A DNA stretch of 33,133 nucleotides. Source: a virus. Made by a program: the position numbers and the translations under genes. The stretch covers positions 1-33,133 of the IMG/VR virus record IMGVR_UViG_3300043449_000206; one strand, 5' to 3'. The notes beneath the pieces are model-generated. The model was not told the DNA's origin, did no database searches, and saw nothing but the letters and a program-made list of their open reading frames with translations. Positions 1-33,133 of this stretch are shown piece after piece (position 1 is the stretch's first letter; each line of letters opens with the position of its first letter).

Positions 1-219
1 TCCTGATGGCTTGATTAGTGACGATGGATGCTTAGAAATCAAGTGTCCGAACACGGCAACCCATATCGACACTATTCTTGGTGGCGAACCAGCAAAGAAG
101 TATTACGACCAAATGCAGTGGCAAATGGCGTGTGCAAACAGAAGTTGGTGTGACTTTGTGAGTTTCGACCCACGAATGCCAGCACACTTACAACTGTTTG
201 TCCAAAGAATCCAGCGCAA
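1..219. repeat. Contig-end overlap (left copy) matching 32915-33133
   Basis: Bases 1-219 align without gaps to the last 219 bases of the window. Positions 93-219 are identical to 33007-33133 (127 bases). Positions 1-92 carry 12 substitutions, three of which change an amino acid of the exonuclease. The reading frame is kept across the overlap, so joining the ends restores one gene. An exact 127-base overlap is what a de Bruijn assembler run at k=127 leaves at the ends of a circular contig; that cause is inferred. The diverged 92 bases would then come from a co-occurring strain variant. Confidence 0.9.
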
Positions 220-313
220 TGATGTTTACATTGCAGAACTGGAAAGTGAGGTTGTCCAGTTTCTCAAAGAAGTGGATGACAAAGTTAAAAAACTCAATGA
301 AATTAAGGTGTAA
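2..313 (+). CDS. YqaJ-type exonuclease, C-terminal part (continues from 32607-33133)
   Basis: This is the 3' part of a lambda-exonuclease/YqaJ-family viral recombinase, open from the left edge with its start at 32607 across the circular junction. The visible part starts at PDGL, continues with the catalytic strand LEIKCP (the E-x-K of the PD-(D/E)XK fold) and the helix YYDQMQWQMA with the conserved Gln residues, and ends in a charged helix. The family digests one strand of double-stranded ends 5' to 3' to expose single strands for annealing. The joined protein is about 206 aa, normal for compact phage YqaJ proteins. A TTG at 11 is an internal Leu codon, not a start. The SSB-like gene begins 2 nt after the stop. 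Confidence 0.9.
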   Translation, partial: PDGLISDDGCLEIKCPNTATHIDTILGGEPAKKYYDQMQWQMACANRSWCDFVSFDPRMPAHLQLFVQRIQRNDVYIAELESEVVQFLKEVDDKVKKLNEIKV

Positions 314-315
314 AT

Positions 316-561
316 ATGGAACAGCGCGATAATAGTGGAGTACTTTTTGCTAATGACAAAAGGGAAAAAGAATCACATCCTAATTATAAAGGAAACATTA
401 GGGTTGATGGGAAAGATTATTGGATTTCTGGATGGATTAAAGAGGGCAAGAACGGCAAGTTCATGGGACTAGCAGTCAGCCCTAAAGAAGACCAACCACA
501 ATCTCAAAGCAAGCCTAAAGCCAAGATTCAGGACATGGATGACGATATACCTTTTAATTGA
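316..561 (+). CDS. SSB-like single-stranded DNA-binding protein
   Basis: 81 aa, starting just after the exonuclease gene, with AAGGTG as ribosome-binding site. The body (about residues 10-58) alternates hydrophobic and polar residues (GNIRVDGKDYWISGWIKEG, then KFMGLAVSPK) like a small OB fold. The C-terminus is a flexible Gln/Lys/Pro segment followed by an acidic tip ending DDDIPF-N. That tip resembles the C-terminal peptide bacterial SSB proteins use to recruit partners. With the annealing protein and exonuclease just upstream it would complete a recombination set. The family is inferred from the tail and the context; the OB fold itself is not proven here. Confidence 0.65.
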   Translation: MEQRDNSGVLFANDKREKESHPNYKGNIRVDGKDYWISGWIKEGKNGKFMGLAVSPKEDQPQSQSKPKAKIQDMDDDIPFN

Positions 562-613
562 GAGGCTCTGGAAAACCTCTTAAAAAACCAGTAAAAACAA
601 CGGGGAAAGCGTA

Positions 614-627
614 AGTGAGTACCCACT
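614..627. promoter_or_regulatory. Palindromic operator copy (AGTGAGTACCCACT)
   Basis: This 14-mer matches the consensus palindrome AGTGAGTACTCACT, found six times in the divergent region at 22.67-23.12 kb, at 13 of 14 positions. It lies 20 bp before the start codon at 647, in the only intergenic gap of this plus-strand segment. That placement suggests binding by the same regulator. The binding protein is unknown. Confidence 0.55.
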
Positions 628-646
628 AACTTTGATAGGAGTTAAT

Positions 647-943
647 ATGACTTTGAGTTTTGAAGAACGCAAGCAAATATGGTGGGATTGGCATAAAGAG
701 AATCCACAGGTTTGGCAGTATTTTGAGAAGTTTGCCCTAGAAGCAGTAGGACTAGGGCGCAAAAAGGTCAGTCACTGGCTGATAATTAACAGAATTAGGT
801 GGGAAGTCACCATAGTCACAACAGGTTCAGACTTCAAAATCAGCAACGACTACATTGCTTTTTATGCCCGACTCTGGCAAGCTAAGTATCCTCAGTACAA
901 GGACTTATTCAACACAAAACAGATGATTGGAGAGCCAAGATGA
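647..943 (+). CDS. Conserved phage protein of unknown function
   Basis: 98 aa from the ATG at 647, preferred over the in-frame ATG at 632 because AGGAGT lies 4-5 nt upstream. The protein is rich in Trp and aromatic residues (QIWWDWHKENPQVWQYFEKF, then SHWLIINRIRWE) and ends with helices bearing YIAFYARLWQAKYPQY. It resembles a small family seen near recombination or nuclease genes in many phages, for which I know no activity. It has no signal peptide and no Cys pairs. The predicted operator at 614-627 lies upstream. Its stop overlaps the start of the next gene (ATGA). Confidence 0.7.
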   Translation: MTLSFEERKQIWWDWHKENPQVWQYFEKFALEAVGLGRKKVSHWLIINRIRWEVTIVTTGSDFKISNDYIAFYARLWQAKYPQYKDLFNTKQMIGEPR

Positions 944-1038
944 TTGAAAATGTACTTAACATAATTACCGTTTTGGCTATTGGTGGAGGTGTACTCATAC
1001 TTGGCGTATGGGTCTTCCTCCACTTCTTTGACGATTAA
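940..1038 (+). CDS. 32-aa single-pass membrane peptide
   Basis: MIENVLNIITVLAIGGGVLI followed by LGVWVFLHFFDD. Almost the whole peptide is one transmembrane helix (residues about 5-28) with an acidic end on each side. The ATG overlaps the stop of the preceding gene (ATGA), which argues for translation by coupling. Its own stop codon overlaps the endolysin stop codon on the other strand. It could be a small membrane effector or a lysis modulator; nothing identifies the function. Confidence 0.55.
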   Translation: MIENVLNIITVLAIGGGVLILGVWVFLHFFDD

Positions 1039-1646
1039 GCCATCAGAACATCAATGGCAGTCTGGGTTCGGGCAACCCTGTCATCCAAACCATGTGTGCC
1101 GCCATTGATTCTCTTAGTTAGACCCGTCATATCGTTGGCATCAGCAAACTGATTTAGCTTATTCTTGTCCCAAAACCACCCTGCGGACAAGGCGGCATAC
1201 TGAGGAGATGACACCAAGTCAGGGTTATCCAGTAGATCAACTCCCAAAGCCTCTCCACAAGCCCTGTAGTTGTCTTTGCCTGTCAACTGAATCAAACCCC
1301 TTCCACGGTACTTAAAACCCTCTCCAGAGGCTTCATTTCCATTGCCCATGCGGTCAGCGTAGACCTTGTTGGCAATCTTCTCAGGATTGCGGTGGTAAGG
1401 TTGGGCAACATCCAAACTAGGGAAACGCTTAGGCCAAACCTTTGTCAAACCCTCTGCACTATAGTTCAGGTTTTCTTTGAGAGCAGTGAATCCACCGCTT
1501 TCATGAGCGCATTGCCCCAAGAAACAAGCTTGTCTCTCAGGCGTTGATATGTCGAAACGATCAAAAGTTTCATTGATTGCATCTATCCACTCCTCTGCCT
1601 TGATAGGCGTTATCTTCAATGCTTGGGCTAACTGTTCACTGTTCAT
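1035..1646 (-). CDS. Endolysin, glycoside hydrolase family 19 (lysozyme/chitinase type)
   Basis: 203 aa, a single-domain GH19 endolysin. It would cleave the glycan strands of peptidoglycan at the end of infection. Family signatures are GQCAHESGGF with catalytic Glu49, ENLNYSAEGL with the second Glu58, then VYADRMGNG and the strongly conserved YRGRGLIQLTGKDNY. No signal peptide or cell-wall binding domain is visible, so export depends on a holin. It is the last gene of the late minus-strand block. Its start overlaps the end of Rz (ATGA), and its stop overlaps a convergent gene. The length is normal for the family. Confidence 0.95.
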   Translation of the reverse strand: MNSEQLAQALKITPIKAEEWIDAINETFDRFDISTPERQACFLGQCAHESGGFTALKENLNYSAEGLTKVWPKRFPSLDVAQPYHRNPEKIANKVYADRMGNGNEASGEGFKYRGRGLIQLTGKDNYRACGEALGVDLLDNPDLVSSPQYAALSAGWFWDKNKLNQFADANDMTGLTKRINGGTHGLDDRVARTQTAIDVLMA

Positions 1647-2131
1647 TTGCTCTCCTTCTGGTTAATCATCTCTCTGACTTGATTGTAGGTGGCGATACAG
1701 GCGTTGAGCTTTCTGGCGGTGAGGTCGGCTTCGTCTGTGATGGCGAGAATATCTCTAGCAACCTCTGGCTGAAGTTCGGCTGTTGGGGGGTCAGATCGCT
1801 CGGCAATGGGGGCATCTGAGGGGGTTGGTAAGGTTGGGCAGGAGGGCGTTTTGACAGGAATCCGCAACCGCAAAGCACCAGACTTGATGTCAGAATCACG
1901 CTTTTGAATAACGACTTTTGCATTCTTGTTTGCCTTTACCAGTTCAGTTGCTTGATTTTGCACCGCTGTCACCAGTGCCTGTTCCTTTTGCCTAGCTTCT
2001 TGGTTAAGTCGGGCAATCTCCATCTGCTGTTTGGCAAACTCGTCTTGCCCACCCTTGTAATAACCACCGCCAAAGGCACTCAGCACCGCCAAAACGATGC
2101 CAAGAAGCACATACGGGTTCAATATACTCAT
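1643..2131 (-). CDS. Rz: Inner-membrane spanin (Rz-like)
   Basis: 162 aa. An N-terminal transmembrane anchor (about residues 7-27, YVLLGIVLAVLSAFGGGYY) is followed by a long charged coiled coil (residues 32-80) and a C-terminal region with two Cys. This is the architecture of lambda Rz, which spans the periplasm with Rz1 and fuses inner and outer membranes after the endolysin acts. The identification is strengthened by a lipoprotein gene nested in another frame (1666-1923). It overlaps its upstream neighbour (2128) and the endolysin (1646) by ATGA. Confidence 0.88.
   Translation of the reverse strand: MSILNPYVLLGIVLAVLSAFGGGYYKGGQDEFAKQQMEIARLNQEARQKEQALVTAVQNQATELVKANKNAKVVIQKRDSDIKSGALRLRIPVKTPSCPTLPTPSDAPIAERSDPPTAELQPEVARDILAITDEADLTARKLNACIATYNQVREMINQKESK
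1666..1923 (-). CDS. Rz1: Outer-membrane spanin lipoprotein (Rz1-like), nested within Rz
   Basis: 85 aa, read in a different frame wholly inside the Rz-like gene. MQKSLFKSVILTSSLVLCGC is a lipoprotein signal, with LCGC as lipobox and Cys20 as the lipidated residue. The mature part is very rich in Pro and Ser (PPAQPYQPPQMPPLP) and has no transmembrane segment. That is the usual composition of Rz1, which sits in the outer-membrane inner leaflet and binds Rz. Nested Rz/Rz1 pairs are known in lambdoid and T7-like phages; the double coding is seen directly here. Confidence 0.88.
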   Translation of the reverse strand: MQKSLFKSVILTSSLVLCGCGFLSKRPPAQPYQPPQMPPLPSDLTPQQPNFSQRLLEIFSPSQTKPTSPPESSTPVSPPTIKSER

Positions 2132-2457
2132 TCTTTGGCTTCTAACTTTGGGTCGCTATCAGCATCAGCATCAGCCTTGGCAATAGCCTTGGCACTGGCT
2201 GAAACAGCACTACGACCAGCCACACCACCCAAAACACCAGTTACAAACACCATAATGGTGCTGATTTGCTGTGTGTAAACCTTGTCAATCGGAGCCATGC
2301 CTGACATGGGTTGAGTCACATAGGTCACAGAGTACAAGAACATACCCATAGAACCCACCAAAACAATCAACAAGGCAAAAATCACCATTGCCCAAATCCT
2401 TACCTCAATTTCTTCAGCAGTCATGCGAGTGCTAGGCTTGTATCCAACTGTAGGCAT
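2128..2457 (-). CDS. Putative holin, two transmembrane segments
   Basis: 109 aa with two predicted transmembrane helices, about residues 23-46 (WAMVIFALLIVLVGSMGMFL) and 67-85 (ISTIMVFVTGVLGGVAG). The C-terminal tail is Ala/Lys/Asp/Glu-rich and charged. Two helices plus a charged tail, next to Rz and upstream of the endolysin, suggest a class II-like holin. No sequence family was recognised, so the function rests on topology and location. Its start overlaps the stop of the lipoprotein gene (TAATG), and its end overlaps Rz (ATGA). Confidence 0.6.
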   Translation of the reverse strand: MPTVGYKPSTRMTAEEIEVRIWAMVIFALLIVLVGSMGMFLYSVTYVTQPMSGMAPIDKVYTQQISTIMVFVTGVLGGVAGRSAVSASAKAIAKADADADSDPKLEAKE

Positions 2458-2630
2458 TATTTTTTCTCCGCTTCAGGTTTAACAAGTTGCTCAGGACAAG
2501 TTCCAGTTGCAACACAAACAGGGGGCTTGCAGTCCAAATTATCCCAATTGCGAGGGTCTTGGCAAGGATACCTAAACTTGTCATCGCAACCCATCAAAAG
2601 TGTCAACGCAATCAAACAAATTACTCTCAT
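2457..2630 (-). CDS. Small Cys-rich lipoprotein in the lysis cassette
   Basis: 57 aa: MRVICLIALTLLMGCDDKFR and on. LLMGC is a lipobox with Cys15 as lipidated residue. The mature peptide is short and has four further Cys (PCQDPRNW, DCKPPVCVATGTC), so disulfides are likely in the periplasm. It overlaps its neighbours by ATGA (2630) and TAATG (2457), which supports it as a real gene. The Asp-Asp after the lipid Cys would favour retention in the inner membrane. It may assist lysis or membrane targeting; the function is unknown. Confidence 0.7.
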   Translation of the reverse strand: MRVICLIALTLLMGCDDKFRYPCQDPRNWDNLDCKPPVCVATGTCPEQLVKPEAEKK

Positions 2631-2791
2631 TTCTCTCTCTCCCTATCTTTTTGTTCAACTTGTCTTCTCAACTTCTCAACCTTTTCAACCTGAGTCTTCG
2701 CCTCATTCTTAGTCTCCAAGATGTCAAGATAAAGAAATGCCATCAAAGGCAAAAGCAAAGCAATCAGTACGCAAGCCGCAATCCAACCCAT
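2627..2791 (-). CDS. Small membrane protein with charged cytoplasmic helix
   Basis: 54 aa from the ATG at 2791: MGWIAACVLIALLLPLMAFL, a transmembrane helix, followed by a highly charged coiled-coil-like helix (VEKVEKLRRQVEQ). The start at 2791 is chosen because it overlaps the upstream stop as TAATG and GGGGGAAG lies just before it. An in-frame ATG at 2914 would add 41 residues but would overlap the clearly coding upstream membrane gene by 124 nt. The end overlaps the lipoprotein gene by ATGA. It could be an antiholin- or holin-like partner, which is speculative. Confidence 0.65.
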   Translation of the reverse strand: MGWIAACVLIALLLPLMAFLYLDILETKNEAKTQVEKVEKLRRQVEQKDREREK

Positions 2792-3486
2792 TACTTCTTC
2801 CCCCAATGGCTTACGAACACGAACCACATCCACAGGTAAAGGAGGAATATAAAAGTCGCTACCACTGCCGCTAGCTTTGCTTGTAGGTTTCTTTCTTCCT
2901 CTTTGCGTAGCCATGCCTCTTGCCTCTTGATCGCCTCTTGCTTCAACCTTGCCTGAGTCTGCTCCTCCTCAATCTTGTCTTTCATGCTGAAGACCTCTGA
3001 GTACAGTGCGCCCATCTCAGGAGGGCTTTGATACACCATGCACTCACGAATCTGCACCACCAACGCATCCATCTCTTGCTGTGCCATCACCCTCTTTAAA
3101 GCCGCTTCCATGTGGTTTTGGTCAGGGTCATAAACAGTCAGACTCTTTTCTTCTTCTTCCCTTATATGTGCCGCCAACTGCTCCTGAAGCCTGAAAAACT
3201 CAGTCAGATTCTTGACAATATCAACTTTGACTTGGGTTTCGTCAACAGCAACGAACTTTTCCTTCTTTTTCGCCACAGGCTTGGGCGTTGACTGCTTTGC
3301 CTTGGGTTTGAAGAAGTTACTAAATTTACTCCAAAATCCAGTAACTTCCTTATAAACGCCAGCAACCTCATCAACAGTTGACTTGACCTCCATGAAGGAC
3401 TCTTTGGCTTGCTTGTACAGGTCACAGCCAGCTTGAATCTGCTTGACAAGTCCTGCCGCAAGAAGGCAAATGCTAATCGGGTCAAT
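2791..3486 (-). CDS. Membrane-anchored coiled-coil phage protein, probable ATT start
   Basis: About 231 aa if initiated at the ATT at 3486. The N-terminus would then read (M)DPISICLLAAGLVKQIQAG, matching a pattern (M-D-P-hydrophobic-A) known at the start of several phage structural proteins. AAGGA lies 6 nt before the ATT, right after the upstream stop. The first in-frame ATG (3393) would remove 31 residues and lacks a good ribosome site. A Lys-rich linker follows, then a charged coiled coil (residues about 80-200, with IEEEQTQARLKQEAIKRQEA) and a C-terminal transmembrane helix (LAAVVATFIFLLYLWMWFVF). It sits between the ejection proteins and the lysis genes. Function unknown. Confidence 0.7.
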   Translation of the reverse strand: MDPISICLLAAGLVKQIQAGCDLYKQAKESFMEVKSTVDEVAGVYKEVTGFWSKFSNFFKPKAKQSTPKPVAKKKEKFVAVDETQVKVDIVKNLTEFFRLQEQLAAHIREEEEKSLTVYDPDQNHMEAALKRVMAQQEMDALVVQIRECMVYQSPPEMGALYSEVFSMKDKIEEEQTQARLKQEAIKRQEAWLRKEEERNLQAKLAAVVATFIFLLYLWMWFVFVSHWGKK

Positions 3487-3495
3487 TTTGTGTCC

Positions 3496-5301
3496 TTATT
3501 TTTTCAAAGGCACATTTGACACATCAAACTCATCTTTGGCAGATGGCGCACCAAATGGATACTGTTGTTTTTCTTCAGCAGTAATGATGTTGGTCAGTGG
3601 CTCAACGACAAGTTTTGTAAATGCAGTTGGGGAGGTTAGCTTTTCTCTTGCTGTTGACAAATACTTGATTGCTTTTGCGCCTTTAGGGTCAAGCAATGCT
3701 TTTGCCAATGTTCTTTGAGACAAGAAAAGCGCACCACCAGCAACTGCGGCAGTACCAAGATTGTCAGTGACCTTTTGTTGTTGTTCAGGACTCAACAAAA
3801 AATAATATCCAAGACCTAATGTTGGGGTAAGAATATTTAAAGCCGCACCTGTTGTTCTATAGTTTAGCCCCGGCATTGCTTTTGCCTCAACCAAACCCAA
3901 CTTAGCACCTTCATTCATTTGCTTGATAGCGGCATCTTGTGGCGTATTGCCAAACAATCTGTTATATGTGTTTGCAAAAGCCTTGTCTTGTTCTAAGTTT
4001 TTTGCAAATTGCAACATATTTTCAGGTGTGCTAACCATCGCTTCAAGATAGCCGTATCGCAAAGCATCAATAATTTCATTTGCTGGTTTTTTTGACAACT
4101 TAGATGCCGCAGTCACAGACTTAAACAAGTCAAGAGTTGGCGTTTCTTTCCCAGCCGCAAACAAATGTCCACCAACTTCTTCTGCATTTTTTGTTAGTGC
4201 TTCTTGTATTGCATCAGTTTGAAGACCTTGAATCCCCTCTCTGTATGTTTTGGTGACATTCCTATATTTTTTAAGAGTATCACCTTTTAAAGTTGTATTA
4301 GCAGAATAATCCATAGCCTTATCAAACTGAGAAATCAATTCACTTATTGTTTGTGAGGCACGACTATCTTTTTCGCTAGAAACACGAGAATTGTATTTGT
4401 CTCTATTTTCTGCAAGCCAACGACTTCTTATTTGATGAAGCGTAGGAACATCAAGTTCTGTTGGCAGAGCCTTCATTTCATTAAGAATAGATTTTTGACT
4501 ATTTGTTAAAGCAGAAGGATTTGCCAACAATTTATCAGCAAATGATTTGATGCCAAAGGTTGTTACCTTAGATTTTGTGTCAGCAAAAATGTCTTTATAA
4601 ATTGAATCAACTGAATCACTTAGTGATTTTTCACCTTGTTTGATAAAATTTTGTAAGATTTGACCAGACGAATATTGAGAAGATGTGTTTGTCCGCAAAG
4701 CCATGTCAAGTTCAGGACTCTTTACAAGAGACTTCAATATATCCTTAGAACCTGTCATTAACGCATCTTGGATTTCTTTGTCTTTGTCTTTAAATACGCC
4801 AAATGTCACTGGTGTATATACAATTCCTTCTAAAGCGGCAAATAAGTTTGCACCTGTTCTTTGACTTGCTGGCAATGTTGAGTTGTATCGTTGTAAAAAT
4901 TCTTCTGCGGCTTTGTTTGCATCAGGTGCATTTTTAGAAGTGAATCCAAGTTTGTCAGCACCAAAGCGCAAAACTTTGCCAAATCCTTTAAGAACAAGAT
5001 TGCCACCAGCATCCCATGCGGCTTCTTCAATTCCTGCTTGGGTTGCCAATGATAAAGATGGAGTCTCTCCCCTAGAAACTTGTTCGTAAAGCTCACCTCC
5101 AAAACCACCAACACCAGCACCAACGGTACTAAGCGGGAATGGCAATGGTGCTCCAACAATTAATCCACCTAACTCCTGAGCACCAAAAGCATCTCGCTGA
5201 CGATACTCAGGACTCATAATAGATTTGCTCATATCTACATTTGAGGGTTCTGTCTTGTCCCCAATTAGAGGAAAATTGCTTACATCAAATTCGTCAGCCA
5301 T
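3496..5301 (-). CDS. Internal virion / DNA ejection protein (third of the set)
   Basis: 601 aa from the ATG at 5301, which has GGAGG 5 nt upstream; an in-frame TTG at 5313 is less likely. It has an N-terminal hydrophobic Gly/Ala/Pro region (residues 25-70), a long predominantly helical middle, and hydrophobic segments near residues 485-530 (LGLGYYFLLSPEQ, then AAVAGGALFLS). This fits ejection proteins that form a channel across the host envelope. The motif DEFDVSN-x-PL occurs at residues 3-11 and again at the extreme C-terminus. It starts 1 nt after the previous gene ends. The assignment rests on position, size and composition; no enzymatic motif is evident. Confidence 0.65.
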   Translation of the reverse strand: MADEFDVSNFPLIGDKTEPSNVDMSKSIMSPEYRQRDAFGAQELGGLIVGAPLPFPLSTVGAGVGGFGGELYEQVSRGETPSLSLATQAGIEEAAWDAGGNLVLKGFGKVLRFGADKLGFTSKNAPDANKAAEEFLQRYNSTLPASQRTGANLFAALEGIVYTPVTFGVFKDKDKEIQDALMTGSKDILKSLVKSPELDMALRTNTSSQYSSGQILQNFIKQGEKSLSDSVDSIYKDIFADTKSKVTTFGIKSFADKLLANPSALTNSQKSILNEMKALPTELDVPTLHQIRSRWLAENRDKYNSRVSSEKDSRASQTISELISQFDKAMDYSANTTLKGDTLKKYRNVTKTYREGIQGLQTDAIQEALTKNAEEVGGHLFAAGKETPTLDLFKSVTAASKLSKKPANEIIDALRYGYLEAMVSTPENMLQFAKNLEQDKAFANTYNRLFGNTPQDAAIKQMNEGAKLGLVEAKAMPGLNYRTTGAALNILTPTLGLGYYFLLSPEQQQKVTDNLGTAAVAGGALFLSQRTLAKALLDPKGAKAIKYLSTAREKLTSPTAFTKLVVEPLTNIITAEEKQQYPFGAPSAKDEFDVSNVPLKK

Positions 5302-5302
5302 T

Positions 5303-6919
5303 TCAGCCTCCAATGTACAGTTCTTTTTTCAGTTGATTGATTTCAGCATCTTCTTGCGGTGTCTTGGATTTTTTACGCTTGACATTTGTAACCAACTCTT
5401 GCAATCGACCAAGTTTGTTTTGAAATTCAATCCTTTGGTCGGCTTCATTAAATCCAATCAAAGATTCTTTGTTTGCTTTCTTATATTCTTTTGCTCTGTT
5501 GTAGGTGTACTCATTTTCTGCCAAATCAACCTTGAGTAACCCAACCAATCTCTTGATTGTTTCTGGTTGTTGCAAAGCATTAGGAGCAGTCTTCTCCAAA
5601 CTCGCCAATTCTTTTGCCGCCAACGAGCCGGGATAGTTCTTGACCAATGGGAAGATGTATCTAGTACCCATTGCTTGAATAAGCTGAGTATTCGATGTGG
5701 CATTCTTTAAGTCACTTCCAACAGGGATGCCAAGAGAAATCAAAGCACCAACAACTGCTTCTTTCCCTTCTGCAAATTTTCCAGTAAATGCGTTTTCTAA
5801 AGAAGTTTCTAGCGTAGCAATATTGCGCTTTGATGCAGTTCCTGCCGCAACAGCAGACCCAAGATTCTTGAAGTTCTCAGCAGTATATTTACCTGTTTCT
5901 TCAGCTTCTTTCTTTTGTCCAGCCGCAAGAGCTTTCCCAAGCATCCCCAAGCCTTCACCAAGAGATTCCTCTAAGGATTTGCCTTGTGTCAATTTGTTAA
6001 TTCTTGCTTGAACAATATCGTATTTCTTTTTATCTTTAACAGGGTCAAGTACATCCAACTCTGCCATCAAGTCAAAGATTTCTTCAGTTGGTCGTTTATC
6101 TGTCTTTTCAAGTTGCTTGACAAGCTCATCGTTATATTCTTTAGTTCCTTCTTTAAAGCCTTTGCTTTGTGCAACCAAACGAGCTTTTTGGATGTCTTGT
6201 GGTACTTTGTCTGGACTTTCAACTTCTCTTAGGTCAGCAACATTTCCGCTAACCTTATAAGTTGCCATGCTTGCAGGGGTGTATTTACCTGAACGAAGCA
6301 ATTGTTCAAATGGGTCAGCACCTTGTTTTTCACGAAGTCGTTGAGTAGTCAAAGCCATTTCAGACATTGATTTACGAGCACTTTCAGCAATCTTCATTGC
6401 TAACTCAGGAGCAGTTTGGGCATATTTCTGAGCAACTCTCAATTGTTGTTCAGGGTCGCTTGGGTCAAGTTCACTCAAGATTTGCTGTTGCAAACCAATC
6501 ATGCGTAACTGTGGGTCTTGTCCACCCAAAGCACCACCAACAACATCACCCAACTGCTGACCACCACGGTAGAAACCATAGTCTGCTTGTTGCATAGGAG
6601 ATAACTGTGCAAATGCCAATGCACGATCACGCATAGCCGCTTGACGCTTTTGCAAGTATTCCATCTCTGCCGCACGAGAGATTTCAGGACTGAACATCCC
6701 ACCCACAATAGATGAAGGTTGATTTGCCATCAATGGCTCAAATTGAAAAGGTTGCTGTATATATGGGTCAGGTGGGTTAAGTGGTATATTTAACATCCCA
6801 GCAGGAGAAGTACTAGGTTTGATAAAAAATTCTTCATTAAATCTTCTTCGTGCATTTTCTATGCTTGTAGTTACTGGATCAGTAACTTCTTGTTCAAAGG
6901 GTAAGTCAGTATTTGCCAT
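5303..6919 (-). CDS. Internal virion / DNA ejection protein (second of the set)
   Basis: 538 aa, mostly helical, with Gln/Ala-rich stretches in the first third (LQKRQAAMRDRALAFAQLSP and LGDVVGGALGGQDPQLRMIG) and long charged helices after. There is no signal peptide. It lies in the row of three large minus-strand genes between the tail genes and the lysis cassette, where P22-like and T7-like phages encode the proteins injected ahead of DNA. The C-terminus ends KKELYIGG, and the TGA is followed after one base by the ATG of the next gene. A lytic domain was looked for and not recognised. Confidence 0.62.
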   Translation of the reverse strand: MANTDLPFEQEVTDPVTTSIENARRRFNEEFFIKPSTSPAGMLNIPLNPPDPYIQQPFQFEPLMANQPSSIVGGMFSPEISRAAEMEYLQKRQAAMRDRALAFAQLSPMQQADYGFYRGGQQLGDVVGGALGGQDPQLRMIGLQQQILSELDPSDPEQQLRVAQKYAQTAPELAMKIAESARKSMSEMALTTQRLREKQGADPFEQLLRSGKYTPASMATYKVSGNVADLREVESPDKVPQDIQKARLVAQSKGFKEGTKEYNDELVKQLEKTDKRPTEEIFDLMAELDVLDPVKDKKKYDIVQARINKLTQGKSLEESLGEGLGMLGKALAAGQKKEAEETGKYTAENFKNLGSAVAAGTASKRNIATLETSLENAFTGKFAEGKEAVVGALISLGIPVGSDLKNATSNTQLIQAMGTRYIFPLVKNYPGSLAAKELASLEKTAPNALQQPETIKRLVGLLKVDLAENEYTYNRAKEYKKANKESLIGFNEADQRIEFQNKLGRLQELVTNVKRKKSKTPQEDAEINQLKKELYIGG

Positions 6920-6929
6920 GATTTATTCC

Positions 6930-8003
6930 TTAAATACTTGGGTTATAACCAAAATCAAAAGCACTTGAAGGTCTTAGTCCAAGACCACCAGTTGAAGTTG
7001 GCGTTGACAAAGAATAATCTAATTGTTTAGGCGGATTAAAGTATTGATTTAAACCATAACCTACATAAGGATTATCTGCAAGTCCCATCAATGCTTTACC
7101 AACGCCACTACCAGCCGTACCTTGAAGGGTTCTTGCCGCACCAAGTCCACCAGTCAACAATGCTTCTCCAACATTAGCACCAGCAGTAGCTGTTTGACCG
7201 CCTAACAGTCTTCCCATCTCCAATGGCTGTTGACCAAGAGACTCAATGGTAGAACCAGCACCCAAGTAAGCACTGAATGGACTCAAAGCACCAACCTGAC
7301 CAGCTTGGTACTGACCCATTAAGCCAGCACCAGAACCTAGCAATCCTGCACCAAAAGCCACATTCTGCTGACCAGCTTGTTGAGCCTGAGAAGCCAATTG
7401 CAAGTCTTGTTGTGCCAATGCGTTGTAATAAGCCTCCATCTCAGGAGTAGTAGCACCCAATCCAGCCGCACCACTAGGGCGCAACCCTGTAGCACCTACT
7501 GACAAGCCACCACGACCTGTTTGGAACAACTGGTTCTGCAACTGAGCATACTGACGCTCACGGCTAGGTGCAAGCAAATCTTGTTGCTGACGCATATATT
7601 GAGATGCCACTTGTTCAGGTGTCTGTTGTAGGTACTGCTGACCTAATCCAAACAATCCTGTAGCACTTTGTTGAAGCGGAGCATACTGTTGCTGTGCCAT
7701 CTCAGCCTGAGTCAAAGCACCGCCTGTAAGAGCCTGTAAACGGTCTTGATAGGCTTTGAGTTCAGGAGAGACTGTGTAGCCAGCACCAGTTAAGTAACCG
7801 CTAGGGTCAAACTGGAACTGAGAAGCTCCATACCTAGTAGTAACCCCTACAGGCCGAAACTTAGCCGCTTCAGCCGCAATTCGTGCCGCCTCAAGCTGTG
7901 ATCTTGCTGAAGTTTCAGCCGCCCGTTGAGTAGCCCTACTTTGCATCGAACCGCCAAGCAGTGATGCGCCCCCCATAACTAATGCCGCTTCAAGTCCCAT
8001 CAT
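6930..8003 (-). CDS. Internal virion / DNA transfer protein, Gln/Ala/Gly-rich
   Basis: 357 aa. The N-terminus is a short hydrophobic Gly-rich segment (GLEAALVMGGASLLGGSMQS) followed by a helical Ala/Arg/Gln region. The remainder is unusually rich in Gly, Gln, Ala and Leu with repeated short motifs (GLFGLGQQYLQQ, LASQAQQAGQQN, GAGLLGSGAGLMG). This resembles DNA transfer proteins of the P22 gp7 kind and the first of three ejection proteins in podovirus gene orders. The start may be the second ATG (8000), which is better spaced from AGGAG. It overlaps the upstream gene by ATGA. Confidence 0.6.
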   Translation of the reverse strand: MMGLEAALVMGGASLLGGSMQSRATQRAAETSARSQLEAARIAAEAAKFRPVGVTTRYGASQFQFDPSGYLTGAGYTVSPELKAYQDRLQALTGGALTQAEMAQQQYAPLQQSATGLFGLGQQYLQQTPEQVASQYMRQQQDLLAPSRERQYAQLQNQLFQTGRGGLSVGATGLRPSGAAGLGATTPEMEAYYNALAQQDLQLASQAQQAGQQNVAFGAGLLGSGAGLMGQYQAGQVGALSPFSAYLGAGSTIESLGQQPLEMGRLLGGQTATAGANVGEALLTGGLGAARTLQGTAGSGVGKALMGLADNPYVGYGLNQYFNPPKQLDYSLSTPTSTGGLGLRPSSAFDFGYNPSI

Positions 8004-8302
8004 ATTCTCCTGACAAATATTTGTCTTAATTTTTCATCTGAACCAACAAAATCTTTCAGATATTCAAACCCAACAATACTTAGAAATTTCTCATGCTTTA
8101 CATCACCTATCTCATGTATTGCATAAATCTCACTTCTATGTATCTCAAACAACTTTCTCAAATCACCTAACAAATCTTTCTTCACTTCCTTTGTCCACTT
8201 CACACAATCGCAATGTATAAAAGTGAAACCAAAATCATTTTCCAAAAAGACAATGTAATCATTGTGATAGATTACTGGTGTCTTCACGCAGTCCTTTTCC
8301 AC
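8000..8302 (-). CDS. Small phage protein, possibly a reduced GNAT-like fold
   Basis: 100 aa. It begins MEKDCVKTPVIYHNDYIVFL and has alternating strands and helices. The end (HEKFLSIVGFEYLKDF) resembles the last helix-strand of GNAT acetyltransferases, where a K-F-x-x-x-x-G-F motif is common. The acetyl-CoA binding P-loop (Q/R-x-x-G-x-G/A) is missing, so any relation would be structural only. It overlaps the tail fibre gene by 19 nt and the next gene by ATGA, placing it in the late virion block. Function unknown. Confidence 0.5.
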   Translation of the reverse strand: MEKDCVKTPVIYHNDYIVFLENDFGFTFIHCDCVKWTKEVKKDLLGDLRKLFEIHRSEIYAIHEIGDVKHEKFLSIVGFEYLKDFVGSDEKLRQIFVRRI

Positions 8303-8964
8303 ATGAAGACAGTAATGTACGGTTGGTAGTTAGCATTTGTGCCACTTGAACCAGTTGTACTGTTTGTAACAGTAATTCCAGTAGTAGCAGTACCGCTATT
8401 TACAGATAAACCTTCAACCATTCGTTTTTCACTTTGTCCTGTTTGCGCTTGCGCTCCACTACCTGTTTGATTAATTAAATGATTATGTCCGGGGTCTGTA
8501 ACAGTTGCTGTGTGAGTGTGGCTTACAGTGATTGCATCTGCACTACCACCAGTTTCTTCAGCAGTATCAAACAATGTATTACTAGAATCAAAACCAACCA
8601 TGACACGACCAGCACCAAATGCAGTCCATGTGCCAAAGCCAAGTAAAGTTGCAGGATTAGTCGAAACAACTGCTGTATATATAGCACCTACAGGAAATAA
8701 TGATGCTTTTACAGCTTGTACAAATGCAGTTGTTGCAAGTTTTGTACTGCTATCTGTAGAACTCTGAGTTGTTGCAACCGTACCAGTTGGAAGTGTAGGC
8801 GTACCAGTAAAGGTAGGACTTGCCAAATCTGCTTTGGTTGCAATGGCAGTAGCAATGTTGTTGAACTCAGTATCAATCTCTGTACCTTTGACAATCTTCA
8901 AAGGGTTGCCAGAAGACAAATTGTCTTTGGTAGCAAAATTCGTACTCTTGGTGTAATCAGACAC
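8284..8964 (-). CDS. Tail fibre / collar-type protein
   Basis: 226 aa. The N-terminal part (residues 1-90) has Thr/Ala-rich repeats and the peptide SSTKLATTAFVQA, which is typical of phage tail-fibre shafts. The C-terminal half begins FPVGAIYTAVVSTNPATLLG. It continues to SHTHTATVTDPGHNHL, a His-rich motif that binds metal in T4 short-fibre and collar domains, and ends with NYQPYITVFMWKRTA, the standard ending of this domain. It would form a trimeric spike or accessory fibre used in host contact. It follows the tail protein by 11 nt. Confidence 0.82.
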   Translation of the reverse strand: MSDYTKSTNFATKDNLSSGNPLKIVKGTEIDTEFNNIATAIATKADLASPTFTGTPTLPTGTVATTQSSTDSSTKLATTAFVQAVKASLFPVGAIYTAVVSTNPATLLGFGTWTAFGAGRVMVGFDSSNTLFDTAEETGGSADAITVSHTHTATVTDPGHNHLINQTGSGAQAQTGQSEKRMVEGLSVNSGTATTGITVTNSTTGSSGTNANYQPYITVFMWKRTA

Positions 8965-8975
8965 AATACTCTCCT

Positions 8976-10535
8976 TTAACTCAGTTTGCCATTCTTGGCT
9001 TGAATTTCAATCTTCTGAATAGACAATGCCGAACCATTGATGTCTGATTCATAACCTGTTTGAACAACTTTTCCAGCACCTGATGCCGCAACAGTCAAAG
9101 TCTGTAACGCAACACCATCAGAATAGTAAGCAATCGTGGTGGCATTTGCACCATACTCAGCAATACCGTAATAGTAAACACCTTGTTCTGGAATGCTTGT
9201 ATTGTCAGACAAGTAGTTTGTCTTGAAGTCAAACCCCCACTTAAATGTCACCACTTGGTTTGTTCCACCAATCACAACTGTTGACAACTTTTTCAGAATT
9301 GAAGTTACATTCTGGTCGCCAAGATCAGCATGATTGGTGTAATACAACATACGATAAGAAGCGTTGTAATCTTGGTATGTGTTGTAGTACCCAATGTATC
9401 CAGTTTTGCCAATGTAAAGACTTCCATCTCTGCGAGACAAGAATGATTTAGGCGTGATCGAATCCCAAGTAGTTACCCTTGCAGAACCATCAGGCAAATA
9501 AGCCTTGGTATCAAAGCACCAAGTGGTGTCAATACTAGGTGTTGTCAACAAGTAAAAGGCTTCACGCTCAGAGTACACAGACTTGATGTTTGCCAATGTC
9601 TCACCAGCCACAGCACCCATCAAATCATTACGAATATTCTTTGACAAGTCTCTCTCAGGTGCAGACTTCTCTTGAATCGTTCTCATCAACGATCTGACAC
9701 CAGAGTTTGATAAGAACAACACATCAGTGCTTGTGGTCTGAATACTGTCTCTAGCAATGCAACCAATGCCCTCAACAGTGTCACTCAATGTCATAGTTGA
9801 TGGTGATGTTGCACCAGAATAAACAAGAATCTGCCGCCTACCAAAGATGAACAAGAAACCATTGTGAGCCGCCAAACCAGTGATCTGGTCAGCACCATTC
9901 ACCCACACATTGTTCACATTCAATGAACCAGCAGTACCTGTTGACCACACATGACCTGAAATCAAGTCACTGAAATAAACAGTGGCATTTACAGAGGTAG
10001 TGTTAGCCGCCCATAATCTACCAAACGCTGAAATCACAATGTCAGCATCAGGTGCAGTAGCTTGATAACCAGTTTTTTCTGAAACTCTACGGTATGTTGT
10101 AGTCGATACAGCAGGGTCATAGATCAATGGATTGTGACCAGACTGAAAGAAGTATGTAATGCCATTCAAGGATGCACACTGCCAATTGCTTGCAGTAATG
10201 GTTGGCGCAGTACCCCCACCCCCATAGGTAAGTTCAGTCACAACATTTGTAGAACTCAACTTGAATATTTTGTTGTTTCCAGCAAACAAGACCGTCAATG
10301 TTCCATCAGCTTGAACTAACTCATGGATGACTTTGACATCATTTGCGCCCAAGTCACCAGAAGAAGAATTGACCCTTGACCAACCTTTGCGTGAGCCAAT
10401 ACGACCATATTGGTCAATGATGCAATTAGTCGCAACCAAGGCAAAACCAGCATTCAAATCAAGAGGCGAGTCTTGAGTATTCAGACCGTAGAATCCCGGT
10501 GCTGAGATGCTGAATGTCTGAATAGGTTGGCTCAT
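8976..10535 (-). CDS. Tail protein, beta-propeller-like (tail nozzle/stabilisation type)
   Basis: 519 aa, beta-rich throughout, with recurrent strand-turn units such as GTLTVLFAGNNKIFKLSS, GITYFFQSGHNPLIYDP and GFLFIFGRRQILVYSG. This pattern is common in phage propeller proteins that close or extend the short tail (T7 gp12/nozzle or P22 gp10-like). The N-terminus (FSISAPGFYGLNTQDSPLDL) and a C-N-I-I-D-QYGRIGSRKGW segment are common to this virion family. It overlaps the adaptor gene by ATGA and probably docks directly below it. It is not an enzyme as far as can be seen. Confidence 0.75.
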   Translation of the reverse strand: MSQPIQTFSISAPGFYGLNTQDSPLDLNAGFALVATNCIIDQYGRIGSRKGWSRVNSSSGDLGANDVKVIHELVQADGTLTVLFAGNNKIFKLSSTNVVTELTYGGGGTAPTITASNWQCASLNGITYFFQSGHNPLIYDPAVSTTTYRRVSEKTGYQATAPDADIVISAFGRLWAANTTSVNATVYFSDLISGHVWSTGTAGSLNVNNVWVNGADQITGLAAHNGFLFIFGRRQILVYSGATSPSTMTLSDTVEGIGCIARDSIQTTSTDVLFLSNSGVRSLMRTIQEKSAPERDLSKNIRNDLMGAVAGETLANIKSVYSEREAFYLLTTPSIDTTWCFDTKAYLPDGSARVTTWDSITPKSFLSRRDGSLYIGKTGYIGYYNTYQDYNASYRMLYYTNHADLGDQNVTSILKKLSTVVIGGTNQVVTFKWGFDFKTNYLSDNTSIPEQGVYYYGIAEYGANATTIAYYSDGVALQTLTVAASGAGKVVQTGYESDINGSALSIQKIEIQAKNGKLS

Positions 10536-11179
10536 ACCGCTACAAACTCCTGATTCTCAGGGTAGCGAGTGCCTTCCAATGCAATGTAATCAGAGAGCAT
10601 AGACTTGTACAACAGATAAGCCTCAGATGAAGACAAACCGCCATCTTCACCACGCTCTACCAATGCCCGAGCATAAGCATTCTGAGCCACCAACACATCA
10701 GGCACAGAGATGATTGTTGCATCTGATGACAATGTGGCTTGTGGGACTGTCAGGCTAAATGGGATGCTGTAAACACCATCAGGGCGAGGATACAGCGTTA
10801 CTTTGGTGTCATAGCTACCATTGACACCATCAAAGGCGTAATAGGCAGGGATTCCATCAACAGGTGTAGAGAAGTTCTGAAACCTATTCATGGTTGCAAA
10901 ATCAATGTTCTTCATGCGAATGTTGCTTGTGACATTCAACACATCAAGAACTTGGAACTTTTGACCAGAACCTGTCAAAGCATAAGAGTATGTGCCTGAA
11001 GTAGTGCTCAGAGTGATTGTTGTGCCAAGAACATTCCAAGCAAAAGCATCTTCTACTTGACGCTTGGCATCATTGACAAATTTGCCAATGAGGGAAGAAT
11101 AGGTTGTTTCGGAAACAGTTGAAACAGTTGCTTCACGCAACCTAACTAAAACATCGTTTACAAGTTCTAAGTATGTCAT
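10532..11179 (-). CDS. Head-tail adaptor (T7 gp11-like)
   Basis: 215 aa. It opens with MTYLELVNDVLVRLREATVS, followed by FVNDAKRQVEDAFAWNVL, the helical N-terminal pattern of T7 gp11-like adaptor proteins. A beta-rich middle (KVTLYPRPDGVYSIPFSLTV) follows, and then a helical end (AYARALVERGEDGGLSSSEA). Twelve copies would sit under the portal and connect it to the tail nozzle. The order portal, scaffold, coat, adaptor, tail protein on this strand supports the assignment. It overlaps both neighbours by a few bases. Confidence 0.8.
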   Translation of the reverse strand: MTYLELVNDVLVRLREATVSTVSETTYSSLIGKFVNDAKRQVEDAFAWNVLGTTITLSTTSGTYSYALTGSGQKFQVLDVLNVTSNIRMKNIDFATMNRFQNFSTPVDGIPAYYAFDGVNGSYDTKVTLYPRPDGVYSIPFSLTVPQATLSSDATIISVPDVLVAQNAYARALVERGEDGGLSSSEAYLLYKSMLSDYIALEGTRYPENQEFVAV

Positions 11180-11484
11180 CTGCTTGCCTTCGCTTTGTTC
11201 CTTGCGGATATAGCTTTAGCTTTTGCCTTTGCGTCAGCCTTTGAGGATGCACCCCATGCTTTAAGCGAAAGAAGCAGTCTTGTCGGTTCACCTTTCTTGT
11301 CGTATTCAGCACCATCGTTGCCAGCCATACGAGCCAAAAAGCTTGCTCTGCGAGGGTTATCCCCCGACTTTACTGGTGCTTTCAGGTTGCCACCAGTTTC
11401 TGCATTATAGGATGCTCTCCCCTTGGCATTCAACCCCCCTTTAACATTTTTGCCCTCGGAGCGTTGCCAAGCTGGAGTTTTCAT
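11176..11484 (-). CDS. DUF6321-like small basic phage protein
   Basis: 102 aa, strongly basic. The pattern KTPAWQRSEGKNVKGGLNAK, then GRASYNAETGGNLKAPV and NPRRASFLARMAGNDG, matches what I know as DUF6321, a common small protein in phage head-tail regions with unknown role. The C-terminus is a Lys/Ala-rich tail. High charge without Cys suggests nucleic-acid or capsid-interior association. The start overlaps the upstream stop (TAATG), and the end overlaps the adaptor start by ATGA. Confidence 0.7.
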   Translation of the reverse strand: MKTPAWQRSEGKNVKGGLNAKGRASYNAETGGNLKAPVKSGDNPRRASFLARMAGNDGAEYDKKGEPTRLLLSLKAWGASSKADAKAKAKAISARNKAKASR

Positions 11485-11642
11485 TACTTCACCTTTTTTG
11501 GTTTCTTTGCAGTCTTTGCCGCCTGTTTAAAGTCAGCCGCTGTAGGTGCATTCTTAGAACCCACCTTGTTCATCTTCTCGCCAGACCCTTCGGCTATTCT
11601 TTTTCTTTTAGCCCAAATATTGGAATAGAGTCCTTGCTTCAT
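11484..11642 (-). CDS. 52-aa basic phage protein
   Basis: It starts MKQGLYSNIWAKRKRIAEGS and continues with EKMNKVGSKNAPTAADFKQA and a Lys-rich tail. The pattern GLY-x-N-I-x-A-KRKRI-x-x-GSGEKM is shared by small basic proteins next to phage head genes. It is joined to its neighbours by ATGA and TAATG overlaps, which supports expression. It may bind packaged DNA or act during head assembly; no function is known to me. Confidence 0.68.
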   Translation of the reverse strand: MKQGLYSNIWAKRKRIAEGSGEKMNKVGSKNAPTAADFKQAAKTAKKPKKVK

Positions 11643-11806
11643 TTCATCTTCTTCTTTGGCTTAGACATCCCTGCCTCAGACAGAGCAATCGCAACTGCTT
11701 GGCGAGGATTCTTTACAACCTTGCCACCCTTGCCTGAGTGCAATTCACCAGCCTTGTACTCACGCATGACTTTGCTGATTTTGGCTTGTGCTTTGGTCTT
11801 TTTCAT
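11639..11806 (-). CDS. DUF6496-like small basic protein
   Basis: 55 aa: KISKVMREYKAGELHSGKGG, then NPRQAVAIALSEAGMSKP. The core K-V-M-x-E-[FY]-K-x-G-x-L-x-S-G followed by N-x-x-Q-A-[IV]-A-I-A-LSEA is the DUF6496 signature found in phages and bacteria. Function unknown. It overlaps both neighbours by ATGA. With three other short, Lys-rich proteins it forms a cluster of basic proteins between coat and adaptor genes. Confidence 0.75.
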   Translation of the reverse strand: MKKTKAQAKISKVMREYKAGELHSGKGGKVVKNPRQAVAIALSEAGMSKPKKKMK

Positions 11807-11988
11807 TTGCCACGACCTGATTTCTTCATCATGTTAGTAGCAGTTCTGCCACCACGCATAGGCAAACCTTTTGGTTTTCCAATCGCAACCATGATGGTCA
11901 CAGGAACGCCCTTTTTTTTGCCGTACTCTTTGGCTTCTTTCTCGCCTTTTTCAGAGTAGGGAAACTTCTTTTTTCCAACCATAGGCAT
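11803..11988 (-). CDS. 61-aa Lys/Gly-rich protein
   Basis: It starts at the ATG at 11988, with AGGAG 6 nt upstream: MPMVGKKKFPYSEKGEKEAK. The peptide is Lys/Gly-rich, with a short hydrophobic stretch (VTIMVAIGKPKG) and a basic tail (MMKKSGRGK). V-G-K-K-x-FPY starts recur in small phage head-region proteins. No function is known. It is followed by the DUF6496 gene with an ATGA overlap. Confidence 0.65.
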   Translation of the reverse strand: MPMVGKKKFPYSEKGEKEAKEYGKKKGVPVTIMVAIGKPKGLPMRGGRTATNMMKKSGRGK

Positions 11989-11998
11989 AGTGTTCTCC

Positions 11999-12202
11999 TT
12001 ATTTCCAGACACGATCAGCAATGAATGTAATCAAACCACCAACAGCAGATGCGACCATCATGCCACCCCAAAACCCGCCTTTACCTTTGTTGGCAAGTTC
12101 AAGTAAGCATTTGACATCAGCACTCAATTGGTGCATCTCTTTTTGGAGAGCCTCTACTTGGGCTTCAAGTTTTCCAAAGTCTCTGGCATCAATGTCAGAC
12201 AT
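11999..12202 (-). CDS. Coiled-coil plus transmembrane protein (XhlA-like)
   Basis: 67 aa. MSDIDARDFGKLEAQVEALQ begins an N-terminal coiled coil (residues 7-40). A Gly-rich hinge and one C-terminal transmembrane segment follow (FWGGMMVASAVGGLITFIAD). This matches the layout of haemolysin XhlA-type proteins, which assist holins in some phages. Here it lies far from the lysis cassette, among head genes, so a membrane role in assembly or lysis timing cannot be separated. It overlaps the upstream gene by 8 nt. Confidence 0.65.
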   Translation of the reverse strand: MSDIDARDFGKLEAQVEALQKEMHQLSADVKCLLELANKGKGGFWGGMMVASAVGGLITFIADRVWK

Positions 12203-12419
12203 TTAAATCTACCTTTCTGGGTCTTCCCATACGCTTAATTGTGGGGATGACAGGCGCACGAAAGGCGGTATCTGTTCTGATTTCTGATTCTACAGATTCT
12301 ATGGTTACTTCTACTTCATCTACCCTTACATAACCCTGATGACCTTTCATGGAATCAATATCGACTTGATTGTGAAAGGAAACAAGATTACCCGATTGCA
12401 GACACTTAAAAGTAGCCAT
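12195..12419 (-). CDS. Small conserved head-region protein
   Basis: 74 aa. It begins MATFKCLQSGNLVSFHNQVD and ends KRMGRPRKVDLNV. The first half looks beta-stranded (x-C-L-x-S-G-N-x-V-x-F), similar to short proteins encoded beside decoration and coat genes of podoviruses. The basic GRPRK end looks like a minor-groove AT-hook motif. No function can be assigned. A strong hairpin (12436-12457) lies between it and the upstream gene. Confidence 0.6.
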   Translation of the reverse strand: MATFKCLQSGNLVSFHNQVDIDSMKGHQGYVRVDEVEVTIESVESEIRTDTAFRAPVIPTIKRMGRPRKVDLNV

Positions 12420-12435
12420 AAAACCCCTTAAATGA

Positions 12436-12457
12436 GAAAGGGGGGACTAGCCCCCCC
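12436..12457 (-). terminator. Hairpin, possible weak terminator after the decoration gene
   Basis: On the minus strand, GGGGGGGCTAGTCCCCCC forms a six-to-seven G:C pair stem right after the 12463 stop, followed by TTTCTCATTT. The stem is very strong but the T-tract is interrupted. It may be a partial terminator or an mRNA-stabilising hairpin. Confidence 0.5.
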
Positions 12458-12462
12458 TACCC

Positions 12463-12786
12463 TTAAACCATGCGAACGATAACGATACGCAAGGTTGAAG
12501 ATGCCAAGTCCACTGTAGAACCTGACTCGTTTTGAATGCGGAACTTGACTGTATTGGCGGCACTGACATAGCCAGTGACTGTCAAACCAACCAAATCTAC
12601 ACCCAAAGATGCCCCAATAACCATGTCACCCAAGGCGACACCAGCTACGGTTACATCATCTGTTTCACCATCACCATCCGCTAGAGAACCAGCGTTTAGT
12701 GTTGCTTTTACAGCCCAAGTGTCGGAGAACAAACCCCGAAACTGGTCATTACCTCTGCGTGAGACTACTGCTGAAGCGGTTGCCAT
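12463..12786 (-). CDS. Putative capsid decoration protein
   Basis: 107 aa, almost entirely beta-type, with Gly/Val/Asp-rich strands (TVAGVALGDMVIGASLGVDL, then GLTVTGYVSAANTVKFRIQN) ending in hydrophobic strands (LRIVIVRMV). A small beta-rich protein directly downstream of the major coat gene is the usual place for a capsid cement or decoration protein. It is set off by a strong terminator upstream and a hairpin downstream, consistent with adjusted copy number. The function is inferred from position and composition. Confidence 0.6.
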   Translation of the reverse strand: MATASAVVSRRGNDQFRGLFSDTWAVKATLNAGSLADGDGETDDVTVAGVALGDMVIGASLGVDLVGLTVTGYVSAANTVKFRIQNESGSTVDLASSTLRIVIVRMV

Positions 12787-12809
12787 TTTGATTACTCCTA
12801 ATTTAGTTT

Positions 12810-12841
12810 AAAAAAGACCCCCTACCACTAGGGCAGGGGGG
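12810..12841 (-). terminator. Rho-independent terminator after the major coat gene
   Basis: On the minus strand a 9-bp stem (CCCCCTGCC / GGTAGGGGG, one G:T pair, loop CTAGT) is followed by TC and then T6. It starts 10 nt after the coat stop codon. It probably stops most coat transcripts, with read-through feeding downstream genes. Confidence 0.8.
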
Positions 12842-12851
12842 ACAACTGCAA

Positions 12852-13802
12852 TTAGGCTGGAACTGCCAAGGCAAACATGGATGAAGACTTAGCCGCACCC
12901 ACAGTAGCGGCACTACGCAAGGCGGCAACGCCATACAAAGTGTCACTTGTGAACAGCGTAGCAAGGTACTCTTGCTTGTACTGTACTTGTGAACGCACAC
13001 CAACTTGCTCAACCAAGACCATCGCATCTTTGTGACCCATCAAGCACACACGAGCCGCACCAGAACCAGAAGTGGTATCAGCGTTGCTAGAGGTGAAGAC
13101 AGGGATGCCATACAGGTTGCCAATTTCACCAGTGCGAATAGCGTCACCAGTACCGACAAATGCTTGTTCGGTGTAGCGAGCCAAACCCATCAGGGTGTTG
13201 CGGCTTGATGGAGGAATCAAGAAGAAACGATTGTCCATAGGAGTATCGTTGTCATCCAAACGCTGAATAGTGCGACGAATAGCCGCATCAGTCAGTGCTG
13301 ACTCATTGTTGCTTGCGGCAACATAGGCAGTCGTACCGTCACCACCAATGTAGGCGGCGGCGTATGCGGCAGAACCAGCAGTACCACCGTTGGCTGAACG
13401 ACCCAACTGCACCAAGTCTGTATCGACTTGACGAGCCAAGGCATAGCCAGCATCGGAGGTGTAGAACTGACGCATAGAGTTCAGAGCCTGTGCTTCCACG
13501 ATGTCTTCAATCAAGCGGCTATATTCATAGTGCTTGTTGATCGACACTTGGACTTCAGACTCAGTGGCGGCAATCAAAGTGACTGCTGTCTCAGCGGCTT
13601 TGGCAGAAGCAGAACCACGGGTAGGTGCAGGAATGTGAACAGTGTCACCTTTCTTGCCCTTGAAGTTCATCTTCATAACCAAGTTGGCTAAAACTAGGTT
13701 CTTCTTGTATGCGGCTACGATTTCGTCTGACCAAATTTCAGGGATGAAATTAGCCGCTGTGGTGGTAGTGACACTACCTGATGGGGAAAATGCTGTTGCC
13801 AT
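12852..13802 (-). CDS. Major capsid (coat) protein
   Basis: 316 aa from the ATG at 13802, with GGAG 7 nt upstream; an ATG at 13823 in frame is less favoured. N-terminal Ser/Thr-rich arm, then NFIPEIWSDEIVAAYKKNLV and LANLVMKMNFKGKKGDTVHI, a typical start of HK97-fold coat proteins of this group. Later come VDTDLVQLGRSANGG, MDNRFFLIPPSSRNTLMGLA and a beta-rich end. It follows the scaffold gene and is followed by a strong terminator, as expected for the most abundant virion protein. No protease gene is visible nearby. Confidence 0.88.
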   Translation of the reverse strand: MATAFSPSGSVTTTTAANFIPEIWSDEIVAAYKKNLVLANLVMKMNFKGKKGDTVHIPAPTRGSASAKAAETAVTLIAATESEVQVSINKHYEYSRLIEDIVEAQALNSMRQFYTSDAGYALARQVDTDLVQLGRSANGGTAGSAAYAAAYIGGDGTTAYVAASNNESALTDAAIRRTIQRLDDNDTPMDNRFFLIPPSSRNTLMGLARYTEQAFVGTGDAIRTGEIGNLYGIPVFTSSNADTTSGSGAARVCLMGHKDAMVLVEQVGVRSQVQYKQEYLATLFTSDTLYGVAALRSAATVGAAKSSSMFALAVPA

Positions 13803-13832
13803 TTGTGTACTCCAAAAAATCAAAAGTTAGGG

Positions 13833-14594
13833 TTACTTGACACGCCCCTCTGCGTATGCCGCCATGATTTCTTCACTCAAGGCATCGTATCGGTTTGGGT
13901 CAGTCATCTTCAGCCGAATAAGGTCTGCCCTGCGATAGACTCGTTTTCCAGATTCTCCAGTACCACCCACATCAACAGAAGCCGCTTTAAGGTTCGACTT
14001 GCGTTGGGTTTCCCCTGCATCGCTAGTCTGTTTTGCCTTAACGCCTTTCAACTGCTTGTAGGTGCTCAACAATTCGTTTGCACTGTCGTAGTCGTATTCA
14101 CCATCAGCTTTTGCATACAGACCAATGCGAACAGGTGAAGATTTCACCCAATTCACAAAGTCTGCATCTTGAACAATCTGACCGAAATCAGGGTGTTCTT
14201 GCGCCAGCTTTTGCTGAATCTGCATCTTTTTGAACTCTTGACTAGCTTGTCTAGCCGCAAGAACATCAGGATGGTTATCAACAGTCTTACGAACAGCCGC
14301 CTGTGGATTCTCGAAAAAATCTACTTCGGGTTCTTCCTCTTTAACAGGTTGAGACTTTCCAGCAAGGTTTTGCTTGATGAGTTCATCAGCGAGTTTCCTA
14401 ACTTCCCCAACTTCTTGAGCTTGCTTGCCAATCAGCTTTTCTGCCTCTTGGTGCATCTTGATAATGTCAGATAACTGTTTGCCCCGATATTTATCAGGAA
14501 TGTCATCTGACGCTGGCTCAATTGTTGATTCAAGCTTTTTCTGCTCAACAATGTCTAACTCACTTTGCATCTCGTCTGGGTTATCAATCAACAT
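13833..14594 (-). CDS. Capsid scaffolding protein
   Basis: 253 aa from the ATG at 14594 (AAGGA 6 nt upstream). A GTG at 14615 would add seven residues but has no ribosome site. The protein is acidic and helical. It has an early DDIPDKYRGKQLSDIIKMHQ and EAEKLIGKQAQEVGEVRKLA, a very common start of phage scaffold proteins. A Glu/Pro linker, a middle helical region (HPDFGQIVQDADFVNWVKSS) and a basic C-terminal helix (YRRADLIRLKMTDPNRYDAL) that would bind the coat follow. It sits immediately upstream of the coat gene. Confidence 0.85.
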   Translation of the reverse strand: MLIDNPDEMQSELDIVEQKKLESTIEPASDDIPDKYRGKQLSDIIKMHQEAEKLIGKQAQEVGEVRKLADELIKQNLAGKSQPVKEEEPEVDFFENPQAAVRKTVDNHPDVLAARQASQEFKKMQIQQKLAQEHPDFGQIVQDADFVNWVKSSPVRIGLYAKADGEYDYDSANELLSTYKQLKGVKAKQTSDAGETQRKSNLKAASVDVGGTGESGKRVYRRADLIRLKMTDPNRYDALSEEIMAAYAEGRVK

Positions 14595-14648
14595 ATTTTT
14601 CCTTTTTCCTGCCACTTTTGGGTTCTAGGATACACAACGGCATAATGC

Positions 14649-14876
14649 TTATGTTGTGGTTTTACGCTCTGCCGCCAACTTATCACGATGTTTCTTATCA
14701 AATTTCATCCATGACGATGGAAAATGACCTGACCATCCTTCCAAGTTAACGCTTGGTGCGCTGATCGTGCGATTGGCTGAACCACCGCACTCACACTGAG
14801 TTATTTGCGCCTCATAATCGCAAAGTCTCTCAATTCTGTGTCCACTCTCGCAGACAAATTCATACATTCTTTTCAT
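14649..14876 (-). CDS. Small zinc-ribbon protein, FmdB-like
   Basis: 75 aa. MKRMYEFVCESGHRIERLCD is followed by ITQCECGGSANRTISAPSV. The Y-E-[FY]-x-C-x-x-G-H ... C-x-C-GG arrangement is that of FmdB-type zinc ribbons. The first knuckle has lost one Cys (C-E-S-G-H), so metal binding may be incomplete or use His. A W-rich C-terminal part and a basic tail follow. It overlaps the upstream gene by 17 nt and has GAGGAA before its start. FmdB-like proteins between fibre and scaffold genes occur in other podoviruses; their role is unknown. Confidence 0.7.
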   Translation of the reverse strand: MKRMYEFVCESGHRIERLCDYEAQITQCECGGSANRTISAPSVNLEGWSGHFPSSWMKFDKKHRDKLAAERKTTT

Positions 14877-15099
14877 TCAATTCCTCGTAGGCTCGTTCAC
14901 TGACCTCTCTCAAGGTTTTTAGCCAAGTCAAGATGGAAAGTTCACCTTTTCTGAACATCAAGGTCTTTTCATCAGGAATTACGCTTATATTATTGAGTGA
15001 CTCTATCATATTGTCAATATCAATAATTAAATCCTTCCACCCCTGATTTCCCATCATCTCAAATCGAGATTCGTAATACTTTTGTAGTTCTGAGGTCAT
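14860..15099 (-). CDS. Conserved small helical phage protein
   Basis: 79 aa: MTSELQKYYESRFEMMGNQG, then WKDLIIDIDNMIESLNNISV and a helix ending in AYEELNEKNV. The pattern L-x-K-YYE followed by GWK-x-[LF]-I-x-D-I is frequent in small proteins encoded between fibre and head genes of environmental podoviruses. It looks helical and acidic with no Cys. Its ATG overlaps the previous stop (ATGA). Function unknown. Confidence 0.65.
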   Translation of the reverse strand: MTSELQKYYESRFEMMGNQGWKDLIIDIDNMIESLNNISVIPDEKTLMFRKGELSILTWLKTLREVSERAYEELNEKNV

Positions 15100-15458
15100 T
15101 CTGTAACCTTAATCCAACTTATAGTTGATTCGTCCCATGAATAAAGTCCATCAGTAGGCATATCAACAGGTGCTGACCACAAACAAGTTTGTTCATTTAG
15201 CAACCAACTTGGATATGGTTTTGGTGGAATAAACGCATCTTTCTGACTATCGTATGTGTAACCGATACCAGCATAATTTTTACGAATATTACCGTTGTAA
15301 GAAGTTTGAATCCAAGTTTCATGACCTGTTAAATTTTTTAAAAACTCAACGCCAATAGATTCATGCTCATTACCCTGTGCATCCATTGTTTCACGATTGG
15401 CAACAACTAAAACATCTGTGACGATATTGTTTAAACCAATTTTTGCAAAATGCGCCAT
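15096..15458 (-). CDS. Conserved virion-region protein
   Basis: 120 aa from the ATG at 15458, preceded by GAGGA; an in-frame ATG at 15470 overlaps the fibre gene. It begins MAHFAKIGLNNIVTDVLVVA and contains GHETWIQTSYNGNIRKNYAG, then IGYTYDSQKDAFIPPKPYPS. This sequence type is widespread in marine and freshwater phages, next to tail-fibre genes, as a small structural protein. The end has two W-containing motifs (GLYSWDESTISWIKV). It may cap or attach the fibre. Its precise role is not known. Confidence 0.7.
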   Translation of the reverse strand: MAHFAKIGLNNIVTDVLVVANRETMDAQGNEHESIGVEFLKNLTGHETWIQTSYNGNIRKNYAGIGYTYDSQKDAFIPPKPYPSWLLNEQTCLWSAPVDMPTDGLYSWDESTISWIKVTE

Positions 15459-15466
15459 GTTTATCC

Positions 15467-18400
15467 TCAAGCAGTATATGAACCACTACCAGTAAATTTC
15501 AAAATTGTATTTGACCCTGATGTTGTGACTGTGGGTGAACCCGTTGTAACTCCTGAGTAACTTATAGTTGGAATTGAAAGAATCACAACACCTGAACCAC
15601 CATTTCCAGCAGTGCCGCCCAAGTAACCCGATCCTCCACCACCGCCACCTAAATTAGTCGTGCCAGCAGTAGCATTGCCACCAGACGCATTTGCTCCAGT
15701 TCCACCCCCGCCAGTTCCACCGCTACCGGGAGTGCCACCATTTGTTCCCCCGCCACCGCCACCAGCATAAGTTACAGATGAGCCAGTAATAGATGATGCC
15801 GTTCCATTTCCCCCGTTTCCACCATTACTGCCAGATGAATTTGAGCCAACAGCCCCAGCACCACCACCGCCTCCACCACCACTATTTCCCGAAGTACTGG
15901 AGCCGCCATTGTTGCCTTGTCCGCTAGTCCCAGCACCGCCAGTTCCATTCTGATATGTTCCACCACCACCTGACCCACCAGTGCGCCCATTACCATTTTG
16001 TGCGCCACCACCACCACCGCCAGTCGATGTTATTGTGGAAAAAACAGAATTATTTCCATCTCCACCAGCGGCTAAATCTGCACCAGTAGTTCCACCTGCG
16101 CCCACAGTAATTGTGTATGTTGTTCCAGGAGTTAATGTAAAACCTGTGGCTGTTTTATATCCACCAGCACCCCCGCCACCAGCCCCTGCACCTGAGTGTC
16201 TTGCCCCCGCACCACCGCCAGCAACAACTAAATAATCCACATTGTATGGATAAATAGTAGAACTTAAATAAGCCCATCCTGCTGATGTATACACCTCATA
16301 CTTTGATTCTGTCGTGTTATATCTAATCATTCCAGTATTTGGGCTTACTGGTCTTTGTGCAGTTGTTCCGACAGGCAAACTAAAATAACCAGTTGATGTG
16401 TTTGATTGGTCTGAAACTGCGGCAGGGGTTACTGATGTAGATGGAGAAGCCCATGTTCCATCGCCACGCCAGAAAGTGCTTGAACTTGCACTTGTTCCAC
16501 TATTTAAATTTGTAACTGGTAAATTTCCAGATACATGAGTTGCTAAACCAATTTTCCCCCAAGATGGAGCAACACCAACTCCACCAGAAATAAGAGCATT
16601 TCCAGTTGCTACATCTGCCAATTTGCTTAATGCAGTAGTTGTAGAAGCATAAAGCAAATCACCAACATTATAAGAAGATAAACCAGTACCACCTGAAGTG
16701 GCAACTAATGTTGCAGATAAACCAGCCGCTGTACCAGTAGTATTCTGATTCAAAGTAGGCACATCAGCCGCTTGAATGGTACTCATAACTACATTAGTAC
16801 CATTGCCACGCAAATATGAACCACTAGTAACTGCGCCAGCAAATGTATTCATTGCTAACTGTGCAGTAATTTGTCCAGAACCTCCATTGGCAATAGCAAC
16901 AGTACCTGTGACATTCGATGCCGTTCCAGTGGTATTCTGGTTCAAGGTTGGGATATCAGCGGCAACAATTGCCCTGAATGTTGGAACTCCAGCAGACCCA
17001 TCAGGTGCGGCTAATACATAGTTTGCAGTCTTAGAACCATAAGGATTCTGAGTGTCACCATATCCACTCGCCAAACTGATTGTTGGAGTCGTTCCACCAG
17101 TAGATGCAACAGGTGAAGTGACTCCAACTGAAGTCACACCAGAATTGGTGATTGTGAAGTTAGGGTAAGTACCACTCGTACTAATACCAGTACCAGCAGT
17201 CAATACAACTGTTTGGTCAGGGGCAGAATTTGTGATTGTGACAGCACCAGTAGCACCTGAAACAGAAATGCCTGTTCCTGCCACTGCTGAAGTTACGCCA
17301 GAGTTACTAACAGTGATTGAGCCAGCACCATTGCTGATGCCAATGCCTGTGCCAGCAGTTAAAGAGTTGGACTCCCACAATGATGTAGTTGCATTCCAAA
17401 TAATGGTGTGACCATTGCTTGGAGTTTGAGCATAAACATTGTGTAACTCATCTAACTCATAGCCGTTTTGAATCCTGACCTCAATTGAGCCTTGATTCAC
17501 ATGGCTACGAGTGACAACACCTACATAAACCAAGTGGTTAGGTGCGTATTGTTTGGTAGATGTGTATGCGCCAGCCGTAGAAGAACTCAAATACAACTGT
17601 GTACCAGCGGCAAATGCAGAAGTGTCTAACCCTGCAATGTCGCCAGCCAAAATCACATAACCGTTATTGTTTGTTGAAATATCTGCCAGAATCAAACCAA
17701 GTGTTTGGGCAGAGGTAGTGTCCCCTGTTGCAAGAGCCTTGGTTACAGTCGCTTTGTTGCCAGAAGCACCATTGATATAGACAACTGTTCCCTTTGTCAG
17801 CGTTGAGCCTGTCTCATTGCGAACCTGAGCAATCAATCTTGGTGAGGAATAAACAGCAAGATCAGCAGTTGAGCCTGTTGTTGTGACTGTGACACTGGTA
17901 TCAGCAGATGTGACAAATTGCAAAGTTTCAGATTGGTCAATCTTCTGCCAAACAGTTCCATTGAATAGCAACCAATCACCAACTTGCCAATCAGTGATGC
18001 CGTTTAGATTGGTAGAGCCAGCAGTTGCAACAATGTAGTAGTAACCATTTGTGCCTGTACTGCTTGCCAATGTTGGAGTATTGGTAGAAGCATTCCAAGT
18101 GCCTTGATAAGTAAGTCCTCCAACAATAGAAGCCCATGACAGGGCTGAACCATTGGTAGTTAAGAACTTTCCTGAGTTTCCTGTTTGGCTAGGAATCAGG
18201 TTATTGATTTGGGTCTGTAGAGAGGCTAGAGTATCAAGAACAGACTGAGAAGTACCGCCACCATTAGTAATGACTTTGATGCGTTCTGCAAGATCAGGAG
18301 CAACAACCTCACCAACATTGAGTTCAACACCACTAGACAGGACAATGACAAGGCTACCATCAAAATCAATCCGAGCAGAGGTAACAGAAACACCATCAAC

Positions 18401-18760
18401 ACCATCCACTCCATCACGCCCATCTCGACCAGCGTCACCCTTATCACCCTTTGCGCCATCTCGACCTGCTTTTCCATCTTTGCCATCCCTTCCATCCTTG
18501 CCGTTGATACCATCACGACCATCTTTGATAGAAGCAACACGCTTTTCAATGGCATTGCCAACATCGTCATAACGAGAGCGAATGTCTGCCTCAATCTTCT
18601 TGAGTGCTTGAACAACTATGTCAACATTCTCGCCAATCTTGCGTTTTTGTACCTCTTTGGCTTCGGCAACAGTAGACTTAATGCCCTCAAGAACAGCCAT
18701 CTGCTGTTCAGGAGTCATGTTTTTAAGGATTAGTTCCTTGGCGAGTTTTTCGACATCCAT
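15467..18760 (-). CDS. Large tail fibre with collagen-like and glycine-rich adhesin domains
   Basis: 1097 aa. The N-terminal helical part (residues 1-75) is followed by a collagen-like G-x-y stretch (about 80-122, [18 protein letters not shown] and on), which forms trimers. Repetitive beta-rich shaft segments follow, including a duplicated [11 protein letters not shown] motif. A C-terminal glycine-rich region (about 840-1065), beginning [13 protein letters not shown], has runs of G up to seven. Gly-rich sandwich tips of this type act as receptor-binding adhesins in other phages (S16 gp38 is the clearest case). The protein is probably the main host-recognition fibre. It overlaps the portal stop (TAATG). 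Confidence 0.85.
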
Positions 18761-20826
18761 TATTCAGTACCAGTTTGAGCAGAACTTAACTGCTTGGTCA
18801 ATTGGTTGAGGAAATCTTCTTCCATGCCTGAAATCTTGTTGTTTTTCTCAGCCATTTGCAGTTCAACAATCTTAGACTTGTTTTTGATGTCTGCTTCCTT
18901 CAACATCAACTCAGCAATCTTAACTCTCTTGTCAAACTCTTTGGAAGCCAAGTCATCTTGGTTCGGAAGATTCTTTGTCACAGCCGCCATGTTCTTGGCT
19001 TGCACTTCTTGAGGCATCAACTGTGCTTCTGTGAGCAATTTCTGTGCTTCAGCCCTGTTTTGTTCAGCCTGAGTGGTAGAAACTGCAATCTGAGCCTGTG
19101 CCGCTTGGATAGCCAACTGCTGTTGAGCCTGTTGCATCTGCTGTGCTTCAGGATTGGGTTGCATCATTTCTTCCAACTTGGCAATCAACTCCATTCTGTT
19201 GCTCAAACTGCTATTTCCAATGATTCCTTTAAGAATAATCGGCAAAACAGGAGTCTCAGCACCCAAAGTCTGCAACAAACCAATAAATTGCTGTTGCTCA
19301 TACTCTCTGGCAATGATGCCCAAGGTGGCGGTAGGCACAAAATTCATGTCTACAGAGGGATAACGCTCTGGGTCAAACTGCATGAACCTGAAAGCCGCCT
19401 TTTTGATAAATGGAATCAAGAAATCTTCTTGGAAATTCACCAAAGTGCGCTTGTATTTCTTGATGATGGAGGCTACTGCCATCGACATACCACCACCATC
19501 ACGGGCAGATTGGCTGACCATGCCCTGAGAATCCAGTGTTCCAGTGGCTTGAAGCAACATACGCTCAAATTCTTTGGCAGTGGCTAGGTTGTTGGGGTCA
19601 CTTTGACCAAACTTGAATGGATAAAGAATCTCACTGGGTGCGCCATTGGTGAGGATTGCCTTGCCCGGCTTTATCTCAAACTTCATACCCCTTGGCAACC
19701 GTGTTGCATCCATTGCAATCATGGGAGAAGTGGTCAATGCAAGTGAGTCTAAGTGGCTACGGGTCTGTGCATCAATGGCTTTTTGCATATTGAAGGCTTT
19801 TTCCACTGTGCCACGACCCAACAAACGGTTAGGAACAGTGTCATCTTGGTATGCCAAGACGGGTCTGTCCTTCATCATATAAGGGTTTTCCTCAGCCTTG
19901 AGCAATAAACCATCGTTGGCAATCACGACAATGGCTTCAACCATGTCGGTGTAGTCTTCTGCGGCAGAGTTCTCAGGAAACAACTCGACAATCTCTTTGT
20001 TTTCTTCTAAGTTGTTCAAGTATTCACGGGGAACAAGACCGTAGTAGGTGAGCAAAAGCACCTTCTCGTCTTGGTACTGAGACACTTCTTGGGTTGGCTC
20101 AAGGTCAGTGTCTTCGTAGGTGGGCGTGATGTCTACCTTGCGGTAGATGCCTCGTTCAATACCTTCAACAACCTTGTGGATTGAGACATATTTCTCGATA
20201 GCCACGCCCATGCAGTCATCAATGGAAGTACCGTTGGGGTCGAAAAGGAAGTTCTTGGGATTGACAGGCATGATCTTGACTGCAATCCTGTCTCTTTCCA
20301 TGACTCCAATTGCCGCTTGACCGGGCTGACCGGGGATAGGTCGTGTAGAGGGGATAAATTCTTTCTCAGTTTTGACAATAATCTCGCCAATGCCTGTACC
20401 GTAGATTTCAGCCATCAACTCAATCTGGTCAATGGACTTCCTAATCTTGTCTTTCTTGAAGTCTTCCATCAGTTGAGCCTTGATTAACTCAACATCAATG
20501 GCATTACCGTTCACATCTTGGATATTGTCTTCAATGTCAAAGAACTCGCCTTGCCCAAAGATAGCTTCCATGATCTCAGCATGACGAGTTTCAACGGCTT
20601 GTTGTGTGGCAGGGGTGACGATACGGCTACGCTCAGACTCACGGGTCTTGTCTTCAGAAGCCCATTGACCTCGAAAGATGCGTTCGTACTCTAGCCAATC
20701 AGGGAGGAAGTTGGTGTCTCGGTAATCACGCCAGCGTTGGCAATGGTCAGTGACAAAATCTGTCAATTCTTTATCAGCCTCAGTCGGCTCATAAAATTCG
20801 TTTTGTTCAAGTTTGTCTGTTGCCAT
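18760..20826 (-). CDS. Portal protein, P22-like
   Basis: 688 aa. Portal family features are an N-terminal [20 protein letters not shown], then [37 protein letters not shown] and [20 protein letters not shown]. The C-terminal 150 residues form a Gln-rich helical barrel ([20 protein letters not shown]). Twelve subunits make the ring at one head vertex through which DNA is packaged and ejected. The long C-terminal barrel is the P22-like form. The large terminase gene ends one base before its start. Confidence 0.88.
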
Positions 20827-22086
20827 TTATATCCCCGATATTACATCTAGTGGTTGCCACTCATCTTCTTGATCTTCCTCGAAGTATGTAGTGACAGCAA
20901 GTTGGTCGATGTATGACAAAGAGTCGGGTAAGTCATCGTGTACGCCTTGGGCTGGAAACATTAAGAGTTGGTCTTTGAATTCATCCCAATCTTCCTCAGA
21001 GTTCAGCACAATGCGCCCATGCTCAAACCGCCCTTGGAGACTCCAGATAATCCTGTCAGCCTTTTTCCTGTTGCCATGCGTTAAGTCAACTATGTGCGAA
21101 TATACATTATTTTTTCGCATTAAGTCACTCAAATACGGCAAAACTGCGTTTTTTAACGCTCCCCTCTCGATTCCCACCGACAAAGGGCGGTATTCCCGCA
21201 TTTTCAGCAGAATCGTGGCGGCTGTCTCCCTGATGTCCCACCGCCCATAGGCAATCTCTTTGACAAACCACTTCCCATCGTCTGTGACCTTGACCACAGA
21301 GATAGCAGTCTGGTCTAGCCTTTTCTTGGAATTGGCGGCTTGTTTGGCAACTTCCTCAAAACCAGCCAAGTCCACAGCAATGTAGTAGCTTCCATGCTCA
21401 GGTTCTACTCCATATTTCAGCCATTCTTCCTTGAAGACATCTGAGCCAGCATTGTCAAAGGAAGCCATGTACTCTTGCTTGAAGGCAAAGGTAGAGAGGG
21501 TTTTCTTGGCAGATTCAATCTCAGAGGGGTCGATCAGGGGGTTATCTTTGGTGGTGAAGTGCCAAGATTTCCAATCTTTGTCTTCTTCTGATCTTCCAAG
21601 TTTAAAAATGTCATAGAAAAAGTTACGACCTTTGGGAGTTCCGATGAACATTGCCCGACCTTTTTTGTCTGACAGCGAAGCTCGAATGACTTGCTCCCAA
21701 GCCTCTGGTTTGATGTCGGCAACCTCGTCAAGCACAGCATAGGTGAGTGACACTCCTCGCAGAGTATCTGGGCGATCTGCACCTCTAACATAGATTTTTG
21801 CTCCGTTTATCAGGGTGATGTCCATGTTGTTGATGTGGCTAGACTGAATGACATCTCTGCCCAACTCCATCAAAACATCCCAAATAATCTGCCTAGCCTG
21901 ACCATTGGTAGGTGCAACATACAGCACAGCCGAGCCAGCAGTGCATTGCAGTCCTTCAATCAGGAGGGTAACGGCTGAGAGGCGAGACTTACCACATCTT
22001 CGACCAGCGGCAATGACTTTAAACCTTGTTTTATCACTAAAAACAATTTGTTGCCAAGGGAGGAGACTGAAGTTCAAATCAGACAT
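20827..22086 (-). CDS. terL: Terminase large subunit
   Basis: 419 aa. The ATPase domain has a Walker A-like AAGRRCGKS (residues 26-34), Walker B TYAVLDEVAD with D120/E121, and the coupling motif GTPKGR (149-154). The C-terminal RNase H-like nuclease domain shows YYIAVDLAGF (D239), VGIERGA (E306) and DDLPDSLSYI (D383-D387) as probable metal ligands. It translocates DNA into the prohead and cuts concatemers. It overlaps the small-subunit gene by 8 nt and is followed directly by the portal gene. Confidence 0.95.
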   Translation of the reverse strand: MSDLNFSLLPWQQIVFSDKTRFKVIAAGRRCGKSRLSAVTLLIEGLQCTAGSAVLYVAPTNGQARQIIWDVLMELGRDVIQSSHINNMDITLINGAKIYVRGADRPDTLRGVSLTYAVLDEVADIKPEAWEQVIRASLSDKKGRAMFIGTPKGRNFFYDIFKLGRSEEDKDWKSWHFTTKDNPLIDPSEIESAKKTLSTFAFKQEYMASFDNAGSDVFKEEWLKYGVEPEHGSYYIAVDLAGFEEVAKQAANSKKRLDQTAISVVKVTDDGKWFVKEIAYGRWDIRETAATILLKMREYRPLSVGIERGALKNAVLPYLSDLMRKNNVYSHIVDLTHGNRKKADRIIWSLQGRFEHGRIVLNSEEDWDEFKDQLLMFPAQGVHDDLPDSLSYIDQLAVTTYFEEDQEDEWQPLDVISGI

Positions 22087-22474
22087 CTTTGCTTTCTATA
22101 TCTTCTGCTTCTAGGACAGGGTTTTCCCCAATACTGACACCACCAATGCCTGAGATTGTGATGTTGACTGCGGAGCGTTGTTTTCCTTCTTTTTCAAACA
22201 GGGAGACAGGAAGCATTCTGTCCATACAGAGTTTGAGTGCCGCCATTTGAGCAGGGTGTTCATCATTCATGGCGATCTCAACTGCCTTGTAGACAACATT
22301 AGAACCAGCACTGTTTATCAGGAGTTCTTTGAGTTCTTTGATTTTCTGTTGTTCAGTCTTGGGTAAGACAAGGGCAGAGGGGTTGTCTGCATATTTGGAT
22401 AAGGTCATCTTGCCTGAACCACGGGGTCTACCCTTTTTCTTCAGGTTATCAGGAAGTGCATCTACAGCGTTCAT
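22079..22474 (-). CDS. terS: Terminase small subunit
   Basis: 131 aa from the ATG at 22474: MNAVDALPDNLKKKGRPRGS. An open frame extends upstream to 22582, but the added residues look non-coding. The N-terminal basic GRPRGSGK segment could contact DNA. The middle is helical (KIKELKELLINSAGSNVVYK, then HPAQMAALKLCMDRMLPVSL), and the C-terminus is acidic. The overlap with the large subunit is typical. The middle motif is common to small terminases of environmental podoviruses. It would recognise the packaging site; whether packaging is pac or cos cannot be read here. Confidence 0.8.
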   Translation of the reverse strand: MNAVDALPDNLKKKGRPRGSGKMTLSKYADNPSALVLPKTEQQKIKELKELLINSAGSNVVYKAVEIAMNDEHPAQMAALKLCMDRMLPVSLFEKEGKQRSAVNITISGIGGVSIGENPVLEAEDIESKDV

Positions 22475-22668
22475 CTTTTGTCCAATTAAAGGAAGAAGGT
22501 TGTTGGTGGCTCCCATGAGGCAGGGTTGGGCGCAATCCAACAACGAAAAACTCCCACGGAGCCAAACCGTTTCCACCAACACGGCTGGAGACTAAAGCGA
22601 GCGGAGCGATTCTGGAGCGTCCTCCATCAGTTCGCTTACCATTTGCCATAATCTCCATGCGTCTTGGA

Positions 22669-22721
22669 AGTTAGTACACACTTTACACGAGAATTGTTTT
22701 CTTGTATAGTGAGTACACACA
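22669..22721. promoter_or_regulatory. Two palindromic operator copies flanking a promoter
   Basis: AGTTAGTACACACT (22669-22682) and AGTGAGTACACACA (22708-22721) each match AGTGAGTACTCACT at 12 of 14 positions. They lie on either side of the promoter elements at 22682-22710. The first abuts the -35 box and the second overlaps the -10 box. A dimeric regulator bound here would cover the promoter. Confidence 0.6.
22682..22710 (+). promoter_or_regulatory. Candidate rightward sigma-70 promoter
   Basis: TTTACA (22682-22687), a 17-bp spacer and TATAGT (22705-22710) fit the bacterial housekeeping promoter at 10 of 12 positions with ideal spacing. The start of transcription would be near 22717, giving a leader of about 700 nt before the first gene at 23424. 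It is sandwiched between two operator palindromes. Confidence 0.5.
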
Positions 22722-23026
22722 CACGGGGGCATCACCCACCCCTCTATGCGGTTGAGCCGACCAAGTAGGATAAGCGTAGTGAACCATGTAGTTCTCAAGT
22801 AAAGCACAAGACTTGAACGGGGCTAGTAGCGTGGAGAGATAGCACTGACAAGCATCTCTAACTTAGATAAACGAGAGGCTCTCCTTTAAAAAAGGACACC
22901 ACCCCCTACGGGTGACTTTCCTATTTCGTCTCCTCCCCTAATCCAGATAGCCATATTTAATGTTGTACGGTTAGATTACTTTTTAAGTGCGGAGGAGGTA
23001 TCACAAATATTTACAACTCACACACA

Positions 23027-23039
23027 CCCCTCCCCCCCC
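23027..23039. repeat. Pyrimidine tract of 12 C in 13 bases
   Basis: CCCCTCCCCCCCC follows an ACACAC run and precedes the operator array. On the minus strand it is a G-tract with one interruption, unusual in this genome. It may be a recombination or replication feature, or only a slippage-prone tract. Confidence 0.7.
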
Positions 23040-23044
23040 ATCAA

Positions 23045-23121
23045 AGTGTGCACTCACTTACAAGTAAGCACTCACACACATAGAAGTGAGCACTCGCTAA
23101 CCAATCCAGTAAGTACTTACT
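23045..23121. promoter_or_regulatory. Array of four palindromic operator/iteron-like sites
   Basis: Four 14-mers occur at 23045 (AGTGTGCACTCACT), 23063 (AGTAAGCACTCACA), 23085 (AGTGAGCACTCGCT) and 23108 (AGTAAGTACTTACT). The starts are spaced 18, 22 and 23 bp, about two helical turns. The last is a perfect palindrome. They match the consensus AGTGAGTACTCACT at 11-12 of 14 positions. A half-site (AGTAAGTA) follows at 23156. Regular spacing suggests cooperative binding, as in a repressor operator or replication iterons. Confidence 0.65.
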
Positions 23122-23132
23122 AACATTGTGTA

Positions 23133-23148
23133 AATGATAATGATAATG
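23133..23148. repeat. Short AT-rich tandem repeat (AATGAT x 2.7)
   Basis: AATGATAATGATAATG lies 12 bp after the last palindrome of the array. AT-rich direct repeats beside iterons are common at unwinding elements of replication origins; that role is only a suggestion. Confidence 0.6.
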
Positions 23149-23423
23149 CGGTATCAGTAAGTAGGAGTTATGCACCATATTGCACAAACCTGTATATATC
23201 TAAAATTCCGCATTATGAAATCATTAGAGTTATTTCGCCATATGAAAAAACAAGGCAAAAATACTGTGTAAAACGACAGCATAGGGAAACTACTAGTTTT
23301 GATTTTATTGTTTGATATCAAGCACTTAGCTGTTATCAAAGTTATATGGCACGATTCTATTATGTATATATATGTGAAGACCGCAAATCTTCATATTCCT
23401 AAATTTTTTGAAAGGTGTAAATC

Positions 23424-23789
23424 ATGGGATATTTCAGCAAAGTATGTGCTAAATCTAATTTGCCCGTTGTTCATTCTGACAGGGGTTACAACGCTTTAAA
23501 CACTGTAGTAGCTCTCCTACCTAACGGAACTAAAATTACAGGCTCGTATGACGGCTACGGACGGGTTGACGGCATAGAATTACATGAGCAATGGGACAAG
23601 GTTAAGTTCGTACTGTTGCAACATTATGCGGGCGAGTCATACGATGACCTTGGAAAATCAGGCGATGAAATGGCACAGGGTCATTTTATGTCTGACAATT
23701 TCTTGCTCTATTGCACAATGGTCAAGCCTAAAGGCTTTAAGACCTACGGAGGCTATAAAACAGCTTTCCGCAAATACGCTAATTGGTAA
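23424..23789 (+). CDS. Unknown protein, first gene of the rightward early block
   Basis: 121 aa from the ATG at 23424, with AAAGGTG upstream in the context AAAGGTGTAAATCATG, a form shared by other genes of this block. No family was recognised. It has a beta-rich first half (LNTVVALLPNGTKITGSYDG, then YGRVDGIELHEQWDKVKFVL) and an aromatic, Lys-rich end. Three scattered Cys do not form a metal motif, and it has no signal peptide or membrane segment. Its place after the control region suggests early expression and perhaps a host-takeover role. Confidence 0.6.
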   Translation: MGYFSKVCAKSNLPVVHSDRGYNALNTVVALLPNGTKITGSYDGYGRVDGIELHEQWDKVKFVLLQHYAGESYDDLGKSGDEMAQGHFMSDNFLLYCTMVKPKGFKTYGGYKTAFRKYANW

Positions 23790-23832
23790 TTTGACCTAAT
23801 CCTAGTAGTCCTATGGTTAAAACTTTTTGAGT

Positions 23833-24149
23833 GCTGGAAATTTTTTCGGAGAGGCTTTGTCATGTCTGATATTTTTGAAATCGTGCCTGAGTCGCACAAA
23901 GTAGCTTGGATCAATCACGGCTTTTATGTTGCTCAACCTTGGGTTGATTGTTCTTATTGTGCCGATGGTGATGGAATCGTAACCATTGAACAGAGGGGCG
24001 GCTTTTATCATTTAGTTGACCAAGGGACACACATAAAAAAACTAGGTGCTAACCTGTCGCAAGCCTTGAAAACGGCAGAAAATTATTTGCACACTAACTA
24101 TCGTCAGATTTATGATGACCACAGACTCTAATCCGAAAAAAAATCCAGC
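23833..24149. repeat. 18-bp imperfect inverted repeats flanking one small gene
   Basis: The 18-mer at 23833-23850 (GCTGGAAATTTTTTCGGA) and the 18-mer at 24132-24149 are reverse complements at 16 of 18 positions. They lie just outside the gene at 23862-24131: the left copy ends 11 nt before its start and the right copy begins directly after its stop. A third partial copy of the left arm (15 nt identical) lies at 24607-24621 inside a later gene. There is no clear target duplication. Confidence 0.7.
23862..24131 (+). CDS. Unknown early-block protein, flanked by inverted repeats
   Basis: 89 aa: MSDIFEIVPESHKVAWINHG, then FYVAQPWVDCSYCADGDGIV. It has one C-x-x-C pair and a beta-rich centre (IVTIEQRGGFYHLVDQGTHI) followed by a helix (LSQALKTAENYLHTNYRQI). 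No family was recognised. Its ribosome site is GGAGAGG, in the context GGAGAGGCTTTGTCATG. An 18-bp inverted repeat brackets the gene. It is likely co-transcribed with its neighbours. Confidence 0.6.
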   Translation: MSDIFEIVPESHKVAWINHGFYVAQPWVDCSYCADGDGIVTIEQRGGFYHLVDQGTHIKKLGANLSQALKTAENYLHTNYRQIYDDHRL

Positions 24150-24183
24150 GACACCATTTACTTACTTTTGAGAGGCTTAAATC

Positions 24184-24267
24184 ATGGATAAAAAAGAGAT
24201 TCTTTGGGCTATTGTTTGTGTTGCTGTCTTTGCCTATATTGGCTTTTTATTAGCTTTTAGAGGGTAA
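24184..24267 (+). CDS. 27-aa single-pass membrane peptide
   Basis: MDKKEILWAIVCVAVFAYIG followed by FLLAFRG. It has a short charged N-terminus, one transmembrane helix (residues 6-24) and a basic end. It is preceded by GAGAGGCTTAAATCATG, closely matching the start context of other genes in this block, which supports it despite its size. Function unknown. Confidence 0.5.
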   Translation: MDKKEILWAIVCVAVFAYIGFLLAFRG

Positions 24268-24281
24268 GAGTTCAAACCATT

Positions 24282-24338
24282 GCCCTATTTCTAGGGCTTT
24301 GGCTTGCGCTTTGCAAGGGCTTGCAGGGGCTAACCTGC
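24282..24338 (+). promoter_or_regulatory. Three consecutive hairpins in the leader of the next gene
   Basis: GCCCTA-TTTC-TAGGGC (24282-24297), CTTGC-GCTTT-GCAAG (24303-24317) and GCAGG-GGCTAA-CCTGC (24323-24338) are perfect short stems in series. They fill the gap between the 24184 gene and the start at 24356. Only TTT follows the first stem, so it is a weak terminator at best. They could slow polymerase, cap RNA ends or control translation. Confidence 0.6.
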
Positions 24339-24355
24339 GTTTGAAAGGCTTCAAG

Positions 24356-24676
24356 ATGAATAATTTATTTGAACAATTCCAAGGCGCAGACCTTGACCGA
24401 CTCGCTGACTGTTTAACTGCTATTCGTAAAGCAGGGCTGAAAACCGATAAATATACACAGGCAGGGGTCAATCAATCCTCGGGCAATGTGTGGGTTTGGT
24501 CTGAAGATTGGTCGGGATGTGTGGCTTGCTCTATTGGTTTCGATGTGTTTTGGGTTTACTCATGTAGAGAATGTGGCGAAGAATTTGAGTTTGAAACTTA
24601 CTCAGAGCTGGAAATTTTTTCTGAGTCAAATACCGAAGATTGCACAATGTGCCGCACTGAGGAGGTGACAGCATGA
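24356..24676 (+). CDS. Small zinc-ribbon protein of unknown function
   Basis: 106 aa from the ATG at 24356, with GAAAGGCTTCAAG before it; an upstream open frame to 24299 has no ribosome site and runs through the hairpins. The N-terminal helix (NNLFEQFQGADLDRLADCLT) and a Trp-rich centre (SGNVWVWSEDWSGCVACSIG) precede a zinc ribbon: YSCRECGEEF, 26 residues, then CTMC. Such small ribbons in phage early regions often bind host proteins or nucleic acids. The protein is acidic overall. It overlaps the next gene by ATGA. Confidence 0.65.
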   Translation: MNNLFEQFQGADLDRLADCLTAIRKAGLKTDKYTQAGVNQSSGNVWVWSEDWSGCVACSIGFDVFWVYSCRECGEEFEFETYSELEIFSESNTEDCTMCRTEEVTA

Positions 24677-24903
24677 AACACACAATGGTCTACTTTGGAA
24701 ATATGACTCATGGCACATTTTCTATAAATGGCGATGAAACACCTATCGTCATCATTCATTCAATTGACGAAAAAGCCATTATTGACCCTGATTCTGTTGA
24801 CGAAATGATGGAATTACAAGGGTTTGACAGTTATTTAATCCCCGATGAATTTACAGGCGAAATTGTATTTTCTAGGGCTTTTTTTAAGGGGCTTTCAGAA
24901 TGA
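24673..24903 (+). CDS. Unknown acidic early-block protein
   Basis: 76 aa: MKHTMVYFGNMTHGTFSING, then DETPIVIIHSIDEKAIIDPD. It appears beta-rich at the start, with an acidic helix (VDEMMELQGF) and a hydrophobic C-terminus. It has no Cys and no membrane segment. It overlaps the neighbouring genes by ATGA on both sides, so it is translated in coupled fashion. No family was recognised. Confidence 0.6.
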   Translation: MKHTMVYFGNMTHGTFSINGDETPIVIIHSIDEKAIIDPDSVDEMMELQGFDSYLIPDEFTGEIVFSRAFFKGLSE

Positions 24904-25073
24904 CACAAACCCAAGCCTTAACCCAAGCCTTAACCCAAGCCCTGATTCTTGCCATAACAGCACCTGATGATGACAGGGCAACCCAAGCCGCCACACTTGC
25001 CGAAAAAATAGCCAGCGGGTTAGATTCTTCTCAAGTAGAGCAATGTAAAGCCGATGCCCTGCTAATTTTGTAG
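24900..25073 (+). CDS. Small helical protein with TQAL tandem repeat
   Basis: 57 aa. MTQTQALTQALTQALILAIT is followed by APDDDRATQAATLAEKIASG and a second helix. The N-terminus holds nearly three copies of the 4-residue unit TQAL, encoded by a 12-nt direct repeat (unit ACCCAAGCCTTA, 24909-24940). The sequence LILAITAP-D ... AAxLAEKIA-G resembles small proteins common in phages. It is the last gene before the terminator at 25153. Function unknown. Confidence 0.65.
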   Translation: MTQTQALTQALTQALILAITAPDDDRATQAATLAEKIASGLDSSQVEQCKADALLIL

Positions 25074-25152
25074 ATGGCATGATATACGCCACAATTGCTC
25101 TAATTTTGAAAATTATTCTCAGAAAATAAGTTGGTGAGCACTTTTCAATTTT

Positions 25153-25172
25153 AAGCCCTTCGGGGCTTTTTT
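25153..25172 (+). terminator. Rho-independent terminator of the rightward early block
   Basis: AAGCCC-TTCG-GGGCTT followed by more T (TTTTCTT) makes a 6-bp stem with a stable UUCG tetraloop and a T-tract. It lies 80 bp after the last plus-strand gene and before the convergent minus-strand block, so it should stop rightward transcription. Confidence 0.85.
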
Positions 25173-25225
25173 CTTGTCTACCATTATCCAAGTATTCCCA
25201 AGGCAAAAAACCCGCCTAAAAAGCC

Positions 25226-25471
25226 CTATAAATCGTCCGCATAGGGGTCGTCAACAAACAAGCATATCCCAACATGGTTTAGGTCAAAATCAGGGCGCAA
25301 CCCTACACGCCAAAAGTGTGCCGCCCAACGAATCGAAATCCGAGCACCTTCCGATATTGAACCACCACCGATATGCTCTAAGGCTTCTTTTTCCCTGTCA
25401 GAATAATAAATAACCTGACCCTTTTTGCCTTTTGGTGCATGATTATGTCGTTTTTTTGGTTTCAATTCCAT
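25226..25471 (-). CDS. Ribbon-helix-helix-like small protein
   Basis: 81 aa: a basic N-terminus (MELKPKKRHNHAPKGKKG), then QVIYYSDREKEALEHIGGGS and ISEGARISIRWAAHFW. A short strand, a helix, a GG turn and a second helix with SEGARISIRWAA match the ribbon-helix-helix (Arc/MetJ) layout by eye. That suggests DNA binding as a dimer. It is the last gene of the minus-strand replication block and overlaps the RuvC-like gene by 29 nt. It is one of two candidates for the protein reading the palindromes of this genome. Confidence 0.55.
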   Translation of the reverse strand: MELKPKKRHNHAPKGKKGQVIYYSDREKEALEHIGGGSISEGARISIRWAAHFWRVGLRPDFDLNHVGICLFVDDPYADDL

Positions 25472-25925
25472 GCAATGTGTGCCTTAAATATTCAGCAATT
25501 AGTAGGGCTTCAGCTTTGTTTATGTCCTTTTTCCGTTTAAGTTTGGCTTCAGGCCATAGGTATCGTGCCATATCCAACGATTCACTTTTGTCAGCGGTCA
25601 AATGGAAATGCTTTTTCCAGCGTTGTGGGGTGACAAGGTGAACAGGGTAGCGTGTTAACTCGCAAACCGCACTAATCACCCCTACTGCCCGACCAAATGT
25701 GAAAGTGCTGGAAACCCCTTGGTTTGGCATTGAATGCACTTGTTCCATGCAAATCTCTGCGCCCTCTTTGGGGTCGACAATGGATAGGATTCGACTTTTA
25801 AAGACAAGGGCAAGTATGTGCTTGTCCTTATGTTCAATATCGAATGACTCTAGGTAATTACCATCATGGTCTACTGCACCCAATGCGCCTGAAACAGCAC
25901 CGGGGTCAATTCCTATATAAATCAT
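25443..25925 (-). CDS. RuvC-like Holliday junction resolvase
   Basis: 160 aa with an RNase H-like fold. MIYIGIDPGAVSGALGAVD holds the first catalytic Asp (D7). CMEQVHSMPNQG (E61) matches the second acidic motif and its M-P-x-Q-G tail. GRAVGVISAV, TPQRWKKHF and NKAEALLIAEYLR (E139, with D134 near) complete the set. The usual Asp-Ala in the last motif is Glu-Ala here. It cuts four-way junctions, clearing recombination intermediates before packaging. It is encoded in the minus-strand replication block behind the PP-loop protein (4-nt gap). Confidence 0.88.
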   Translation of the reverse strand: MIYIGIDPGAVSGALGAVDHDGNYLESFDIEHKDKHILALVFKSRILSIVDPKEGAEICMEQVHSMPNQGVSSTFTFGRAVGVISAVCELTRYPVHLVTPQRWKKHFHLTADKSESLDMARYLWPEAKLKRKKDINKAEALLIAEYLRHTLHGIETKKTT

Positions 25926-25929
25926 ATAG

Positions 25930-26724
25930 TTAGTCTCCGCAGAAACAGGCTATTGTTTCTTCTGTAGCGTCAAACATATCTATTTGGTCTTTGCCAAATT
26001 GTTTCATTGCCGCATAAGTTGGGCGGTCTTTTGAAAATCTGCCGCCAATGATTTCTTCTTGTTTTGCCCACCAAGTAGCCCTGTTTGGCTCATGTTGGAT
26101 GATGGACATTAGCTGATGTGCGCCCTTCATAAAGCACAAATCGCAGTTTCCAAGAGGGGTAATTTTGTCAACAAATTGAAGTTCAAGGTCAAAATCATTT
26201 GATTTCCAAAACCGCTGGACATCGGATTGTGTGACCCCTGCCAATGCTAAAGGCGCATGAACTGTTTCCCTGAGTTTTCCAACTCGCTTAGGTTCATCAG
26301 CACGAATTCCCGCCAATGTCTGAAATTCCTCAAACCCTTTAGATTTCATAAAACGAGCTATTGGGTTAATTTTTAGTTCTGTTGTACAAAATCGCATAAC
26401 TGAGTTGGGCAAAAATGATTTTTGTTTAATTAATTCAGCAAAAGGCTCACCATCTCTGGATGCGGTTTCGTAAGTGACCTCTACGAATTTATCAGTATTC
26501 CTTGTGAATTCAAGCCAATAGATAGGAATATTCCACCGCTTTTGGCATTCGTTGACAAATTTTAAAGTTGATTCGTGTTCTTTCCCTGTGTTGCAAAAAA
26601 TGACAAAGGTTTCATTTGGTAGGCTCATTTGGTGAGCTTCTAAGACCCTGTAAAGCATATAAGCCGATGTTCTACCACCCGAAAAACTGATGCAAGTTGG
26701 TTCATTTATCAGAAATGGATTCAT
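25930..26724 (-). CDS. PAPS reductase / PP-loop family protein
   Basis: 264 aa. The PP-loop is SFSGGRTSAYML (residues 13-24), the nucleotide-binding variant of SGGKDS. FCNTGKEHESTL follows at about 43-54. RFCTTELKINPI (C113), AGIRADEPKR (138-147), CDLCFMKG (C194, C197) and the terminal CFC (C260, C262) supply Cys positions that could hold an iron-sulfur cluster, as in PAPS reductases and DndC. The family activates or reduces sulfur compounds or modifies nucleic acids; the substrate in phages is unsettled. No Dnd partners are present. It is coupled to its upstream neighbour by ATGA. Confidence 0.85.
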   Translation of the reverse strand: MNPFLINEPTCISFSGGRTSAYMLYRVLEAHQMSLPNETFVIFCNTGKEHESTLKFVNECQKRWNIPIYWLEFTRNTDKFVEVTYETASRDGEPFAELIKQKSFLPNSVMRFCTTELKINPIARFMKSKGFEEFQTLAGIRADEPKRVGKLRETVHAPLALAGVTQSDVQRFWKSNDFDLELQFVDKITPLGNCDLCFMKGAHQLMSIIQHEPNRATWWAKQEEIIGGRFSKDRPTYAAMKQFGKDQIDMFDATEETIACFCGD

Positions 26725-26990
26725 TTTGTGCTTTCATTATTTTCGTCAATTCCTGACTGATTCCCTTGAAAATTCCCAATGGATGCAGTTCCAGTTCCTG
26801 TGCTCTGTGCCATGCGTGTGCTTTCCAACCACTCGTTGATGCCATCTTGACTAAATGGTCTAGAGTGGATTGGTAAAGGTCGTACCGCATCCCCTGTGAG
26901 CCACAAGGCTTCGGTGATGCGTTTGATAGATAGATAACTGTTCCCATCTTTCACCTCATCCAAAAGACGGTTTGCTTGTTCTTTTGTCAT
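26721..26990 (-). CDS. Small phage protein in the replication block
   Basis: 89 aa: MTKEQANRLLDEVKDGNSYL followed by SIKRITEALWLTGDAVRPLP, then a Ser/Thr/Gly/Asn-rich tail that looks disordered. The N-terminal helix pair (Q-A-N-x-L-L-D-x-V-K-DG ... I-x-x-AL-x-LTGD) is typical of small proteins beside phage replication initiators. It overlaps both neighbours by ATGA. A competing frame at 26702-26947 lacks these features. Function unknown. Confidence 0.65.
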   Translation of the reverse strand: MTKEQANRLLDEVKDGNSYLSIKRITEALWLTGDAVRPLPIHSRPFSQDGINEWLESTRMAQSTGTGTASIGNFQGNQSGIDENNESTK

Positions 26991-27790
26991 GCTGTTTTTC
27001 CTAAAACTGCCCTGATTTTCGCTAAAACTTCAGGATTTGGTGGCGCAGTCTTCAGCCTATCCTCATCCAGTTTGACAAGCGCAGGGTCACGCTGTGAGCT
27101 TGATGGAACTGTTACCATTGCAATATCAACCTTGTTAAAGGTATTTTGCTTTTGAACAACCCAATCAGCTTTAAAAGACTGCCAGTTGCGCAAGACAATC
27201 TCTTTTAACGCATCTTCTAAGGTAAACCCTGCTTTTTCTGCTTCTTTCTGAATTCCATCAATTACCAGTTGCGTTACCTGTGCTTTCTTGGATTTCCTGT
27301 GTTTGACAAATTCATCCCAAACAGATTGTGAAATGCCGTCAGGCATGGCAACGACAGTTGCTCTTATATTTGGTTTATGGTTATTGGTTATTGGTTCATG
27401 GTTATTGGTTGGTTGAACGACTGTTGAACCGGAATCCAACGCCCGTTCAACGCCCGTTGAGTTTCTGTTGAGTGCTCTTTTTGCGGCAGATGCTTTTCCA
27501 GCTTTAGATGCAGTCTCAAGTTGTTGTTTATAAAAGGAAATTTCTTTATCGCATCTTTTGTGATGCCACATATTGTTTTCCATGCTGAAAAACATTTCAA
27601 GTATTCCTTGTAAGGTTTCTTGCTGGTCACGAGCATTTACTTTCATCGACAACTCAAAAATTGAGTTTGGCAATGGCTGTTCCGTGTCGTAATAGAGCCA
27701 AAGAAGTTTGAGATAAATCCCCACTTCTTCGTTTGTCAAAAAAGAAGTGTCTTTAATAAAGTCACCAATGTGATGTTGGTAATAGTGCAT
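26987..27790 (-). CDS. DUF1376-family replication protein
   Basis: 267 aa from the ATG at 27790 (MHYYQHHIGDFIKDTSFLTN). The N-terminal 100 residues are DUF1376 (YdaU type): GIYLKLLWLYYDTEQPLP, then MWHHKRCDKEISFYKQ. A Ser/Thr/Asn linker with the repeated NNHEPITNNHKP follows. The C-terminal segment (SVWDEFVKHRKSKKAQVT, then ALKEIVLRNWQSFKADWV) resembles ends of DnaT/O-like helicase loaders. It probably starts phage replication by bringing in the host helicase. No polymerase or helicase is encoded, so the host supplies them. An upstream frame to 27874 lacks family similarity. Confidence 0.8.
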   Translation of the reverse strand: MHYYQHHIGDFIKDTSFLTNEEVGIYLKLLWLYYDTEQPLPNSIFELSMKVNARDQQETLQGILEMFFSMENNMWHHKRCDKEISFYKQQLETASKAGKASAAKRALNRNSTGVERALDSGSTVVQPTNNHEPITNNHKPNIRATVVAMPDGISQSVWDEFVKHRKSKKAQVTQLVIDGIQKEAEKAGFTLEDALKEIVLRNWQSFKADWVVQKQNTFNKVDIAMVTVPSSSQRDPALVKLDEDRLKTAPPNPEVLAKIRAVLGKTA

Positions 27791-27854
27791 TTCCCCACGC
27801 CCTAAAATCCACCCTGAAAAGAAACTGCGGCAGGAGGGGTGGGTTCTCTTTTCA

Positions 27855-27874
27855 ATGGGGTAGCTACTCCCCAT
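27855..27874 (-). promoter_or_regulatory. Short hairpin in the leader of the DUF1376 gene
   Basis: On the minus strand, ATGGGG-AGTAGCTA-CCCCAT is a 6-bp perfect stem with a palindromic loop (TAGCTA). It lies between the end of the Cys-rich gene (27901) and the start at 27790, with no T-tract. It may modulate expression of the initiator. Confidence 0.4.
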
Positions 27875-27900
27875 CTAGCCGTGTTTCAAACAATCATACA

Positions 27901-28050
27901 TCAATAGCAGTTAGTGTTGCAATTGTTCCCATAACAACAGGTTTGGCAAGTCACATAACGACCATTTGCATAGTAGGTATGGGTTGAACAAGCCGCCCAC
28001 AATGTCAGGCTGGAAAGTGCTAAGTGTGCGCCAATAATGACTTTTTTCAT
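27901..28050 (-). CDS. Small exported Cys-rich peptide
   Basis: 49 aa. The N-terminus MKKVIIGAHLALSSLTLWAA is a signal peptide. The mature part CSTHTYYANGRYVTCQTCCY plus GNNCNTNCY has six Cys in 29 residues. It may be lipidated at Cys21 or cleaved by signal peptidase and held by disulfides. It is coupled (ATGA) to the RHH-like gene upstream and has GGAGAAA before its start. An exported cystine-rich peptide in a replication block is odd; superinfection exclusion or envelope modulation is possible but unsupported. Confidence 0.6.
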   Translation of the reverse strand: MKKVIIGAHLALSSLTLWAACSTHTYYANGRYVTCQTCCYGNNCNTNCY

Positions 28051-28214
28051 GTTTTCTCCTTAAGTTGACTCTTTCGATTCTCCATCGAATTCTTGAGCAA
28101 GTTTCTCAACCACACAGAACCGCCAAGTTTGCGAAACTCCAACCATTGGTCAAAAGTAACTCTTGTGGCGATTTTGAGTGGGCTTCCTGTGATTTCCGAT
28201 TTGTGTCTAGCCAT
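28047..28214 (-). CDS. Second small ribbon-helix-helix-like protein
   Basis: 55 aa: MARHKSEITGSPLKIATRVT, then FDQWLEFRKLGGSVWLRNLL and a charged tail. A strand (KIATRVT), a helix (FDQWLEFRKL), a GG turn and a second helix (SVWLRNLLKN) fit the ribbon-helix-helix plan; R-V-T-x-x-QW-x-x-F-x-x-LGG-x-x-WLR recurs in small phage proteins. It is the first gene of the minus-strand replication block, divergent from the plus-strand operon. That is a suitable place for an autoregulator. No other repressor-like gene is present besides 25226-25471. Confidence 0.55.
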   Translation of the reverse strand: MARHKSEITGSPLKIATRVTFDQWLEFRKLGGSVWLRNLLKNSMENRKSQLKEKT

Positions 28215-28319
28215 GTGCGTAAAGTAGCATTGTGGTTAATGTTTGACAATAAGGGTATGTCCTAATGTCAGACAGAATATAGTGTCGTACAGTATCCATT
28301 CATCAACAGAAAGGCGTTT
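28215..28319. promoter_or_regulatory. Divergent promoter region
   Basis: This 105-bp gap separates two divergent operons. It holds TTGACA at 28243-28248 and TATAGT at 28278-28283, neither with an ideal partner. On the minus strand TTGTCA-17-TACTTT ends near the 28214 start codon, which would give an almost leaderless transcript. The symmetrical box TGTCAGACA (28266-28274) lies in the middle. Promoters are likely but cannot be fixed. Confidence 0.4.
28264..28279. promoter_or_regulatory. Possible second operator, AATGTCAGACAGAATA
   Basis: The core TGTC-A-GACA is a perfect inverted repeat around one base. The whole 16-mer recurs with one change at 30657-30672. Both copies lie 34-41 bp upstream of a plus-strand start codon (28320 and 30706). 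Confidence 0.45.
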
Positions 28320-28568
28320 ATGAAATTCGATGTTTGCTTGGATGAACTCAGAGACTTACAGTTACCAGAGACTGAATGGGAATTACGGGTCAAATGGTCA
28401 TACGACCCAGACTACAGCCCTAAAGAAGGGCTTTACCAAAAATACGAGTTTGAATTACAAAAGTTTGTTGACGACAAGTGGGTTGACATCACTGATGAGT
28501 TGTCCAGTTTTGACTTTGCCAAAATCGTGCGTTTGATTGAGGAGAATGACAATGATGACATTCTCTGA
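28320..28568 (+). CDS. Unknown acidic protein, first gene of the rightward recombination operon
   Basis: 82 aa: MKFDVCLDELRDLQLPETEW, then ELRVKWSYDPDYSPKEGLYQ. It is strongly acidic, with Trp-containing strands (FELQKFVDDKWVDITDELSS) and a helical acidic end (IVRLIEENDNDDIL). It resembles small acidic inhibitors or DNA mimics only in charge; no family was recognised. AAAGG lies about 4 nt before the start. It overlaps the next gene by about 17 nt. Confidence 0.6.
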   Translation: MKFDVCLDELRDLQLPETEWELRVKWSYDPDYSPKEGLYQKYEFELQKFVDDKWVDITDELSSFDFAKIVRLIEENDNDDIL

Positions 28569-28761
28569 AGTCTTTGGGCGCATCGCACTCATTGTTGCCT
28601 TGCTGATGGGCATAAACCATGTTTTAACGCCATCACCACAGTCACAGAGCATCCAAGTCATCAGCAAGAAGAAAAGTCTCTTAAAGGCTTGTGTCAGGCT
28701 TCACAAAAGAAAGGCAAAAAACTATGCAACCGTCTGTGAAAAACGAGGAATCTATGTCTGA
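28552..28761 (+). CDS. Small membrane-anchored basic protein
   Basis: 69 aa; the start is set at 28552 because GGAG lies 8 nt upstream, though ATGs at 28546 and 28555 are possible. MMTFSEVFGRIALIVALLMG is a probable transmembrane helix, followed by a Ser/Pro/Gln linker and a basic helix (KKKSLLKACVRLHKRKAKNY) with two Cys. It could be an inner-membrane protein with a cationic domain. No family was recognised. Confidence 0.5.
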   Translation: MMTFSEVFGRIALIVALLMGINHVLTPSPQSQSIQVISKKKSLLKACVRLHKRKAKNYATVCEKRGIYV

Positions 28762-28903
28762 ATGGAAGACCCAACAACAAGTCTATGACGAACTCAGAAA
28801 CGACATTCTTGAAGAAGTGGCAGTCGAGATTGAGAAGATGAAATGCTTTGGCAATGACACACTGAGTTCATTTGGCATTTTCATCAGGGGAATGAAGAAA
28901 TGA
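28754..28903 (+). CDS. Small conserved helical phage protein
   Basis: 49 aa from the ATG at 28754, with GAGGA 6 nt upstream: MSEWKTQQQVYDELRNDILE, then EVAVEIEKMKCFGNDTLSSF. It is amphipathic and acidic throughout. Earlier in-frame starts (28691, 28724) would overlap the previous gene further. Its start overlaps the previous gene by 8 nt and its end overlaps the next by ATGA. Function unknown. Confidence 0.55.
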   Translation: MSEWKTQQQVYDELRNDILEEVAVEIEKMKCFGNDTLSSFGIFIRGMKK

Positions 28904-29145
28904 AACTCATTAACCAAGATAAGTTTTTCTTGGAACTGCATGGTCAGTTAATGTGTGCGGTTTGCAATAAGACAGTCGATAAGATTGAATATATATGCGA
29001 CCCTTACTTTAGAAATGGTGTCAATTTTCGGGCGTATTGCCATAGCGAAACAGAAACAATATTTCTTCCAGAGGAACTTATTTTGGACAGCAGTATAAGT
29101 TTTGGTAAAGCCTTTCTGTCACAACCACAATTGGAGAACAAATGA
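28900..29145 (+). CDS. Small Cys/His protein, possible zinc binder
   Basis: 81 aa: MKLINQDKFFLELHGQLMCA, with C-x-x-C in MCAVCNK, then IEYICDPYF and FRAYCHSE. Four Cys and a His in this spacing could bind one zinc ion. The C-terminal part is hydrophobic and ends PQLENK. It lies in an ATGA-coupled chain of small genes. Function unknown. Confidence 0.55.
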   Translation: MKLINQDKFFLELHGQLMCAVCNKTVDKIEYICDPYFRNGVNFRAYCHSETETIFLPEELILDSSISFGKAFLSQPQLENK

Positions 29146-29351
29146 CACATGATGAAATCATGGAGATGGCACAAGAATGCAATTTGATTGGAATACGCCC
29201 ACACCTTGATGGCATTTATTCCGAAGCACTTGTAGCCTTTGCCCACCTTGTAGCCGCCAAAGAGCAAGAGCGCATTATTGAAGTGGTTGAGCGTTTAGGT
29301 ACATGGGCGCACATAACTGAAGTGGTAGCTGAAATCAGAGGTGAAGCATGA
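29142..29351 (+). CDS. Small repeated-family protein (VAAKE type), copy 1
   Basis: 69 aa. It shares its first six residues (MTHDEI), encoded by a 20-nt identical stretch, and the central motif FAHLVAAKEQER with the next gene. L-V-A-A-K-E-x-E-x-x-x-x-V is a common motif of small phage proteins with an acidic helical end. It probably arose by duplication with 29348-29587. Function unknown. It overlaps both neighbours by ATGA. Confidence 0.6.
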   Translation: MTHDEIMEMAQECNLIGIRPHLDGIYSEALVAFAHLVAAKEQERIIEVVERLGTWAHITEVVAEIRGEA

Positions 29352-29587
29352 CACATGATGAAATCATTAGTATTTACAAAGAAGTTTCAAACAAAATATG
29401 CAACGGCACAGAGTGGTGTTGGTCTGGTGCTGGCGAGCCTTTGAAATTGTTTGCCAACCTTGTAGCCGCCAAGGAAAGAGAAGCCTGTGCAAAGGTGTGT
29501 GAGGAACATCCTGATGGCATGAATATGTTAGGTGGTGCGTATATTGCCTGTGCCAAAGCCATCAGAGACAGAGGAGAACAAGCATGA
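29348..29587 (+). CDS. Small repeated-family protein (VAAKE type), copy 2
   Basis: 79 aa: MTHDEIISIYKEVSNKICNG, then KLFANLVAAKEREACAKVCE and CAKAIRDRGEQA. It matches copy 1 in the start and in LVAAKE. The A-C-A-K-V-C-E ... CAKAIR-x-RG ending is widespread in phage genomes. Three to five Cys could be redox or metal ligands, but no complete site is seen. It overlaps its neighbours by ATGA. Confidence 0.65.
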   Translation: MTHDEIISIYKEVSNKICNGTEWCWSGAGEPLKLFANLVAAKEREACAKVCEEHPDGMNMLGGAYIACAKAIRDRGEQA

Positions 29588-29745
29588 ACATTACTGAAGA
29601 ACAATTTGAAACACTCATTGGATTGCTTGCTGTAATTGAAACTTCAGGCTCTGCGAATGGCAAACCAGTGATGGGATTGGAGGGTGCAGTAGAAGCCTTT
29701 TTCACAATTCAAGAGTTTGTAGCCCAACTGGAGAAGAACACATGA
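29584..29745 (+). CDS. 53-aa helical protein
   Basis: MNITEEQFETLIGLLAVIET, then a Gly/Ser/Asn turn and PVMGLEGAVEAFFTIQEFVA. Two amphipathic helices and an acidic start. It is joined by ATGA at both ends with GGAG upstream, so it is likely a real gene. No family was recognised. Confidence 0.55.
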   Translation: MNITEEQFETLIGLLAVIETSGSANGKPVMGLEGAVEAFFTIQEFVAQLEKNT

Positions 29746-30152
29746 CACAAGAAGAATTGCAACTTGTGCTTAATGCGTTGAAGTGGTGTCATGGTGGCGA
29801 ACCTTGCGGAACAGCAGAAGCCATTGCAGTAATTGAAAAAGCCTTGGCAAATGTCGCTACCAACGACACATCAAAGGAATATGTCGATGAAATGCAAAAA
29901 CAGCGACATGAGCAAGAGCCTGTGGCGTGGGTATGGGTAAACAATAAGGGTTGGCTAAATTATGGAGAAACCCCCCATGATATGTTTAAAAGTTCGCCAC
30001 TTTACCCACACCCACAGCGCACATGGGTAGGGCTGACGGATGAGGAAATTGATTTGGTATGCGTTGGCTTGTGGTCAGGTGGCTGGAGAAAAAAAGCAAT
30101 GCAAGACTTTGCCAAAGCCATTGAAGCCAAGTTGAAGGAGAAAAACACATGA
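29742..30152 (+). CDS. Phage mosaic-type small protein
   Basis: 136 aa. The N-terminal helical part (TQEELQLVLNALKWC and AIAVIEKALANVA) is followed by EQEPVAWVWVNNKGWLNYGE and SSPLYPHPQRTWVGLTDEEI, then an amphipathic C-terminal helix. The segment EPVAWV ... PLY-x-HPQR-x-WVGL-TDEEI is common to many phage hypothetical proteins and behaves as a shuffled module. No function is known. It is ATGA-coupled on both sides. Confidence 0.65.
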   Translation: MTQEELQLVLNALKWCHGGEPCGTAEAIAVIEKALANVATNDTSKEYVDEMQKQRHEQEPVAWVWVNNKGWLNYGETPHDMFKSSPLYPHPQRTWVGLTDEEIDLVCVGLWSGGWRKKAMQDFAKAIEAKLKEKNT

Positions 30153-30316
30153 CAAACGCATTTGACTACAAAGGCCAACCGTCAATTTGGACAAGAGATT
30201 CTGAGTTGAAGATGATTACACTTGGCAAGAAAATTGGCCTGAAACGCAGAGAACAACTGCGTGAAAAAGAAATTCAAGGTCATCATCCACTCCAAGCAAG
30301 AAAGAACAAAAAGTGA
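30149..30316 (+). CDS. Small FDYKGQ-family protein, copy 1
   Basis: 55 aa: MTNAFDYKGQPSIWTRDSEL, then a basic helical end rich in Lys/Arg. It shares AFDYKGQ-x-S-x-W and the following charged helix with the gene immediately downstream (30313-30483), so the two are tandem paralogues. It is basic, so nucleic-acid binding is possible. It overlaps the previous gene by ATGA and the next by GTGA. Confidence 0.55.
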   Translation: MTNAFDYKGQPSIWTRDSELKMITLGKKIGLKRREQLREKEIQGHHPLQARKNKK

Positions 30317-30483
30317 AGTCAGCATTTGATTACAAAGGTCAGTCATCGGTCTGGTTGACCGATACCAAAATGAAGCGTTTTAAACAAGGTGAGGAGTATG
30401 CCAAGCGCAAGCAAGACAAACGAGGCATCCATGAGCAAAACCAAGTCTTTATCTACTCTAAAGCCCTGTCTGGCAAAAAATGA
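30313..30483 (+). CDS. Small FDYKGQ-family protein, copy 2 (GTG start)
   Basis: 56 aa, start GTG overlapping the previous stop (GTGA): MKSAFDYKGQSSVWLTDTKM, followed by a basic helix (KRFKQGEEYAKRKQDK). It is a tandem paralogue of the preceding gene. The use of GTG keeps coupled translation. It overlaps the zinc-finger gene by ATGA. Function unknown. Confidence 0.55.
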   Translation: MKSAFDYKGQSSVWLTDTKMKRFKQGEEYAKRKQDKRGIHEQNQVFIYSKALSGKK

Positions 30484-30665
30484 TTCAGCAAATCAGGACA
30501 TTCTTTGGCAGACAAAGAGGTGAAAGCGGTAAGCGCAGAACCGAAGTCAGGATGGGAGTTGCTTGGATTTGCTTGAGTTGCGGCAAAGTGTTCACTAACA
30601 AAGCACTTGCAGACATTCATAAGTGCATTAGGGAAATTCCCTATATCAATTACGATAATGTCTGA
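30480..30665 (+). CDS. Small zinc-finger-like protein
   Basis: 61 aa: MIQQIRTFFGRQRGESGKRR, then WICLSCGKVFTNKALADIHK and a short tail with C. The C-x-x-C-GK-V-F ... H-x-C arrangement is a C2HC-type finger (the last ligand being Cys instead of His). The basic N-terminus supports nucleic-acid binding. It overlaps the previous gene by ATGA. A second copy of the AATGTCWGACAGAATA box begins within its last codons. Confidence 0.6.
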   Translation: MIQQIRTFFGRQRGESGKRRTEVRMGVAWICLSCGKVFTNKALADIHKCIREIPYINYDNV

Positions 30666-30672
30666 CAGAATA
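30657..30672. promoter_or_regulatory. Second AATGTCTGACAGAATA box
   Basis: This 16-mer differs by one base from 28264-28279 and has the symmetrical core TGTC-T-GACA. It overlaps the end of the zinc-finger gene and lies 34 bp before the start at 30706, the only gap in this part of the operon. Confidence 0.45.
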
Positions 30673-30705
30673 CACACATTGATAGGTTTTTAACAGGAGT
30701 GAATG

Positions 30706-31044
30706 ATGATTGATTTAGAGAGAGATAAATGGATGGCACTGCAAGACCTTAGTCCCTCAGATGTTGCAGATGCGATATGCGATAGTCAAGCAATAGTCGA
30801 AGCAATCCAATCAAACGCATGGGCTGATGTTGCTGATATGGTTCGATCAAGAGTCGAACTCAAGGCAGAGAGATTGGCACAAGTCGCAAACGATCTACCA
30901 TTAACACCTTGGGTTGATAGTGAAGAAGAACTCAATCTCTGGCGTTATTACCGCATGGTATTACAGCGTGAGGCTATTGAACAGAACAAGCCTAAACTGC
31001 CTAAAATCAACCCTTACACCAGCGAGGCCAGCAATGAAAACTAA
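30706..31044 (+). CDS. Unknown helical protein
   Basis: 112 aa; ATG at 30706 is preferred (AGGAGT 5 nt upstream), although 30703 is also an ATG. MIDLERDKWMALQDLSPSDV is followed by ADAICDSQAIVEAIQSNAWA and a helix with RSRVELKAERLAQVANDLPL, then a W-rich part (EEELNLWRYYRMVLQREAIE). It is acidic and wholly helical. No family was recognised. It overlaps the next gene by 11 nt. Confidence 0.6.
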   Translation: MIDLERDKWMALQDLSPSDVADAICDSQAIVEAIQSNAWADVADMVRSRVELKAERLAQVANDLPLTPWVDSEEELNLWRYYRMVLQREAIEQNKPKLPKINPYTSEASNEN

Positions 31045-31222
31045 GCTGAATCTTGAGAGAATCATTGAGGAGCATTCAAATGAGTATTACTGTGCGTTCT
31101 GCATTAAGCCTCGCAACCCAACAGATAAATGTTGTGATGACTCGTTTTTTATCTTATTTCGAGATTTGGACACCCACACTCAGTTTGAAAGAGCGTCAGA
31201 GATTGCTCAGAAAGGCGGCTAG
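31034..31222 (+). CDS. Small Cys-containing protein, possible zinc ribbon
   Basis: 62 aa: MKTKLNLERIIEEHSNEYYC, then AFCIKPRNPTDKCCDDSFFI. The Y-C-x-F-C ... KCC-D-D arrangement could bind one metal ion. The rest is a helix with acidic residues. The start overlaps the previous gene by 11 nt. Function unknown. Confidence 0.55.
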   Translation: MKTKLNLERIIEEHSNEYYCAFCIKPRNPTDKCCDDSFFILFRDLDTHTQFERASEIAQKGG

Positions 31223-31226
31223 GAGA

Positions 31227-31454
31227 GTGAAAGAACAACCTAAGACGCAACGGGTGGTTATGCCATCCAAACTCATCACCGACCCAACATTCGGGTATGT
31301 GAACTCAGCCCTGACAAATGTTCAGGATACATGGAAGAAGCATTCAACAGGAGTAAACAATGCTGGATTATTCAACAATCCTAATGCGGATAGAAAGAAC
31401 AACAAAGAGTCTGGAGGAGAAGTGCCTACACAAAAAATTCGTAGGGTTCAATAA
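31227..31454 (+). CDS. Small phage protein with DPTFGYVNS motif; start uncertain
   Basis: 75 aa if it starts at the GTG at 31227, 4 nt after the previous stop. The open frame extends upstream to the ATG at 31080, which has GAGGAG but would overlap the preceding gene by 143 nt. The segment KLITDPTFGYVNSALTNVQD followed by TWKKH matches a short motif (DP-x-F-x-Y-x-x-x-x-x-T-[ND]V-x-x-TW) seen in many phage hypothetical proteins. The C-terminal 30 residues look low-complexity and overlap the next gene. Function unknown. Confidence 0.45.
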   Translation: MKEQPKTQRVVMPSKLITDPTFGYVNSALTNVQDTWKKHSTGVNNAGLFNNPNADRKNNKESGGEVPTQKIRRVQ

Positions 31455-31557
31455 CGATATTGCTCAGATACACAGCGATTTGACGCTGTTGGCAATGTGG
31501 TCAGTTAATCAAGAGGCGATAGATATTTTTAACGATGTAATGGGAGTCAAGGAATGA
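31360..31557 (+). CDS. Small helical protein overlapping its neighbours
   Basis: 65 aa from the ATG at 31360, with AGGAG 7 nt upstream: MLDYSTILMRIERTTKSLEE, then HKKFVGFNNDIAQIHSDLTL and a W-containing end. An ATG at 31384 is an alternative that lessens the 95-nt overlap with the preceding gene. It overlaps the annealing-protein gene by ATGA. No family was recognised. Confidence 0.5.
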   Translation: MLDYSTILMRIERTTKSLEEKCLHKKFVGFNNDIAQIHSDLTLLAMWSVNQEAIDIFNDVMGVKE

Positions 31558-32162
31558 ATCAAGAACAGGTGTTAAGTCTTCTCGGTAAGAATGTCAACGA
31601 AAATACCGAAAAGAAAAATGGTCTTACATATCTATCATGGGCATGGGCATGGGCAGAGGCTTTAAAAGCCGACCCTGAAGCATCATACAAAATAGAAATG
31701 TTTGGCGATAAGTGTTACATGGACATCAACGGCACTGCAATGGTGTTCGTAACAGTCACATTGTTTGGCAAACCAATGATGTGTCAATTGCCTGTTATGG
31801 ATAGTTATAACAAGTCCATTACTGTTGAGGGTACTACAACAGTCAATAAATACGGCAAAGAAATCACCACCAAACTCGATAGTTTTAATGTCAACACCGC
31901 CATCATGCGTTGCATGACTAAAGCACTGTCATTGCATGGCTTGGGTCTGTATATCTATGCTGGTGAAGACTTGCCTGAAGGTGAAAGTTCAGACATAGAT
32001 GTCAACAGCATGATTGACCATTTGGCGGCTATTGAAGCGGCATCCACCATTGAGGAGTTGAAAGATGTTTACACCACTGCTTACAGTGCTTGCGGTTCTG
32101 ATAAGAATTGGCAGAAAAAAGTGATTGATGCTAAAGAAAAGCGTAAAGGAGCATTGAAATGA
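31554..32162 (+). CDS. DUF1071-family single-strand annealing protein (Sak3-like)
   Basis: 202 aa. LLGKNVNENTEKKNGLTYLS followed by WAWAWAEALKADPEASYKIE is the typical start of DUF1071. KLDSFNVNTAIMRCMTKALS and LHGLGLYIYAGEDLPEGE complete the signature (N-x-A-x-MRC-x-TKA-x-x-x-HGLG). Its relatives are phage annealing proteins (the Sak3 group, with a Rad52-like or Red-beta-like task). They bind single strands and anneal them, usually with an exonuclease encoded nearby. Here YqaJ lies three genes downstream. It is coupled to both neighbours. Confidence 0.88.
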   Translation: MNQEQVLSLLGKNVNENTEKKNGLTYLSWAWAWAEALKADPEASYKIEMFGDKCYMDINGTAMVFVTVTLFGKPMMCQLPVMDSYNKSITVEGTTTVNKYGKEITTKLDSFNVNTAIMRCMTKALSLHGLGLYIYAGEDLPEGESSDIDVNSMIDHLAAIEAASTIEELKDVYTTAYSACGSDKNWQKKVIDAKEKRKGALK

Positions 32163-32371
32163 ACAACCCACAAGCATTTCCAATATCAGGCTCACAGTAC
32201 CGACACACGCAAGGCATGACTTTGCGAGACTACTTTGCGGCAAAGGCTATGCAAGCAATCATCAATGAGACAAGCATAAACGTAGGGCCAAACGCACAGG
32301 CTGATGATTTATGGAATGCAAAGGTCGCATACCGATACGCAGACGCAATGTTGAAAGCGAGGGAGGCATGA
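32159..32371 (+). CDS. Small conserved phage protein (MTLRDYFAAKAMQ type)
   Basis: 70 aa: NNPQAFPISGSQYRHTQGMT, then LRDYFAAKAMQAIINETSIN and a helix with AYRYADAMLKAREA. The module AFP ... G-MTLRDYFAAKAMQ ... AYxYADAMLKAR is very common among phages. Its role is unknown; it is often near recombination or DNA-modification genes. It overlaps both neighbours by ATGA. Confidence 0.75.
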   Translation: MNNPQAFPISGSQYRHTQGMTLRDYFAAKAMQAIINETSINVGPNAQADDLWNAKVAYRYADAMLKAREA

Positions 32372-32610
32372 GTGATATTGATAAATGGCTAGAACCCGGT
32401 GCAATTGTTCCTGTGACAAATGAAACTATCCATACTCTTATTGACCACATAAAAACAATGTATGGGAAAGAAACAGAAATAGTTTTTACAACAAATATTG
32501 AGTGGGATATTGGCTGGATGGATGTTAAAACATCATCAACTTGCCCACCCAACTTGAAACTGATATTTGATAAAAAAACTGGACAACTTAAATCTACGGA
32601 GATGATATGA
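32368..32610 (+). CDS. Unknown small protein before the exonuclease
   Basis: 80 aa from the ATG at 32368 (GGGAGG just upstream): MSDIDKWLEPGAIVPVTNET, then HTLIDHIKTMYGKETEIVFT and a beta-rich end. An earlier in-frame ATG at 32311 lies within the previous gene. It is acidic and has one Cys. It overlaps both neighbours by ATGA. No family was recognised. Confidence 0.6.
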   Translation: MSDIDKWLEPGAIVPVTNETIHTLIDHIKTMYGKETEIVFTTNIEWDIGWMDVKTSSTCPPNLKLIFDKKTGQLKSTEMI

Positions 32611-33133
32611 GTGAAGTTGAACAAGGAAGCGAAGCATGGTTTCAGCAAAGATGTGGCAAAGCTACTGCTTCTCGTATCTCTGACATTGTTGCTAAGACAA
32701 AGACAGGCTACAGCACCAGTAGAGCAAACTACATGGCACAACTGGTAGTCGAGCGCATGACTAACCAAGTGGCAGAGTCTTACTCAAATGCCGCTATGGA
32801 ATGGGGGACAGAAAATGAACCCTTTGCCAGAGCCGCATACGAGGTCAAAACAGGCAATACAGTCGATCAGGTAAGTGCTATTGACCATCCACGCATTGCC
32901 ATGTCTGCCGCCTCTCCTGATGGGCTTATTGGGGATGATGGGTGCTTAGAAATCAAGTGTCCCAACACTGCAACCCATATCGACACTATTCTTGGTGACG
33001 AGCCAACAAAGAAGTATTACGACCAAATGCAGTGGCAAATGGCGTGTGCAAACAGAAGTTGGTGTGACTTTGTGAGTTTCGACCCACGAATGCCAGCACA
33101 CTTACAACTGTTTGTCCAAAGAATCCAGCGCAA
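32607..33133 (+). CDS. YqaJ-type exonuclease, N-terminal part (runs off the end)
   Basis: The first 175 residues of the exonuclease, open at the right edge and continued at 2-313. GSEAWFQQRCGKATASRISD is the N-terminal YqaJ motif (W-x-x-x-R-x-G-x-x-T-x-S). NAAMEWGTENEPFARAAYEV holds the conserved G-x-x-x-EP-x-AR (E71). SPDGLIGDDGCLEIKCPN supplies D105, E115 and K117. YYDQMQWQMA supplies the Gln pair. Joined across the overlap it is about 206 aa. It is coupled to the preceding gene by ATGA and sits three genes after the annealing protein. Confidence 0.92.
   Translation, partial: MSEVEQGSEAWFQQRCGKATASRISDIVAKTKTGYSTSRANYMAQLVVERMTNQVAESYSNAAMEWGTENEPFARAAYEVKTGNTVDQVSAIDHPRIAMSAASPDGLIGDDGCLEIKCPNTATHIDTILGDEPTKKYYDQMQWQMACANRSWCDFVSFDPRMPAHLQLFVQRIQR
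32915..33133. repeat. Contig-end overlap (right copy) matching 1-219
   Basis: This is the right copy of the end overlap. The last 127 bases are identical to 93-219. The first 92 bases differ from 1-92 at 12 positions, changing G109 to S, D131 to G and T134 to A of the exonuclease. The gene 32607-33133 reads straight through into the left copy. Confidence 0.9.

Follow-up and report, generated by a model that had tools for sequence, protein, structure and literature searches.

In the nin region of lambdoid phages, unrelated small genes are exchanged at gene borders marked by boundary sequences, and in T4-type phages, the spacers of variable early-gene regions carry stem-loops, the PeSL (promoter-early-stem-loop) elements. 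Among described phenomena, the one closest to that considered here is found in cluster K mycobacteriophages: the system of start-associated sequences, SAS/ESAS (PMC3203893). SAS occur also in cluster EF Microbacterium phages (PMC7302621). They have been described since 2011, and papers of 2024 and 2025 still call their role unclear, the first describing it as ill-defined (PMC11373665) and the second calling for experimental verification (PMC12699233). In an ESAS, a 17-bp imperfect inverted repeat lies upstream of the SAS. The ESAS of Adephagia contain SigA-like promoters, and according to Pope et al., RNA pairing in ESAS has little support. Relaxed homologous recombination has been described for Rad52-like recombinases (PMC3945230).

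The case presented here works like SAS. As in cluster K, a short uniform sequence overlaps the ribosome-binding position, a few bp ahead of the start codon, is conserved past the Shine-Dalgarno core, and precedes many unrelated gene families in one orientation, mainly nonstructural-region genes with larger upstream gaps. The consensus is different (GGGATAGGAGCCC for the cluster K SAS, RAWAGGYKTNNAATC here), and, unlike SAS, the leader, found here in other phages, is confined to one slot. Inverted repeats lie upstream of it here too, as one or two RNA hairpins that differ from the ESAS repeat in length and sequence and that, unlike ESAS, are backed by covariation and lie in linkers with no internal promoter. 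Also unlike SAS/ESAS, the same elements flank swapped genes. In this they resemble the lambdoid nin boundaries (short conserved border sequences around exchanged small genes, in a phage with a Rad52-like annealing protein), except that the conserved unit, known from sequence comparison, comprises the entire structured intercistronic spacer together with the start sequence. Like PeSL elements, the linkers place stem-loops between variable genes, but they do so without a promoter. The SAS phenomenon is met again in these freshwater phages, an unrelated group, and three things are added to it: RNA covariation, a slot-bound leader, and identical linkers bracketing swapped genes. The function of SAS becomes testable, as does the question of how phages replace small host-interaction genes without loss of expression.

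The window (the whole stretch of DNA analyzed, 33,133 bases) is a viral record and probably only a fragment. It has no close relative in the phages of GenBank, and megablast of 20 kb of it against the INPHARED phages gave no match. The block of interest, positions 23424-25073, is a third unit of six rightward ORFs (g1 to g6) set between the leftward terminase operon and the leftward RuvC operon (Table 1). The corresponding slot was compared in 21 distinct contigs, each holding both a terminase anchor and a replication anchor. These are a group of freshwater phages infecting bacteria. All 21 slots hold rightward small genes, and the gene sets differ between contigs: ORF calling yielded 105 families, 68 of them confined to one contig, a count that includes some spurious ORFs in the 5' region.

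Table 1. Positions of features in the window and, in the last two lines, in a sister cassette
Feature	Position	Strand	Remarks
Virion genes	left two thirds of window	leftward	rightmost: SU10-like portal, large terminase, presumed small terminase
Presumed small terminase	22079-22582	leftward	right end of virion gene run
Operator- or iteron-like 12-bp palindromes (six)	22670, 22709, 23046, 23064, 23086, 23109 (22670-23120)	both strands scanned	GTRWGYACWYAC
Sigma70-like promoter	22682-22710	+	TTTACA-N17-TATAGT; 10/12 consensus match; reads toward block
Start-associated sequence of g1	23410-23423	+	GAAAGGTGTAAATC
g1	23424-23789	+	121 aa; virus-only family; confident mixed alpha/beta fold prediction, no known match
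Left arm, g2 inverted repeat	23833-23850	+	end overlaps g2 Shine-Dalgarno
Start-associated sequence of g2	23849-23861	+	GAGAGGCTTTGTC
g2	23862-24131	+	89 aa; CADGDGIV motif family; dN/dS well below 1
Right arm, g2 inverted repeat	24132-24149	+	directly 3' of g2 stop codon
Start-associated sequence of g3	24170-24183	+	GAGAGGCTTAAATC
g3	24184-24267	+	27-aa single-span membrane peptide; purifying selection
Class A linker	24268-24355	+	stem 1, stem 2 (duplicated here), then GAAAGGCTTCAAG at 24343-24355
Start-associated sequence of g4	24343-24355	+	GAAAGGCTTCAAG
g4	24356-24676	+	106 aa; helix, beta sheet, and C-terminal CxxC...CxxC zinc ribbon
g5	24673-24903	+	acidic, 76 aa; start overlaps the stop of g4; Shine-Dalgarno GAGGTGACAGC
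g6	24900-25073	+	57 aa; final cassette gene in most contigs having g6
Intrinsic terminator	25153-25174	+	AAGCCCTTCGGGGCTT-TTTTCT; 6-bp GC-rich stem, then TTTTTT
RuvC operon	25226-27874	leftward	RuvC, PAPS-reductase-like protein, primosomal protein
Second rightward operon	from 28320	+	reaches Sak single-strand annealing protein and YqaJ exonuclease
ArdC N-terminal homologue (anti-restriction)	L174:2116-2421		PF08401, 7e-7; behind structured linker
TreK homologue	L174:4245-4544		PF24229, 4e-18; behind structured linker

An earlier note on this DNA had placed a promoter ahead of the block and a terminator at its end. The promoter is borne out by its conservation in 15 of the 21 homologous slots. 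In addition, 62 nt of noncoding promoter DNA (22650-22711) are 100% identical to contig L184, while the flanking genes are only about 75% identical. The terminator, a GC-rich stem with a T-run, is likewise where it was expected and is conserved in contigs L002, L012, and L016.

The six ORFs claimed in the block are all present, and, as the same note had it, none of the products can be assigned to a described family: Pfam and PHROGs searches of g1 to g6 gave chance-level matches only. The six are evidently real genes, since the synteny check that the note had proposed finds g1 to g4 in unchanged order in related contigs, at 85-94% identity, and since dN/dS is far below 1 for g1 to g5, even for the 27-aa g3 (dN 0.05-0.14, dS 0.75-1.15). 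A first dN/dS value for g6 was discarded as meaningless because the length of its repeat shifts between relatives.

The family of g1 has 125 relatives in viral contigs, mostly in other phages. It was not found in 84,980 bacterial and archaeal species genomes and therefore offers no prophage or host context. No match was obtained by tblastn, whether with g1 and g2 as queries against phages or with a g1 homologue against plasmids. The protein had been described as beta-rich, which is not purely so; its AlphaFold2 model (pLDDT 91.7) has three strands and two helices. Structure searches with the model against PDB and BFVD found no match (the best Z, 3.1, fell on Hfq/Lsm rows, below noise), and sequence profiles of g1 and g4 against PDB gave nothing significant. 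For g4, there are 78 relatives in viral contigs, again mostly of other phages, and the Pfam matches are to the zinc ribbon only. Its AlphaFold2 model (pLDDT 87) shows the helix, the sheet, and the zinc ribbon, and had no match in the structure search (best Z 4.2, to the C-terminal domain of T4 MotA, below noise). GenBank relatives of g4 in MW202496 and MW202711 (L017 and L018) are labeled 'mqsa for mqsr toxin'. An identification of g4 as an MqsA antitoxin does not fit. The two have in common a four-cysteine zinc ribbon, but g4 ends after the ribbon and has no helix-turn-helix domain, there is no recognizable MqsR partner, and the neighbors match no known family. The labeled homologues, too, are devoid of a helix-turn-helix and of a recognizable MqsR. 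The label is probably an over-annotation.

Membrane peptides like g3 (single-span, 26-31 residues) occur in at least 17 of the 21 slots, while 294 kb of other sequence contains 10 such ORFs, and they fall into several unrelated families. Relatives of g5 lie in contigs L176, L182, L184, L237, and L242. The last gene, g6, has 65 relatives in viral contigs, mostly of other phages, and is nearly always the last before the terminator. The TQAL repeat in its product is encoded by a 12-bp tandem repeat (AACCCAAGCCTT, 24900-24943) and resembles replication slippage in a coding repeat, since one unit is missing in most relatives. A g2-like gene adjoins a g6-like gene at L234:4790-5130, in an unrelated phage of 57 kb, which suggests that the two travel as a pair.

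Terminal-repeat-encoded modules such as that of TreK have a role in host takeover. A homologue of TreK lies in a sister cassette together with an ArdC-N homologue (PF24229 being, per Pfam, a Staphylococcus phage terminal repeat-encoded protein), and sister cassettes carry also GP88 proteins and a sliding-clamp-like protein. Since ArdC-N and TreK homologues are among the sister cargo, an accessory, host-interaction role fits the slot. It had been proposed that host-takeover or anti-defense proteins would be encoded here. The hypervariability of the slot and the sister homologues are in keeping with this, but no gene of the window itself bears such a signature; for the slot as a whole, such a role is plausible. 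The slot is in any case a defined place in which to seek new anti-defense proteins and membrane peptides.

Four of the genes had been said to share a start context, and the pattern GARAGG-N5-9-ATG does precede g1 to g4, the contexts of g5 and g6 being different. There are only six such sites on the plus strand of the window; the other two are at 28309, before the first gene of the other rightward operon, and at 28709. The earlier note nevertheless overlooked the main point, that this context is part of start sequences and RNA linkers found throughout the lineage before nonhomologous genes. The GARAGG context belongs to a group consensus, TTTT-RAWAGGYKT-NNAATC-ATG (RAWAGGYKTNNAATC), which extends past the Shine-Dalgarno core to T at -17 to -15 and A at -3. 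Within the slots, it precedes 40 gene families. It stands before 93 of 1529 plus-strand ATGs in the slots and, in the remainder of these contigs, before 17 of 5844 ATGs, a 21-fold enrichment by a regular expression drawn from the same sequences in which it was counted. Most genes with the leader (57 of 69) follow gaps of at least 30 nt, while overlapping genes mostly have GAGGTG, and the phages' remaining genes have Shine-Dalgarno sequences of different form. Homologues of g1 have the leader in 3 of 3 cases inside the phage group and in 0 of 52 outside; with g4, the leader is found in the ten contigs closest in backbone and in 0 of 40 homologues outside. The start sequence is therefore tied to the slot and not to the gene.

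Uniform leaders of other kinds were also encountered. In contig L233, a g6-homologue locus, an unrelated phage from freshwater has nine different genes in a row (around position 5001), each behind a sequence of the phage's own, AGGAGATCAGACG. This is an independent SAS-like case, and L017 has a uniform leader of its own (AAAGGGGAAA) ahead of several genes. House leaders of this kind are no general rule, L233 being the clear exception, since a score of within-contig homogenization over 134 loci barely exceeded background outside the group (8.17 vs 7.89).

Strong folding is calculated for the spacers that go with the start sequence (mean z of -3.1, n=50; z < -1.5 in 37 of the 50). Ten aligned examples of the class A linker have 13 pairs, with 100% of cells paired and double changes at 7 of the 13, and their covariation score was reached by none of 500 shuffles. 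Class C linkers have compensatory changes at 11 of 16 pairs (again 0 of 500 shuffles), while class B linkers are too conserved for the test. A covariance model of class A, R1, recovers the copy in the window, which was outside its training set (24268-24337, 54.9 bits, E 4e-11). In the group loci (0.35 Mb) it has 33 matches, those at E < 0.1 lying all in slots and on the plus strand, as against 2 weak matches in 0.9 Mb of other phages. None of 4227 Rfam covariance models matched the linkers. The class A element precedes at least seven unrelated gene families: g4, F31, F35, F23, F87, a 109-aa gene, and a WTNYETW-family gene, the last two found by a database scan with part of the element. In the window, only the linker between g3 and g4 is clearly of class A, those between g1 and g2 and between g2 and g3 being arranged differently (with the inverted repeat of g2). 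An extended stem of class A shares bases with hairpin 2, and the two are mutually exclusive. In L002:7082-7125, for example, a 5' GAGU..CAA can pair with UUG.GCUU of hairpin 2, giving two exclusive, switch-like folds. The calculated accessibility of the start sequence is 0.478 with the native spacer, compared with 0.453 (p 0.02), and since this gain is small, an insulating role of the linkers is weakly supported.

Linkers match where genes do not. Between L016 and L183, whose backbones are 81% identical in terL and 73% in RuvC, no homology can be detected in the coding part of the cassette, but two linkers match, over 71 nt at 89% and over 75 nt at 100%. The 75-nt match runs exactly from stop codon to ATG, with unrelated genes on either side. 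Many further pairs of contigs have matching linkers between differing genes, although some matches in this comparison lie in the long 5' noncoding region and are to be discounted.

In the reading preferred here, with a probability somewhat above one half (roughly 0.55), the block represents one of the states that an exchangeable accessory cassette can take, and the linkers are backbone sockets that would act on the levels of both RNA and DNA. The slot is fixed between the late (terminase) and the replication (RuvC) operons, has its own rightward sigma70-type promoter and terminator, and may be expressed early. Most spaced genes would be entered by way of the standard start-associated sequence, its core a variant Shine-Dalgarno, and many are preceded by a two-hairpin intercistronic RNA. 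The linkers would remain while the genes between them are replaced, most likely serving in two roles. At the RNA level, an incoming gene would obtain a standard ribosome-entry site, with hairpins separating it from the gene upstream. At the DNA level, the linkers would supply short homology, through which the Sak annealing protein and the YqaJ exonuclease of the phage could swap genes. The cargo would probably be host-interaction proteins, to judge from the sister ArdC-N and TreK homologues, plus one small membrane peptide. Perhaps, and this is put forward tentatively, covarying linkers and start sequence form a single socket system, at once recombination substrate and expression module, so that any small ORF landing there is expressed immediately. 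If this is true, the SAS-like house leaders of other phages would be versions of one gene-exchange device.

The identity of linkers could, however, reflect selection instead of recent exchange. It is possible, though rather unlikely, that an RNA-binding factor of phage or host recognizes the leaders and linkers and so sets the timing of translation, or of stability, for every gene of the cassette; genes that are swapped in would then need these elements for their regulation, and recombination at linkers would be a by-product. Such a regulon agrees with the conservation of the leader past the Shine-Dalgarno core, with the house leader of the unrelated L233, and with the compensatory changes, which demand a function at the RNA level. 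But there is no candidate for the factor (the resemblance of g1 to the Hfq/Sm fold, with Z about 3 over about 50 residues, is below any meaningful level, and g1 is absent from most cassettes), and the three linker classes differ in sequence.

Less likely again is that the linkers are sites of transcript processing or attenuation, setting the dosage of each cistron. GC-rich hairpins do lie directly 3' of stop codons, and they would suit such sites, as would the mutually exclusive folds of class A. Since the hairpins lack a following T-run, however, they are not intrinsic terminators, and promoters inside the linkers were rejected, sigma70-like sequences being found in 0 of 47 where 3.1 were expected by chance.

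It is improbable that the block is just an early operon of small genes of the ordinary sort, the shared context being merely a good ribosome-binding site for the host. The GAAAGG core can indeed form a duplex with a CCTCCTTTCT-type 16S tail (-7 to -8 kcal/mol), but the in-slot enrichment in phages whose other genes use other Shine-Dalgarno forms, the homologues elsewhere that have no leader, and the covariation of the RNA structure largely refute this reading. Finally, hairpin-forming sites that separate small promoterless genes bring to mind an integron-like array, with linkers as attC-type sites moved by a tyrosine integrase, but this is very hard to credit, as no integrase is among the 34 proteins of the window that were scanned (the record being a fragment), no bracketing RYYYAAC/GTTRRRY core pair is evident by eye in the linkers, and the linkers keep their order as backbone rather than traveling with the genes.

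The flanking inverted repeat ascribed to g2 is real, with arms of 18 nt matching at 16 positions. Both arms are kept in the window and three relatives, and a further relative has lost both; there is a compensatory change in L006, and the predicted duplex amounts to -18 to -23 kcal/mol in four genomes. No inverted repeats were found around the other cassette genes, so that the arrangement is peculiar to g2.

Some neighboring features may be mentioned. In the replication operon, the PAPS-reductase-like gene (25930-26724) is up to 95% identical in some relatives and missing from others. The palindrome GTRWGYACWYAC has 13 matches in the window (both strands, 1 mismatch allowed) where 3.8 were expected, a number reached in 0 of 100 shuffles, and arrays of the same type lie in the same place in L098, L099, L173, L174, and L176. 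Four of the palindromic 12-mers stand next to the small terminase gene (23046-23120), at a spacing of 18-23 bp, and AT-rich DNA follows them; they may serve as operators, as lambda-like origin iterons, or as a packaging site. A lone operator-like site, GTGAGTACCCAC, lies at 615-626, at the left end of the record.
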